Shown here in pieces: positions 1-64,000 of a stretch of 64,000 nucleotides of DNA. The stretch covers positions 1 through 64,000 of the forward strand of contig JAPJBO010000383.1 of assembly GCA_030068145.1 (NCBI GenBank). Direction: 5' to 3'. Made by a program: the position numbers and the translations under genes. A model generated the notes under the pieces. That model worked only from the letters and a program-made list of their open reading frames with translations, was not told where the DNA came from and did not search any database. This stretch comes from Diplonema papillatum (lineage: Eukaryota > Euglenozoa > Diplonemea > Diplonemida > Diplonemidae). The number at the start of each line of letters is the position of its first letter. Positions within the stretch are counted from its first letter, which is position 1.

Positions 1-59
1 AGTCCGAACTTCCTCGTCCCCTGCTGCACTGCCTGGCTACATCCTTTTTTCAGACGAAT

Positions 60-250
60 ATGCTTCTTTTTGTTCGATATTCGATGATCGTGCTATCAGC
101 ATCTTTAGCCCCAGAAGAAGGCTCGATAATAGACACGTTGCATCAGCTAATCAGGATTGGCTGAGTGCTGTGTGTGTGTGTTTAATCAATTGTTACAGTA
201 CCCCCCCAATTCACCAAAAGCTGATCGAGTGTATTCGACGCATAATCGAG
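60..250. repeat. Dispersed repeat, copy 1 (partner at 4530-4697)
   Basis: The stretch from the CTTCTTTTTGTTC block to the GAGTGTAATCG block recurs at 4530-4697 with substitutions and small indels. Shared landmarks are CAGATTGGCTGAGTGCT-like and CAGTACCCCCC segments. No coding potential is seen. The two copies lie outside the minisatellite-nested element at 721-3415 and may be remnants of one larger element. Confidence 0.6.
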
Positions 251-289
251 TGTAATCGAGCTCAAGTCGCTTTCAGGGGGGGTAGGTGA

Positions 290-720
290 ATAATTAGAAT
301 TGGTAGTCAACGTTCGATTTTGAATCCAAATTTAATTAGAATTGGTAGTCAACGTCCAATTTCCGATCCCAAATTTAATTAGAATTGGTGGTCAACGTTC
401 AATTTTGAATCTCAAATTTAATTAGAATTGGTAGTCAACGTTCAATTTTGAATCCAAATTTAATTAGAATTGGTAGTCAACGTTCAATTTTGAATCCAAA
501 TTTAATTAGAATTGGTAGTCAACGTTCGATTTTGAATCCAAATTTAATTAGAATTGGTAGTCAACGTCCAATTTCCGATCTCAAATTTAATTAGAATTGG
601 TGGTCAACGTTCAATTTTGAATCTCAAATTTAATTAGAATTGGTAGTCAACGTTCAATTTTGAATCCAAATTTAATTAGAATTGGTAGTCAACGTCCAAT
701 TTCCGATCCCAAATTTAAGG
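290..720. repeat. AT-rich minisatellite, about 41-43 bp unit (left block)
   Basis: About ten head-to-tail units built on AATTAGAATTGGTAGTCAACG followed by a variable TTCAATTTTGAATC or TCCAATTTCCGATC segment. The array stops at 720 and resumes at about 3416 with the same unit, so it was probably one array split by the element between them. Confidence 0.9.
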
Positions 721-831
721 TGTAATGCCCTTATATCCCACTTCAAAACAAATTTGTGCCCTTATATCCCAAACTGGGATATAAGGGCACAAATTTGTTT
801 TGACAAATTTGAATCGAGGAAAATGCTGGAA

Positions 832-906
832 AACTTGCCGAGGAGGGGCTTGAACCCCCGACCACTCACCTTGAAACCCAAGGGTGGTTGGCTCGACCAT
901 CCGGAT
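832..906 (-). other. tRNA-like sequence (B-box element)
   Basis: On the minus strand it has a T-arm/B-box-like GGTTCAAGCCCC, a central possible anticodon arm and a TTTT run just after. The acceptor ends do not pair well, so it is not a convincing functional tRNA. A second copy with the same right-hand neighbour lies at 5107-5176, which points to a dispersed tRNA-derived element. Confidence 0.5.
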
Positions 907-914
907 ACCTACGG

Positions 915-1200
915 CGAAATTTCAATTTCAATTTCAATTTCAACATTCGGAAACCGCGCCCAGGTTAGGCTTGGGGATACGGTGCTAAGGTTCCTTGTGC
1001 CTTCTCTTCATCCTTGGGGCGTTTGTTTGTTTTCTGTTTCCTTTCGTTCGTTCTTGGTATGGTTGTGGGGGGGTTCAGTGGGATTGTTTCTTGCCCGCCC
1101 TCCCCTTGTTTTTTGCCGCTGTTTTGGTAATGATGTCCTGGCGTGCCAGGCTTTACCAGTCGCGGTCGGTGTGTTTCCGGCGATTGTCGTGCAGTCAGTT
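915..1200. repeat. Dispersed repeat A, copy 1 (partner at 5190-5455)
   Basis: A short TTTCAA-type run followed by about 245 bp that is nearly identical to 5213-5455, starting at the GGTTAGGCTTGGGGATACGG block. In both places it sits immediately right of a minus-strand tRNA-like sequence, so element plus tRNA-like head form one repeat of about 350-400 bp. Long frames across it are accidental. Confidence 0.8.
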
Positions 1201-1959
1201 GCCTGTGATAATAGTTTGTCATAAGGGTTGCTTTGGTTCGCTGCTGATCTGCTGCTTGGCTCTGCGTGTTGTGTGCAGTGATGGTTTAATTTTTTTTTCC
1301 TTGGTTTTGTTGTGGCTTCGTCCTTCGCTCGCCCTCCCTTTCCGGTGCGGTGTTCTGACGTCTTTTGGTAACCCTGGCGTGCCAGGTTTGCCTGTTGAGT
1401 CGGTCTTCCGTGTCGGTCGGGGGGGGTTTGCTTTCGCTTTGGCTTGCGGGTCTTTCCTGTTGTTGTCGGGCGCGTGGCGCTGTTTCGCTGCCGCTGCCCG
1501 TCCTGCTGCCTTCGCTCGTGTGGGTTGTTGTTGAGCGTGGTGCGTGTAGCACTGAAACGGGGGCTTCTCTTGCGTGCATGGGGGGGGGGCGTTGTTATTG
1601 GTGCTGGTTTTGTGGGACGGTAAGGGTAAGGTATTTCTTTTTCGGCAGTTGGTGGGGGGAATTTCTTGGTTTTGTTGTGACGAAAAAAAAACTTTTCGTC
1701 CAGCCGGGTCCCGACGCTGGACTCCTGTTGCTGTTGCTATTGCCACGTGCATGCGTGCACACTGCAGCACAGCCCCTGTCACAGCAGCGAACGAAGGAGG
1801 AGAGCGGGCGCGTGCGCTTTGACTCAAAGTTTGAGTGCTCAGACAGACAGGAACAACAGCGAAAGGTGGCGTTTGAGTGCACTGCCATGCTCCTGACATT
1901 GGCAGTGACATGGAGACATCACGTGTCGCGAGTTGACGCCCATGCCTGGGCCCTGGCAC
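1201..1959. other. No gene recognised
   Basis: A G/T-rich stretch to about 1690, then mixed composition. Open frames on both strands are explained by skewed base composition and have no recognisable domain. It is interior to the nested element at 721-3415. Confidence 0.5.
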
Positions 1960-2110
1960 GGCGAGCCAAACCCGAAATCGAACCCGAGCCCAGAAGTTCG
2001 GGTGAGGAGTGATGGTGGCAGAACCGAACCCGAAACCGAACCTCAACCCGAAACTGAACCAGTGCCCGATAGCCTCGGATAGGAAACCAAACTCGGAACT
2101 GAACCCAGAT
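1960..2110. repeat. Degenerate short repeat (CGAACC-type)
   Basis: Irregular repeats of CCGAACCCGAAAC-like words. On the minus strand this produces a spurious Phe/Arg/Gly-rich frame. From 2111 to about 2730 nothing recognisable is seen. Confidence 0.6.
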
Positions 2111-2732
2111 TACAAGACAGATGGCCAGAACCGCGGAGGACGGTGGGCTAACAACCCAAGGTGGCGACACAGTCGGACACTGTTGCCGACAGACGGAATC
2201 TGCAGCTCGCGCAAGAATGGCTGATTCCTTCCTGAAGTCATCAACTGTCGTTGTGCCCACGCCTGCACCGCAACTGGTTGCACACACACCGGTTGCACGA
2301 CGGTGGACACAGCTTCCTTCACTGCAGTAATCTTCGCTTACGGATCATGAGTCTGATGAGATCAGTTGTCTCGCCTGACTCTCGGCTGTAGCATCTGGCC
2401 AGCTACTACAGTTCTGTCACCGCGATTAGCCCCGAACGTCAGCGTGGCACGCCGTGACACGCCGCACGGTCAGACGGTGCAGCCAGGCACCTGGCTCTGA
2501 TGCGGTTCTCTTGAGTACTTGCTTGAGCCTCCCAAGTTGAGGCACCCGATCGGGGATCGAGTGTGGCCGCGGTGGCCAGCTTGAAGTTGTGAAACGGTGC
2601 AACCAGTCGCTCTGAGGCACCCAGAACGTCTTGAGACGTCTCGGGTGGGGCATTGAAGCCAGCTTTATGCCTACGGACAAGGAAACACCAAAAACGGATG
2701 GAAGGGGGTGGACTGGGTCAAAAAATTTGGTC

Positions 2733-3170
2733 AAATTTTAGGGGTCCAAATTTTTGGGGTCGAAAATTTTGGTCGAGATTTTTGGTCCAAATCTTTGGTC
2801 GAAATTTTGGGTCCAATTTTTGGTCGAAATTTTTGGGGTCCAACTTTTGGGGTCGAAATTTTGGGTCCGAAATTTTTGGTCGAAATTTTGGGTCCAAATT
2901 TTGGGTCCAAATTTTTGGTCGAAATTTTTGGGTCCAATTTTTGGGGTCTAAATTTTGGGTCCAAAATTTTTGGTCGAAATTTTTGGTCGAAACTTTGGGT
3001 CCAAATTTTTGGTCGAGATTTTTGGTCCAAATTTTTGGTCCAATTTTTTGGCATCGAAATTTTTGGGTCCAGATTTTTGGTCATAATCTAGTTGGCAAAA
3101 TTTTGTGGGCAAAAATGTTGGGGCAAATTTTGGTCGAAAATTTTGCCCTGGAATTTTTGGACGTTGTGGC
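2733..3170. repeat. T/G-rich minisatellite (TTTTTGGTCGAAATTTTGGG type)
   Basis: About 20 irregular units of roughly 17-25 bp, alternating GGTCGAAATTT and GGTCCAAATTT words. It gives long Trp/Phe/Gly-rich (plus) and Lys/Pro/Asp-rich (minus) frames that are artefacts. Confidence 0.85.
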
Positions 3171-3415
3171 CGAGTCAAAGCACACATGCCACCGGCACCA
3201 TGGGTGGCCGGTTCGGTTCCCTCAAAAGACTTTTTACACGACCAAACAAATTTTGTGCCCCTATATCCCACTTCAAACAAATTTTGTGCCCTTATATCCC
3301 AGATTGGGATATAAGGGCACAAAATTTGTTTGAAGTGGGATATAAGGGCACAAAATTTGTTTGAAGTGGGATATAAGGGCACAAATTTGTTTGGGGTGGG
3401 ATATAAGGGAAATTT

Positions 3416-3580
3416 ACCCAAATTTAATTAGAATTGGTAGTCAACGTTCGATTTTGAATCCAAATTTAATTAGAATTGGTAGTCAACGTCCAATTTCCGA
3501 TCCCAAATTTAATTAGAATTGGTAGTCAACGTTCAATTTCCGATCCCAAATTTAATTAGACTTGGTAGTCAACGTCTCGC
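3416..3580. repeat. AT-rich minisatellite (right block)
   Basis: Same 41-43 bp unit as 290-720, about four copies. It ends in a C-rich stretch at 3585. From 3658 to 3707 is a small CATGGCTTCGC-type repeat. Between 3710 and 4530 no gene is recognised. Confidence 0.85.
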
Positions 3581-4529
3581 CTCCCACCACCCCCTTTGGC
3601 CCTCCGCCCCTGGCCCTCCTGCCTCCTCTTTCCCCGCCTCCGTTTTACTCTTCCTGCCCCCATGGCTTCGCCATGGCTTTCGCCATGACTTCGCCATGGC
3701 TTCGTCCCTCACCCCCGCTGATCCCGGTTGGTAGTGACCCGGCCCTACCCCGACCCCCAGCCCAAAATTAAGTCAGTTTTTTTTTTTCGCGCTCGGGGTG
3801 GCCCCGAGCCCCAGACCCATATATAAATCACTGGTGTGGGCTTCAAACCACTCTGACAAGCGAACGGTACCACCGCATAGCAAAGAGTGGCAACGATGCA
3901 GTGCCTCTCAGTCTGATTTTTGCAGTCTTTCAACAGTCTGCTTCCCAACACGGACAGGAGTTTTTGTTGTATTCAGGTTGCCGTGCAGTTCAGGGGTGCG
4001 TTGGCTGTTCTCGACATGTTTTTGTCCTTGTCGAGTTCCAGACGCTTGAAATGCTGCACGTATTTCATCATAAGCCCAACCAGACTTTCCAGTTCCTCGG
4101 AGACCGCGCTTGACTTAAAATACTTTATTTCGAAAAAAGATCTGCAAAATCTTCCGAAAGCGACCACAAAACAATGCTGGAAGATCTCTCGCATGATTTA
4201 TTTCCACATGCTGATAGCATTGAAGAGAAACTTCAACTTTTTCAATTGCTTTCACTAATTTAACTTGCGAAGAATTTTTCAGATAACGAACTTTTGCGAT
4301 ACTTGTTGTCTACATTCTGAAAAAGTACGTCAGCGCAGTGGCATATCCAGACAGCTTCGCTCCATGGTTGAAATCATCGTTCCCAGCGATGATCGTACGC
4401 CATCAGAGCACCGGCTCGAGGTACTTGGTTGTCGTTGCGCTTGTCGAACAGCCTACCGCCTGGAGCTGCCCCTGCAGGGAAGCCGAAAGGCTCGAGCTTT
4501 CGCTGCGCTCAATTGAAAAGGTGCGAGCA

Positions 4530-4697
4530 AATACGATCTTCCTCTTTTTGTTCCAGATTTGATCGTCCTGCCGAAAGAAGAAGTGGCGCTGAACCAGCTA
4601 ATCCAGATTGGCTGAGTGCTATGTGTTGTGAATTAATTGTTGCAGTACCCCCCTCAACTCACCCAAAGCTGTTCGAGCGTTGTCGAGCGTAATCGTT
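4530..4697. repeat. Dispersed repeat, copy 2 (partner at 60-250)
   Basis: Diverged second copy of the 60-250 repeat in the same orientation, ending just before the inverted-repeat element at 4703. Confidence 0.6.
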
Positions 4698-5106
4698 TTG
4701 GGTTATCACCCATTCCACGAAAAAGTGTCACAGATTTCGGCTTTTTTCGGATTTCTGCCGAAAATTTCCATCTGCAGGTCCGAAAATGGTCGGTTTCGAG
4801 ATTTTGAGGACACGTTTGAATCCGTTGAGGACAGGGCTTTCCGAATATTTGGTCGGATAAAATTTTTGACCGACCCCCCCCCCGGAAATGGAGGTCGGCA
4901 CCCGAAAAAATGGGGTCCTGGAGATCGGTTTTTTTTCTCTCTGCATCCAGGAGGGGGTCAGATTTTGATCGCTGGGCTAGCTGGCAGCTTGCCCATAATC
5001 GCGCATCCCAGAACTACTCGAAAACCAAAAGATTTCCCAAAAAGACCTCGAAAATAATTTCCAGACGGCTGCTTTTCACACCGAAAAATCGCAAAAAAAA
5101 AAAATC

Positions 5107-5176
5107 GGACCGGGGGAATCGAACCACGGCCTACAGGGGCCCAGGAGGGTGCGGTAACCGTTAGGCTATGTTGCCA
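5107..5176 (-). other. tRNA-like sequence with A-box, B-box and T-run
   Basis: Minus strand: TAGCCTAACGG fits an A-box and GGTTCGATTCC a B-box; a long T-run follows as a possible Pol III stop. Acceptor stem ends (GGCAACA versus GGTCCGA) do not pair, so I call it tRNA-derived rather than a tRNA gene. Confidence 0.5.
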
Positions 5177-5189
5177 AACCTCGGGCAAT

Positions 5190-5455
5190 TTCAATTTCAA
5201 TTTCAAAAATTTGGAAACCGCACCCGGGTTAGGCTTGGGGATACGGTGCTAAGGTTCCTTGTGCCTTCTCTTCATCCTTGGGGCGTTTGTTTGTTTTCTG
5301 TTTCCTTTCGTTCGTTCTTGGTATGGTTGTGGGGGGGTTCAGTGGGATTGTTTCTTGCCCGCCCTCCCCTTGTTTCTTGCCGCTGTTTTGGTAATGATGT
5401 CCTGGCGTGCCAGGCTTTACCAGTCGCGGTCGGTGTGTTTCCGGCGATTGTCGCG
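5190..5455. repeat. Dispersed repeat A, copy 2
   Basis: Nearly identical to 945-1195, differing by a few bases, with the same short TTTCAA run on its left and the same tRNA-like neighbour. Confidence 0.8.
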
Positions 5456-5663
5456 CCCAGGTGACCGGGCCAAAATTCGCTTTTAGCGCCTGCTCAGTTG
5501 GAATTCTTATCGGAAAGTGCGAGATCGTCATTTACTCGTTTCCAGTGTCCCAGGACGGTATTCTGCTCTCTCAGAGCTTATTTCGCCCGGTTTGCGAAGA
5601 ACTCAAAATGAGTCCAAAAATTCTCACTCGGTAGTGAACAAAAAAAATTTCCGCCGTTTTTTT

Positions 5664-5733
5664 AGCCCATGGTCCAGAGGTTACCACACCCACACAGGGG
5701 TTTGTGGGTCGGTGGTTCGATTCCCGCCGGAAA
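5664..5733 (+). other. tRNA-like sequence (plus strand)
   Basis: Contains TGGTCCAGAGG (A-box-like), a possible long anticodon arm with ACCCACA/TGTGGGT pairing, GGTTCGATTCC (B-box) and a T-run at about 5746. T-stem pairing is imperfect. It faces the opposite way to 5107-5176 inside the same element. Confidence 0.45.
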
Positions 5734-5953
5734 TCGTTTTTTTGGGTTTTTGAAACAGCCCCAAAACCGACCTTTTGTCCATCTGCACGCCAGATTTTGG
5801 TCGCCACGCGAGCTGATTGCTTGCCCATAATCGCCAGGGATAGCTCTTTCCATCCCAAAAAAAATTTCCCAAAAATTCCAAAATTTTGACCCAAAACGGG
5901 CTGCTTTTCAGACGGAAAATCTGTGACACTTTTTCGTGGAATGGGTGTTATAA

Positions 5954-6680
5954 TAATGCTAACAATCTGTGGCGATAGTCTGCATCGCCGGCGTCGCTGT
6001 TGCTTCTTCGCACGTGATGTGTTATGTTTTCGCCTCTTCAGCTCGTCTTGATCGTTGCGTTCAGGCGCGCGCTTGGCGCTTCGCTTTTCCTTCGAGGGGA
6101 GGTGGTGGGTTCCCGGCACTCCGCACGTTGGAACGGCAAGACACTCTGTTTGGCGGTGGTCTCCATCGGTTCGTGCGAGGGGAGGTGGTGGGGGTTCCGG
6201 CATTCCGCACGTTGCGGAAGGTGAGAGAGATGAGAGAGACTCTCTTCACCTCGCCGTCGCGGGTGCCGTGCGTCCACGCGGTCCTGGCGGGGACCGCCGT
6301 CATGTTGCCAACATCTCCTTCAAGTTGAGCTTCCGGTCCCGCGAACACGCTTTGTCGTCCGTTCACGAAGCGACCTTCTGCCTCCAGCAGTGCCGCCCAC
6401 GCCCGCGAGCCTGGCGTCCGTCGACAGGACGCTCCCTGTGTCCTCAGGAACGCCGCCCAGCTGCGAAGTGGCAGCGGGGCATTGCTGGCCTCCGAGACCC
6501 TCTTCATCGTCGCGACTATGTCTAGCTGGGCCACATGAGAGTTAGCACTCGTGTGTGCAGCAGAAGAGAAGACCTGAAGGGGAAACGGGAGTGCTACCAA
6601 CCGCGCCCCGTTGGAACGTCTGCCCTGGTCTCCGATTTTCCGAGTTTCGTCCTGCAACGTTTCGCCAGCGCGGTGAACAT
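5954..6680. other. No firm gene; weak minus-strand coding look
   Basis: GC-rich. A GAGGGGAGGTGGTGG word recurs at 6097 and 6179. The minus strand from about 6530 to 6260 reads as an ordinary-looking protein segment with Met, Trp, Leu and Ala in balance, but I recognise no domain and see no clear exon borders. It could be an exon or a decayed gene fragment. Confidence 0.25.
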
Positions 6681-6768
6681 GCTACATCTGACGTAAAACA
6701 GCTTAACACGAGCGTAAGAAGCCAAAAACGACTGTTGAATGCGCACCCACAACACAACAACGGCGGCG

Positions 6769-7019
6769 ATGCCCGCCACAGGCCGACCGAGCCGGGGCCG
6801 CTCGCTGTCTGCGGACAAAGCCAAACGTGCCTGAGCCGCGGCGCCGCCGCCGAGCAACTCCGGCAGCCCGGCGATGCCGCCGGCGGCGCCAACAGCAGCA
6901 GCAGCAGCAGCAGCAGCCAGCCGAAACGCCCCGAAAGGGCACAGCGCCGCCGACGGCCGCAGCAGCCGCAACGCCCGGCTCCCAGGGTTCCCTTTGAAAT
7001 CAGAACTTTCACCCCCTGA
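6769..7019 (+). pseudogene. 5'-end copy 1 of the IQ-motif gene, stop at codon 22
   Basis: Starts MPATGRPSRGRS as in the full gene, then hits TGA where the intact copy reads GGA. After the Ser/Gln repeats the homology ends near a GAAATCAGAACTTTCACC block. Confidence 0.75.
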
Positions 7020-7207
7020 GAGAGAGCCGCTGTGTGTGACACTTTCTTCAACGTCCTCCGCCTGCATCACAAGACGCAAACAGGCAGTCTGAAAACACAT
7101 ACGCAAAAGAAAAAGCAAAGAAAAGAGAAGAGAAAACAGCAAACCGGCGAAAGCAAGACAAGTCGACAGCGCGGCCGCGCACCCAACACAACACAACAAC
7201 GGCGACG

Positions 7208-7451
7208 ATGCCCGCCACAGGCCGACCGAGCCGGGGCCGCTCGCTGTCTGCGGACAAAGCCAAACGTGCCTGAGCCGCGGCGCCGCCGCCGAGCAACTCC
7301 GGCAGCCCGGCGATGCCGCCGGCGGCGCCAACAGCAGCAGCAGCAGCAGCCAGCCGAAACGCCCCGAAAGGGCACAGCGCCGCCGACGGCCGCAGCAGCC
7401 GCAACGCCCGGCTCCCAGGGTTCCCTTTGAAATCAGAACTTTCACCCCCTG
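7208..7451 (+). pseudogene. 5'-end copy 2, stop at codon 22
   Basis: Same TGA mutation as copy 1. The unit 7083-7515 appears identical to 7516-7948. Confidence 0.75.
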
Positions 7452-7640
7452 AGAGAGAGCCGCTGTGTGTGACACTTTCTTCAACGTCCTCCGCCTGCAT
7501 CACAAGACGCAAACAGGCAGTCTGAAAACACATACGCAAAAGAAAAAGCAAAGAAAAGAGAAGAGAAAACAGCAAACCGGCGAAAGCAAGACAAGTCGAC
7601 AGCGCGGCCGCGCACCCAACACAACACAACAACGGCGACG

Positions 7641-7884
7641 ATGCCCGCCACAGGCCGACCGAGCCGGGGCCGCTCGCTGTCTGCGGACAAAGCCAAACGT
7701 GCCTGAGCCGCGGCGCCGCCGCCGAGCAACTCCGGCAGCCCGGCGATGCCGCCGGCGGCGCCAACAGCAGCAGCAGCAGCAGCCAGCCGAAACGCCCCGA
7801 AAGGGCACAGCGCCGCCGACGGCCGCAGCAGCCGCAACGCCCGGCTCCCAGGGTTCCCTTTGAAATCAGAACTTTCACCCCCTG
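7641..7884 (+). pseudogene. 5'-end copy 3, stop at codon 22
   Basis: Apparent exact duplicate of copy 2, with the same TGA. Confidence 0.75.
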
Positions 7885-8073
7885 AGAGAGAGCCGCTGTG
7901 TGTGACACTTTCTTCAACGTCCTCCGCCTGCATCACAAGACGCAAACAGGCAGTCTGAAAACACATACGCAAAAGAAAAAGCAAAGAAAAGAGAAGAGAA
8001 AACAGCAAACCGGCGAAAGCAAGACAAGTCGACAGCGCGGCCGCGCACCCAACACAACACAACAACGGCGACG

Positions 8074-8320
8074 ATGCCCGCCACAGGCCGACCGAGCCGG
8101 GGGCCGCTCGCCGTCTGCGGACAAAGCCAAACGTGCCGGAGCCGCGGCGCCGCCGCCGAGCAACTCCGGCAGCCCGGGCGATGCCGCGCGGCGGCGCCAA
8201 CAGCAGCAGCAGCAGCAGCCAGCCGAAACGCCCCGAAAGGGCACAGCGCCGCCGACGGCCGCAGCAGCCGCAACGCCCGGCTCCCAGGGTTCCCTTTGAA
8301 ATCAGAACTTTCACCCCCTG
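8074..8320 (+). pseudogene. 5'-end copy 4, frameshifted
   Basis: The TGA is absent here (GGA as in the intact gene), but one extra G after codon 10 shifts the frame. Additional single-base insertions occur near 8175-8190. Confidence 0.7.
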
Positions 8321-8453
8321 AGAGAGAGCCGCTGTGTGTGACACTTTCTTCAACGTCCTCCGCCTGCATCACAAGACGCAAACAGGCAGTCTGAAAACAC
8401 ATACGCAAAAAAAAGCAAAACAAAGACCCAACACAACACAACAACGGCGACGA

Positions 8454-8578
8454 ATGCCCGCTGCAGGCCGACCGAGCCGGGGCCGCTCGCCGTCTGCGGA
8501 CAAAGCCAAACGTGCCGGAGCCGCGGCGCCGACGCCGCCGAGCAACTCCGGCAACCCGGGCGACGCTGCCGGCGGCGC

Positions 8579-8619
<41 letters not shown>

Positions 8620-8882
8620 GCAAGCTGAACGCCCCGAAAGGGCACAGCGACCGCCGACGGCCGCAGCAGCCGCAACGCCGGCAGTCCCGAGTTGGGCAAG
8701 CGGCAGCAACACGTTTTCCCTTTGAACCCTGTGAAATCAGAACTTTCACCCCGGGAGATCCTGCAAGCATCCCGCCCCGGAGACGCCCCCAAAAACCGCC
8801 CAGCGGCCGCAGCAGCGCAGCAAAGCTCCAGGAACCCGGAGTTACCGGCAAGCGGCGGCAGCAACACGTTTTCTTCCTCTAA
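8454..8882 (+). pseudogene. 5'-end copy 5, open for ~142 codons
   Basis: Starts MPAAGRPSRGRS and stays open through an (AsnSer)n tract into sequence unlike the intact gene, ending at TAA 8880-8882. It could encode a short protein, but its tail is shared only with copy 6 and has no recognisable domain. Confidence 0.55.
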
Positions 8883-9149
8883 AACCTGAACTTTCACTCC
8901 AAAAACGCTGGGAGAGAACCCCCCTCCTGAGATAGTTGCTGTGCGCGGACGCTCTCTTCAACGTCCTCACCCTGCATCACACACGCACACAAAACACAAC
9001 AGGCAGTCTAAAAACACATACGCAAAAGAAAAAGCCGAAAAAAAAAAAAAAAAAAAAAAACTAAAAGAGAAGGGAAAACAGCAAACCGGCGAAAGCAAGA
9101 CAAGTCGACAGCGCGGCCGCGCACTCAACACAACACAACAACGGCGACG

Positions 9150-9274
9150 ATGCCCGCCACAGGCCGACCGAGCCCGGGCCGCTCGCCGTCTGCGGACAAA
9201 GCCAAACGTGCCGGAGCCGCGGCGCCGACGCCGCCGAGCAACTCCGGCAGCCCGGGCGACGCTGCCGGCGGCGC

Positions 9275-9327
<53 letters not shown>

Positions 9328-9590
9328 GCAAGCTGAACGCCCCGAAAGGGCTCAGCGACCGCCGACGGCCGCAGCAGCCGCAACGCCGGCAGTCCCGAGT
9401 TGGGCAAGCGGCAGCAACACATTTTCCCTTTGAACCCTGTGAAATCAGAACTTTCACCCCGGGAGATCCTGCAAGCATCCCGCCCCGGAGACGCCCCCAA
9501 AAACCGCCCAGCGGCCGCAGCAGCGCAGCAAAGCTCCAGGAACCCGGAGTTACCGGCAAGCGGCGGCAGCAACACGTTTTCTTCCTCTAA
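9150..9590 (+). pseudogene. 5'-end copy 6, open for 146 codons
   Basis: Same layout as copy 5 with a longer (AsnSer)n tract and the same C-terminal VFFL ending. Its upstream leader, including a ~22-nt A-tract, is nearly identical to that of the intact gene. Confidence 0.55.
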
Positions 9591-9857
9591 AACCTGAACT
9601 TTCACTCCAAAAACGCTGGGAGAGAACCCCCCTCCTGAGATAGTTGCTGTGCGCGGACGCTCTCTTCAACGTCCTCACCCTGCATCACACACGCACACAA
9701 AACACAACAGGCAGTCTAAAAACACATACGCAAAAGAAAAAGCCGAAAAAAAAAAAAAAAAAAAAAAACTAAAAGAGAAGGGAAAACAGCAAACCGGCGA
9801 AAGCAAGACAAGTCGACAGCGCGGCCGCGCACCCAACACAACACAACAACGGCGACG

Positions 9858-12489
9858 ATGCCCGCCACAGGCCGACCGAGCCCGGGCCGCTCGCCGTCTG
9901 CGGACAAAGCCAAACGTGCCGGAGCCGCGGCGCCGACGCCGCCGAGCAACTCCGGCAGCCCGGGCGACGCTGCCGGCGGCGGCGCTAACAGCAACAGCAG
10001 CGGCAGCAAGCCGAGCGCCCCGAAGAGGCTCAGCGGCGCCAGCAGCGGCTACGGGCACCAACCAACCGTGAGGAGCAACAGCAACTCAGGCAGAGCCGCC
10101 GGCGCGGCGGGCAAAGCGGACGAAGCCCCGGGGGATGCCGACAGGCTGGAGGCCCCGAAGAGGCTCAGCGCCGCCAACGGCCGCAGCAACAGCGGGAACT
10201 CAGCCGCGAGGAGCAACAGCAGCTCGAGCAGAGCCGCCGAAGCTGCCGACAAAGCGGAAGGCCCGCAAGGGGATGCCGATAGCGCCGACAAGCCGGAGGC
10301 CCCGAAGAGGCTCAGCGCCGCCAACGGCCGCAGCAGCAGCGGCGCCAGCAGCGGCTACGGGAACCAGCCCGCAAGGGGCGGCGGCGGCGCGCCGAAAAGG
10401 CCCAGCGCCGCGTCCAACCATCGCAGCAACAGCTCCAGCAACGCCAGCAGAGCCGCCGACGCAGCGGACGAAGCGGAGGGCCCGGGGGATGCCGTGAGCG
10501 GCGCCAACGGCAAACCGGGCGCCCCGAAAAGGCCCAGTGCCGCTTCCAACCACCGCAGCAACAGCTCGGGCAACCCGGCCGCGCGGGGGTCCAACGGCGG
10601 AAGGACCTCTGTTCCCCCCGTGGGAAGAAGCAGCGGCAACCCGCCCACCCACGCAGCAGGCTCGCTGCCGCCCAGGAGCAGCAGCAACCCGGCTGCCGGT
10701 CGGCCGATCGCGCCGGGGAGGCTGGGCTCGGACGGGGCTGCGGCCTACGCGGACGGGAGCGTGGACGGCGGCAGCCCAGCAAGTCCGGCCCCGCAAGCCG
10801 GCAACGGCGGCAGGAAACCGAGCGTCCCGAGACGGCCCGGCAGCATCCCGAAGGCCAGCGCCGCCCCTGGAAGCCCAAGCTTCGCCGGCCGCAACAGCAA
10901 CGGCGACAACAGCAACCCGAAAGCCAACTTGCCGGCCGGAGTGAACGGCAGTGCTGCGAACGACGACGGCAGCGACCAATCCAGCCCGGCCGGCGCGACG
11001 GCCCCGCAAGCCGACGCCGCCGGCGGCGGCAGGAAGCCGAGCGTACCCAGCAGGAGGTCCAGCAGCATCCCGAAAGCGAGCCCTCCGAAGGCCAGCGCCT
11101 CTCCCGGCAGCCCCAGCTTCGCCAGCCGCAACAGCAACGGCGACAACAACGACTCGAAGGCCAACCCGGCGAGCCCGCCGAAGGCCAGCGCCTCTCCTGG
11201 CAGCCCCAGCTTCGCCAGCCGCAACAGCAACCCTAAAAGCAACCCAGCAAGCCCGCCGAAGACCAGCGCCGCCCCTGGAAGCCCAAGCTTCGCCGGCCGC
11301 AACAGCAACGGCGACAACAACGACCCGAAGGCCAACCCGGCGAGCCCGCCGAAGGCTGGCGCCGCTTCCGGCGGTCCGAGCTTCGCCAGCCGCAACAGCA
11401 ACCCAGCAAGCCCCCCGAAGGGCGACAACCCGAAGGGCAAACCCACGACCGGAGCCGCCGCCGGCAGCCCCGGCTTCCGCAGCGGCGGCGCCGCCGCGGG
11501 GCCCGCGGCGCAGGTGACGGCGCTGGGGCGGGCGGCGCCGCCGCCGAACCGCCGGTACAGCAGCCCGAACCGACTTGCGGCCCGGCAGCCGTCGCCGCCG
11601 CGCCGGTACAGCAGCCCCGGGGTGTCCCCCCGCGGGCCGGTGGCGAAGACGCCGAGCGTGGTCCAAGTCACGCCGGAGTGGGTGGCCCGGCAGAAGTCTG
11701 CGGCGCGGATCCAGCGGCTTTGGCAGCGCCACGCTGCGCAGAAGGAGCTCGCGAAGCGGAGGGCCGCCCGAGACTCGCTCGAGCCCGGACCCCGTCGTAC
11801 GTCGTCGTCGATCTACGACATCTCGCCGGCTTGGGTTGCCCAGCAGAAGTCCGCCGCGCGCATCCAGCGCTGCTGGCTCGCGCACAGGGCCCGGTCTTCC
11901 GCCGCCGCAGACCGCCGCGGGAAGGAAGCCGAAGCTGCGGCAGTGCTCCACCGAGCCTGGGCCCGGTACCAAGCCGCGAAGGAGAAGGACCAGCGGCTCA
12001 AAAAACGAGCCTCCGAAGTGTTCGAGGAGGAGCGGCGCGGTGAGCGCGAGCAGGAAGTCCACGCGGCCCGCATCATCATGCGCTGGTGGTGCGCCACCGC
12101 CGGCAAGAAGCCCGCCGCAGACCCGGCGCCGCCCGCGGCGGCGGCGCCGCCGGCGCGGAAACCGGGCGATTCCGCGGCGGACAAGCGGGCGGAGCGAGTT
12201 GCGGCCCGGCGCCGCCGAGAGCGGCTGCTCCAAATTCGCGACGAGAAGGCGAAGTCGGACCTCCGCGGCAGCCCGGCCGCGGCGGCGGGCGCCGGCGACG
12301 GCGGCGAGGACAAGAAGCGGGTGCAGGCCGAGGAGCGGCACCAGCACCTGGTGCAGCTCGAGATCGAGAAGCAGGAGCGCCTGAAGGAAGAGCGCCGCCG
12401 GAGGAAGAAGAAGAAGGAGGCCCGCGACCGCCTCATACGGGACGCGGAGAAGCTCGAAGAAGAACTGGTTGAGAACAGCCAGCGGCGAG
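9858..12489 (+). CDS. IQ-motif (calmodulin-binding) coiled-coil protein, 3' end incomplete
   Basis: About 877 codons of clear coding sequence. Residues 1-560 are low-complexity Ser/Asn/Pro/Ala/Gly with internal repeats (APKRPSAASNHRSNSS and PGSPSFASRNSNG types). Four IQ-like helices follow at about 616 (AARIQRLWQRH), 667 (AARIQRCWLAH), 694 (VLHRAWARYQ) and 736 (ARIIMRWW). Residues ~770-870 form a Glu/Arg/Lys-rich coiled coil. IQ motifs bind calmodulin or other EF-hand proteins, and the basic coiled coil suggests a cytoskeletal or flagellar scaffold; that role is inference. The open frame runs to 12632, but coding character ends near 12489 at CGAG|GTGTGG, followed by a T8 run. I infer a splice donor with the next exon unidentified. 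The ATG is chosen because all seven tandem copies share it. Unusual: six decayed 5' copies lie directly upstream. Confidence 0.75.
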
Positions 12490-12584
12490 GTGTGGAGCTT
12501 TTTTTTGGTAGAAACGCACAGGTACACGTACTGCCACAACAGCAGATACGATGCGACACACTAACATACTACGCCTCAAAGGAA

Positions 12585-12655
12585 CCTTTACGACAATGGT
12601 CACCGGGAGACTATAAAACCCCGGATCCCTAAGCGAACTTGCACTCTAGAAATCC
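12585..12655 (+). repeat. Dispersed intron-associated element, copy 1
   Basis: Diverged copy of a ~75-110 bp module: CCATTC-like start, GGTCACCGGGAGACT, TAAAA, GGATCC, then AAGCGAACTTGCACTCTAG. Other copies: 13007-13130, 38085-38182, 54598-54688 (full), and 42120 and 42660 (core only). At 54598 and 42660 it lies just before a probable 3' splice site. Confidence 0.6.
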
Positions 12656-13012
12656 ATGCACGGTGAGGTCCAGCCTCAGACGCTGGAGTTAAAGAGGGTG
12701 TGCCCGAGTCACACCCGAAACTCTCCGAACGCGTCCAATAAGCGGGTGTGCTACAACCAAAACGCGTGTCAGTCCACCCGAAAAGCGGGTATGCCACTCG
12801 CTTTTTACGGGTGTGACACCCGCTTTTTTTGACTCCAGCTTCCGAGGCTGGGACTACACTGTCTGTGTACACGGTGAGGTCCAGCCTCAGAAGCTGGAGT
12901 TAAAGAGGGTGTGCCTGAGTCACACCCGAAAAGCGAGTGTGACACCCGCTTTTTCACTCCAACTTCACTACTCCAGAATTTCTGAGGCTGGACTTCACCG
13001 TCTGCATGCCCC
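12655..13012. mobile_element. Foldback/MITE-like element
   Basis: CGGTGAGGTCCAGCCTCAG at the left end matches the reverse complement of the right end (CTGAGGCTGGACTTCACCG). The interior has two GGTGAGGTCCAGCCTCAG copies and several ACACCCG/CGGGTGT palindromes. Fragments of the same family lie at 20365-20440, 24250-24325 and 51518-51535. It is flanked on both sides by copies of the intron-associated module. Confidence 0.65.
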
Positions 13013-13130
13013 ATCCCCCTAAACCCCGCCCCCCCCCCAGTACGCAGCTTTAAAACAACCCATTCGACGAAGGTCACCGGAGGCTCTAAAATCCAGGATT
13101 CGCAAGCGAACTTTAACTCTAAAAATATCT
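13007..13130 (+). repeat. Dispersed intron-associated element, copy 2
   Basis: A ~110-bp module also found at 38085-38182, from CATGCCCC through CAGTACG, CCATTCGACGAAGGTCACC and CTCTAAAATCC to AAGCGAACTTTAACTCTAA, ending near CATCTGCAAG. Confidence 0.7.
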
Positions 13131-13149
13131 ACCATCTGCAAGGTCTTTT

Positions 13150-14757
13150 GAGGAGTTTACAGATTACTGCTCGAATGCGGTTCGTACACATGATGACGCA
13201 CAATTTCTCACCTCTGACGTATTGAGGGCTCGTCCTTCTGAAACTACAGAATTGTTCGTCTATATCTGATGTTCGACTTCTCAAAGTGCACAAGCTGTTG
13301 TGTCAGGTTCAATGCAGTTCGTACACATGATGACGCACAATTTCTCACCTCTGACGTATTGAGGGCTCGTCCTTCTGAAACTACAGAATTGTTCGTCTAT
13401 ATCTGACGTTCGACTCTCAAGGAGGACAAGCTGTACGTGTTGTTTCTGCTCAGTGCGGTTCGTTCACATGATGACGCACAATTTCTCACCTCTGACGTAT
13501 TGAGGGCTCGTCCTTCTGAAACTACAGAATTGTTCGTCTATGTCTGACGTTCGACTTCTCAAAGTGCACAAGCTGTTTTGTCAGGTTCGATGCGGTTCGT
13601 ACACATGATGACGCACAATTTCTCACCTCTGACGTATTGAGGGCTTGTCCTTCTGAAACTACAGAATTGTTCGTCTATATCTGACGTTCGACTCTCAAGG
13701 AGGACAAGCTGTACGTGTTGTTTCTGCTCAGTGCGGTTCGTTCACATGATGACGCACAATTTCTCACCTCTGACGTATTGAGGGCTCGTCCTTCTGAAAC
13801 TACAGAATTGTTCGTCTATGTCTGACGTTCGACTTCTCAAAGTGCACAAGCTGTTGTATCAGGTTCGTGGTTCCTACAGACGGTGACGCACAATTACTCA
13901 CCTCTGACGTGTTGAGGGCTCGTCCTCTGAAACTACAGAATTGTTCGTCTATGTCTGACGTTCGACTTCTCGAAGTGCACAAGCTGTTTTGTCAGGTTCG
14001 ATGCGGTTCGTACACATGATGACGCACAATTTCTCACCTCTGACGTATTGAGGGCTTGTCCTTCTGAAACTACAGAATTGTTCGTCTATGTCTGACGTTC
14101 GACTTTTCAAAGTGCACAAGCTGTTTTGTCAGGTTCGATGCGGTTCGTACACACGATGACGCACATTTTCTCACCTCTGACGTATTGAGGGCTCGTCCTT
14201 CTGAAACTACAGAATTGTTCGTCTATATCTGACGTTCGACTCTCAAGGAGGACAAGCTGTACGTGTTGTTTCTGCTCAGTGCGGTTCGTTCACATGATGA
14301 CGCACAATTTCTCACCTCTGACGTATTGAGGGCTCGTCCTTCTGAAACTACAGAATTGTTCGTCTATATCTGACGTTCGACTCTCAAGGAGGACAAGCTG
14401 TACGTGTTGTTTCTGCTCAGTGCGGTTCGTTCACATGATGACGCACAATTTCTCACCTCTGACGTATTGAGGGCTCGTCCTTCTGAAACTACAGAATTGT
14501 TCGTCTATGTCTGACGTTCGACTTCTCAAAGTGCACAAGCTGTTTTGTCAGGTTCGATACGGTTCGTACACACGATGACGCACAATTACTCACCTCTGAC
14601 GTGTTGAGGGCTTGTCCTTCTGAAACTACAGAATAGTTCGTCTATATCTGACGTTCGACTTCTCAAGGAGTACAAGCTGTACGTTGTTTCTGCTCTCAGT
14701 GCGGTTCGTTCACATGTTGACGCACAATTTCTCACCTCTGACGTATTGACATGGATT
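13150..14757 (+). repeat. Satellite array, ~130-140 bp units (block 1)
   Basis: About 12 units each containing GATGACGCACAATTTCTCAC, CTCTGACGTATTGAGGGCTC and GAAACTACAGAATTGTTCG. Two subtypes mix: one ending in CTCAAAGTGCACAAGCTGTT, the other in CTCAAGGAGGACAAGCTGT. Block 2 resumes at 16954. No coding. Confidence 0.9.
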
Positions 14758-14861
14758 GACAAACTCCTTTTCAGAAGTTGTTGGATTTGCCCATTTTTTT
14801 TCACATCTTGAAGAAAAAAAAAGATCTTGAAATTTTGTGAAAAAACGTCAAGGTAGTAGCT

Positions 14862-14910
14862 GCAGTTTCTGTGCTTTAATGGTTGCTCACACGGCCAATA
14901 AAGCTCGGCG
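14862..14910 (+). other. Decayed spliced-leader/retroelement 5' end
   Basis: AGCTGCAGTTTCTGTGCTTT followed by AATGGTTGCTCACACGGCC and AATAAAG matches the SL 3' half plus the first ~25 nt of the retroelement leader at 29682-29729 with about seven differences. Because the match runs past the SL boundary, it is a remnant of the same retroelement family rather than an SL RNA gene. Confidence 0.6.
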
Positions 14911-15124
14911 AGGGCTCCGCAAACGCGGTGAGAAGAAGCGGCGGACACCCGCCGGCACGGCACGACCCCCTTCTGCGGACAACGACGTTCACCCGTGAGC
15001 CGCCCCCGCAGCGCGACCCATCTGCTGTTACGTAGACACCGACTGTGTGCACAGTGCGCCCAGGGTCGTCAAAGGCCTGGCAATCACTCTACTGCAACAA
15101 TTGGGCTACATGCTACAGGATGAG

Positions 15125-15310
15125 CCTGATCATGAGGTGCCTGTAAAGATCAGATGCCTGTAACGAACAGATGCCTGTGAGGGACAAATGTCTGGGAGAA
15201 CGATTGTCTGTAGTCACTACTGAGCGAGGCCTATAGCGAGCAGTTTCCTGCAATGAACAGTTGCCTGCTATGCGCAGATGCCTGTCGACAGATCCTGTAA
15301 TGAACAGACG
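15125..15310. repeat. Short repeats with ATGCCTGTAA / CAGATGCCTGT words
   Basis: About ten irregular copies of GATGCCTGT-like words every 15-30 bp, inside the satellite insertion. Confidence 0.6.
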
Positions 15311-15411
15311 GAACGCTCGGATGGAATGCTGCCAGTGCGTAAACACCACAGGAGAAAAAGTACATGTGCGCCGGTAAAGACCGGCGCCCAGCGAAACTAG
15401 AGGCAGCAGTT

Positions 15412-15800
15412 AAAGTTCGGGAAACCGTAAAGTTCGGGCGAAGCAAAGTTCGGGCGATGCTAAGTTCTGGACCAGAATCCAAACTGCTGCCTCTATGCGC
15501 GAAGTGCAGCACTTTTTATAGTGTCATTTCAACTTCAAGGGTCTCCGTAGGAAGTTTTCCCCCTGGAAATGACACCGTGATGGTAGAGTGAACAGCGCAA
15601 GCCTTCAGGGCTGGAGGTCCCGGATTCGAACCCGGGCGAGGCACTTTTCCGGTCGACAATGATTTACGGGGTTTGTAAAGTTCGGAAAGCAGCAAAGTTC
15701 GGGCGAAACCAAGTTGCTAAGTTGTGGTGATGCAAAAGCAAAGTTCGGGCGAAGCTAACTTCTGGTGAAGCAAAGTTTGGGTGAAGGATGCTCAGTTCTG
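15412..15800. repeat. AAAGTTCGGGCGAAGC-type short repeats
   Basis: Repeated GTTCGGGCGAAGC and GTTCTGG words at 15412-15480 and 15675-15800, on both sides of the tRNA-like sequence at 15571. Confidence 0.6.
15571..15643 (+). other. tRNA-like sequence
   Basis: Well-formed T-arm (CCCGGATTCGAACCCGGG), an anticodon-like arm (AAGCCTTCAGGGCT), then CGAGGCAC and TTTT. The 5' acceptor strand does not match, so a functional tRNA is unlikely. Its 3' flank (CGAGGCACTTTTCCGGTCG) recurs inverted at 15922-15945. Confidence 0.5.
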
Positions 15801-15932
15801 GTAGACTGACTCACGTTACCCAAGGGGACCCAAATACCGCGAGTTATTGAGAAACTCTGCAAAAAACGCAAGTTTCGGGCATGATAGACCCCGAAAACCA
15901 ACAACCCCCGAAAATCATTTTCGACCGGAAAA

Positions 15933-16009
15933 GTGCCTCGCCCGGGTGTCCTCGGCCGGGTTCGAACCCGGGCCTTTAGGCCTGAATTGTGCGGCAAATA
16001 CCCGGTGCC
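15933..16009 (-). other. tRNA-like sequence, inverted partner
   Basis: Minus strand carries a perfect T-arm (CCGGGTTCGAACCCGG) and shares its 3' flank with 15571-15643. The pair forms an inverted repeat around a ~290-bp spacer. Confidence 0.5.
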
Positions 16010-16065
16010 GAGTCACGGATCAAGAAAAACCCGGAGCGGGGGAAAATGGACTACTAGCAAAACGC

Positions 16066-16150
16066 GTATGACGGTAGGCTAAAAAAGTGCCCCCGGGCTT
16101 CGCCCCCGACCCCCGAAAAAGTTGGGTTGGCTCGACAGAGCTATTAGCAT
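16066..16150 (+). repeat. Dispersed repeat, inverted partner at 25165-25240
   Basis: The GTGCCCCCGGGCTTCGCCCC core with flanking GGCTAAAAA and GTTGGGTTGGCTCG is present in reverse complement at 25165-25240, including a TTAGCATATCCTC-like tail. Confidence 0.6.
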
Positions 16151-16284
16151 ATCCTCGTCTCGGACCAAGTAAACAATGTCCGATTCCACTGATTCCGACT
16201 CACTGATTCGAAATCCGCTGGCTCCGTGGCAACAGATTTCGGCGCGGACCCGGAGCCCGATCACGAGCCTGACGTGCAGGCCCG

Positions 16285-16680
16285 ATGAATCTTGAGGACC
16301 GTAACCTCGATGAGATGCCGGAGGCCGCAAAGCTCTTCTATGGCAAAACCCATCGCATGTATAGGTATGAAGCAGTGTCTGCAGGATGCTCTGACACGTG
16401 CTTTAGTCACAAAGAAGTGGAGTGACACTGCATCGGAGGTAGCAGACAAACTTGCCCGTTTCGAAATGAAGCGGAAACGCGAGCGTGGAGAGAGCAGCGT
16501 GTGTGTCGAACCAACCCAAGCTGAGAAGCGTTGTCGGCTTGTTCAGTCTGTTGCCTTACCTACATGTGAAACTGGACTAGGTTATAGTCTACCAGAACCG
16601 AGAAAGGATTCCGGGTGCTACGGTGACCGTGCACGTTCTTGGGCGCGTGCCTCGTGTTGGGCGGGTGTTTTGTAGCCCGT
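16285..16680 (+). pseudogene. Possible decayed coding region, unknown product
   Basis: From ATG 16285 one frame reads MNLEDRNLDEMPEAAKLFYG and remains protein-like to about 16365. A different frame from about 16385 continues protein-like (DALTRALVTKKWSDTASEVA, then a Lys/Arg-rich helix) to about 16660. The frame change is not repaired by an obvious intron of the right length, so this is either a frameshifted gene of the insertion or chance. No domain recognised. Confidence 0.25.
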
Positions 16681-16953
16681 GAAGTTCTTTTCTGGTGCAA
16701 TCCGACGAGACTAGCGCCGAGTTTTGTCTCACAGCTGGTTTCCTTGGGCTGCAACCTTAAGGGAGAGGCAACGACAGGCGCAATTCACCTCAAAAAGGAC
16801 CACACACCCCCACTCACAAGGACAACGCACAGTCACTATTTTTTACAAAATTTCAAGATCTTTCTTTTTTCTTTTTTACACAAAGATGTAAAAAAGAAGT
16901 AGTTAATTTTGAAAAACATGTGGAAACATGCAAAGATCTTTGTAAAACCATAT

Positions 16954-18095
16954 AGAGGGCTCGTCGTTCTGAAACTACAGAATTGTTCGTCTATGTCTGA
17001 CGTTCGACTTCTCAAAGTGCACAACCTGTTTTGTCAGGTTCGATACGGTTCGTACACATGATGACGCACAATTTCTCACCTCTGACGTATTGAGGGCTTG
17101 TCCTTCTGAAACTACAGAATTGTTCGTCTATGTCTGACGTTCGACTTTTCAAAGTGCACAAGCTGTTTTGTCAGGTTCGATGCGGTTCGTACACACGATG
17201 ACGCACATTTTCTCACCTCTGACGTATTGAGGGCTCGTCCTTCTGAAACTACAGAATTGTTCGTCTATATCTGACGTTCGACTCTCAAGGAGGACAAGCT
17301 GTACGTGTTGTTTCTGCTCAGTGCGGTTCGTTCACATGATGACGCACAATTTCTCACCTCTGACGTATTGAGGGCTCGTCCTTCTGAAACTACAGAATTG
17401 TTCGTCTATGTCTGACGTTCGACTTCTCAAAGTGCACAAGCTGTTGTGTCAGGTTCGTGGTTCGTACACACGATGACGCACAATTACTCACCTCTGACGT
17501 GTTGAGGGCTTGTCCTTCTGAAACTACAGAATTGTTCGTCTATATCTGACGTTCGACTCTCAAGGAGGACAAGCTGTACGTTGTTCCTGCTCAGTGCGGT
17601 TCGTTCACATGATGACGCACAATTACTCACCTCTGACGTATTGAGGGCTCGTCCTTCTGAAACTACAGAATTGTTCGTCTATGTCTGACGTTCGACTTCT
17701 CAAAGTGCACAAGCTATTGTATCAGGTTCGTGGTTCGTACACACGATGGCGCACAATTACTCACCTCTGACGTGTTGAGGGCTCGTCCTCTGAAACTACA
17801 GCATTGTTCGTCTATGTCTGACGTTCGACTCTCAAGGAGGATAAGCTGTACGTTGTTTCTGCTCAGTGCGATTCGTTCACATGATGACGCACAATTTCTC
17901 ACCTCTGACGTATTGAGGGCTCGTCCTTCTGAAACTACAGAATTGTTCGTCTATATCTGATGTTCGACTTCTCGAAGTGCACAAGCTGTTGTGTCAGGTT
18001 CAATGCAGTTCGTACACATGATGACGCACAATTTCTCACCTCTGACGTATTGAGGGCTCGTCCTTCTGAAACTACAGAATTGTTCGTCTACGTCT
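16954..18095 (+). repeat. Satellite array (block 2)
   Basis: Same ~130-140 bp units as 13150-14757, about eight copies, ending about 90 bp before the next gene's ATG. Confidence 0.9.
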
Positions 18096-18186
18096 GACTT
18101 TTGGCTCGTCGTTTGTCAAACACGTTGTTCCTATCTGATTGGATATGTAACACTCCTTGTGTCGTTCGCTCTAACTTCGCCTTGAG

Positions 18187-19269
18187 ATGGCGAACAAACC
18201 AAAGCCACACCCCGCAGCCGAAGAAGCGCGCATCAAAGCCGAGGAGCAGCAGCAGAAGCGCATGCAGCACATGCAGGAGCGCGCGAAGGAGCAGGAGCTG
18301 CGCGAGCAGCTCCAGAAGCAGGAGTATGCGCGGGTGAAGCGGGCGAAGCCGCTGCACGTGGTCATGGCCGAGCGCGCCGCGGCGGCCGCGGAGGAGGCCG
18401 AGAACGAGCGGCTGCAGCGCCTGCGGGCCATCAAAAAGGAGCGCGGGCCCAAGGACCTCGGCGCAGAGCTCGCGAAGCACGAGCAGCTCTACATGAAGAA
18501 CCGCGAGGAAAAGCTCTCGCCGGGGCGGGGGATGGACCCGAAGGCGGACTGGAAGACGCCGATCCCTCAGCACCACTACTACGTCGGCAAGAGCCACCAC
18601 CTGGTGACCGAGCAGATCGAGCAGGCCCGCCGGGAGCAGGAGCTCCGGCAGAAGGACGTCGACCAGCGCCGGAAGCGCGTGCAGAACTTCTCCGAGCTCG
18701 TCCGCGCCATGTACCCCCCCAAGGCCCCCGCCGCCCCGCACCACAACCAGCAGCAGCAGCAGCACCGCCCGGCCACCCACGGCCAGCCGGCCGCCGGCGA
18801 CCCGCAAGCCGGCTCGCCGCTGCCGGCGCTCCGCGCCACGCAGCCGCCGCCGCACCCCCCAGCCGCCCACCCGTCGCCTCCCTCTCCCAGCGAAGCGCGG
18901 AAGCGGGGCGCCGAGTACCTAAAAGCAGCGAAGCTACTAGGCAAGCCGAACACCTCAAAACCGAAGCTGGACCCCATCCTCGAGAACCCGTGGTCCGCGA
19001 AGCCGGAGCGGACGGAGGCGCAGAAGAAGGGCGACGACTACTTGGAAGAGGCGAAGAAGCTGGCGAAGCAGGTGACCACGCGCAAGATGAGCGAGGAGGA
19101 GAAGCGCGAGCAGCTGCAGGCCCTGCGGAAGCGCGCGCACCGGCTCGCGTACCACGTGGCCCCCGAAACCGCGGAAGCCGAGAACGTCGCCGAGAACCAA
19201 GCCAACAACCAGCAGTATTTCGCCGCCATCGCCGCCAAGATGGACCTCCTCCTGGCCCTGCAGCAGTGA
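18187..19269 (+). CDS. Charged coiled-coil protein of unknown function (360 aa)
   Basis: Residues ~10-100 and ~140-180 are Glu/Lys/Gln/Arg-rich coiled coils. Residues ~190-245 form a Pro/His/Gln linker. Residues ~245-345 are again helical (YLKAAKLLGKPN; DYLEEAKKLAKQV), ending with FAAIAAKMDLLLALQQ. No enzyme motif is seen; I do not recognise the family and suspect a structural or flagellar protein. ATG is preceded by a pyrimidine-rich CGCTCTAACTTCGCCTTGAG, which would suit an SL trans-splice acceptor directly before the start. The stop is TGA, showing that UGA is a normal stop in this genome. Just downstream are an SSU rRNA fragment and an internally deleted copy of this gene's 3' end. Confidence 0.75.
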   Translation: MANKPKPHPAAEEARIKAEEQQQKRMQHMQERAKEQELREQLQKQEYARVKRAKPLHVVMAERAAAAAEEAENERLQRLRAIKKERGPKDLGAELAKHEQLYMKNREEKLSPGRGMDPKADWKTPIPQHHYYVGKSHHLVTEQIEQARREQELRQKDVDQRRKRVQNFSELVRAMYPPKAPAAPHHNQQQQQHRPATHGQPAAGDPQAGSPLPALRATQPPPHPPAAHPSPPSPSEARKRGAEYLKAAKLLGKPNTSKPKLDPILENPWSAKPERTEAQKKGDDYLEEAKKLAKQVTTRKMSEEEKREQLQALRKRAHRLAYHVAPETAEAENVAENQANNQQYFAAIAAKMDLLLALQQ

Positions 19270-19278
19270 ACAACAGAA

Positions 19279-19500
19279 ACCTGGTTGATCCTGCCAGTGG
19301 TCATGAAGCCCTAACCCGGGTGCTATGCTCAGTCGAAATCTTCCCGGATGGATTTGAGCCTCCATTAGGCTCGTTTCAAGGATGCGGGGCCATGCAAGTC
19401 TGAGAGTGACTGGATTAACAATGGGTCTGCGGACGGCTCATTAAATTGTGCCTTTTGGACCCAGTGGGAGAACAATGGTGAACTCCATTGCAATTCCGTG
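19279..19500 (+). rRNA. SSU (18S) rRNA 5'-end fragment
   Basis: Begins ACCTGGTTGATCCTGCCAGT, the near-universal eukaryotic SSU start, and later has GTTTCAAGGAT, CCATGCAAGTCT and GGACGGCTCATTAAA, the expected next landmarks. About 75 extra nt lie between GTCAT and GTTTCAAGG. Homology fades by about 19500, so only the first ~200 nt are present. It begins nine nt after the preceding gene's stop codon. Confidence 0.7.
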
Positions 19501-19501
19501 T

Positions 19502-19615
19502 CCGAATGATCCAAGAACACCTCGAAGCCGAAGCTAGACCCCATCCTCGAGAACCCGTGGTCAGCGAAGACAGCCAACAACCAGCAGTACTTCGCCGCCA
19601 TCGCCGCCAAGATGG
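19502..19615 (+). pseudogene. Internally deleted copy of the 18187-19269 gene 3' end
   Basis: Fuses sequence matching 18943-18998 to sequence matching 19198-19245, dropping about 200 bp and changing frame. It is followed by a degenerate copy of the rRNA-derived tract, so gene tail plus rRNA fragment were duplicated together. Confidence 0.8.
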
Positions 19616-19626
19616 ACCATCCCTTG

Positions 19627-19760
19627 GCAGTTCATCCTGCCATGTGAGTAGTCATGAAGCCCGAACCCACAGAAACGGGGAGCTATGCTCAACAAAAGTG
19701 CTATGCTCAGAAAAAGGCTCCCCGGACGGATTTGCGCCCCCGTGCGGCTCACGCAAGAAC
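19627..19760 (+). pseudogene. Degenerate second copy of the SSU-derived tract
   Basis: Contains CATCCTGCCA, GTCATGAAGCCCGAACCC, GCTATGCTCA and CCCCGGACGGATTTG in the same order as 19288-19370. GCTATGCTCA is duplicated. Confidence 0.55.
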
Positions 19761-19861
19761 CCTGGCACAAGTCAAATGGAGACTTCAGACACCAGATCAA
19801 ATTCCTGTTGGGTAGATTTCGTTCCCTGCCGATGCTCCGCACGAGATTAGCTGGCATTAAA

Positions 19862-20215
19862 CTCAGGTTGCGAGGCCGTTCGGGCAGGGCCGGATACAGG
19901 GCTTACGCTCCACGTGTTTCTTTTTGGATTTTGTTCCCACGTGTGGATCCACAGGTACCACATGTGGATTCTGATTTATTGGTTCACATGCAGGGGAGTC
20001 TAGACTAGTGGTCAAGGCCGCACAGCCAGGTGTCGCCAAGTCCAGTAGCTGCCTAGCGACGCTATTTTCTTTTTGCCGTCGCACGTGAGGGGAAAGGTTT
20101 TTTTTTCCCTCGAACTTTAAGCGCCCACATGTGGACCACACGTATTTTCTCTGAGACCGAAAACGGAGCGTAAGCCCTGGCCGGATATTGTCCAGGCTCT
20201 GAGGCTCGGCTCCAT
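19862..20215. repeat. Inverted-repeat element
   Basis: CAGGGCTTACGCTCC at about 19898 matches the reverse complement of 20166-20180, with CCGGATA flanks shared. CACGTGTGG/CCACATGTGG words sit inside. Foldback-like, no coding. Confidence 0.5.
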
Positions 20216-20835
20216 CGTGCGTGTTGCTCAAGAATTCCTAGTGGGAAGAATGAGTGGTGTGAAGAGTGGAAAAGTGTACGTGCAAAAAAGTGTGCGTTCA
20301 TCCAGGTGCCAATCTTCGGCGGAGTCGGACGAAGATCCCTGCAACCTTCTGACCTTCCCGTGTGCTGCGCCCAGTTTCAGAAGCTGGAGTTAAAAAAGCG
20401 AGCGTCTTGCCTGCTTTTCGGGTGTGCATTTTGCACGCGTTTTTAAATACCGGCCCCACCCGATATTCGGGCATGGATCTGCCACTCCAACCTCAAACGA
20501 TCACATAGCCGGGGGGTCTATCCTCAGAAAATATCTCGGCGCAGGTCCAGCTGACGCTCCTTTTCGTGGTAGATCACAGTATGTCGGTAGACCGCGCCTA
20601 CTACACCTCCAGTTTCTGACACAGGATTCCACTGTAGGCTGTCTAACTATAGCGCCCCCCCTCCACCCCCGACACAGTATACCGAAGGGGACCATGGTCT
20701 CATCGCTTCTGCTCTCCGGTGCCGTGCGTACGAGTTAAGGACTTCGTTGCTTCCTGCTCTGTCAAAAGTATACGTCATTATGATCTATTCGCCAGGCTCC
20801 AAGGAATGATCGAATGGGGAACGGGAAAGAACAAA
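20216..20835. other. No gene recognised
   Basis: Contains a fragment of the foldback family at 20365-20440 (CAGAAGCTGGAGTTAAA, AGCGGGTGT-like words). The remaining sequence shows no coding signal. Confidence 0.5.
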
Positions 20836-20839
20836 ATAC

Positions 20840-21055
20840 TCGAGGGACTGCCTTGTGCTCATTTCGAAGGAGGCTATAGGGGGAGAAAACAAGACAACTA
20901 CAAAGTGGGTCTTTTTTTGTTGAACGCTCACGCCCGCCACTAAACCCAGATTTACCTGTGTATCGTGTGGGCTACAGCACATTTACCTCCTTTGATCTAT
21001 CGCAACTGGCAGTCTCCTCAAGCATTTCCTACAAAGCAGGTGCTTATACAAAAAA
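20840..21055 (+). repeat. Dispersed repeat B, full copy
   Basis: Landmarks in order: ATACTCGAGGGACTG, TTTCGAAGGAGGCTA, TTGAACGCTCACGCCCGCC, TACCTCCTTTGATCTATCG and ACAAAGCAGGTGCTTATAC. Other copies: 54190-54370 (+), 48275-48490 (-), and fragments at 28305-28345 (+) and 51440-51520 (-). Confidence 0.8.
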
Positions 21056-21289
21056 ATTAAAAGAAACGCCAACCCCCAAGCAACTTCCGCCGGCACGTAT
21101 GAAGCAGGGGATTATCAGGGGTTTTTTCGAAGGGCCCCTCCAAAGGCTGTTGGTCCGCTGTCGACAAGATTGCTTACTGTCCGTGCCAGGGATCCCTTCG
21201 GCAATTTTCTGCCATCTCCCGCTTACTTCATCCTTCTGAACGAAGGGAGATCACAGGATCGCTGGGCCATGCTTTCACACCGAGGATCG

Positions 21290-21400
21290 GCTGACGATGT
21301 GTGCATCGACACGTTATTGGAAGCCGACTTGTATGTTGTCAAGATGCACCGACACCGTTTTATGGGATCTGATGAGCGATCACTCGGAAACCTTGTTCCT
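21290..21400. repeat. Dispersed repeat, partner at 53145-53260
   Basis: Both copies contain GATGAGCGATCACTCGGA preceded by GTTGTCAAGATG / GCTGTCAAGATG and a GATGCCGACTT-like word. Same orientation. The rest of 21060-22970 shows no gene. Confidence 0.65.
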
Positions 21401-22970
21401 GCGCAGTGCGGCCGGGTGGCCAGCAGGGTGGCTCGGTGCGTCAGGTACGGCTTTATGGCAAGGGCTCAAGAAGAGGAGTCCACCTTTCACTCGCCCTCCC
21501 CTGGTCCTAAGTGGCCAGCCACCCTGTCTTGAGGTCGGAGGATCCGGAACGTGCCAGGGCACATACCGGATCTTTCGCCCGCCCCCCCGGTGACGTTTGC
21601 CAATCGATGAACCGGGTCTGTACAGTACACGACACTTGATAGCACTTGCCCACGTGGCTGCAGGCGGACACGACGAAAATACGGGAACAAGACATCCTTC
21701 CGGTTCTCCTTGGGCGTGCACAGGGAGATACTAGCCTCAAGCAAGTGTTCCCTCCCACTTTGTGGGGGCCCAGGGTATGAAGATCCTGCCCTCGTGGCTC
21801 GAGTGTTCACAAGTCGACCCCACTGCAGGCGCAGCCATTGATTCACGTTTGACATGAAATTTGCAAACGCAAGCGTTTGTCAAACATTCAAACGTTCAAC
21901 GTTTGCCATGATCGCTGCCGGGTGCCAAAGCCCGGGGGGGCCCCTCGAAAAAAACTCTGATTTATTCAAAAAAAGAAGAAAAAAAGAAAAAAGCAGGACT
22001 GGGGCCTCGTGTTTCATTCCTTACGGAGTCTTGTACTCCCCTCGTTTATCTCTCGCTCTCTCTCCTTCTCTGCATTTGTTTTCGTCGAAGAACTTGTTGT
22101 TATTGTCCGTCTCATGAAAGGCAGTGTTTGCCCAGACATTAAAGTATGATCTCGCCCCCTATGAGAGGCAAGAATCCTGCCCGAACACAAAACAAAGATT
22201 CCTCCTTCCCCCCCGTGGCGGTTGGTTACTCCCCCCCGGTAAGAGTTGAAGCCGCGGCCCCAACTGCCTGTACTGGGGTCACAGAATTTGGTGCGAGCTA
22301 AAGCAATCAACACACGCGAAAGCCGTCTTCGTTTTCGGAGACGACCCTGTCGCCAGTTCAGGCAAGAACCGCAATAAAGTGCACGGGAAACTACGTGAGC
22401 TCCCAGGCGCTTCATCAAAGTGCTGTGTTGCTTGAGCGCACGATACTAAGTGCTCTGTGTAACCGAGCATGCCGTGTTCCAGCCTCGATTCTCGCATTTG
22501 TTTTCACGTGCGGGACTGCCTGCATGCAAGATTTCCTTCGGCTCCGAGCTAGCGGCGGCAGGTTCCGAGCGAACTCGGCGCTTTGCCTAGAGGTGCCGGG
22601 AGGCTTCGAGGCGTTCAGCTATCATCAGAGGTGTATCACCTAGCAACCATGCCGTGTGGTAACGGGGCGGACAGCCCCACCGACGTCGCTGACCTTCTCT
22701 CGTCGTTCCCTCTCTCTCTCTCGTTGTCTTTCTCCATCTGCGCCCGCGACCGTTGGAACGCATGCCGTGCCCGAGTACCGCAAGACGTGCCCTTCTTTGA
22801 ATGGAAGCTGAAGTTTCCCATCAACACGCTAGTCGCGCCGTAATTGCCACGAAGAAGAGAGCCCACGCGTCAAGGAAGTGGCTGGCGGGCTCCCCCGCGA
22901 AACGGGCTCGCCCGCCAGCCAGATCGGCCCCGGTTGTGTCAACACCGACGCCGTCACCCTCGGTGACGGG
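21400..22970. other. No gene recognised
   Basis: Mixed-composition DNA with short A-rich and CTCTCT runs. Frames are short and lack domain-like features. A weak tRNA-like B-box (minus strand, about 22235-22310) is present but not convincing. Confidence 0.5.
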
Positions 22971-22974
22971 GCCG

Positions 22975-23112
22975 CGGCCCGCACCGCGCCTCTGACGGAA
23001 CGACCTACGCCCACCTTAGAAGTACGTGGCAGTAGTAAGGCGGCTGGAAACTCCTCGGAGAGATGGTCCCCTGCACTCCAACTCGTCTCTCTCTCTCTCT
23101 CTCGGAAATGTC
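22975..23112. repeat. Dispersed repeat, partner at 48140-48272
   Basis: Shares CTACGCCCACC / TTACGCCCGCC, GGAAACTCC, GGAGAGATGGTCCC and CTCGTCTCTCTCTCTCTC with 48140-48272. It ends in a (CT)n run; another (CT)n lies at 23182-23206. Confidence 0.7.
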
Positions 23113-23742
23113 AGCGCGGTAGCGATGACAGCAAGAACACATAGGGGAGAGGCCCTGGGACTGCTAAGGCGTGACAACTTCTTCTCTCTCTCTCTCTCTC
23201 TTTCTTTCAAAACTACGCATTTCTTTCTCTCTGTTGTTGCTTTGATTTATTTTCTTAACAGTACGTTTGTACTGACGGGAACATTTCCGGAACAACGGTT
23301 GCCCATGAAAGAGAAAACGAAGCCAACGAAAAAGTGCAATAATACAGGAACCTCCCGCCTAGAGAGGTTTTTACCCCTCGAAGAACAAGATGACAATTTT
23401 TGCTGTTCATCATTGTCATCGCCTTTGGTCAGTTGATGCTGGTCGTCCATTCCCTTCGCAAATCAGTGCAAGCCCCAACTCCGGAAATGGTGCCCGCGGT
23501 TCGAGACGGCAGGCGCGACCGGGCGCTCCTGTGCAAGGAACAGTCCAGTCCGCCCACCTGCCGATGCCCCTGCGCAACCAAGCACTAACCGAAAAATTAA
23601 AGGAACGACGTTTCTTGCGACCAAATTCCCCGAGTGGCCACACACACTACCAGATTCTTCGGAGATCCGGCTAGTGAGCCGGGGGATTAGCTACTGTGTG
23701 TAACCAGATTCGGACCGCGGATCTGGAAATCGGCTGCGGGTC

Positions 23743-23924
<182 letters not shown>

Positions 23925-24249
23925 GTGGAGGGCAATAGGGCGAATCCACGCTACGGGTGCTGGATTCACCGCTGCTGGCTCTAGACCGTTGCCGGCCAAT
24001 TTTGGGTTCACTGGCAGAGTTATTGCTCGTTGCCGCTGCACCAGCCCTGTGAAGTAGGTATCAAAGGCTGTCCTTTTGAGCGCGCTGACAAAAAGATGGA
24101 AGCAAAACGCCAGAGGACCTGTGGTTTCTTCTGTCGGAGTAAATGCCTCCGATGTTGGCAAATTCCCTCGTATTAGCGTCTCTCTGTCCTCTTCCTCACT
24201 CCCCCTCCCCCCCGAAAAGTTACGAATAGCCAGACAAACCAGACCTACG

Positions 24250-24325
24250 GTGGAGTCCTGCCTCAGAAGCTGAAGCCCAACAGCTGGAGTTAAAACAGCG
24301 GGTGTCACACCCGCTTTTCGGGTGT
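24250..24325. repeat. Fragment of the foldback family
   Basis: Contains GTCCTGCCTCAGAAGCTG, AGCTGGAGTTAAA and CGGGTGTCACACCCGC, matching parts of 12655-13012. Confidence 0.6.
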
Positions 24326-24452
24326 GGATTTACGCATCGTTGTTGGTTGTGGCACACAGTGACTCGGTAATACCCTACGCTACTCTTTCTACATTGTAGT
24401 CTATTCATGATAACCAACTACCCGGCTGTGTGCGTAAATAATAGGATTTAAA

Positions 24453-24553
24453 GGTGTCACGGGAGAACTCCGCCTAACTGCTGAGCTCAGCGCAGAGTGC
24501 TTAACGGCTTTATCACATGGGCGGCCCTGAGATTACCCCCCTCAGGTGACACC
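24453..24553 (+). other. Candidate structured RNA or hairpin element
   Basis: An 8-bp perfect closing stem (GGTGTCAC 24453-24460 with GTGACACC 24546-24553) encloses GGAGAACTCC, a GCTGAGCTCAGC palindrome within a GCCTAA/TTAACGGC-like arm, and a CTGAG/CTCAG hairpin. This gives a cloverleaf-like fold of about 100 nt. I do not recognise the RNA; a small transposon is an alternative. Confidence 0.35.
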
Positions 24554-24644
24554 GCTTATTAGCTTTAATCTTACTTCAATCCTCTTTGAATTCAGCTTCT
24601 GGGGCTGGAGTCCACGTGTTTACGGCCCCGTTCTGTCTGCTGCA

Positions 24645-24780
24645 GACACTCATGCTCCGCGCTGAGGTGGTCCACCCAATGTGTCCGTGGCCCGTAGAAC
24701 CGGAAATACGGTGCACAAGACGGGACACGATGCGGGTGTTGAGCACATACCATTCAAAGCACGTTCTTGCACCCCCCCCC
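24645..24780. repeat. Dispersed repeat C, copy 1
   Basis: Shares CAGACACTCA, TGTGTCCGTGGC, TTGAGCACAT and AAGCACGTTCTTGCA with 25970-26105, 39480-39595 and 56000-56095. Confidence 0.65.
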
Positions 24781-25164
24781 TCCTGAACACGAAACTAAGA
24801 TTTTCCCCCCTCCCCGAAGAGCCGCATTCGTTCTGTACGGTGTCCGTTATCCGTTACTGGCTCTGGCCTCCTCTCGTTGCTGCTGTTTGCTTACCGGCGA
24901 TGCTCAATCCATGCAAAAAAAAAAAAGAAAATGGTGGAGGGGGGTGTCTTTATGTTTTGTACTTCTTTCCATTCTTTTTTAGTAGTACACTTGTACGGAA
25001 AGGAACATTTTCCGAACAACGTTGGCACACTCGATGGCGGGCCGTCTGTGGCTTCGTTTATCAGGTGCAAACACCAGCTTCGGAAAACGTTCCCGTGTCT
25101 GCCCTGTTGTTCCCCCCACACACACACACCCAGTCCTTTTTCTGTTTCTTATTTTCCGAGGCTG

Positions 25165-25240
25165 GAGGTATGATAATACCTCTAACGAGCCAACCTCACT
25201 TTTTGGGGCCCGGGGCGAAGCCCGGGGGCACTTTTTTAGC
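25165..25240 (-). repeat. Dispersed repeat, inverted partner of 16066-16150
   Basis: GGGGCGAAGCCCGGGGGCAC and TTTTTTAGCC flanks match the reverse complement of the 16066 copy. Neighbouring 24790-25160 and 25240-25540 show no gene. Confidence 0.6.
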
Positions 25241-25539
25241 CGACCGTCGTACATGTTCTTTGTGGGTGTGCCCAATTGCCACTGCCAGTCGACAGCCATA
25301 CATCTGCCTGTAGACATGAAACTGGGTCTTAGGCGCCCCAAAACGGAGGAGCGAAGGTACGGAGGGAGAAGGGGGGCGAAGTTAGTGTATTTGTGTGTCA
25401 CACTCTTGTCTTTTTCGCGACAACCAATTTCTGCTTCCCTGGAGTCAGTATTTGTTACAGCTAAAAAGAACGTTGGCAGCGGTTTAACCAGAACACATGT
25501 AGGTTAAATCGCGCAAACAAAAGATAACAGTGTAGCAAT

Positions 25540-25605
25540 GCAGTGTTGGTACTAGTAATTAGTAGTTGGCAGCGTGCTACATGAAACTTACCAAAGCAGG
25601 TGAGT
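25540..25605 (+). repeat. Dispersed repeat D fragment (partner at 60128-60340)
   Basis: TTAGTAGTTGGCAGCGTGCT, ACATGAAACTTACCAA and GTGAGTTCCGC recur at 60294-60340. Confidence 0.7.
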
Positions 25606-25969
25606 TCCGCTTGTGCGCACAAACAAAAGAAAGCGGCATCCTAATATTTTGTGCAGAGCGGCTTGGGCACTCAACCTCCTCATCACTACAACACACCTTT
25701 TATGACAAGATTGGACAGCCGAAATTGCCGGGGCTCCGCGTGATGAAAAACATGAACAATAAGCAAAAAGCAAAGCAATCTAACCCCCCCCCCCCCCCCC
25801 TTCGTCCCCCTCCTCCACCCGCCCTCTCCCAGCGCCCCCACGCTCTTGCTGCGTCCCGAGTTGTAGGGGCCTTCTCCCCGTGACGGATTCGCCTGTGCTC
25901 TGGTAGCACGGGTGGTCCTGGCTGTGACGAGCTTCGAACAGCCGCCTGACAAACCAGACTCACACCGCT

Positions 25970-26105
25970 GTCCTGTCTGGAGACACTCAGGTTCCGTGCT
26001 GATGATGGTCCGCCTTATGCGTCTGTGGCTTAAAGGACCGAAACACGGCGCAGACGGGACCAGTGCGGTGTTGAGCACATATCCATTCCAAGCACGTTCT
26101 TGCAG
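25970..26105. repeat. Dispersed repeat C, copy 2
   Basis: Best-preserved member: GTCTGTGGCTTAAAGGACCG and CATTCCAAGCACGTTCTTGC are shared with 39480-39595 and partly with the other copies. No gene is recognised from 26106 to 26560. Confidence 0.7.
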
Positions 26106-26559
26106 TCGCCCCGCCCAGCGCCCCCGCGCGCTTGCTGCGTCCCAAGCTCGCCACAACTGCTGCTTCTTCTCCTTTTCGCCCCGCCCCCCGCCGTTTCGTT
26201 TGGAGGGTCTTTTCCCGTCGTGCCGGCCGCGCTTCCTTTTGAAGCTGTCCCTGCCGGCTGCCGGGGTTGGAGGATAGTGTGCGTTGAGGTTCCTCGTTTC
26301 CCGTTCTTTTCTAGCCTGCCGCAATGATGGAACAGTGTTGAACTGGACTAAAAGCTGGAACGGGTGAATGACAGATCGGTTTAACGCGCTGTTCTACCAC
26401 ACGGACCTCAGCTACGCTCCGCTGACGCTACGGGATCCTCGGTTGTGCTCCTCAGCTGGATTGCTAACTCGATTGGAATGACCTGGCCGGCGTGTGGGCA
26501 CGGCACGGGCGAATGTGGCCGCCATAATATATTATGGCGGCTGCGGTTGCGGGGCCGGC

Positions 26560-28300
26560 CGGCGCGACCGCGAGCAGACAGGCTGCGTGCGCGACCACCG
26601 CTAGCTGGCTTCCGCTGCCGTGGGGCCCGATTGCGCCATTCACGCGGCACCAAGGGTTTGTCCCTGGGTAAAACCTTGGCCATCTGGGGGAGTGTCCCAG
26701 GTCTTACCCGGTCCGGTTTCACCCGTTCCAGCTTGATTCCGCCGTTGTTAGCTGGCTTGCGCTGCCGTGGGCCCGATCGCGCCATTCGGGATTGTCCCTG
26801 AGTAAGCCCTTGGACACCTAGGGGTGGTTTCACCCGTTCCAGCTTGATTCCGCCGTTGTTAGCTGGCTTGCGCTGCCGTGGGCCCGATCGCGCCATTCAC
26901 GCGGTACCTTGGGATTGTCCCTGAGTAAGCCCTTGGACACCTAGGGGCGGTTTCACCCGTTCCAGCTTGATTCCGCCGTTGTTAGCTGGCTTGCGCTGCC
27001 GCGTGGGCCCGATCGCGCCATTCACGCGGTACCGTGGGATTGTCCCTGGGTAAGCCCTTGGACACCTAGGGGCGGTTTCACCCGTTCCAGCTTGATTCCG
27101 CCGTTGTTAGCTGGCTTGCGCTGCCGTGGGCCCGATCGCGCCATTCACGCGGTACCGTGGGATTATCCCTAGGTAAACCCTTGGACACCTCGGGGAGTGT
27201 CCCAGGTATTACCCGGTCCCGTTTCACCCGTTCCAGCTTGATTCCGCCGTTGTTAGCTGGCTTGCGCGCGCCGGATTGTCCCTGGGTAAGCCCTTGGACA
27301 CCTAGGGGCGGTTTCACCCGTTCCAGCTTGATTCCGCCGTTGTTAGCTGGCTTGCGCTGCCGTGGGCCCGATCGCGCCATTCACGCGGTACCGTGGGATT
27401 ATCCCTAGGTAAACCCTTGGACACCTCGGGGAGTGTCCCAGGTTTTACCCGGTCCCGTTTCACCCGTTCCAGCTTGATTCCGCCGTTGTTAGCTGGCTTG
27501 CGCGCGCCGGATTGTCCCTGGGTAAGCCCTTGGACACCTAGGGGCGGTTTCACCCGTTCCAGCTTGATTCCGCCGTTGTTAGCTGGCTTGCGCTGCCGCG
27601 TGGGCCCGATCGCGCCATTCACACGGTACCGTGGGATTGTCCCTGGGTAAGCCCTTGGACACCTAGGGGCGGTTTCACCCGTACCAGCTTGATTCCGCCG
27701 TTGTTAGCTGGCTTGCGCTGCCGTGGGCCCGATCGCGCCATTCACGCGGTACCGTGGGATTGTCCCTGGGTAAGCCCTTGGACACCTAGGGGCGGTTTCA
27801 CCCGTACCAGCTTGATTCCGCCGTTGTTAGCTGGCATGCGCTGCCGTGGGCCCGATCGCGCCATTCACGCGGTACCTTGGGATTGTCCCTGTGTAAGCCC
27901 TTGGACACCTAGGGGTGGTTTCACCCGTTCCAGCTTGATTCCGCCGTTGTTAGCTGGCTTGCGCTGCCGTGGGCCCGATCGCGCCATTCACGCGGTACCT
28001 TGGGATTGTCCCTGAGTAAGCCCTTGGACACCTAGGGGTGGTTTCACCCGTTCCAGCTTGATTCCGCCGTTGTTAGCTGGCTTGCGCTGCCGTGGGCCCG
28101 ATCGCGCCATTCACGCGGTACCGTGGGATTGTCCCTGGGCAAGCCCTTGGACAGCTAGTGGGATTATCCCTAGGTAAACCCTTGGACACCTCGGGGAGTG
28201 TCCCAGGTTTTACCCGGTCCGGTTTCACCCGTTCCAGCTTGATTCCGCCGTTGTTAGCTGGCTTGCGCGCGCCGGATTGTCCCTGGGTAAGCCCTTGGGT
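26560..28300 (+). repeat. GC-rich tandem array, ~123-bp units
   Basis: About 13 units with TTTCACCCGTTCCAGCTTGA, TTCCGCCGTTGTTAGCTGGC, GGGCCCGATCGCGCCATTCA and CCCTTGGACACCTAGGGG. Some units are shortened (CTTGCGCGCGCCGGATTG join) or carry a CTCGGGGAGTGTCCCAGG variant. Frames through it are repeat artefacts. Confidence 0.9.
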
Positions 28301-28344
28301 CTTTTTTGTTGAACGCTTATGCCCGCCACTAAACCCAGATTTAC

Positions 28345-28950
28345 CTGTGTTTCGTGTCCACAAAAGGAAATTTCTCGCAAGACAACTATGACAACACACT
28401 AATCAGGGTGCTCGGTGGGTAGGCGGGGAATAGACAGCGCAATGGATTTGGCGCCCAGGCCGTTGAGGTGCAGAGTGAAGACTCAGCCGCGCCAGGACCC
28501 CAAGGACTTTGTTAAGAATCATCCCCCAGCATCCGCGGATGTTCGGTGGTTCTTAACAAAGTCGCTGTAGGATCCCCCCCATCCACAAAAAGGAGATTTC
28601 TTGCAAGACAACTATGACAACACACTAATCAGCTCGGTGGGTAGACTCCGGGTGCGGGGTAACTATGCCGATCCTTTTCCACTACACGACGAGCACAGAC
28701 CGGAAGATAGTGTAGCTCGGCCTACACAGGGCAATGGATTTGGCACCCAGGCCGTTGAGGTGCAGAGTGAAGAGACTCAGCCGCGCCAGCATCCGCGGAT
28801 GTTCGGTGGTTCTTAACAAAGTCGCTGTAGGATCCCCCCCATCCACAAAAAGGAGATTTCTTGCAAGACAACTGACAACACACACTAATCAGGGTGCTCG
28901 GTGGGTAGATTCCGGGTGCGGGAAATAGACAGGGAACCGAAAGAGTAACC
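28345..28950 (+). repeat. Triplicated upstream region of the EF-hand-like gene
   Basis: A block with TTGCAAGACAACTATGACAA, CACACTAATCAG and GCTCGGTGGGTAG appears at about 28345, 28580 and 28845. GGATGTTCGGTGGTTCTTAA and GCCGTTGAGGTGCAGAGTGA blocks also repeat (28440/28750; 28530/28797). Only the last unit leads into the intact gene. Confidence 0.8.
28665..28720 (+). pseudogene. Truncated 5' copy of the EF-hand-like gene
   Basis: ATG at 28666 reads MPILFHYTTSTDRKIV then TAG; the intact gene reads MPIPFHYTTSTERKIV. Homology ends a few bases later. Confidence 0.8.
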
Positions 28951-29595
28951 ATGCCGATCCCGTTCCACTACACGACGAGCACAGAGCGGAAGATAGTGAA
29001 GCTCGACCTGCGGGCGTCCGCGATGGAAACCATGTCAGGGGAGGAGGGCATGACGGCCATCGACTACGACACGTTCCACGAGGGCCACAAGACGCTCGGG
29101 AAGAAGCCCCCGCGCACCATGTCCGACAAGCAGATGCTCGCCGCTTTGCGGGAGGTCCTCTACCGGAAGCACAAGGACGTCCGTGCCGCCTTCTGCAAGA
29201 TGCTCCGATACTCAGGGGAGCAGCAGCAAGGCAATCACCAGAAGCCAGAAGCTCCGCGCGTGCCTATCCGCGAGTTTTTGGACCACCTCAAGTTGCTCGG
29301 CTGTGCGTTGGAGGAAGACGAGGTGGCCGCATACCTGGCGCAGTTCGAAGCATACCCTGGAGAAGGGTTGGACTACGCCGACTTTACCGACATCATGGGC
29401 GACCACAGCAGCGACATGGTATCGACGAGAAGAGAGACTCACGACTTGGACCTGACCACCGTGAAGCTGAAACCGATGTCCCGCTCGATGGCTTCCAACG
29501 TCCTTCCCCGAGTCGCCTCTGCACTCCCACAGGGAACGTACGGAGAGTACGACAGAACTACCGTGGTATGCTTCGGTGACGACGTCATGAAGTAA
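28951..29595 (+). CDS. EF-hand-like (calcium-binding-fold) protein, 214 aa
   Basis: Residues ~55-150 resemble two paired EF-hand helices: LREVLYRKHKDVRAAFCKM and the helix ending LLGCALEEDEVAAYLAQFE, then YPGEGLDYADFTDIMGDH. The would-be loops lack the full DxDxDG set, so calcium binding may be lost. The rest is unrecognised. It is probably single-exon; AATAGACAG|GGAACC before the ATG could be the SL acceptor, leaving an 18-nt 5' UTR. Truncated copies of its 5' end lie upstream. The last codons (GDDVMK) and 3' UTR match the end of the neighbouring retrotransposon frame (GDDVIR and its tail), so the gene's 3' end may have been supplied by a retroelement remnant. Confidence 0.65.
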   Translation: MPIPFHYTTSTERKIVKLDLRASAMETMSGEEGMTAIDYDTFHEGHKTLGKKPPRTMSDKQMLAALREVLYRKHKDVRAAFCKMLRYSGEQQQGNHQKPEAPRVPIREFLDHLKLLGCALEEDEVAAYLAQFEAYPGEGLDYADFTDIMGDHSSDMVSTRRETHDLDLTTVKLKPMSRSMASNVLPRVASALPQGTYGEYDRTTVVCFGDDVMK

Positions 29596-29664
29596 CCTTA
29601 AGCGGCGACACAGTGCATGCTAATCCATGTGGTTCATGTACTTAAAAGAACTCAATGCTCAACT
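29575..29664 (+). repeat. Left ~90-bp direct repeat flanking the retrotransposon
   Basis: Pairs with 37705-37793. The first 14 nt (GGTGACGACGTCAT) are identical; then come about 21 diverged nt, then 54 nt with two mismatches (29611-29664 versus 37740-37793). It includes the EF-hand gene's stop codon. It is either a very long target duplication or a 5'-truncated remnant of an earlier element. Confidence 0.75.
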
Positions 29665-29666
29665 AC

Positions 29667-29705
29667 AACCAACGATTTAAAAGCTACAGTTTCTGTACTT
29701 TATTG
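29667..29705 (+). other. Spliced-leader exon sequence fused to the retroelement
   Basis: Exactly 39 nt, from AACCAACGATTTAAAAGC to TGTACTTTATTG, matching the diplonemid SL as I remember it. It is followed by TGGCTGCTC rather than a GT donor, so it is not an SL RNA gene. It is most simply the trans-spliced 5' end of an element mRNA copied back into DNA. Confidence 0.85.
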
Positions 29706-29823
29706 TGGCTGCTCACGCGGCCGGTAAAGTGCGCCCGGAATTCATCCAGGACAAACACCCTCCATAACACAACAGCGGTACCCATCCGCGAAAAGAACGC
29801 GGGCTACCCGTACCTCCGTCAAA

Positions 29824-31746
29824 ATGGACAGGATTAACGCCCTGATCCAGGAAGCGCGCGGGATGGCGGAACGCGCCAACCGCGACCAGCTGGATGCCGT
29901 TTTCGGCATCCTCGACGTCGCCACGACGCTGCTCCGGCGTCAGATCGAGGCGAACAGCGGGGAGCCGGCGCAACAACGGCCGCCACTGCAGCAACAGCAG
30001 CAACCGAAGCAGCAGCAGCAGCAACCGAGGCAGCAGCAGCAGCCGAGGCAGCAGCGGCAGCAACCGAAGCAGCAGCAACCGCAGCAGCAACCGCAACCGC
30101 AACAGCAGCAGCAACAGCAACGGCAAACGCAGCAGCGCCGCCCGCAGGGGCAGCAACAACCGCAACCGCAACAGCAACAGCAACAGCAAACGCAGCAGCG
30201 CCGCCCGCAGGAGCAGCAACAACCGCAACCGCAACAGCAACAGCAACAGCAAACGCAGCAGCGCCGCCCGCAGGAGCAGCAACAACCACAACAGCGGCCC
30301 CGGCAGGGGTACGCGCCCACCTGGGCAGAAGTGACCAGGCGGCCCCCGCCACCCGGTAAAATCGACGCCGCCGACTGGGACGCGCCGGTACTCCCCTCCC
30401 CCGACTTCGAAGCTGTCGAAGCTGGCCTCTGGGTCGCCCCGAGCGCCGCCGCAGCCGAAGAAGCGAAGGGTCCCGCAGCAGATGCGGTGGACGTCGCAGA
30501 GCGCGACGGGAAGCGGGTGCGCCTCGGCGTGCTGTGCCGGGAGGCCTTCGACGACGCACGCCGGGGCCCAGTGCTGCTGGAAGGCGGGCGGGTACAGGAT
30601 ATGTACCTGTGGGCGGGCGGCGGGCCGGTATGCCAGCGGGGCCAGGTGAAGGTCCAGAAGATGCCCGTCAGCGCGGTGAAGCCGAACGCCGCGACGACGG
30701 TACTGGCCTTCGTCGTGGCCAGGAAGCACGCCTCGCCGGAGACCTGGGAGTGCGTCGAGAGGGACCCGCGCACGGCCCTGACTCGCCTGTGCCGGAGGGC
30801 TGTCAAGACGGCCCTGAAGACGGAGGTCCGCGTCCCCGACGACGCCATGTGGGGCGTGTCGTCGCAGCAGGGGAGGCGCGAGCTGGTCGTGCGGGTGCCC
30901 CGCGCGCAGGCCGAAGCGATCCTGGCCAGCTCCGGCCGGGACGGCGGATTCTGGCGGTCGACGGAGAAGGCCTGCCGGGACGCCATGCCGGTGGTCGCCC
31001 TGCAAAAGGGGGTCACGAGGGCGGTCGCGCTGGCGGTAGCTGAGCGGGCAGGCGCGGCGGCAGCCGGTCTCGTGCTCACGGGCAGCCGCCTCCTCGTGCG
31101 CGCACGCAGCGGCGCTGTGCTGGAGGAGGTGCGTGCGGCGGCCGCCGAACACGCTGCTGCCCCCCTCGAGTCGAAGCCGCGCTTCCTCGTGGTGGGTGCG
31201 ACGCCGCGGGAGCACGAGGCGGACGTCGAGTACGTCCTGCGGGAGGCCGGCTGGCAGGTCGACGTCGCCACGTCGTTCCTGCGAAGTGGGGCCCGGGTTT
31301 GCGTGGTGACGTCGGCGGCCGACCCTCCCTTCAGGGTGCTGCAGCGGGAGGGGGCACCCGACCTCCGGGTAAACCCGTACGACGGAGGTGAGCTGCCGAG
31401 GGAGCGGCGCAGGCGGCTCGCTGCCGCCCCCAGCGGGAAGCGGCGGATGCGGCTGCCGGCGGCGGAGGTGGACGAGCTACCGCAGCCGGCGGCCCCGCCA
31501 GCGGACGCGGCCGGACAGAAGAAGAGGAAGACGCCGGAGCCGGCAGCGGACGGGCCGGAACCCGCTGGGGACGATGTCCCAATGGACGGTGCAGAGGCGG
31601 GCGGGCACGTCCACGCCTTCGGGAGCCCGGCGAAGGCCACCGCCGGTTTCTCCTGCGCCCTATGCGGGAAGAAGAAGGCGAAGGGCCAGATCCGCACGAC
31701 ATGCGAGGGCTGCAACGTCGGCGCGTGCAAGGCGTGTGCGGGTTGA
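29824..31746 (+). CDS. Retrotransposon ORF1 protein, Gln-rich with C-terminal Cys6 zinc motif
   Basis: 640 aa. Residues 1-50 are helical; ~55-160 are extremely Gln-rich with three ~21-residue repeats (QTQQRRPQEQQQPQPQ type). A globular Ala/Arg/Val-rich middle (~165-540) is unrecognised. The acidic/Pro linker carries a KKRKTPEP nuclear-signal-like patch. The C-terminus has C611, C614, C627, C630, C635 and C638, a CX2C-X12-CX2C-X4-CX2C zinc motif reminiscent of the cysteine-rich domain at the end of piggyBac transposases. By position it is the RNA-binding ORF1/Gag-like protein. ATG 29824 is the first in-frame start in the leader. The stop is TGA followed by CTG, a leaky-type context, and the next frame is in phase. 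Confidence 0.85.
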   Translation: MDRINALIQEARGMAERANRDQLDAVFGILDVATTLLRRQIEANSGEPAQQRPPLQQQQQPKQQQQQPRQQQQPRQQRQQPKQQQPQQQPQPQQQQQQQRQTQQRRPQGQQQPQPQQQQQQQTQQRRPQEQQQPQPQQQQQQQTQQRRPQEQQQPQQRPRQGYAPTWAEVTRRPPPPGKIDAADWDAPVLPSPDFEAVEAGLWVAPSAAAAEEAKGPAADAVDVAERDGKRVRLGVLCREAFDDARRGPVLLEGGRVQDMYLWAGGGPVCQRGQVKVQKMPVSAVKPNAATTVLAFVVARKHASPETWECVERDPRTALTRLCRRAVKTALKTEVRVPDDAMWGVSSQQGRRELVVRVPRAQAEAILASSGRDGGFWRSTEKACRDAMPVVALQKGVTRAVALAVAERAGAAAAGLVLTGSRLLVRARSGAVLEEVRAAAAEHAAAPLESKPRFLVVGATPREHEADVEYVLREAGWQVDVATSFLRSGARVCVVTSAADPPFRVLQREGAPDLRVNPYDGGELPRERRRRLAAAPSGKRRMRLPAAEVDELPQPAAPPADAAGQKKRKTPEPAADGPEPAGDDVPMDGAEAGGHVHAFGSPAKATAGFSCALCGKKKAKGQIRTTCEGCNVGACKACAG

Positions 31747-31749
31747 CTG
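31744..31749 (+). promoter_or_regulatory. Possible UGA readthrough site between ORF1 and the AlkB-RT frame
   Basis: TGA CTG. The frame is open from 29824 to 37725 except for this codon. UGA followed by CUN is a known readthrough-prone context in viruses and some cellular genes. Alternatives are a single point mutation in this copy or reinitiation downstream. Confidence 0.55.
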
Positions 31750-31794
31750 CCACCGCGACCCGTCCCCGGCGCCAGTTGTGGCCCCGCCAGGCCG

Positions 31795-34700
31795 GTGCAG
31801 GCCGCCCAGCGCGTGAGTCCCAGCACGCAGTTCGACGATGGAGCAGGCGAAGGTGGTGGCGATCCCTCTTCTTCTTCTTCTTCTTTTTGCCCCCCTCTCT
31901 CCCACAATGCGCCAGGCCTCATTAGCCCGGGAAATTTACCCGCAGCGCACAAACAATCCCCCCACAAAGGCCAGCGTGCCTGCGGGGGGGGCCCTGTCAG
32001 GGTGGAGGGAGCAATCCCCGGACTAAGCTTCCAGACGATCCCTCGGGATCTTCTGGACAGACTGAGCCGAGTACCCGAGCTTGGGCCGAAAGCCACTTGG
32101 AGGAGGCTGGGGGGAGAACAAAGCAGAGAGACCCAGCAGTGGGGACACGCCTACCGACAGGGCGGACCCCCGGTCAGACTGGAACGGGGTATCCCCGAGG
32201 GGCCCCTGAAAGAAGCGGCGGATCTCATACGTGACCGTCTCGGGTGGGAACCGGACCAGTTGCTGGCCAACTGGTACCGGAGGGGAGTGGGGATCAACCC
32301 CCACAAAGACCAGAGAGAACTGGGTCCGAGGGTAGCGACCGTATCGCTCTTGAGCGACACGGTCATGGAGTGGGAGAGGGGGAGCCGGAGAGTGAGAACC
32401 CCCCTGCCGGTCGGCACACTGTGCCACATGGAAGGCGAGGCCAGGAGCCTGTGGACACACGGGATTCGTCCCGATGATGTCGCACGCGACCGGGTCTCGC
32501 TCACCTACAGGGCCGTGCGCGAGGCCGCCTCCCAACGTTTGCAAGGCCGGGACACCCCGCAAGAAACTCCCCCCATGCCCCCCCCGCCCCGCCCTCAGGC
32601 GTCCTCCCCACCCCCCCAGCAACAGTTCAGCCCCGCGCCACGTACTGACTTGTGTAATCGCCAAAGAACTCTTATATCTATTAAGGAAACTACTAGACAG
32701 CAGCTGTTAAGCGCTGGAGACATCGAACAGAACCCGGGCCCCGGCCGCACGGAGATGAAGTTCGCGACGTTGAACGTAACTAGCTTACTTCAATATCTCC
32801 CAGCGGCCGACGCGGTGGAAGCGGATCTTCTCTGCTGCCAGGAGGTGACACTCCTTCCGTGCAAACGGGCGCAGGCGGAGGAATACCTGCGGAAATGGTG
32901 CTGCCACTGGGGCCTGCCGCCTCCCGGAAGACTCTGTAGAAACTCCGGTAGTCGCTCGACGGTGAACGCCGCGAACGGGGGGCTCTCCACTCTAGTACTG
33001 AGACCGATACCTGCGTACGATACGATGACGGCGCTCTCGCACGCAGCAATACGGTCCCCGGACCGAGTGAGCCATACGGTAGTAGCAACAGGGGCCGGCA
33101 ACACGTTCGTGCACGTGTTCAATGTCTACTGCCCTTCCGGAAACGGGAGGGCGGAGAGCGAGGAGCGTGAGGACATGCTGGAGAAGATCCTCTTCGCAGC
33201 GGCAGATAGCCTCGGTGACGTCCCCATAATGGTGATGGGTGACCTGAACACGGAAGAAGACCGGTCCCCTGTGCTGCGGAAGGCACTAAGGAACGGATGG
33301 TCCGACGCAGCGGAACTGCACCATGCGCGTACCGGTGACACACCGCCACCACCGACCTTTACCAGCGCCCGGACGACAGGCACGAGGATCGACCGCATAC
33401 TCCTCAACCGAATAACGACGGGAGCTTTCCGTCAATGCGTCACCACCGCGGTGAACGTACCGGGACACCGGCTCGTGACAATGACCCTGGACATTGCGGC
33501 GCTGCGCCAAATCGTGTGGCGATTTAAAGTACCGCGGGAAATCCCTACCGAGGGGGGACCCAAGTGGGGCCTCTCGGACACAGAAGCTAACAGGGAAGCC
33601 GTACAGAGACTGACCAACTCCGATTTCGCAGAACGGCTGGCAGCACAGCGAGTGGAAGAGGCCTGGCTCGAGTGGTCACGAGTCAGTGAGCAGTACTTGC
33701 AGGATGCCTTCGGAATCCCTGCGGAAGAAAGGGGAAGGAGTACCGGCCGGGGGATAAAGACGTCGCCTAAGAGAGTCTGTATCACGGCAAGCACTGCGAG
33801 CGACGGGTCGGGGGCGGCGAACAGCAGACAGCTACGGCTCCGGAAGGCCATCCACAGGATGGAACGCATCTGCAGCTACCTTGCGCAGCGACGCGGGCCG
33901 GAGGCAGTTCCGCATGAAGTATCCCGTTGCTGGCAGAACAGCAGACGGCTGGCACAGGCGTGCATGAAAGGTGGCCAAGGGACAGAAGGATTCCCGGATC
34001 ATGAGGAGGCGAAGCAGCTTCTCACGGCATTGCGGGAAGAGACGAGTAGGCTCGGAAGGGAAGGATCGGCGGCCAGGTTTACGAAGTACCGAGACAAGCT
34101 GAACGAGAGGGCCGATGCGAGCAGACGATGTCTGACAACCATCTGCGCCGGACGCGCTGAGCCGTCGGGGGTGTTGCGAACGGGGGCGGGAGTGACTGCA
34201 AATGTTGACGAGATGGACGAGGCGCTGAACACTGCGTGGGACCCTATCCTGCGTAAGTACAAGGACGGGCCAGAGCCGGAGTACGAGCCGTTTCGGGATC
34301 GGTTCCAGGATCACATCGGCCCACACTTGATGGAAGCCGGAACAATCACGGGGGAGGAGCTGCGAATTCTGCTGAGGAAGAAGCCGAAGAAAAGCGCGTC
34401 AGGGGTGGATGGCTGGCGCATGGCTGAACTGCGGGAGTTGCCGCTCCCCCTGCTGAATGCACTTGCAGACGTCATGAACCTGGTCGAAGCGACTGGGGAC
34501 TGGCCGGCAAGCATGACAACTGCGCTGGTGTCGATGGTGCCGAAAGATGAGAGCCAAGACCCGCTGCACACGAGGCCGATAACCGTCACGTCCGCCGTGT
34601 ACCGCTTGTGGGCCTGCCGCAGGCTTGCGGACATTGTCCTGTGGCAGGAGGGGTGGATCGAAGAAGGACAGAAAGGCTTTCGGCCGGGCCACCGGATCGA

Positions 34701-37700
34701 GGACGTCTTGATGGAGATAGGGCTCGAGGTGGAGGACGCCTTGCTGGACGGAGAGCCGCTCTACGGAGTGGCGCTGGACTTCCGGAAGTGTTTCGACATG
34801 GTCCCGCGAGAGGTAGTGCTACGCCTGGCTGAGGACTTAGGACTGCACGGTCGGGTTCTCAAGCCGCTGAGGGCGATTTACAGTCTGCTCGCAAGACGCT
34901 TCAAGTTGCCGCTAGGGGTGGGCAGGGAGTTTAGTGTGACCAACGGTATCCTTCAAGGGTGCCCTGTGTCCGTCATACTCATCAATGCCCTGCTGTCGGT
35001 AGTGATGAAAGCGGTCAAAAAAGAAGCTGAGGGTGTGAGTCCTAAGTCGTACGCGGATGATGCCACACTACTGTCCAGGCTGTCGGAGGCCGCACTGCAA
35101 AAGGGAGTCGACATTGTTGACGAGTTCTGCACACTCACCGGAATGCAGCTAAACCTCGAGAAGACCATCGCATTCTCGACGAGGCAGAGGCACCAGTCGA
35201 CGCTCAGACTCCGAAGCGGAAATGCGCTGCTGCGATTTAGCAAGTCCGTCACGTGTCTGGGGGCCCTAGTCTCAACGGCGAAGAACAGAAAGGAGAGGTC
35301 CGACTCTAAGAGGGTAGAGAGGGCGGCGGCCCTAGCGGAGGGCCTCCGCCACGCGCCATTCCGGTACGAAAAGCGGGTCCGTATTGTGCAGTCGAATGTG
35401 TTGCCGGCAGCGCTATCGGGCTGCTCCTTCGCGCCGGTGTCAAAGGTGGCGATGAAGCGGTTGACGACGTCGGTGATGGGTCTGATCTGGGGTGGAGCAA
35501 ACCCGAAGCGCGCGAGAGAAATGGTCCTGAACTTCCAGGAGAAGGGCCACCTGACGGACCCCGGTACGTGTTTAGCGTACCGGGTGACGACGGCGTTCTA
35601 CGCGGCGTGCGAGAGGCTGCCGCGACTGCTACCTCTGATGGAGAGTATCCGGGGGCGGTACGCCGAGGGGGACCAACCCCTCGGCCCAGTCGGGCTGGCG
35701 ATGAGGAGCATGGAGGAGTGTGGACACATATGGGAGCCTGGGCCCCTATCTCGCACGCTACGACGGAATGGTGCAGTGTTCGACCCGCTGGCCTCGTCGC
35801 CCTCGAAGAGGGGGCACGAAGTGAGGGCGGACCTGAGAACGAGGACGTGGGCCCGACTGATGGCGAGAAGGCCAGGATATCAGGGGCTGGAAAGAGCCGA
35901 CTTGGAGCGCACGAATGCGTTCTGGAAGACGAGGGAATGTTCCGCGCACACGGCGAAGCTAATTCGAGTTGCGATTGCGGGGGGTGTGAACACGGCGGAG
36001 TTCACGTCGCGGATGAGGCAGGCTGGAGCTGAGCCGCAGGCGCCCAGCTGCAAGCACTGTGGGAGCGGCGTGACGGAGAACGAACAGCATATCTACTGGG
36101 ACTGCGACGCATACTCACACATTCGCCGGCGGGAAGCACACGCCGGGCTGATGGCGGCCAACCGAACCGAGTGGCCCCGATGCACGCTGGAACATGGTGT
36201 GGTTGTACCGGGGAACGCCCACTTATCGAGGCGGCTCCAGGAGATGATGGCTGAAATCCTTGCGGAACGTGCAGGGCTCGAAGCACGTGGCTGGGTAGCC
36301 AGGAACCCCACGACCCCCTGGTCGAGAGCGGATGCGATGCCTGCCGAGAAATTTGACCACCCCTTTGCGCGGATTGCCCCGGCATGGACGTGGGAGCGAA
36401 ACAAGACCTGGGGACTACCGACGTTTTATGCGTTGGTAGCGTGGCTGTCTGACATGCAGTGGACCGAGAGCGGGCAGGCGTCAATGCTAGAGCTTGCGAT
36501 CGACTTTGAACTCTTCTCGGGCCTCAGCATGCCGCTGCACGGGAATGCGCCGAAGGGGGTGAGAGAACGGGGAAACGTCCTGCGCTGCATGATGAGCGCG
36601 TTGGACAAGCTGGCGGCACAGCAAGGGCTGGGAAGCTGCATGAGAGGGGAGAGGGTGTGCCCGACGACGTCGCTGTCGTTCATGGGCATCTCGGGGATAT
36701 CGGGTGTACGGCCCAGGCCACGCTTTCGCGAGGCACACACGGGGACGATACTTGAGGAACAAGTGAAAGGAAGCGATGTAGGGACGCAGTGCCCGGCGTA
36801 CCCTGACTGGACGATCGGGAGAGCGGCGAGGTGGGCCCTGCCTGCCCCACCACAACTGCACCCAGACCCCGTGCATATGCCGGGTGTCGATATAGAGAAG
36901 GCACTCGTCACGTGCGCGACCCATCACAAAGGGAAGTGTGAGGCGTGCAGAGCACTCGTCCGAAGGGACGTGCCCACGGTAGAGATGTGCTGCCGGCACC
37001 ATCACCACGCGAACGATGGGCAGCCGATCGCGGTGTGCACAGAGCACAGCACGACGAAGTGCGGCGAGTGCAAGACGGCGGCGGCGTGTTGCCGCAGCGG
37101 GCATCATGCCTGCCGCACGCATGGCAGAGGAACCTGCCAAGAGTGCAAGAGGCTCCCTACGCTGACGCAGAGGCGACCGGCGGCATGTTGCCGCCGCGGC
37201 CACCACCAGTCCAACGAACCGAACGTCCCGTCAACCCCCGGACGCAACAAGAAGAAGAGGCCCTCCTCACCCACCCAGGTGGGCGTACAACGGGGAACGC
37301 CAGTTGGAAAGCGAGCGGCGCAAGCGCCGCCCGCGGCAACGAAAAAGGAGACGGCGACGACCGGACGGGCGACCAAAAGGCCGCCACCAACGCCAGGAAC
37401 CAGCGAACGACCAGCGCTGAAGAAAAGGGTGCTAGGCACCCCGAAGGAAGGCCCGATCGCCGGCCGCAAGCGGAAGAAGACGAAGGCGACCACCCCCGAC
37501 TCAGGGGTGCATCGAAGGAAGAAGAAGGTACCGAGGGCAGGCAGCTCTCAGAAACGACCGGGGACCACGGGCACACAAACGCCCTCGAAAGTGAAAAACG
37601 GACACACGTGCCCGCCCTCGTACTCGCCGACTCAGTCTCTGGAATCGCAAGAAAGCCAAACCCCGCTAGCTCCACAAATGCTCGACCTTGACGACGCAAT

Positions 37701-37725
37701 GGCAGGTGACGACGTCATCCGATAA
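31795..37725 (+). CDS. Retrotransposon polyprotein: AlkB dioxygenase - 2A - APE endonuclease - reverse transcriptase - Cys/His cluster
   Basis: Numbered from the GTG at 31795; the frame is open back to the UGA at 31744 and has no ATG before AlkB. AlkB fold ~75-245: NPHKD (H170, D172), THG (H222) and RVSLTYR (R233-R239) give the HxD...H iron site and 2-oxoglutarate arginines. A Pro-rich linker follows. The 2A peptide is GDIEQNPGP (~308-316). APE endonuclease ~318-565: E350, GDLN (D483, N485), RID (D533), PGH (H558). RT ~840-1170: LDFRKCFD (D995), YADD (D1088-D1089). CCHC: C1419, C1422, H1432, C1437. Three Cys/His repeats span ~1707-1804 (CX2H..CX2C then CCR-x2-HH), then a Lys/Arg/Pro tail. No RNase H recognised. 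Expected products are AlkB (possibly fused to ORF1p) and a ~1660-aa APE-RT. Family knowledge: AlkB enzymes demethylate alkylated nucleic acid; its use here, protecting or editing element RNA/cDNA, is inference. Confidence 0.9.
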   Translation: MQAAQRVSPSTQFDDGAGEGGGDPSSSSSSFCPPLSHNAPGLISPGNLPAAHKQSPHKGQRACGGGPVRVEGAIPGLSFQTIPRDLLDRLSRVPELGPKATWRRLGGEQSRETQQWGHAYRQGGPPVRLERGIPEGPLKEAADLIRDRLGWEPDQLLANWYRRGVGINPHKDQRELGPRVATVSLLSDTVMEWERGSRRVRTPLPVGTLCHMEGEARSLWTHGIRPDDVARDRVSLTYRAVREAASQRLQGRDTPQETPPMPPPPRPQASSPPPQQQFSPAPRTDLCNRQRTLISIKETTRQQLLSAGDIEQNPGPGRTEMKFATLNVTSLLQYLPAADAVEADLLCCQEVTLLPCKRAQAEEYLRKWCCHWGLPPPGRLCRNSGSRSTVNAANGGLSTLVLRPIPAYDTMTALSHAAIRSPDRVSHTVVATGAGNTFVHVFNVYCPSGNGRAESEEREDMLEKILFAAADSLGDVPIMVMGDLNTEEDRSPVLRKALRNGWSDAAELHHARTGDTPPPPTFTSARTTGTRIDRILLNRITTGAFRQCVTTAVNVPGHRLVTMTLDIAALRQIVWRFKVPREIPTEGGPKWGLSDTEANREAVQRLTNSDFAERLAAQRVEEAWLEWSRVSEQYLQDAFGIPAEERGRSTGRGIKTSPKRVCITASTASDGSGAANSRQLRLRKAIHRMERICSYLAQRRGPEAVPHEVSRCWQNSRRLAQACMKGGQGTEGFPDHEEAKQLLTALREETSRLGREGSAARFTKYRDKLNERADASRRCLTTICAGRAEPSGVLRTGAGVTANVDEMDEALNTAWDPILRKYKDGPEPEYEPFRDRFQDHIGPHLMEAGTITGEELRILLRKKPKKSASGVDGWRMAELRELPLPLLNALADVMNLVEATGDWPASMTTALVSMVPKDESQDPLHTRPITVTSAVYRLWACRRLADIVLWQEGWIEEGQKGFRPGHRIEDVLMEIGLEVEDALLDGEPLYGVALDFRKCFDMVPREVVLRLAEDLGLHGRVLKPLRAIYSLLARRFKLPLGVGREFSVTNGILQGCPVSVILINALLSVVMKAVKKEAEGVSPKSYADDATLLSRLSEAALQKGVDIVDEFCTLTGMQLNLEKTIAFSTRQRHQSTLRLRSGNALLRFSKSVTCLGALVSTAKNRKERSDSKRVERAAALAEGLRHAPFRYEKRVRIVQSNVLPAALSGCSFAPVSKVAMKRLTTSVMGLIWGGANPKRAREMVLNFQEKGHLTDPGTCLAYRVTTAFYAACERLPRLLPLMESIRGRYAEGDQPLGPVGLAMRSMEECGHIWEPGPLSRTLRRNGAVFDPLASSPSKRGHEVRADLRTRTWARLMARRPGYQGLERADLERTNAFWKTRECSAHTAKLIRVAIAGGVNTAEFTSRMRQAGAEPQAPSCKHCGSGVTENEQHIYWDCDAYSHIRRREAHAGLMAANRTEWPRCTLEHGVVVPGNAHLSRRLQEMMAEILAERAGLEARGWVARNPTTPWSRADAMPAEKFDHPFARIAPAWTWERNKTWGLPTFYALVAWLSDMQWTESGQASMLELAIDFELFSGLSMPLHGNAPKGVRERGNVLRCMMSALDKLAAQQGLGSCMRGERVCPTTSLSFMGISGISGVRPRPRFREAHTGTILEEQVKGSDVGTQCPAYPDWTIGRAARWALPAPPQLHPDPVHMPGVDIEKALVTCATHHKGKCEACRALVRRDVPTVEMCCRHHHHANDGQPIAVCTEHSTTKCGECKTAAACCRSGHHACRTHGRGTCQECKRLPTLTQRRPAACCRRGHHQSNEPNVPSTPGRNKKKRPSSPTQVGVQRGTPVGKRAAQAPPAATKKETATTGRATKRPPPTPGTSERPALKKRVLGTPKEGPIAGRKRKKTKATTPDSGVHRRKKKVPRAGSSQKRPGTTGTQTPSKVKNGHTCPPSYSPTQSLESQESQTPLAPQMLDLDDAMAGDDVIR
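32719..32742 (+). other. 2A ribosome-skipping peptide coding site
   Basis: Encodes DIEQNPGP (residues 309-316), fitting the D-x-E-x-N-P-G|P 2A signature, preceded by the usual Leu/Ser-rich helix (QQLLSAG). It lies exactly between the AlkB module with its Pro-rich linker and the endonuclease, where separation makes sense. 2A peptides are known from several APE-type LINEs, including trypanosomal ones. Confidence 0.85.
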
Positions 37726-37793
37726 CCTGACTTTCAAGGCAGTGCATGTTAATCCACGTGGTTCATGTACTTAAAAGAACTCAATGCTCAACT
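37705..37793 (+). repeat. Right ~90-bp direct repeat flanking the retrotransposon
   Basis: Partner of 29575-29664. It contains the last codons of the RT frame (GDDVIR, TAA) and the 54-nt tail. Confidence 0.75.
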
Positions 37794-38084
37794 TGTAAGA
37801 CGTGGGGAGCCCAAGAACACTCACGCGAGAACTTGGTGTTGGTCACAAATTGTTTCGAACCTGACTTGCCAAAGCGAGAAATAAGACGCGTCACTGGCTA
37901 ACCACGGTTGAAACCGGTAAATGATGAGGGGAGGGAATTGTTTTTCGTTGAACGCTTTGCCCTGGACGCTTGTTTCTTGGTACAGGGCGCAAGGAAACGC
38001 CGTGGATGGCCTGCGACGCGTTCTTATTTCCTCCACCATTGCATGTTTGGTAACAAGTAAAGTGTGCAGAAGCCATGCATGCCC
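37794..38084. other. No gene; dispersed repeat fragment
   Basis: TTGTAAGACGTGGGGAGCCC and CTTGGTGTTGGTCACAAA recur at 54374-54515 in spaced form, so the retroelement sits next to another dispersed repeat. Confidence 0.5.
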
Positions 38085-38182
38085 CCCCAAACCCACCCAG
38101 TACGTATTAGCTTTAAAGAACCCATTCGACGAAGGTCACCCGGAGACTCTAAAATCCGGATTCTCAAGCGAACTATAACTCT
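38085..38182 (+). repeat. Dispersed intron-associated element, copy 3
   Basis: Close to 13007-13130: CATTCGACGAAGGTCACCC, AAAATCCGGATTCTC and AAGCGAACTATAACTCTA. No exon is recognised after it. Confidence 0.7.
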
Positions 38183-39479
38183 ACAAAGCCGCCCGTGGGC
38201 CCGGAAATTTCCAGCCGGAAACCTGCTTGTACGCCACACTCGTGTGTACCACAAAACGCCTTACACAAAATGCAGCTATACGGAACCGCCAGCGGCCTGG
38301 ACATCAACACGGACAATTCCAACAACGGCTTCTATTGCGAGAGACGATAGCAGCCGAGCACGGGATCCGGGAAAGGGGGCGCTGCCCTAAAGCCTGGAGG
38401 CACTGCGCGGTGGCAGCCTTTGTTCAGCGGGCCAGCTTTCGACTGGTCCAGGAAGCTACCTTCCCCCGCTTACCATCATCCCACCAGTTTCTTCGGAAGT
38501 ACCTGGCGAAGTCAGCTCCTTGGTTACAGGAGCTGCTGCTGCTCCTGGTGTTGCTGCTGTCGCTGCTGTGCCGCAGGGCAATCGGTAGTGCGCATTCCAG
38601 TCGAGGGAACATCCACGAAACAGGAAAGAAAGTGAAGCCTGGCTCCGTCTGCCGACGGAGTGAGCTTTTCACGCCGAGCCCCGCCGATGCAAAATGGCGG
38701 CCTGGTGTCTTCTTTCAGAAGAGCTGCGACCGTGCCCAGCAGGTCCAGGCGGCCCAGTCCCATCATGTGTCACAGGGGATTTTGTGCTCGGTGGTGTGGT
38801 CCCATGAATCATGTGTCACAGGGGACTGTAGAAACTCGGTTTCCCGGGTTCAGAAACTGGAGTTTTCCGGTTTCGGGTTTTCAGAAAAAAATGAGAATCA
38901 TTTTCATAAATTTCGATTTGAAAAATAAAAGTGGCCCCTGCAGCTCTGTACAGTGCTGCAGTTACGTGGCGCGTCATGGTGTATCACTGCTAACTTCGAA
39001 GCTTTTTCACTCACAGTAGCTTGATAGACGTGCACACCGCCACCGCAAGCCTATATCTCACCACCCCCTTCGGTCCCTTGTTTGCGTGCGCGGGGTGACA
39101 GTTCCAGGCACTCAGACACCCACAGGCACCGCAGAGCTCCAAAACCGGGGGTTTGGCTGAACCGGCTGTTTTGCTCGGTCAGACAAAGTGCTAAAGTCCC
39201 CTGATGTGTCACGTCTTGCACGGAATTATAAAAAGAAGCGGCAAACGAGCACACCTGTTTCCCTCCTCCCTGCCTTTCTCACGCACGCGACATAACATAT
39301 AGCAAGAACTTACGTTCGACAGCTTACTGCTCGCAAGTGATGGTCGGCTCCAAAATAAAAGCAGCCGGCACCGAAATGCAGCACACCGAGCAATACTACA
39401 CAGCTCCATGGACCTGATAGACCGTGGCATTACATGGGACAGTGACAGGCAATGCGCTGCAGTTTCAAGGGATGGGGGT
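38183..39479. other. No gene recognised
   Basis: A CTGCTG-rich patch at 38530-38575 and TGTGTCACAGGGGA word repeats at 38764 and 38811. Open frames are compositionally unremarkable but show no domains or supported starts. Confidence 0.45.
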
Positions 39480-39595
39480 AGCTGCTGATCATAGTCCACC
39501 ATATGTGTCTGTGGCTTAAAGGACAGAAACACGATGCAGATGGGACTCGTAGAGTCGAGCACAAAACCATTCCAAGCGCATTCTTACGAACTTCA
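39480..39595. repeat. Dispersed repeat C, copy 3
   Basis: GTGTCTGTGGCTTAAAGGAC and CCATTCCAAGCGCATTCTT match 25970-26105. From 39596 to 39920 no gene is recognised. Confidence 0.7.
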
Positions 39596-39923
39596 CCACT
39601 CCCCGACAACAAGAAACTACTCGAGAACGTAGCTTACGATTGTACGATGTCTTTCGCCTCTCTTTTGCTGCCTCTCTTTCAGGTGGTACCGCCACCTTCG
39701 TCGGTGAGACCATTCCTCAGGGCGTTCGCTCTGCGAAAGTCAAAAAAAAAAAACGCTCCCGTATTATCGACGAGCAACCGGCACTCCCTCCCGCGTGTTA
39801 AAAGAAAAGATTGAAAAACAAATGAAAAAGGCGATCCTTTTGTTCGTTGCCCCCCGTTTCCCTTGCGGTTTTTGCCCTCCTTCTTTTTTGTATGTTGCCC
39901 CGCTTCGTGGAAAATACTTGGAG

Positions 39924-40077
39924 ACGGATGCTCACCGTGCAGCGCCGGACCGAGACAGTGGACCGGCTGCACGCGCAGGAAACGAAACGAAAGAGACGTA
40001 CGGCCAGCTCCAGCAAGTCAACGCAATTCTGATAGAAGAGGACCAGAAGCTGAGGACGCTGAACCAGCCGCGGTAGG
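39924..40077 (+). pseudogene. Partial copy 1 of the coiled-coil gene at 41108
   Basis: CTCACCGTGCAGCGCC through GGCCAGCTCCAGCAAGTCAA to AGAAGCTGAGG matches 41149-41280 with a deletion and frame changes, ending in a stop. It then joins a GCGCAACACA block shared with copy 2. Confidence 0.8.
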
Positions 40078-40109
40078 AATGCGCAACACAAAAGCGCTTA
40101 CAGGCACAC

Positions 40110-41147
40110 TGGTCAACGACTGTGGTGTCGCTGTATTGTGTGTGTACATGTGCCAGCTACAGGGGGGATATCTTAGATTACTGTTTAGGCAGGACCCTGC
40201 CTCTCGTGCATGTTTGATCTTAGCATCATATCAGGGGGGGGGGGGTTCTTTTTACGTGGTGCCTCGGCCATCGCCTCAACGACGTGCTCGTGTGCGCCGA
40301 CCACCTTCGTTTTACAGTGGTCAACCATGGCCAGGCAGTGGTCAACGACTCAGTTTACAGTGGTCAACCATGGGTCAGGCAGTGATCGACCAGTGCAACC
40401 GGGAAACGCCCTCAAAGACTGTGTGCAGACACGGGTGGGTTAGGATGCACCCAATATCCCAGCCATCCATCCAAACATGCAAACACAGTAATCGTGCCAA
40501 CCAGGCACCCTGGATCGGTTGTACACTGGTTGTGTGTAGATGGTGGGTTATGAGTGGACGCACCGCACCCCAAAGCCTCCACCCATCCATACAGGCTGAA
40601 AAAGAGAGGAGTGGGACCGGACGCGCCTGATACTCACCGTGCAGCGCCAGAACGAGATCCTGGACCGGCTGCACGCAGTCGCTGAAGGAAACGAAAGAGA
40701 AGTACGGCCAGCTCCAGCAAGTCAACGTGGTGCTCGTGGAAGAGAACCAGAAGCTCTCCGGGCTGCAGGCGGAAGAGAACGCTGAACCAGCCGCGATGGG
40801 AATGCGCAACACACGAATCACAGGATACTGGTCGACCCCTCTTTTTACAGTGGTCGCCCACAAAGCCACAGTGTTTGACCAGTGCCACCGGCAAGCGCCC
40901 TCAGACTGTGTGTAGACACAGGGTGGGTTATGGGAAAAAAGGCGCCAGCCATGCATACAAGCATGCAAAACACAGCCAAACGGGCACTCTGGACTGGTTG
41001 TGCACTGGTTGTGTAGACATAGGACGCAGCGCACTCCAAAGCTTCCCACCATTCATCCAAACACAGTCTGAAAAGGCGAGAAGTGGGAGGAGGGGAAGGG
41101 GGAGAAGATGGCAGACGCGCCGGGGGGGGATCGGACGCGTCTGATAC
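40110..41147 (+). repeat. ~518-bp tandem segmental duplication upstream of the coiled-coil gene
   Basis: The segments before and after 40630 share TTTTTACAGTGGTC, CGCCCTCA(AA)GACTGTGTG, GGTGGGTTA and CAAACATGCAAACACAG-like blocks. Both lead into ATACTCACCGTGCAGCGCCAG, the second being the real gene. Confidence 0.75.
40630..40800 (+). pseudogene. Partial copy 2 of the coiled-coil gene, frameshifted
   Basis: Nearly identical to 41146-41292, but an extra A in CTGCACGCAGTCGCTGAAG shifts the frame. It ends at GAGAACGCTGA then joins the same downstream sequence as copy 1 (CCAGCCGCG..GGAATGCGCAAC). Confidence 0.85.
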
Positions 41148-41535
41148 TCACCGTGCAGCGCCAGACCGAGACCTTGGACCGCCTGCACGCGTCGCTGAAG
41201 GAAACGAAAGAGAAGTATGGCCAGCTCCAGCAAGTCAACGCAGTGCTGGTCGAAGAGAACCAGAAGCTCTCCGGGCTGCAGGCGGAGAACGCTGACTTCA
41301 GGCGCGAGCTCGGCCACCTGCAAGGCATGGTGCTCGCCTTCCAAAAAAAGCAGGCCACCATCCACGAGCGGGAGTCTGTCACGCTGGATGCGCAGACCGA
41401 AGGCCACCGAGCGGAGGTGCGAGCGTACCACGAGCAAATCAAGAACCTGACGCAAGAGGTCACTACTCTGCGTGCGACCCTGCAGGAAAAGGACACCAGG
41501 GTCCACGTTCTGGTCGAGCAGCTGACGAAATCCGG
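41108..41535 (+). CDS. Coiled-coil protein, proposed exon 1
   Basis: From ATG 41108 (MADAPGGDRTRLIL) the product is almost entirely coiled coil (LDRLHASLKETKEKYGQLQQ; ELGHLQGMVLAFQKKQ; IKNLTQEVTTLRATLQEKD). The frame is open to TGA at 41546, but TCCGG|GTATACC at 41535/41536 is a good donor leaving two bases of a codon. Joining to 42694 (CACAG|G) keeps the frame and continues a coiled coil; the 1158-nt intron is a multiple of three. The alternative is a single-exon 146-aa protein. Function unknown, likely structural. Two decayed copies lie upstream. Confidence 0.6.
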
Positions 41536-41600
41536 GTATACCGCCTGATTCTACACGAAAGAGAACGCTGGCACCGTGTTTGGTGGAAAGAGATTAGCCT

Positions 41601-41709
41601 AGGGAACGGGTCAGCTAGACTTTGGCGGAAAATGTCCGGCATGGGGAGGGGGGGGGGTTCTCAGCTATGCCGGCAACTGTCCGCCAAAGTCTAACTGACC
41701 CGTTCCCCT
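41601..41709. repeat. Long hairpin (42-bp arms)
   Basis: 41601-41642 and the reverse complement of 41666-41709 share GGGAACGGGTCAG and TAGACTTTGGCGGA and end in CCGGCAT, with few mismatches and a ~23-nt G-rich loop. A MITE or hairpin, within the proposed intron. Confidence 0.8.
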
Positions 41710-41842
41710 AACGATCATATTCACTCACTAACAGCTCTGGTACAAGAGTGTTTTCGCTCACAGAGTCACCATTATTTCGGCTCAAGGTAAATGTTGCAAT
41801 CTCCAGGTTCGCACCCTCGCCCCAGGCTAAAACCGGATAACC

Positions 41843-42099
41843 ATGCCGAACACGTCCGAGAGAGCCACTTTCCAGCCCACGACGTGCGGGCCTGCAAAGT
41901 ACACTGGTGGCGCGCCGATGCCGACACAAGTTGTGAACAAAGCAACGCCGGAAGAACAACGCAAGGTGGAACAACACCACGAGGCACAGCTACGCGTCGA
42001 GTACGCGCAGGCAGCGCACCAAGAGAACAAAGAACACAAGAAGGGAATGATGGACAAGGCAAAGAGCGCAGCTCACCTCGCGGGAGCCAAGAAACAAAC
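41843..42099 (+). CDS. Small Gln/Glu/Lys-rich protein or alternative first exon
   Basis: ATG after CCGGATAACC, with an in-frame stop just upstream. It reads MPNTSERATFQPTTCGPAKY, then a helical HHEAQLRVEYAQAAHQENKE segment, to about 42099; beyond this the frame runs into a T-run and the AAGCGAACTTT element, so I end the coding there. It lies inside the intron proposed for 41108-43183 and shares its phase, so it could instead be the true first exon for 42694, spliced at a weak GTCGCG donor. No family recognised. Confidence 0.4.
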
Positions 42100-42134
42100 G
42101 TCGCGCCCTATTATTTTTTTCAAGCGAACTTTAA

Positions 42135-42240
42135 CCTGGCTGAGTGCACATGAGCAGGGCTGCTTCTTCGTGTTGTAGCCGTGTTGTGTACAAGGCTTCG
42201 TGGGGGCCCGGTCAACCAAGAATAGGGCACAAACCTTTCG
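42135..42240 (+). repeat. Dispersed repeat E, copy 1 (partner at 50145-50250)
   Basis: CTTCGTGTTGTAGCCGTGTT, AAGGCTTCGTGGGGGCC and a CAACC tail recur at 50170-50225. Confidence 0.75.
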
Positions 42241-42659
42241 CGACCGTCCTCACCGATGCGAGCTGATTGCCGGATGGATGCGGGCAACTGCACCTTTGTA
42301 CCACCGACACCCTCTGGGTGCTTCCAGGTTACGCGCAATCGGGGGTGCCTTGATGTTACTTTGATCAAACACACTAAGCTGGAACTACTACTACTACTAC
42401 TAATACTACTTTAGTATACGGTAGGAACTGGAGCAAAGCGCATGGCAGGATGACACACCACCCGAGCCTACAACAGGAGAATTCGGGTGGGTAGAGGTGG
42501 GTCTTCTGAAACTGAATTTTTCTTCTCACACACTATGCACACTCTATCCCATTCGCTGTCAGATTTCTCTCCTTCCTTCCCTTTCTGATGAAGAATGAAC
42601 TCGATGACCCAAGCCGAGACCGAGTGCGATGACTTAGCTGCCAATTCCTACTACTACTA

Positions 42660-42693
42660 CAAGCGAACTTTGACTCTAACAACGTGTTCACAG
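42660..42693 (+). promoter_or_regulatory. 3' splice region with conserved element
   Basis: CAAGCGAACTTTGACTCTAA then CAACGTGTTCACAG|G. The CTCTAAC could serve as branch site about 17 nt from the acceptor. Confidence 0.55.
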
Positions 42694-43183
42694 GTCGCCC
42701 GCCGACATGGACGTGAAGTTGGAAATCGAGAAAATGCGGCTGAATATGGTGGAGCTGCAGAAGGAGGTGAAGCACCGCGTCGAGCAGTGCAAAGCCGTCG
42801 CTTCGCAGGCGGAGACCTACAAAATCTCGCTCGAGGCCGCGCAGGAGGACCTGGCCAACAAGGACGAGGTTCTGCTCGCCCTCGAGAAGGAGAATCACGC
42901 CTACAAGCGGAACATGAGCCAGCTCATCCAGCAGCGGCACGCGCCGCGGTCCGAGTCGCTGCCGGGCGTGCGCCTCTCTTCGTTCTCGGCGGCGGCCTCG
43001 CCTCTTCAGCCACCCAACGCGTCGGTGTCGTCGGCCTCGGGCATCTACGAGCCGCTCCTTGCAGAAACAGCGGCTGACCTGAACCAACCCCAGCCCCAAC
43101 TCCCGACGTCGCCGATTCAGTTCACGCGCGGCAAGTCCGCAATGTCACGCCTCGAGCAGTACCGACAAGCTAGAAGGACCTGA
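42694..43183 (+). CDS. Coiled-coil protein, proposed exon 2
   Basis: From the acceptor at 42693/42694 the frame reads SPADMDVKLEIEKMRLNMVE and continues as coiled coil to about QRHAPRSESL, then a Ser/Pro/Ala linker, and ends MSRLEQYRQARRT with TGA. If read alone from ATG 42707 it is 158 aa. The join to 41535 would give about 305 aa. A decayed copy of LALEKENHAYKRNMSQLIQQ lies at 43376. Confidence 0.65.
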
Positions 43184-43375
43184 CACAAAATGTCGTCGTG
43201 CAAACCTTTCCTCCGATGCCATAAACAGAACCTTTGGCCAACCCTGCCGACTTTAAAATCCGAGAGTTTTGGCTCTAAAAGAAAGCTTGACAACGCCCTG
43301 GTCCGGACGGACGTCCAAAATATTACGTGCTCGTCAGCAGCCTTCGGCACCTTTGTGCTGGAAAGTCGCGCAAGA

Positions 43376-43487
43376 GGACCTGACGAGGTGCTGCTCGCCC
43401 TCGAGAAGGAGAACCACGCCTACGAGCGAAACATGAGCCAGCTCATCCAGCAGCGGCACGCGCCGCGGTCCGAGTCGCTGTCTATGC
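43376..43487 (+). pseudogene. Partial copy of exon 2 coiled coil
   Basis: GTGCTGCTCGCCCTCGAGAA through CAGCGGCACGCGCCGCGG matches 42868-42962 at about 95% identity with different flanks. From 43490 to 43800 no gene is seen. Confidence 0.85.
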
Positions 43488-43802
43488 CTGTATGTATGTA
43501 GTGGTACTCGACTAAGACATCACCATTAATTGCGCAGCATGACATCGTACCGAAGGTACCACCACCCCATGTATCTCTGTATGCCTCGTGGATGCACGTT
43601 ATACCCGCACCTTATAGACTCGGCATGTTCTTCCATGTATGATCTAGCTCTTTCCAGCGTCAGCTGGGCTCTGGTGTTACCAGTTGTGAATGAGGCGGCT
43701 TCGCGCGCCTGTAGAGATTAGAGCTTTGCCCCTCTCCATTTCTCTTGTTCTGGGAGGTCCACTCCTTGGGTTCTCTTTTGTTTCCTCCATGCGACCAGCC
43801 TT

Positions 43803-46800
43803 GAGGCGAGCATCCGCCCAATGGATATAGCGTACTCAGATGGGACGAGGCGAGCATTCGCCCAATGGATATAGCGTACTCAGGTGGGACGAGGCGAGCA
43901 TCCGCCCAATGGATATAGCGTACTCAGGTGGGACGAGGCGAGCATCCGCCCAATGGATATAGCGTACTCAGGTGGGACGAGGCGAGCATCCGCCCAATGG
44001 ATATAGCGTACTAAGATGGGACGAGGCGAGCATTCGCCCAATGGATATAGCGTACTCAGGTGGGATGAGGCGAGCATCCGCCCAATGGATATAGCGTACT
44101 AAGATGGGACGAGGCGAGCATCCGCCCAATGGATATAGCGTACTCAGGTGGGATGAGGCGAGCATCCGCCCAATGGATATAGCGTACTCAGGTGGGACGA
44201 GGCGAGCATCCGCCCAATGGATATAGCGTACTCAGGTGGGACGAGGCGAGCATCCGCCCAATGGATATAGCGTACTCAGGTGGGACGAGGCGAGCATCCG
44301 CCCAATGGATATAGCGTACTCAGGTGGGATGAGGCGAGCATCCGCCCAATGGATATAGCGTACTCAGGTGGGACGAGGCGAGCATCCGCCCAATGGATAT
44401 AGCGTACTCAGGTGCGAGCATCCGCCCAATGGATACGTACTCAGGTGGGACGAGGCGAGCATCCGCCCAATGGATATAGCGTACTCAGGTGCGAGCATCC
44501 GCCCAATGGATATAGCGTACTCAGGTGGGACGAGGCGAGCATCCGCCCAATGGATATAGCGTACTCAGGTGGGACGAGGCGAGCATCCGCCCAATGGATA
44601 TAGCGTACTCAGGTGGGACGAGGCGAGCATCCGCCCAATGGATATAGCGTACTCAGGTGGGACGAGGCGAGCATCCGCCCAATGGATATAGCGTACTCAG
44701 GTGGGACGAGGCGAGCATCCGCCCAATGGATATAGCGTACTCAGGTGGGACGAGGCGAGCATCCGCCCAATGGATATAGCGTACTCAGGTGGGATGAGGC
44801 GAGCATCCGCCCAATGGATATAGCGTACTCAGGTGGGATGAGGCGAGCATCCGCCCAATGGATATAGCGTACTCAGGTGGGACGAGGCGAGCATCCGCCC
44901 AATGGATATAGCGTACTCAGGTGGGACGAGCATCCGCCCAATGGATATAGCGTACTCAGGTGGGACGAGGCGAGCATCCGCCCAATGGATATAGCGTACT
45001 CAGGTGGGACGAGGCGAGCATCCGCCCAATGGATATAGCGTACTCAGGTGGGACGAGGCGAGCATCCGCCCAATGGATATAGCGTACTCAGGTGGGATGA
45101 GGCGAGCATCCGCCCAATGGATATAGCGTACTCAGGTGGGACGAGGCGAGCATCCGCCCAATGGATATAGCGTACTCAGGTGGGACGAGGCGAGCATCCG
45201 CCCAATGGATATAGCGTACTCAGGTGGGACGAGGCGAGCATCCGCCCAATGGATATAGCGTACTCAGGTGGGATGAGGCGAGCATCCGCCCAATGGATAT
45301 AGCGTACTCAGGTGGGACGAGGCGAGCATCCGCCCAATGGATATAGCGTACTCAGGTGCGAGCATCCGCCCAATGGATACGTACTCAGGTGGGACGAGGC
45401 GAGCATCCGCCCAATGGATATAGCGTACTCAGGTGGGACGAGGCGAGCATCCGCCCAATGGATATAGCGTACTCAGGTGGGACGAGGCGAGCATCCGCCC
45501 AATGGATATAGCGTACTCAGGTGGGACGAGGCGAGCATCCGCCCAATGGATATAGCGTACTCAGGTGCGAGCATCCGCCCAATGGATACGTACTCAGGTG
45601 GGACGAGGCGAGCATCCGCCCAATGGATATAGCGTACTCAGGTGGGACGAGGCGAGCATCCGCCCAATGGATATAGCGTACTCAGGTGGGATGAGGCGAG
45701 CATCCGCCCAATGGATATAGCGTACTCAGGTGGGACGAGGCGAGCATCCGCCCAATGGATATAGCGTACTCAGGTGGGACGAGGCGAGCATCCGCCCAAT
45801 GGATATAGCGTACTCAGGTGGGACGAGGCGAGCATCCGCCCAATGGATATAGCGTACTCAGGTGGGACGAGGCGAGCATCCGCCCAATGGATATAGCGTA
45901 CTCAGGTGGGACGAGGCGAGCATCCGCCCAATGGATATAGCGTACTCAGGTGGGACGAGGCGAGCATCCGCCCAATGGATATAGCGTACTCAGGTGGGAT
46001 GAGGCGAGCATCCGCCCAATGGATATAGCGTACTCAGGTGGGACGAGGCGAGCATCCGCCCAATGGATATAGCGTACTCAGGTGCGAGCATCCGCCCAAT
46101 GGATACGTACTCAGGTGGGACGAGGCGAGCATCCGCCCAATGGATATAGCGTACTCAGGTGGGACGAGGCGAGCATCCGCCCAATGGATATAGCGTACTC
46201 AGGTGGGACGAGGCGAGCATCCGCCCAATGGATATAGCGTACTCAGGTGGGACGAGGCGAGCATCCGCCCAATGGATATAGCGTACTCAGGTGCGAGCAT
46301 CCGCCCAATGGATATAGCGTACTCAGGTGGGACGAGGCGAGCATCCGCCCAATGGATATAGCGTACTCAGGTGGGACGAGGCGAGCATCCGCCCAATGGA
46401 TATAGCGTACTCAGGTGGGACGAGGCGAGCATCCGCCCAATGGATATAGCGTACTCAGGTGGGACGAGGCGAGCATCCGCCCAATGGATATAGCGTACTC
46501 AGGTGCGAGCATCCGCCCAATGGATATAGCGTACTCAGGTGGGACGAGGCGAGCATCCGCCCAATGGATATAGCGTACTCAGGTGGGATGAGGCGAGCAT
46601 CCGCCCAATGGATATAGCGTACTCAGGTGGGACGAGGCGAGCATCCGCCCAATGGATATAGCGTACTCAGGTGGGATGAGGCGAGCATCCGCCCAATGGA
46701 TATAGCGTACTCAGGTGGGACGAGCATCCGCCCAATGGATATAGCGTACTCAGGTGCGAGCATCCGCCCAATGGATATAGCGTACTCAGGTGGGACGAGG

Positions 46801-47873
46801 CGAGCATCCGCCCAATGGATATAGCGTACTCAGGTGGGACGAGCATCCGCCCAATGGATATAGCGTACTCAGGTGGGACGAGGCGAGCATCCGCCCAATG
46901 GATATAGCGTACTCAGGTGGGACGAGGCGAGCATCCGCCCAATGGATATAGCGTACTCAGGTGGGACGAGGCGAGCATCCGCCCAATGGATATAGCGTAC
47001 TCAGGTGGGACGAGGCGAGCATCCGCCCAATGGATATAGCGTACTCAGGTGGGACGAGGCGAGCATCCGCCCAATGGATATAGCGTACTCAGGTGGGATG
47101 AGGCGAGCATCCGCCCAATGGATATAGCGTACTCAGGTGGGACGAGGCGAGCATCCGCCCAATGGATATAGCGTACTCAGGTGGGACGAGCATCCGCCCA
47201 ATGGATATAGCGTACTCAGGTGGGACGAGGCGAGCATCCGCCCAATGGATATAGCGTACTCAGGTGGGACGAGGCGAGCATCCGCCCAATGGATATAGCG
47301 TACTCAGGTGGGACGAGGCGAGCATCCGCCCAATGGATATAGCGTACTCAGGTGGGACGAGGCGAGCATCCGCCCAATGGATATAGCGTACTCAGGTGGG
47401 ATGAGGCGAGCATCCGCCCAATGGATATAGCGTACTCAGGTGGGACGAGGCGAGCATCCGCCCAATGGATATAGCGTACTCAGGTGGGATGAGGCGAGCA
47501 TCCGCCCAATGGATATAGCGTACTCAGGTGGGACGAGGCGAGCATCCGCCCAATGGATATAGCGTACTCAGGTGGGATGAGGCGAGCATCCGCCCAATGG
47601 ATATAGCGTACTCAGGTGGGACGAGGCGAGCATCCGCCCAATGGATATAGCGTACTCAGGTGGGATGAGGCGAGCATCCGCCCAATGGATATAGCGTACT
47701 CAGGTGGGACGAGGCGAGCATCCGCCCAATGGATATAGCGTACTCAGGTGCGAGCATCCGCCCAATGGATACGTACTCAGGTGGGACGAGGCGAGCATCC
47801 GCCCAATGGATATAGCGTACTCAGGTGGGACGAGGCGAGCATCCGCCCAATGGATATAGCGTACTCAGGTGGG
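43803..47873. repeat. 4.07-kb minisatellite, 44-bp unit
   Basis: About 92 units of GAGGCGAGCATCCGCCCAAT + GGATATAGCGTACTCAGG + TGGGAC. Variants: GATGAGG for GACGAGG, a deletion giving GGTGCGAGCATCC, one giving GGGACGAGCATCC, and GGATACGTACTC. The last occurs only directly after the GGTGCGAGC variant (44412, 45355, 45565, 46082, 47750), showing higher-order duplication. Confidence 0.97.
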
Positions 47874-48139
47874 ACACCATAGTTGCTCTACTCCGCGTTG
47901 CCACATAGTGGCTTTGCGTGCACCCCGTACTTCAGCAGCCACACTCAAAAAAAACGACAACTCAGTGCATCGAACCAGCGCACCGCACCACGCCCACAGT
48001 GCCAAAAACCCCCCCAACAATGAGTAGCCGTGTTCGACGGGTCACAGGCAAAACGGTTGAACCGCGCCCAGTAATAAATTAAGTCCCCCAGAGCCGGCGG
48101 GTAGCACCAACTCCGGTGCCGCCACTCACTGTAGCAGAG
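47874..48139. other. No gene recognised
   Basis: Unique sequence between the minisatellite and the next dispersed repeat. Confidence 0.5.
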
Positions 48140-48272
48140 CCGCAACCTGCAGCGCGCCTCCGGAGCGACTTACGCCCGCCGTAGCAGTGCGAAGAGAAGG
48201 GAGGAGACCGGAAACTCCCCGGAGAGATGGTCCCTGCACTCTAACTCGTCTCTCTCTCTCTCTCTCTCTCTT
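48140..48272. repeat. Dispersed repeat, partner at 22975-23112
   Basis: Same GGAAACTCC..GGAGAGATGGTCCC..(CT)n order as 22975-23112. Confidence 0.7.
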
Positions 48273-48274
48273 TT

Positions 48275-48490
48275 TTTGTATAAGCACCTGCTTTGTAGGA
48301 AATACTTGAGGAGGCTGCCAGCTGCAAAAGATCAAAGGAGGTAAATGTGCTGTAGCCCACACGAAACACAGGTGAATCCGGGTTCAGTGGCGGGCGTAAG
48401 CGTTCAACAAAAAAGACCCATTTTGTAGTTGTATTGTTTCTCCCCCTCTAGCCTCCTTCGAAGTAAGCACAAGGCAGCCCCTCGAGTATT
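48275..48490 (-). repeat. Dispersed repeat B, inverted copy
   Basis: Reverse complement of 20840-21055: TATAAGCACCTGCTTTGTAG, GATCAAAGGAGGTAAATG, GGCGGGCGTAAGCGTTCAAC and TAGCCTCCTTCGAAG are in order. Confidence 0.8.
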
Positions 48491-48766
48491 TTCCGGTACG
48501 TCTTACTTCCGGTACATAATAATTCTGATCTCGGAGGGGCTATTTTCCCCTACCACTGGCGTTCGACTTCATACGCCCTCTCCGCTTCCTCTTTCGGAGC
48601 CTTACACTTCTCTAGATACGCCGTGCCGCCGTGGCGCTCTGGCAATCCGCATCAGCACAAGAGAACACGAGGTACGTCTTTTTTACAAATACGGTAAGTC
48701 AATGTGGGAGTGAAAAAGTGCGAAATGGCCACTTCCGCATTGAGGGAGTGAGGTGAAACGACGATA

Positions 48767-49011
48767 GTCACGTTGCGCCGGCAGCTGCTGGCGGAGATGG
48801 CAACATGATGTGCAGCAGCAATCTGTGACGATAGACTGCACAAGCCAGTAGTAGTTTGAACTTGGGTAAGCAGCAACATTCTGTGACGATAGACTGCACA
48901 AGTCGCTACCGGCTACCTTTTAGTCACGCGGAGCCTGCCACTTCTTGTAGAAGGCCTTGTTGTTAATGGACGAAGTGGAAGGCAGCAGGTGGGCGATCAG
49001 CGTCGAACTAC
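48767..49011. pseudogene. Two fragments of the 14-3-3 gene, one direct and one inverted
   Basis: 48767-48798 (+) matches 49358-49389 (CTGCGCCGGCAGCTGCTGGC). 48931-49011 (-) is an inverted copy of about 49407-49492 (CACTTCTTGTAGAAGGCC; GACGAAGTGGAAGGCAGCAG). Both are short and broken. Confidence 0.8.
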
Positions 49012-49096
49012 TGTTCAAGCAAACAACACAGGACAAGAGGCAGGGGGATAGGCCAGGCTTCATGTTTCGGTAAGCAACTTTGCTTCTTTTGAGAAA

Positions 49097-49773
49097 ATGG
49101 CTGATTCCGGGCGGCAAGCGCTGCTGCAGAAGGCTGTCACAGCTGAGGCGGGGGGTTGCTTCCGGTATGCGACAGTGTACATGCGGGAGCTGGTCGAGAT
49201 GAACGTTGCGCTGACGAAGGAAGAGCGGCAGACGCTGTCGGTGTCGTACAACAAGTCGCTGACGGAGTGTGTGGCCGGGGCCCGGAAGCTGAAGGACGCC
49301 ATCGCACAGTGCGAAGAGTCGCGGGATCCGGCGGGCCGAGAGGCCGCGGCCGCTCTGGTCACGCTGCGCCGGCAGCTGCTGGCGGAGATCCGCAACATCT
49401 GCTCCGAGCTGTCGACGCTGATCGCCGCCCACCTGCTGCCGTCCACTTCGTCGATCGACAGCGAGGTCTTCTACAAGAAGTGGCAGGGGGACCTTTTCCG
49501 GGTCGCCGCCGAAAACGTCGAATCTCCGTCGGACCCGTTGGGCCCCCACTTCACGGCATCCGCCCAGTTAGCCTACCAGGCGGCCCTGAACCAAGCCGCC
49601 CTCGAGCTGCAACCGACAGACTTGACCCGCCTGTGCCTCGCGTTGCACTACGCAACGTTCACCGCCGAAGCGTTGGAGGACCTGCAGGGCGCCGTCGACC
49701 TCGCCGAGCGGGCGATCGAAGAGGCGGCCGCGGAATGGCCGTCGTCAAGCGGCTTCGGCAAGGCGCACATCTC
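49097..49773 (+). CDS. Divergent 14-3-3 family protein, exon 1
   Basis: Follows the 14-3-3 helix order: LTKEERQTLSVSYN (helix 3), LLAEIRNICSELSTLI, LLPSTSSIDSEVFYKKWQGDLFRVAAE, AYQAALNQAALELQPTDLTRLCLALHYATF (family signature region) and AVDLAERAIEEAAAEW. The family forms dimers that bind phospho-Ser/Thr peptides. R127 of the pocket is kept (LFRVAAE), but the following Tyr is Val and the helix-3 Lys region is rearranged with extra residues (YNKSLTECVAGARK). ATG 49097 follows a pyrimidine-rich TTTGCTTCTTTTGAG, a good SL acceptor. The exon ends at ATCTC|GTATGG (49773/49774). The frame beyond that is intron with a T15 run. Confidence 0.85.
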
Positions 49774-50144
49774 GTATGGGAGCCGCTGTTTTTTTTTTTT
49801 TTTGTTGAAAGTATGCCAATACTGCAGGGAATAGTTGACTAGACCTCTTGAGTTTGTGCTGACCACGAATTGGGGAGTCGGGAGAACCTACAAAGCCAAA
49901 AGCAGGACCGACCCCTCCGTTCGTGAGAAAAAGCGAAGAATAAAAACACCTTCTTTTTTCCATCTATCTTTGTCAAGAGCTGCAACTCAACTATTCTCGT
50001 GTATAAGACACGCCAGCATCATGTACTTGATGCGACGCGGAACAAGTGCTGACAGCACCCGCCCGGCGAATAGAGGGCCACAAGAGTGGCAAATCGACCG
50101 GTCGGGGGGTGCGTAGCAGCCAATGGCCTGTGATGGCTGAGTGG

Positions 50145-50250
50145 TGTGCACACCGAAGCAGGGGTGCATCCTCGTGTTGTAGCGGTGTTGTGTATAAGGC
50201 TTCGTGGGGGCCTGATCAACCACCTCATCACAACACATGGCGCAAGACTT
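50145..50250 (+). repeat. Dispersed repeat E, copy 2 (inside the 14-3-3 intron)
   Basis: Matches 42135-42240: CTCGTGTTGTAGCGGTGTTG and AAGGCTTCGTGGGGGCC. Confidence 0.75.
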
Positions 50251-50729
50251 TCTCGACAGTGATTGGACAGTCGGGATGCCGTGGGCGGGTCTCCATGAAG
50301 AAGAGAAAAGTTAAGCAAGACCTGCCCCCTGCGCCTGCTGTCTCCGGCTGCTTCGGCAGACGACACAACTACGTATATAAGACGCTAGTCTTGGAAGATT
50401 ACTTAATTCACCGACTGAATGATATACTGTGGTAAGGGCCTCTCCTCTCGCACGACCGCTCACGCTCTTGCTTAGATAGCAATGCGGCAAAACACACGAA
50501 GGTCATTAACAGTTGGTTGGTTTTCTACTTACCCTTTTACGCAGCGGCACTGAGACGAGACGCACACTAAGGAGGAGAATATTATGAATAATGGTGATCT
50601 GAGTAGAAAAGGTAACTTCCCATGAACTGACTAAGAACTTCCCAAGTGCAGTGTCGATACCGCGATGCACCACGGCCTTTCAGGAGGGGACGGACCGGCT
50701 TCGTACTAAAGGAAACCCCTCCAAAACAG

Positions 50730-50994
50730 GAATTACAAGGAAACGGTGACGGTCTTGCACCTGCTGCACCAAAACGCGGAGCTGTGGTTGAAGAAGTTGA
50801 AGTCAGAGCAGACTCCCGAGGGGACGCCGGCGGCTTGCACCCTCGACTCCGGCGTGTTAGACGACTTCGAGCTGGGGATGGACGGCGCCGAGGAAGCACC
50901 TGAACCGGCCGGTAGGCCGCCTCTTGTAGCCGGATGTATGCTTACCTCGCCCTATTGTTCTTTTCTGTATGACTGGTGCAGTGGGCGCGATTAG
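50730..50994 (+). CDS. 14-3-3 family protein, exon 2 (C-terminal helix)
   Basis: After AAAACAG|G the frame reads SNYKETVTVLHLLHQNAELW, the last 14-3-3 helix, missing from exon 1. The splice completes a TCG codon across 49773/50730 (phase 2; intron 956 nt). An acidic tail follows (GVLDDFELGMDGAEEAPEP). The frame is open to TAG at 50994, but GGCCG|GTAGGC near 50911 may be another donor or the coding end lies close by. Total about 285-313 aa, slightly longer than the usual ~250. Confidence 0.75.
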
Positions 50995-52039
50995 CCGGCT
51001 AGCCGGCTGATCAAATTTCGAGCCTTTTTTTTGCACTGGCAGACATCGCACAAAATCAGCCGATTTCGTTCAACAGTGTAAGCTTAGGCTATGGCGCCCA
51101 TGGAGCGGAATCAGCTTGACGCACAAACTGGGCAACGATGTGATTCAAGATGTTGTCGCAAAAACCGTCTGATCGGCAGACCTTCCAAAATCAGCCGGCT
51201 GATTATCAGCCGGTCAGTTTTACAAGAATTTTTCCGGCTGAAATCAGCCGCTTTTTTCCTTAGCGCGAACACTGGACTGGGGTGATCAACAGGAGAAACC
51301 TTAACTCCCCAAGCACACCCATGTACACCCCAAACAGGGTAAAATGGCGATTTCTGGCGATGTTTTGCATTTTGCCTTAGTACTTCCCGTGAACGCAGTA
51401 CTTCTCGAGTACGCCCAAGTAAGGCCACCGGATCACACCATATGAGCACCTGCTTTGTAGTAAACGTGCTGTAGCCCACACGAAGCACGGGAACAATCTG
51501 GGTTAAGTGGCGGGCTGGACTTCACCGTGTGAGGAAACCATCCATGAAATGAATTGCGAACGCTGGGCTTCAGTGTTCCCCAGAGGGCCATGCCCCGCGG
51601 ACTTTCTCTTTGGGACAATGTACCGTACGCCTTATGGATCAACCGGTGACGGTCTCAAAAATGACACGAAACGGTCTAGAGCAGGGCTTACTCAGCTCTT
51701 AAGTCTTGGAGCTAAATACCTACTGAAAATCAGTACGTAGGGTCAGGCAAAAAGAAAAAGAGCATAGGGGGCTCACCTGCCAGTGTTGCATGTCTTTGCC
51801 TCTGCCTCCTCTCCGACCTCAACCCTCCAGTGTCGCGGTGGTAAGCAACAGCAGGATCTGCCGACCGGTGCTGCGGTTGATTCCCCAGATAAATCTGCAG
51901 AAAAGATAGTACGTGCTGATAACGTACCGATTTCAGCACGTGTACACGTACTGATTCAGCATGTGTACAAAAAGAAACCAAGAAAATTAACGTGCTGAAA
52001 TCAGTACGTTCAGCATGCTGAACGTAAGGCCTGGTCTAG
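50995..52039. other. No gene recognised; repeat B fragment and short palindromes
   Basis: ATCAGCCGGCTGAT-type palindromes at 50985-51005 and 51180-51250, an inverted fragment of repeat B at 51440-51520, and GTACGTGCTGA-type repeats at 51905-52025 (GTACTGATTTCAGCACGT-like words in both orientations). Confidence 0.5.
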
Positions 52040-52126
52040 AGCTAATCCACACCGACAGACGCAACGATCAAAGCGACGCTGCAGGAAAGCCGAAAGCGGG
52101 CGGAGCAGATGAAGGCACGGAAGAAG
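52040..52126 (+). CDS. Possible short terminal exon (very tentative)
   Basis: After CACCGACAG one frame reads ATIKATLQESRKRAEQMKAR then KK and TAG, a helix typical of coiled-coil ends. No upstream partner or domain was found, so this may be a gene fragment or chance. Confidence 0.2.
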
Positions 52127-52381
52127 TAGAAGCAGCTGATCCGTCGGCCCGCGCTTCAACACTGCCCCCGTTTTCTCTGGCCACGTCTACCTGTTGACTG
52201 TTCTGTTTGCTGAGTATCGTCGTTCAGCGTCTGGCGGTCTTCGTCGTTACCGGGGCCAAGGGATCTACGTACTCGTTGCTCTTTTTAGTTGGCTACACCG
52301 CATCTGCGCTGTCCGTCGCTTGCGGGGCTGTGGGGTCTCCTGCTGAGTCATGTTTTTGCTGCTCTAGATGACTACCGCATC

Positions 52382-52590
52382 GTTTCCAGGGCTCCGTGAT
52401 CTACCTGCTGAGTCTCATGCTCCTGCTATTCCAGTGTTGATTATCGCGTCTTGCGGTGTTCATCGTTTCCAGGGCTCCGTGATCTACCTGCTGAGTCTCA
52501 TGCTCCTGCTATTCCAGTGTTGATTATCGCGTCTTGCGGTGTTCATCGTTTCCAGGGCGAAGACAGCTGAGTCTCATGCTCTTGCAGTCT
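52382..52590. repeat. ~83-bp tandem repeat, 2.5 copies
   Basis: GTTTCCAGGGCTCCGTGATC units begin at 52382 and 52466, with a truncated third at 52548. Each contains CCTGCTGAGTCTCATGCTCC. No gene from 52600 to 53140. Confidence 0.85.
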
Positions 52591-53144
52591 GTTGCGGCTG
52601 GCCGTGTTCATTGTTGTCAGGGCCGATAATACTGCTGCACACTGCAACCAGGCCCGCGCGTGTTGCTGGTTGCGAAGGCGCAAACTCTGCGGCCGAATAT
52701 TCAAATAATAATAAAACCCGTGCGGTCGGGGGTCCAGGCCCTCCAAACATTCGCTTTTACCTGGCGTTTGCCCCTTCTTTTTGGTTCTAGCTACCCCGAG
52801 GGAAACTGGGGTTGTGTGCCAGCTAACCAGATGGTTCGATGGGTCTTCTGCCCCCCGATACCGGGTAGTATACCCAGCTTTGACGAGCGACCCGCCCGTC
52901 AACACAGGCAACGGTATCCTCACATCGTGCATTCCTGACCCGTTGTGTTGTTCCTGCTTTTGCTTTTCAAGCTCATTGCGCATCTCTCGCAGTCTAGAGG
53001 GATCATTTTGTGTCACTTCTTGTCAATTTCGACCGCCTGGACGAATAGCCGCGGATACGGACTTCCCTCAAGCACCATGGCGTGGGTGGATCGCTTGAGC
53101 ATCATCCATTTTCGGGACCGGTGCATTCGGCAGGTGAGTCGTTA

Positions 53145-53260
53145 CACACTCATTATCGGATGCCGACTTCCATGACCACCGTCCTGCTGTCAAGATGTAC
53201 CGCCACCCTTTGTGGGATTTGATGAGCGATCACTCGGACACCTTAAGCCAGCTCTCGGTT
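53145..53260. repeat. Dispersed repeat, partner at 21290-21400
   Basis: GATGAGCGATCACTCGGACA and GTCAAGATGTACCGCCACC match the earlier copy. From 53261 to 54189 no gene is supported; a 187-codon minus-strand frame at 53459-54022 has no domain. Confidence 0.6.
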
Positions 53261-54189
53261 CATCCCGCGTCGCCCAGTCCTGCTTACCAGAAGTGGCCTC
53301 CTTCGAACCAGGATTCTACATCAGGCCGTAATTGACCACTGAACTGCAGAAAGCTCAGCGTCAACTACAGGCAATTATCTGTTTGCTTTCGATAGACACA
53401 AAGATAGCTCAAAGCATCGGCAGAATAACACGAAAAGCCTCAAGGCAAAAACTCGTTTTCACATTTCTTTGACCAGCAACACCCAGAAGGCTCTGTGAAG
53501 TTCTCGCATCGATGCAGATTTATCGCTACAGATTATTTGCGTTCTGACCCAGGACTCGCGTCGACTTTTGCGGTGCGTCTTCCCTAGCAATAGCAGCGGT
53601 GTGTGGATGAAACAGGTCCATCGAGTGATAGCACACGACGTCCGCGGACGACTGCGCCACGCCGTCGTCCGGCGCAAGAATCGTTTTCGACTCAGGTAGT
53701 CTCGAAAAACAATACCCGAAGCGAACGAAGGAATCAAGCAAACAAAAGAAAACGATGCGTCGGTCCATGGTCGCCCTGTGCTACCGAGCCAGGTAGTGCT
53801 TTCTTTTCCTAATTTTGAACGAGTTGCAGTGGTTTCGGAGCAACAGTCGCACAAAAGCCGGAGACTCCGATGTACCGATGTACTGAATTGAACCCCCTTG
53901 ACAATGAGACCGCCTTCATCGAAGAATTGTGCATGAGTCACAAAAGAAGTCTCTGTGCGTTTGCACCGCACAGTCAAAGTCGGCGTCAAACTGCGCTGCA
54001 GAAGAATAGAATGCTTCTGCACGAGCTGACGGCCGTTTCAAGCGCAAAACAAGAGAAACTAGCCATTCCTGTTGCCGGCTAGATAGCCACACGTTGGATT
54101 CTTAGTTCTGTCTGATCGCTTTTTCGTCTGTTTTTCGTCCTTTTTCGTCTTTCAAATTTGGGCCTTCCTGAATTGGCTACGAACTGATA

Positions 54190-54370
54190 CTGGTGTTGAA
54201 AATACTCGAGGGGCTGTTTTGTGCTTACTTCGAAGGAGGCTAGTTGAACGCTTACGCCCGCCACTGAACCCGGATTCGCCTGCGTTTCGTTGCCGCTCGG
54301 CTACCGCATTGATCTTTTGCAGCTGGCAGCCTCCTCAACTATTTTCTACAAAGCAGGTGCTTATGCAACA
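54190..54370 (+). repeat. Dispersed repeat B, copy
   Basis: ATACTCGAGGGGCTG, TTGAACGCTTACGCCCGCC and ACAAAGCAGGTGCTTATGC, in the order of 20840-21055. It is followed to 54515 by ACGTGGGGGGCCC and CTTGGTGTCGGTCACAAA, shared with 37796-37855. Confidence 0.8.
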
Positions 54371-54597
54371 AAAACTTGTAAAACGTGGGGGGCCCAAGAC
54401 TACACTCCACGTTGGAATGTACTTGGTGTCATCATAGTGCGTTGCTCAGGGTAGTCGAAGGCCTGACAATCATACTAATGCAACAAATTCACACTTGGTG
54501 TCGGTCACAAACAGTCCCGGACGTGGCTAGCCATAGCCCATGACGAAAGCGTGCACCAAATACACAACCCGCAACCATATAGCTCTTTCTTGGTCTC

Positions 54598-54688
54598 AGA
54601 GAACCCATTCATGAACGGTCACACGGAGACCCTAAACCCCCGGAATTTCAAGCGAACTTTATCTCTAAAAAAAAAACACTGCTCGCAG
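54598..54688 (+). promoter_or_regulatory. Intron 3' end with conserved module and CAG|G acceptor
   Basis: GAACCCATTCATGAACGGTC, ACACGGAGACCCTAAA and CAAGCGAACTTTATCTCTAA, then A10 and CACTGCTCGCAG|G. This is the clearest case linking the module to a splice acceptor. Confidence 0.6.
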
Positions 54689-54893
54689 GTACGACCAATT
54701 GCGGGCGGATCCTACCAGTGTGCTTGGAGGCAAGACCTATTCGTTTCTGCAAAGCGAGTTGCACGAGTACGTGACCCTGCTGCAGAAATACGGTGTCAAG
54801 CAGAGCGAAATGGAGCGTGTGAAGAGGCTCAGCGACGTCCTCGGCTACAACCAGGTGAAGGGGAAGACGAGGGAGAAGAAGCCTGTGGTGTAG
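54689..54893 (+). CDS. Terminal exon of an unidentified gene
   Basis: After GCAG|G the frame reads YDQLRADPTSVLGGKTYSFL, QSELHEYVTLLQKYGVKQSE, then MERVKRLSDVLGYNQVKGKT and a Lys-rich end with TAG 54891-54893. It is helical, possibly part of a coiled-coil or flagellar protein. It has no own ATG near the acceptor; the partner exon upstream was not found in the window. The acceptor phase (one base completing a codon) matches the other introns here. Confidence 0.5.
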
Positions 54894-54947
54894 TGTGACA
54901 CCTCTCTCCGTGCGGGGGAACTTTTTTACCCGATCAAAACGACGATC

Positions 54948-55100
54948 TTCGAGGGCTGGAGGGTTGAGTGCTCTTTCGGAACGCTTCAGACCGACGTCCA
55001 CAGGGCTGCAGCAACACGGTGAAGAGGGAGACATACGATTCATGCCTTTCCTTGAGGGCTGAAGAGTTGGGTGCTCGTTCGGGAACTCTTCAGACATCGA
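54948..55100. repeat. ~103-bp imperfect tandem pair
   Basis: CGAGGGCTGGAGGGTTGAGTG..CTTCAGACCGACGT at 54948 and TTGAGGGCTGAAGAGTTGGGTG..CTTCAGACATCGAT at 55050. No gene is seen from 55101 to 56000. Confidence 0.7.
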
Positions 55101-55999
55101 TGTATGGGGCGATCGTGCCGTCGAGCAACACGCGACACCCAGACATCGGCATCTGAATGCGGGTGGGCCAGCCTGTAGTTAATCATTTGAGTCAAACCGA
55201 AACGTCCGACACGAACGCTCCCCGGCAGCGCCCAGAGCGGTGTTAAAGCATCTGCCCACGTGCGCGTGTGCCGCAGGTGGTTCAGTCGTGGGCCTCACCC
55301 CTTTGGGGACTGGGACAGCAGGCGAGCCCAGTGGGGTCCGTCGGGATTGATTCCCTCATCACCGTTTCGAAGCCGGTCCACCTCCTATCCCCTGGACTGC
55401 ATCGCATGGCGTGCGGCCTCAGCTATTCATGCAGGAGGGTCCAGAGCTTCTCAGTTGTGCCGCTAAAAAAAAAAAAAGAGCGCTTCTTTCCCTTCTTCAA
55501 TATAGGGTTCTTCGGAAATGTGCAACGTGCACAGAAAAGCGCCGCTTCTCGAAGGTCTGCGAGGTAAAGATTTCAAGGTCTCATGGTGATTAGCTCCTTT
55601 GCCGGGTTTGCGCCGGGGTTCGATGAAAGGGTGTGGATCAAACCTACCCCAAGATTCTCCGATGCGCTTCGGGTATTTGCGACGTGAATACGAAGCTGTC
55701 GAACTTGGGTGCAAGCAAGATTGCAGTCTGTTTCTCCCAGAGCGCGGCCCTGTCTGCATCTCGTCTCGCGATGTACTCCCCGGGCTCCATCCTTTTGTCC
55801 TCCGCCCTCTCCCCAGGCAGCCAGTCGTTGTCCTCCGCGGTCGTCGCCCCTTGGCTTGGCGCGGCCCTGGGAGGCCGCTCCCCTCCTGCTGCCGGTCCCC
55901 CTCCTGCTGTGTTGGGTTTGGTAAATGCAGCACCGGGTGAATGTGGGCGGGATCGCCATCAACCCGGCGACGCCAAACTCACACCCGCTGTCCCTACTG

Positions 56000-56095
56000 T
56001 CTGCAGACGCTCAGGTTTCGCGTCGCCAAGCTTAAAGGACCGGTGCCGTGGTGTCGAGCACACTCCATGCACGTTTTTGCAACCCCTGCCCACCT
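56000..56095. repeat. Dispersed repeat C, copy 4
   Basis: CAGACGCTCAGG, AAGCTTAAAGGACCG, GTCGAGCACA and GCACGTTTTTGCAACCCC match the other copies. Confidence 0.6.
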
Positions 56096-56104
56096 GTAAT
56101 ATTT

Positions 56105-56510
56105 TCTGTGGCTCAATCTTTCTGAAAGGACTTGCCTTCAGAGGTCTTCAAGCGGGTACTTTCTGAAGGGACTGGCTTGTAGAAGCCTGAATAGGAGTCA
56201 GCTTTTCTGAAGGGACTAGCTTTTAGAAGTCTTCAGCTTTTCTGAAGGGACTGACCTTCAGAGGGTTGCAAGTGGGTACTTTCTGAAGGGACTGGAAGGA
56301 GCTGAAACTGTGGCTCAATCTTTCTGAAAGGACTTGCCTTCAGAGGTCTTCAAGTCGGTACTTTCTGAAGGGACTGGCTTGTAGAAGCCTGAATAGGAGT
56401 CAGCGTTTCTTAAGGGACTGGCTTTTAGAAGTCTTCAGCTTTTCTGAAGGGACTGACCTTCAGAGGGTTTCAAGTGGGTACTTTCTGAAGGGACTGGAAG
56501 GAGCTGTTGA
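56105..56510. repeat. TTTCTGAAGGGACTGGC-type tandem repeat
   Basis: Short 25-40 bp units with TTCTGAAGGGACTG and AGAAGTCTTCAG, organised in a ~200-bp higher-order direct repeat (CTGTGGCTCAATCTTTCTGA at 56108 and 56308). No gene from 56511 to 57416. Confidence 0.85.
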
Positions 56511-57416
56511 TGTGTGTCTTTAGGGAATTGTGCACGAGCCCACCGACCAAGTTAGCCGTATGCAATTGATCTATCCCGATATCCAAACTACAAGCAGGTA
56601 CCCCTATCCTCCGTACCTTCCACCCGTCCCTTCCCTCTTGACCCCAGTGATGGATTAGAGAGTGCTTGTACAGCACGCAACACCAACGGCGTACCATACA
56701 AACATACACACCAACCCCGCACAAACACCCACACGCGTACCACGCACATTCATTAGAAAAAGGCTTTAAGACCGCCGGGACACACCCTGCTGTTCCCGCG
56801 GCTCTGTCTTTTGGCTTTTCGGATTAAAGAAACAGTCCGGAAACCACCGCAACAAAAGCTCCGGAAGAAACGAAAGAAGAGAGCCACGTTCCCCTTCCCT
56901 CAAAGCAAACTTGCGGTTGAGAGTATCGGTGTGAGAGTATCAGCCGCCTTCGGGTGGTGTTATCGTGACACATTGGCCGCGTCTGCAACAGCGCCGGGCA
57001 TCCGAACGACGTGAATTGTCGACCCCCCAAAAACAGGTCGAAAGACACCGAACCTGTACGTCCGTCCCACGGGATCATCGGAAACACAAAAAGAAGACGA
57101 CAGCGGTCTGACGCTTCGCCGTCGGAAACACAACGAACCCCCTAAAAAAACAACCGGCGCCCTCACTCGCCAACGTCTGAGAGAACCCATTCTCGCAACG
57201 GTCGCCCCCCCCCCCAGGGTTTCGCTCGCGATCGTTTCCTGAACAATCCTTCACTAAGTCCGCGGTTAAATAACCTGGCCTCAGTGGTGCAAGCACCACG
57301 CGCTCTTCAAACCCAAGAAACATTTCCTCCCCCCCCCCGGGATACCCTAATCCAACCGGGATTTCGCACCAAAGCGGATATCAACCCCGCCCTGATCGGC
57401 AAGACGTTTTGGAAAG

Positions 57417-59530
57417 ATGGGCAACAAACCGGGGAAGCCCGAGGACTATACCGGGGTGAGCGGCATGGCGCTGCCGAGGGTAGTGTGCGATGTTTCAGGG
57501 CAGCGCGTGCATTATATCGCGCCGAAGACGTACGGGACTCCGGATCCGGTGCTCGGTGCGACGGTGAAAAAGCAGGAAGCTAAGGTTGAGGCGCTGATGG
57601 CACTCGAGGCGAAGAAGCGGGGGAGGAACCGGGGCGCGAAGGGCAAAGGGCACGGCGCCGCCTCAGACCCCCCCGCGGCGGACCCGCAAGACGAGGAGCT
57701 CGGAGTCGCGAAGGAGCGGGAGCTGCCGTGTTTTCGGTCGAACCACGGGCTTGTCATCCTCCCCGCACCCGATGCACCTCCCGACTCCGCGTATCCGTCG
57801 CCGACCACGGAAGCGTCGCCCAGCCCGTTCGACCAGGCCCGGCGGCCGCGGGCGGCGGCTCCCGCCTGCTTCGTGCTGCCGCAGAAGAACAGCAAGCACG
57901 TGGACTGCGTGTTCATCCCCAGCAGGGTCGAGGAGGCTCCCGCCACCGACGCCGCCGGCCCGTGTTCTCCGCTCGGCGGGCTTGGTGGTCTTGCGAGCCA
58001 GCCGACGCTGACGTCGCCGTTTTTCAGGAAAAACGGCGAGTTCGTCGTCGATTCCGCGTCGCCGCTCACCCCCTCTGGACCAGGCCCCGCCCGCCGGCTG
58101 AGCTACGAGCGGGAAGACGTGCGGTTGAAGCGTTGCGCGATGGAGGCCGACATCTACGAAATGGCTGGGCTGAGGCCCATCCGGCTCTGCGCGGACTCCT
58201 ACCCTTGCAGGACGGGGGAGGTCCTGCGGCAGTGGGACCTCGACGGGATCCTGCGGGCGGGGATCGCGCAAAGCGGTCATTTCGACCCGTCCGCCGCGGT
58301 GGATGCAGCGCAGGAGGAGGAAGGGGACGATGACGACGACCTCGCCACGGCGCTGCCGCCGTCGGTAATCTGCCTATTCCCGGCGAGGGATCCGGCGATC
58401 GACGCGGCTGTGGCAGCGGCGGTGGTGACCGCGGCGTTCGGGTACGAGCAGCTCGTCGAAGACGTTGGCGCGGGTCTGCTCGAGGTCCAACTCGCGCTGG
58501 AGAGCACGGAGGCCATCGAGCGCAGCGACGTGGCAACCGGCGAAGAAAGTGAGTGGGCCCGCTTCCTCTCGGAGGCAAAGACCTCGCGCCGCCGTGCAAA
58601 GACCGTCGTCAAGCAGCGCGCCCAAGACACCCGCGCCAAAGAACGAACCAAGCAGATCCAAGAGCAAGTCCAGGGCGAAATCCTCCGCCGCCGATCGCTT
58701 TCGCAGGCACCGTCTTCGGCGGCCGCTTCGCGGCCGCCGACGCCGCCATCGGATTCCGGCAACAACAACAACAACAACAACAACAACAGCAGCGGCAACG
58801 CGCCCCTTCCGCAGACCCCCGGGAAGCTGCCGCAGGCGGCGCTCCGGTCGCTGTCGCCGCTGGGGGGTGGGTCGTCGCCGAGCGGCACGCCGAAGCTGAC
58901 CCCGCACGAGCTCGCGCAGAACATGGCGCAGGCGTCGGCGGAGGAGGCGCGGGAGCTGCAGATCCGCGTCGACCGGCGCCTGGGCTCCGAGCAGCGGGAA
59001 GCGTCCGCCGACGAAGACGCCGAGAGGCGCGTCGTCTCCGCCACCGAAGCCACTGAATGGGACGCCCTCGCCGCCAGCGCCGCGAACGCCCTTGCGCCCG
59101 TCCTCAAAGCTGAGCAGCAGAGGCAGAAGGCCAAGGCTGAGCGGATGATGGCGAAGCTCGAAGGGCAGCTCTCCAACGCGCCGCCCAAAAAGCAGCCGGC
59201 TGACGGGGCGGCGGCGGAGCTGAAGGCGAAGACGCGGCACCGGAAGAAGCTCGTCAAGGAGCTCAACGAGTGGAAGGCCGAATTCAAGGAGAAGACCGGG
59301 AAGCTGCCGACCAAGAAGCACCTGGCCAACGACCCGGAGGTGTCGCCCGTGTACAAGCAATACATCGCCGTCGACAAGGAGATCAAGGCCTTGGAGCGCG
59401 CGGCTGCGGCGGCGGCGGGCACGTCCGCCGCCGCCGACCCGCCGGAGCCGCAGACGCCGGCGGAGCCGGACGCCGCGACCGAGGAGAACGCGGGGGATTC
59501 CCTCTCCCCGCCGCGGGCCATCCATCGAGG
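57417..59530 (+). CDS. Multi-repeat Sld2/RECQL4-N-terminus-like protein, exon 1
   Basis: About 704 codons. It starts MGNKPGKPEDY; Gly2 could be myristoylated but the context is weak. Residues ~60-330 are unrecognised with Pro-rich parts. About 375-430 is basic and helical; a poly-Asn run lies at ~450; ~495-590 is charged coiled coil. Residues ~610-655 carry a motif LVKELNEWKAEFKEKTGKLP then DPEVSPVYKQY, the pattern W-x3-F-x4-G-K/R-x-P-x9-P-x4-Y-x2-Y seen at the N-terminus of RECQL4 and in Sld2/Drc1; FAM13 has a related helix. The exon ends at CGAGG|GTATGTTC. ATG 57417 follows a pyrimidine-rich leader and is in frame with the whole exon. In Sld2/RECQL4 the segment acts in replication initiation; that role here is inference. 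Confidence 0.7.
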
Positions 59531-59869
59531 GTATGTTCTTTTTAGTACTACCGGTAACAATTTTTTTGCGGGTTGCCCTTCAATGTATTGTGCAGGCTAA
59601 AAAGACGTAGGCAGCGTGTTTTGGTGGTTGATCAGAGTTCCTTACCTGAATATACACAGGGTAAATACAAGTGGGAAAACGATCACCCGGCACGCACAAA
59701 CAAAACGTGTGTTCCAAAAATGCTGTGCCCGAGCAATGAGCGAACCAACACCACACTGAAGATCATGTCACTGTTACAGTTTACATCTCCGTGCTTCACA
59801 TGGAGATCCCGAACTCAAGACGTACCAGGACTAGTGTGGATGCGTCAAAACGTCAGTCTTTTGGTAAGG

Positions 59870-60115
59870 ATAGTGAAAGGGCGAAGGCTCTGCTGGAGAG
59901 ATTGCCGCCGCTGCTGTAGGAGCGTCTGTCGGCTGCGCTCTGTGCGTCGCGGCGGCGGCGGTCGCTCTGCTGGCGGCGCGGCACCGGCGGCAGCAGGAGG
60001 GGCACCGGGCGGTGGCGAACGACCCTTACGCCGAAGAACGGAGCCACGTCTGCTCGGCGCTGCGGGACTTGGAGCGCGCCATAGACGCCGCCTCGCGGGC
60101 GCACAGCCTGCATCA
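59870..60115 (+). CDS. Possible alternative exon with a transmembrane helix
   Basis: After GTGAAAG| one frame reads EIAAAAVGASVGCALCVAAA, then VALLAARHRRQQEGHRAVA and a helical DPYAEERSHVCSALRDLERA segment to about 60115. A hydrophobic stretch followed by basic residues looks like a membrane anchor. It could be a cassette exon of the surrounding gene or a nested or decayed gene. Confidence 0.3.
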
Positions 60116-60127
60116 TTGCTTTGCGTT

Positions 60128-60340
60128 AACAATGCGTAGTTGGTACTAAGGATTGGTAGTTTGCAGCGTACTGCATGATACCTTGGTAATCACAATGCAT
60201 TGTAATGATTGTCGGTACTAAGAGTTAGTAGTTGGCACTACATGATACTTTGGTAATCACAATGCATTGAAATGATTGTTGGTACTAAGAATTAGTAGTT
60301 GGCAGCGTACTACATGAACTTACCAAGGCAGTGAGTTCCG
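60128..60340 (+). repeat. Dispersed repeat D, three ~80-bp tandem units
   Basis: TTGGTACTAAG, TAGTTGGCA, GCATTG(T/A)AATGATTGT words repeat three times, ending in ACATGAACTTACCAAGGCAG as at 25540-25605. Confidence 0.8.
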
Positions 60341-60627
60341 CCTGGTGACAACAACAAACAATCTTGCGGGTCGCCCGCAATGTTTTGCGCAGCGGCTGCG
60401 TGTTCAGGCGGTTGATCAAAATTCCTAGCCCGAAAATGTGGCAGAGTATATCAGTCATTCTCCGGGCGACCGTTCAAAAATGAACCACCCTATTGCAGCG
60501 CATACCGTCACTAAATGTCACTAAATCGACCAATCCTTGATGTTATGAGCGCAGGTGTCCCCGGTCTCTTTGTTCACGGGGTTTTAGAAGAACAAAGAGA
60601 AGAAGAAAGAACAACAAGAAAAGCGAG

Positions 60628-60760
60628 CGTGTTGTAGACGAGAGTGACCGGTCCGAGACTCCGTAGCTCAACACGTGGATGCAAGCGTTCGCGGGCCGGC
60701 AGCCGAAGGCGAAGGACCTCAAACGGGACCCTTCCATCCAGAACCCCAGCCCGAGAGAAC
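60628..60760 (+). pseudogene. Decayed copy of exon 2's start inside the intron
   Basis: CGAGCGTGTTGTAGACGAGA and GGTCCGAGACTCCGTAG match 60939-60978; CTCAACACGTGGATGCAAGC through CAAACGGGACCCTTCCATCC matches 61284-61367. About 305 bp between are deleted, and TGT-TAG/CCG-TAG changes add stops. Confidence 0.9.
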
Positions 60761-60910
60761 CTCTAGTTGCAGGCTGCACGAAGCAGTCTCAACACCAGCT
60801 CTTTCGTTCACGCAACAGTCTAACGTACCACTACTACTGGCTTCGTATAGTTTTAAGCAGTCTAAATACTGGGTTCTTTTTCCCCACGAAACAGTCCAAA
60901 AATCGCGCAG

Positions 60911-63900
60911 GTGGAATTCGACGGCGAACCTCGGCTCCGAGCGTGTGGTAGACGAGAGTGACCGGTCCGAGACTCCGTCTCCAGGGGGGACAACCCGCTG
61001 GAACGACTCTCAGAGCCCGGGAGTCGAAGCGCCTACGGACAACCAGTTCGTGGAGGACATGGAAGACGGCGTCCAGTCGATGGTGCTGCGCGACGCGCCG
61101 CCGGGCCCGCGGCGGGGCCCGCCGCCGCAGAAGCACCGGCGGCGGTCGCTCGCGGAGAGCGACGGCGCCAGCACGACCGCGGACGAGGCCTCGCACTCCG
61201 CCAGCCCGGAAAGGCGGGGCTGGGGCGCCGACGGCAAGGCGGGCGACAACGGCAAGAAGCGGCGAGGCGAGCTGGCGGCGGAGCTCAACACGTGGAAGCA
61301 AGCGTTCGCCGAGCGCACCGGCCGGCAGCCGAAGGCGAAGGACCTCAAACGCGACCCTTCCATCCAAGACGCCTACCGGGAGTACGAGGCCCTCAAGCAG
61401 GCGGCCGCGCAGCAGCGCCGCGGCAGCAAGGCCGGCTCCGACGCGCCGGAGCCCAACCGCACCACCGCCGGGAAGGCCGAAAACGCCGACGACGACGAAG
61501 CCGACGCGAAGCGGAAGAAGAAGTTGGTCAAGGAGCTCAACGCCTGGAAGCAGCGGTTCCTGGAGGAAAACGGGCGGCCGCCGACGACGAAGGAGCTGCG
61601 GAAGTCCGAGCTCTCGGCGGTCTACGAGGAGTACGTCGGCCTCAATGCGAAGAAGAAAGCGGGCAACGCGAAGCCGGTCGATCCGGACGCGGCGGCGGAG
61701 CGCGGTGATCGGCGAAAAAGCGGGGCCGGCGGCCTCGAAGCACCGGAAGAAGTATCCGAAGCCCCGGCCGCCTTATCCACGCCCAACGGAGCCGCGGAAG
61801 GCGGAGTTCGGGCGCAGGGAGGCAAGCCACTCGAGACCTCACCAGGGATCCGGGAGGGAGAGGAGGCAGCAGCAGCTGCAGCAGCACCCACGACACCTTC
61901 CCAGCTCGAAGAAGCCGCCGACGACGCGACCCCCACGCCTAACGAACCCGCGGAAGGCGAAGTTCGGGTGCAGAGCGGCAAGCCAAACGGGACCGAACCA
62001 GGGATCCGGGAGGGAGAGGAGGCAGCAGCAGCTGCAGCAGCACCCACGACACCGTCCCAGCTCGAAAACTCCGCCGACGACGCGACCCCCACGCCTAACG
62101 AACCCGCGGAAGGCGAAGTTCGGGTGCAGAGCGGCAAGCAACACGGGACCTCACCAGGGATCCAGGGGGAAGAGGACGCAGCAGCGGTAGCACCCAACAC
62201 GGCACGCTCCCAGTTCGAAACAAAAGCCGCCGACGACGCCGCCCCCACGCCAAACGGAGCCGCGGAAGGCGAAGGGCAGGCCAGCCGGACCTTTGATACC
62301 CGCGAAGACCTCGACGACAGCCCGAGAAGCGGGCTGCCGGACGGGAAAACGGTCAAAAAAGCCGAGAAGCAGCGCCGCGCGGTGCTCGCGCAGCAGCTCA
62401 ACGAGTGGAAGAAGGCGTTCGCCGCCGAGAACGGGCGTCCGCCGTCGAAGAAGGACATCAAGCGCGACCCGGCGGTGGCGGCCTTGTTCCAAGAGTACGA
62501 AGCGGCCAAGGCCGGCGCGAAAGCAGAGGCCGGCGATCCCCACGGCGTCGCGTCCGACTGCGACCAGACCTCCGCCGCCGACCGAACGCCGGAAGCCAGG
62601 CCGCCCCGCGGCGAAGGCAGCGACGCCGGCGCGTCGCCCAGAAAGGCCGAGAAGCAGCGGCGGGCCGACGTGTCCCGCCGGCTCAACGAGTGGAAGCAGA
62701 GTTTCGCGGCCGAAAACGGGCGGCCTCCTTCCAAAAAGGACATCAAGCAGGATCCCGAGATCTTTGCTCTGTTTCAGGAGTACGAAGCTTCCCGATCTAA
62801 GGCGAAATCGGAAACCAGCGGCGTTGTGTCTGACGACGACATGGAATCCCCGATGACTAACGGTAAGGCAGAAGGGACAGCAAGAACGCCCGAGCCATCA
62901 ACTAAGCCACACGAAGGAGTTGAGCTTGGCGCAACAGCAAACGGCGAACCGACCGAGAACGCCGTCAAACCCGACACCAAAAAGACCGAAAAGCAGCGGC
63001 GGGCCGACGTGTCCCGCCGGCTCAACGAGTGGAAGCAGAGTTTCGCGGCCGAAAACGGGCGGCCTCCTTCCAAAAAGGACATCAAGCAGAACCCCGAGAT
63101 CTTCGCTCTGTTCCAGGAGTACGAAGCTTCCCGATCTAAGGCGAAATCGGAAACCAGCGGCGTTGTGTCTGACGACGACATGGAATCCCCGATGGCCAAC
63201 GGTAAGGCAGAAGGGACAGCAAGAACGCCCGAGCCATCAACTAAGCCACACGAAGGAGTTGAGCTTGGCGCAACAGCGAACCGCGAACCGACCGAGAACG
63301 CCGTCAAACCCGACACCAAAAAGGCCGAGAAGCAGCGGCGGGCCGACGTGTCCCGCCGGCTCAACGAGTGGAAGCAGAATTTTGCGACCGAAAACGGGCG
63401 GCCGCCGTCGAAAAAGGACATCAAACAGGACCCCGAGATCTTCGCTCTGTTCCAGGAGTACGAAGCTTCTCGGTCGAAGGCGAAATCGGAGGCCAGCGAG
63501 GCTCACGGCGTCGTGTCTGACGACGACGCCGCATCCTTTATGACCAACCCCAAGGCAGAAGGGACAGCAACAACGCCGGAGCCATTGAGCAAACAACACG
63601 AAGGAGTTGAGCTCGACGCAACAGCAAAAGGCGAACCGACCGAGAACGCAGGGAAACCCGACACCAAGAAGGCCGAAAAGCAGCGGCGGGCCGACGTGTC
63701 CCGCCGGCTCAACGAGTGGAAGCAGAATTTTGCGACCGAAAACGGGCGGCCGCCGTCCAAAAAGGACATCAAACAGGACCCCGAGATCTTCGCTCTGTTC
63801 CAGGAGTACGAGGCTTCTCGGTCGAAGGCGAAATCGGAAACCTCCGGCGTTGTGTCTGATGACGACATGGAATCCCCGATGGCCAACGGTAAGGCAGAAG

Positions 63901-64000
63901 GGACAGCAACAACACCCGAGCCATCGACCAAGCCACACGAAGGAGTTGAGCTTGGCGCAACAGCAAACAGCGAACCGACCGAGAACGCTGTCAAACCCAA
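60911..64000 (+). CDS. Multi-repeat Sld2/RECQL4-N-terminus-like protein, exon 2 (continues beyond window)
   Basis: Open for 3090 nt with no stop in the frame whose codons begin at multiples of three, from the acceptor to the window end; internal ATG at 61059. It carries seven further copies of the W-x3-F-x4-GR-x-P motif, starting near 61278, 61521, 62385, 62650, 62989, 63328 and 63676 (for example AAELNTWKQAFAERTGRQPK; SRRLNEWKQSFAAENGRPPS then KKDIKQDPEIFALFQEYEAS). The last four form ~339-348 bp tandem units. Between copies 2 and 3 of this exon (61775-62280) lies another ~159-bp repeat rich in Glu, Ala and Pro. No helicase domain is seen in the window. Confidence 0.75.

Follow-up and report, generated by a model that had tools for sequence, protein, structure and literature searches.

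The window analysed here, a stretch of 64,000 nucleotides from the start of Diplonema papillatum contig JAPJBO010000383.1, contains a full-length non-LTR retrotransposon (LINE) on its forward strand. The element is of the APE type, with an APE endonuclease (EN) and a reverse transcriptase (RT) encoded in one frame, and it belongs to a multicopy family with 5'-truncated copies and a defined 3' end. Its parts are as follows.

29575..29664, forward strand: incomplete 3'-tail copy of the element, adjoining its 5' end on the upstream side (83% like 37705-37793)
29666..37793, forward strand: full-length APE-type LINE of about 8.13 kb, from ACAACCAACGATTTAAAAGC to ...AAAGAACTCAATGCTCAACT; the ends are placed where fetched copies stop matching and are exact to a few bases
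29824..31746, forward strand: ORF1, 640 amino acids, with a Gln-rich N-terminal part and a Cys-rich C-terminus (by eye), ending in UGA
31744..31749, forward strand: UGA-CUG, the ORF1 stop in frame with ORF2, a candidate readthrough site (UGA-CUN in subfamilies A, B, B2 and C)
31747..32013, forward strand: weakly constrained linker within the ORF2 frame, which lacks AUG in the window copy
32014..32517, forward strand: AlkB-type 2OG-Fe(II) dioxygenase domain with complete HxD...H...RxxxxxR (PF13532, PDB phmmer, predicted fold, copies)
32716..32742, forward strand: 2A ribosome-skipping motif, GDIEQNPGP (GDVEQNPGP in B, B2 and C)
32755..33495, forward strand: APE-type endonuclease (PF03372, E 1.4e-8; dN/dS)
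34276..35505, forward strand: reverse transcriptase region (PF00078, E 1.1e-18; PDB LINE-1 ORF2p, E 8.7e-20)
36913..37722, forward strand: C-terminal region opening with tandem Cys/His-rich motifs (by eye; no Pfam match)

No Pfam domain was found in ORF1 above the cut-off. The frame that follows its stop (31747-37722) is open for 1992 codons, and the best solved relative of its EN-RT part is LINE-1 ORF2p (PDB, 8.7e-20). Under an order-1 Markov model of the element, 338 open codons would arise by chance with a probability of 1.5e-4; thus the open frame alone would not carry the claim that an AlkB is encoded here, and it is the domain evidence that does so. A first, sequence-only reading of this DNA had described an AlkB-type dioxygenase built into a LINE. 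Its coordinates and residue numbers were right, and matches to Exo_endo_phos (1.4e-8) and RVT_1 (1.1e-18) downstream in the same frame bear out the description.

The genome (271,365,524 bases in 2910 contigs) was searched with the AlkB-2A stretch as query. There are at least 120 matches, falling into at least three subfamilies, and in 117 of the 120 matches listed the matched stretch has no stop. These numbers, together with the selection seen between subfamilies (below), argue that the AlkB frame is more than a product of chance. Subfamily A, which includes the window copy, accounts for 41 of the listed matches (97-100% identical; two of them are pieces of one place), and 79 have 70-90% identity. 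Copies to be read were picked by the analyst from the 120 and gave 26 rows, namely the window, 20 further A copies, two of B (L055, L056), one of B2 (L057) and two of C (L058, L059). All of these loci were found via AlkB itself, so the sample is one of AlkB-bearing copies.

The AlkB domain and its conservation

Within ORF2 (31747-37722), Pfam-A family PF13532 matches with an E value of 7.8e-13 and 49.5 bits (cut-off 31.2), covering profile positions 80-194 of 194. The domain occupies 32014-32517, and NPHKD, WTHGI and RVSLTYR are all present in the window copy; HxD...H is the iron triad and RxxxxxR the 2OG-binding motif. The LINE frame contains a complete AlkB-type 2OG-Fe(II) dioxygenase domain, for which demethylase activity is predicted. 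This is what had been claimed from the letters, a complete AlkB-like domain on the N-terminal side of ORF2 with these motifs, and the profile search proposed as a check gave a match above the curated cut-off.

A phmmer search of the PDB with the window AlkB ranked ALKBH8 first (1.4e-6), followed by S. pombe Ofd2 (4.5e-5) and ALKBH6 (7.8e-5); ALKBH5 was absent from the matches up to an E value of 1. The structure of the domain was predicted with AlphaFold2 from an alignment of 23 rows (the window, 4 LINE copies and 18 of 26 bacterial or viral-contig loci), giving a pLDDT of 86.4 and a pTM of 0.83, whereas a single-sequence prediction reached a pLDDT of only 35.5. In the alignment with bacterial relatives the HxD...H and RxxxxxR residues are invariant or nearly invariant columns. 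The model has the double-stranded beta-helix expected of the family, as far as a prediction can tell. Foldseek placed ALKBH6 first (E 1.1e-12, TMq 0.80), then ALKBH8, ALKBH5 and ALKBH2, so that the predicted fold, too, speaks for the original assignment. Also among the matches is C. elegans NMAD-1, whose PDB entry is titled DNA N6-methyl adenine demethylase. Giant-virus, phage and RNA-virus proteins match the model in a viral structure library. Four AlkB proteins from viral contigs are 30-35% identical over nearly the entire domain, and 22 further bacterial AlkB loci came from a scan of genome contigs; viral contigs searched with single-sequence queries gave no relative, and a phage tblastn gave no match.

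NPH(K/R)D, WTHGI and RVSLTYR are complete in all 26 rows read, the window included; L056 reads NPHRD, which keeps the HxD. An examination of other copies and of their dN/dS had been proposed along with the initial claim, and both went in its favour, the intact motifs being those of copies picked up through AlkB. Ratios were calculated by the method of Nei and Gojobori with one representative per subfamily pair. Between A and C they are 0.135 for AlkB (dS 0.417), 0.164 for EN and 0.08 for RT, and between B and C 0.138, 0.151 and 0.058. Between A and B the values are 0.233, 0.08 and 0.07, AlkB being clearly looser than EN and RT, which counts against constraint on the domain in this pair. In AlkB, A and C differ by 40.5 synonymous and 20.5 nonsynonymous changes; the expected nonsynonymous share is 75% (binomial P 5.6e-12). 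Amino-acid identity between A and C is 0.88 in AlkB versus 0.54 and 0.45 in the flanking linkers, and the linker at 31747-32013 has a dN/dS of 0.47-0.75; AlkB is an island between loose linkers. The domain is under purifying selection between subfamilies.

Divergence between A and B is uneven along ORF2, with a dS of 0.06 in the EN-RT spacer and 0.36 in RT, which points to mosaic copies; the ratios given above may therefore be blurred by exchange between subfamilies. B and B2 (L055 and L057) have nearly identical ORF2 and different ORF1, and this, taken with the A-B variation in dS, points to modular exchange.

AlkB might be functionless, a host exon picked up as a passenger. Transposons do capture genes, and the accessible text on orchid Gypsy elements (PMC9289625) and on Symbiodinium (PMC5890265) provides examples, but the subfamilies keep the catalytic motifs complete and AlkB under purifying selection, and the same AlkB group recurs in three transposon types (below), which makes this explanation highly improbable.

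Expression signals around the AlkB frame

Two candidate recoding signals enclose the AlkB frame. The downstream one, GDIEQNPGP, occurs once in the window and in none of 100 shuffles, and a 2A motif lies between AlkB and EN-RT in all 26 rows read. L1Tc of Trypanosoma cruzi is another APE-type LINE that reportedly bears a 2A (work attributed to Heras in 2006 and Odon in 2013). According to the accessible text of PMC4981915, 2A sequences end in a conserved D(V/I)ExNPGP, and LINEs are among their carriers; the element described here resembles these L1Tc-like LINEs in carrying the pattern in the coding frame of an APE-type element. With the motif C-terminal to an upstream product in 26 of 26 rows, ribosome skipping is predicted.

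The upstream signal is the ORF1 stop. In 25 of the 26 rows it is UGA-CUN in the same frame as ORF2, the layout expected for readthrough; in the remaining row, L054, similarity to the window begins at 31752, beyond the UGA site, and its AlkB frame enters from an upstream copy. UGA-CUN is a leaky stop context. The codon after UGA is CUG in A and C, CUA in B and CUC in B2. Since the A rows are near-identical, the 25 rows represent about four independent lines, and conservation of the site may partly reflect shared descent. A, B2 and C do not share the sequence around the stop, and the C-terminal end of ORF1 in B2 (L057) is unlike that in C; UGA-CU is kept throughout. No in-frame AUG lies between the upstream stop and AlkB in 22 of the 26 rows. 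Together, the in-frame UGA-CUN and the general lack of an in-frame AUG before AlkB suggest programmed readthrough of the UGA to yield an ORF1-AlkB fusion.

RNA structure downstream of the UGA varies from line to line and gives readthrough no uniform backing, with z scores of +0.75 in A, -2.35 in C and -1.93 in B2; the value of -2.50 in B comes from a fold with the stop in the middle of the folded stretch and is not comparable with the other three. Other routes into the frame were considered. One was entry from AUGs in another frame followed by a -1 frameshift at the run of eight G (G8, 31984-31991). It was rejected, because in A, B and C the AlkB frame is already open and protein-alignable ahead of that run and no frameshift is needed. 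An intron using the GTGAGT near 31812 would have its donor-like motif in A rows only (by eye) and would leave the UGA in place. Reading UGA as tryptophan was also rejected, since ORF2 has 35 TGG and no TGA; the counts in ORF1 are 8 and 0.

Alternatively, AlkB might start at a non-AUG codon of its own or by reinitiation after ORF1, and be released by the 2A as a free protein. The weak constraint on the linker would fit such a start, as would the AUGs that A has in another frame. Rows L052, L053 and L059 have an in-frame AUG in the linker, so initiation there is possible in some copies, and the related AlkBs of an RLE-type LINE and of Helitrons (see below) have one shortly before the domain. Against this stand the shared frame of ORF1 and ORF2 and the presence of UGA-CUN in the four lines read despite their differing surroundings, and we regard an independent start as somewhat unlikely.

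Under the readthrough reading, most ribosomes would stop at the UGA and produce ORF1p, and a minority would read through it to make ORF1p-AlkB, after which the 2A motif would release EN-RT as a separate protein. AlkB would then be attached to the presumed RNA-binding coat protein of the element and not to its RT. AlkB and EN-RT had been taken as one unit in the sequence-only reading. They do share one open frame; with a 2A between them and UGA-CUN adjoining the AlkB frame to ORF1, however, they are probably not one protein. If confirmed, the order ORF1-UGA-AlkB-2A-EN-RT would provide a LINE with a compact setting of protein ratios by two recoding events per message.

Related AlkB domains in other transposons and their possible role

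A PF13532 profile search was carried out on the whole genome, in which the best 150 of 250 candidates were scored. Beyond the LINE family, the matches listed include host-gene-like ones (by eye) and other large frames. On C166 and C930 (L060, L062, L065, L066) an AlkB 44% identical to that of the window lies N-terminal to a Helitron-like Rep and in one frame with it (Helitron_like_N, PF14214, E 4.5e-38 and 2.5e-38); the open frames are 2986 and 1910 amino acids long, and the continuity of the AlkB-Rep frame was checked by coordinate arithmetic. Family D, found on C468 and C641 (L064, L067, L068, L069, L087), has an AlkB 79% identical to that of the window, in a frame of up to 2322 amino acids with an RT (PF00078, 4.3e-22; R2 in the PDB, 7e-8) and, by eye, an OTU-like stretch and an RLE-like end; the OTU-like stretch has no Pfam match. 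The AlkB sequence of family D is that of C468 (L064), the C641 AlkB being known as a PF13532 match only. Positions 1-4600 of C641 are in frame with that match and without a stop, 4600-6414 lying outside the stretch read. Five matches with the PF13532 score of family D (C468, C641, C783, C1045 and C2854, of which the first two were read) are all on the minus strand less than 7 kb from the contig start, and family D may for this reason be a subtelomeric element. Family E (C948, C1931, C32; L080, L081, L084, L086) has AlkBs 46-47% identical to that of the LINE and on the same branch; no transposon domain was recognised by eye in the 3 kb downstream of the C1931 copy.

A tree was generated from 34 AlkBs, of which 10 were labelled as transposon-borne (TE), 11 as host-like and 13 as bacterial or viral-contig; the eukaryotic rows are from this genome only. 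Seven of the 10 TE rows belong to families in which AlkB is linked to a transposon domain, while C479 and two family E rows are so labelled by AlkB similarity alone. Left out of the 16 PF13532 loci fetched were L075 (partial) and L084 (a copy of E), and 13 of the 26 bacterial or viral-contig loci were used. All 10 TE rows fall on one side of a single branch (100/99; 100% of 200 bootstrap trees), and a second tree, from which 7 host-like rows and 1 viral-contig row were dropped as long or divergent, has the same branch at 100/100. As both trees are unrooted (midpoint for drawing), to speak of a clade assumes a root outside these rows. The AlkBs of the LINE, the RLE-type LINE and the Helitrons form one branch apart from the sampled host-like and bacterial AlkBs, and so the domain is not peculiar to a single LINE.

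AlkB appears from these comparisons to be a conserved, selected part of the LINE family and an accessory shared by transposons in this genome, with a predicted activity. This points to base demethylation as an accessory function for which transposons can be selected, and not a one-off capture. Because transposons that copy through RNA and through DNA share the same AlkB group, its benefit must lie in something they have in common, be it the mRNA, single-stranded intermediates or genomic copies. We favour an action on single-stranded intermediates for this reason; a role on RNA alone would not cover the Helitrons. As an Fe(II)/2OG demethylase, AlkB would demethylate the intermediates of its own element, which are template RNA and cDNA for LINEs and single-stranded DNA for Helitrons, and this repair of damage or removal of marks would keep copying from being blocked. 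The sequence-only reading had put forward repair or unmarking of the element's RNA or cDNA, or a counter to host base methylation, as possible roles. Our preferred model, a multicopy LINE of the order ORF1-(UGA-CUN)-linker-AlkB-2A-EN-RT that combines readthrough, 2A release and demethylation of single-stranded intermediates, is in our judgement somewhat better than an even bet. The broader proposal is that of a transposon-dedicated AlkB family, exchanged among APE-type LINEs, RLE-type LINEs and Helitrons within this one genome, that serves a need they all share by clearing methyl groups from single-stranded intermediates or element copies; in the APE-type LINE it would be made as a UGA-readthrough fusion to ORF1p, with 2A release of the replicase. 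We give this an even chance.

Two other substrates were weighed. AlkB might act on DNA marks: freed of N6-methyladenine or some other mark set by the host, element copies or new insertions would escape silencing. DNA is a substrate common to the LINEs and Helitrons that share the AlkB group, NMAD-1 is among the fold matches, and the accessible text on SymbioLINE-Dnmt shows that LINEs do acquire DNA-methylation enzymes (PMC5890265). The sequence, however, ranks ALKBH8 first and the fold ALKBH6, ALKBH8 and ALKBH5, and the ORF1 fusion, if real, would put AlkB on RNA; a role on DNA marks is in our view unlikely. Erasure of m6A or a similar mark from the element's mRNA, altering its stability or translation, has been proposed for orchid Gypsy elements, whose AlkB bound RNA and demethylated it in vitro according to the accessible text of PMC9289625. 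All three transposon types have an mRNA, and ALKBH5 is among the fold matches; yet the sequence matches are ALKBH8 and ALKBH6. Moreover, m6A promotes L1 and ALKBH5 suppresses it in human cells (PMC7873242, as far as its accessible text goes), which disfavours a simple benefit from m6A erasure. This role seems still less probable than one on DNA marks.

The closest precedents, as described in the accessible parts of the respective papers, are the orchid Ty3/Gypsy AlkB (PMC9289625) and SymbioLINE-Dnmt (PMC5890265). The orchid elements (Tat/Ogre-related) are likewise retrotransposons with an acquired AlkB-type demethylase, an AlkBH5-like 2-ODD domain active on RNA in vitro, but they are plant LTR elements with AlkB in an ORF2 of its own and nested among plant AlkBH5. 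Here the carriers are LINEs and Helitrons, AlkB is nearer to ALKBH8 and ALKBH6 by sequence, and it adjoins ORF1 through a UGA stop and EN through a 2A. The present element does not belong with the orchid type, being an APE-endonuclease LINE with PDB sequence matches to ALKBH8 and ALKBH6, not ALKBH5. SymbioLINE-Dnmt of Symbiodinium is likewise a LINE with a nucleic-acid modification enzyme reported to be under purifying selection, but its DNMT, in ORF1, adds methyl groups, whereas AlkB here would remove them (PMC5890265).

The literature search was confined to open papers in PMC; among the matches listed there, the titles and abstract openings describe neither a LINE nor a Helitron that carries an AlkB. 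The accessible text of PMC5890265 contains none of the words AlkB, TET or dioxygenase, and that of PMC4981915 on 2A in LINEs does not contain AlkB. Plant RNA viruses of the Alpha- and Betaflexiviridae and Closteroviridae carry an AlkB (PMC9289625, accessible text), likewise a selfish-element AlkB postulated to act on the carrier's own nucleic acid; these carriers are RNA viruses, and the likeness to the AlkB described here is by fold only. Family D resembles the RLE-type LINEs Utopia and NeSL, as they are presented in the accessible text of PMC4640811, in its zinc-finger-like stretches, RT and RLE-like end (by eye), with a protease-like domain in some; Ulp1-like proteases are found in some Utopia and NeSL families, whereas family D has AlkB and the OTU-like stretch (by eye).

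Insertion sites and flanking sequences

Of the 18 rows in which the 5' start was read, 15 (the window, L038-L047, L049, L050, L053 and L058) have a further copy of the 3' tail immediately before the element, with lengths between about 35 and 483 nt. The arrangement looks like the outcome of end-to-end template jumping or of self-stacking at the target. For 29575-29664 in the window, a very long target-site duplication was considered and rejected, since this stretch repeats part of the 3' tail of the element itself.

The 3' flanks are also recurrent (window from 37794 onward; L037-L057), reading ...AATGCTTAACA, then a few variable bases, then CGTGGGC. The LINE seems to insert at a specific, repeated target. 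CGTGGGC lies within 40 nt of the 3' end in 19 of the 24 rows in which that end was read, the window's own flank not being among them, and in many 3' flanks it is followed by a hairpin of changing sequence. A search of Rfam with seven loci for the identity of the target gave no match. Elsewhere, the window contains a 14-3-3 gene and, at 53046-53340 on the minus strand, a partial and diverged stretch of eukaryotic LSU rRNA (RF02543, model positions 967-1380).
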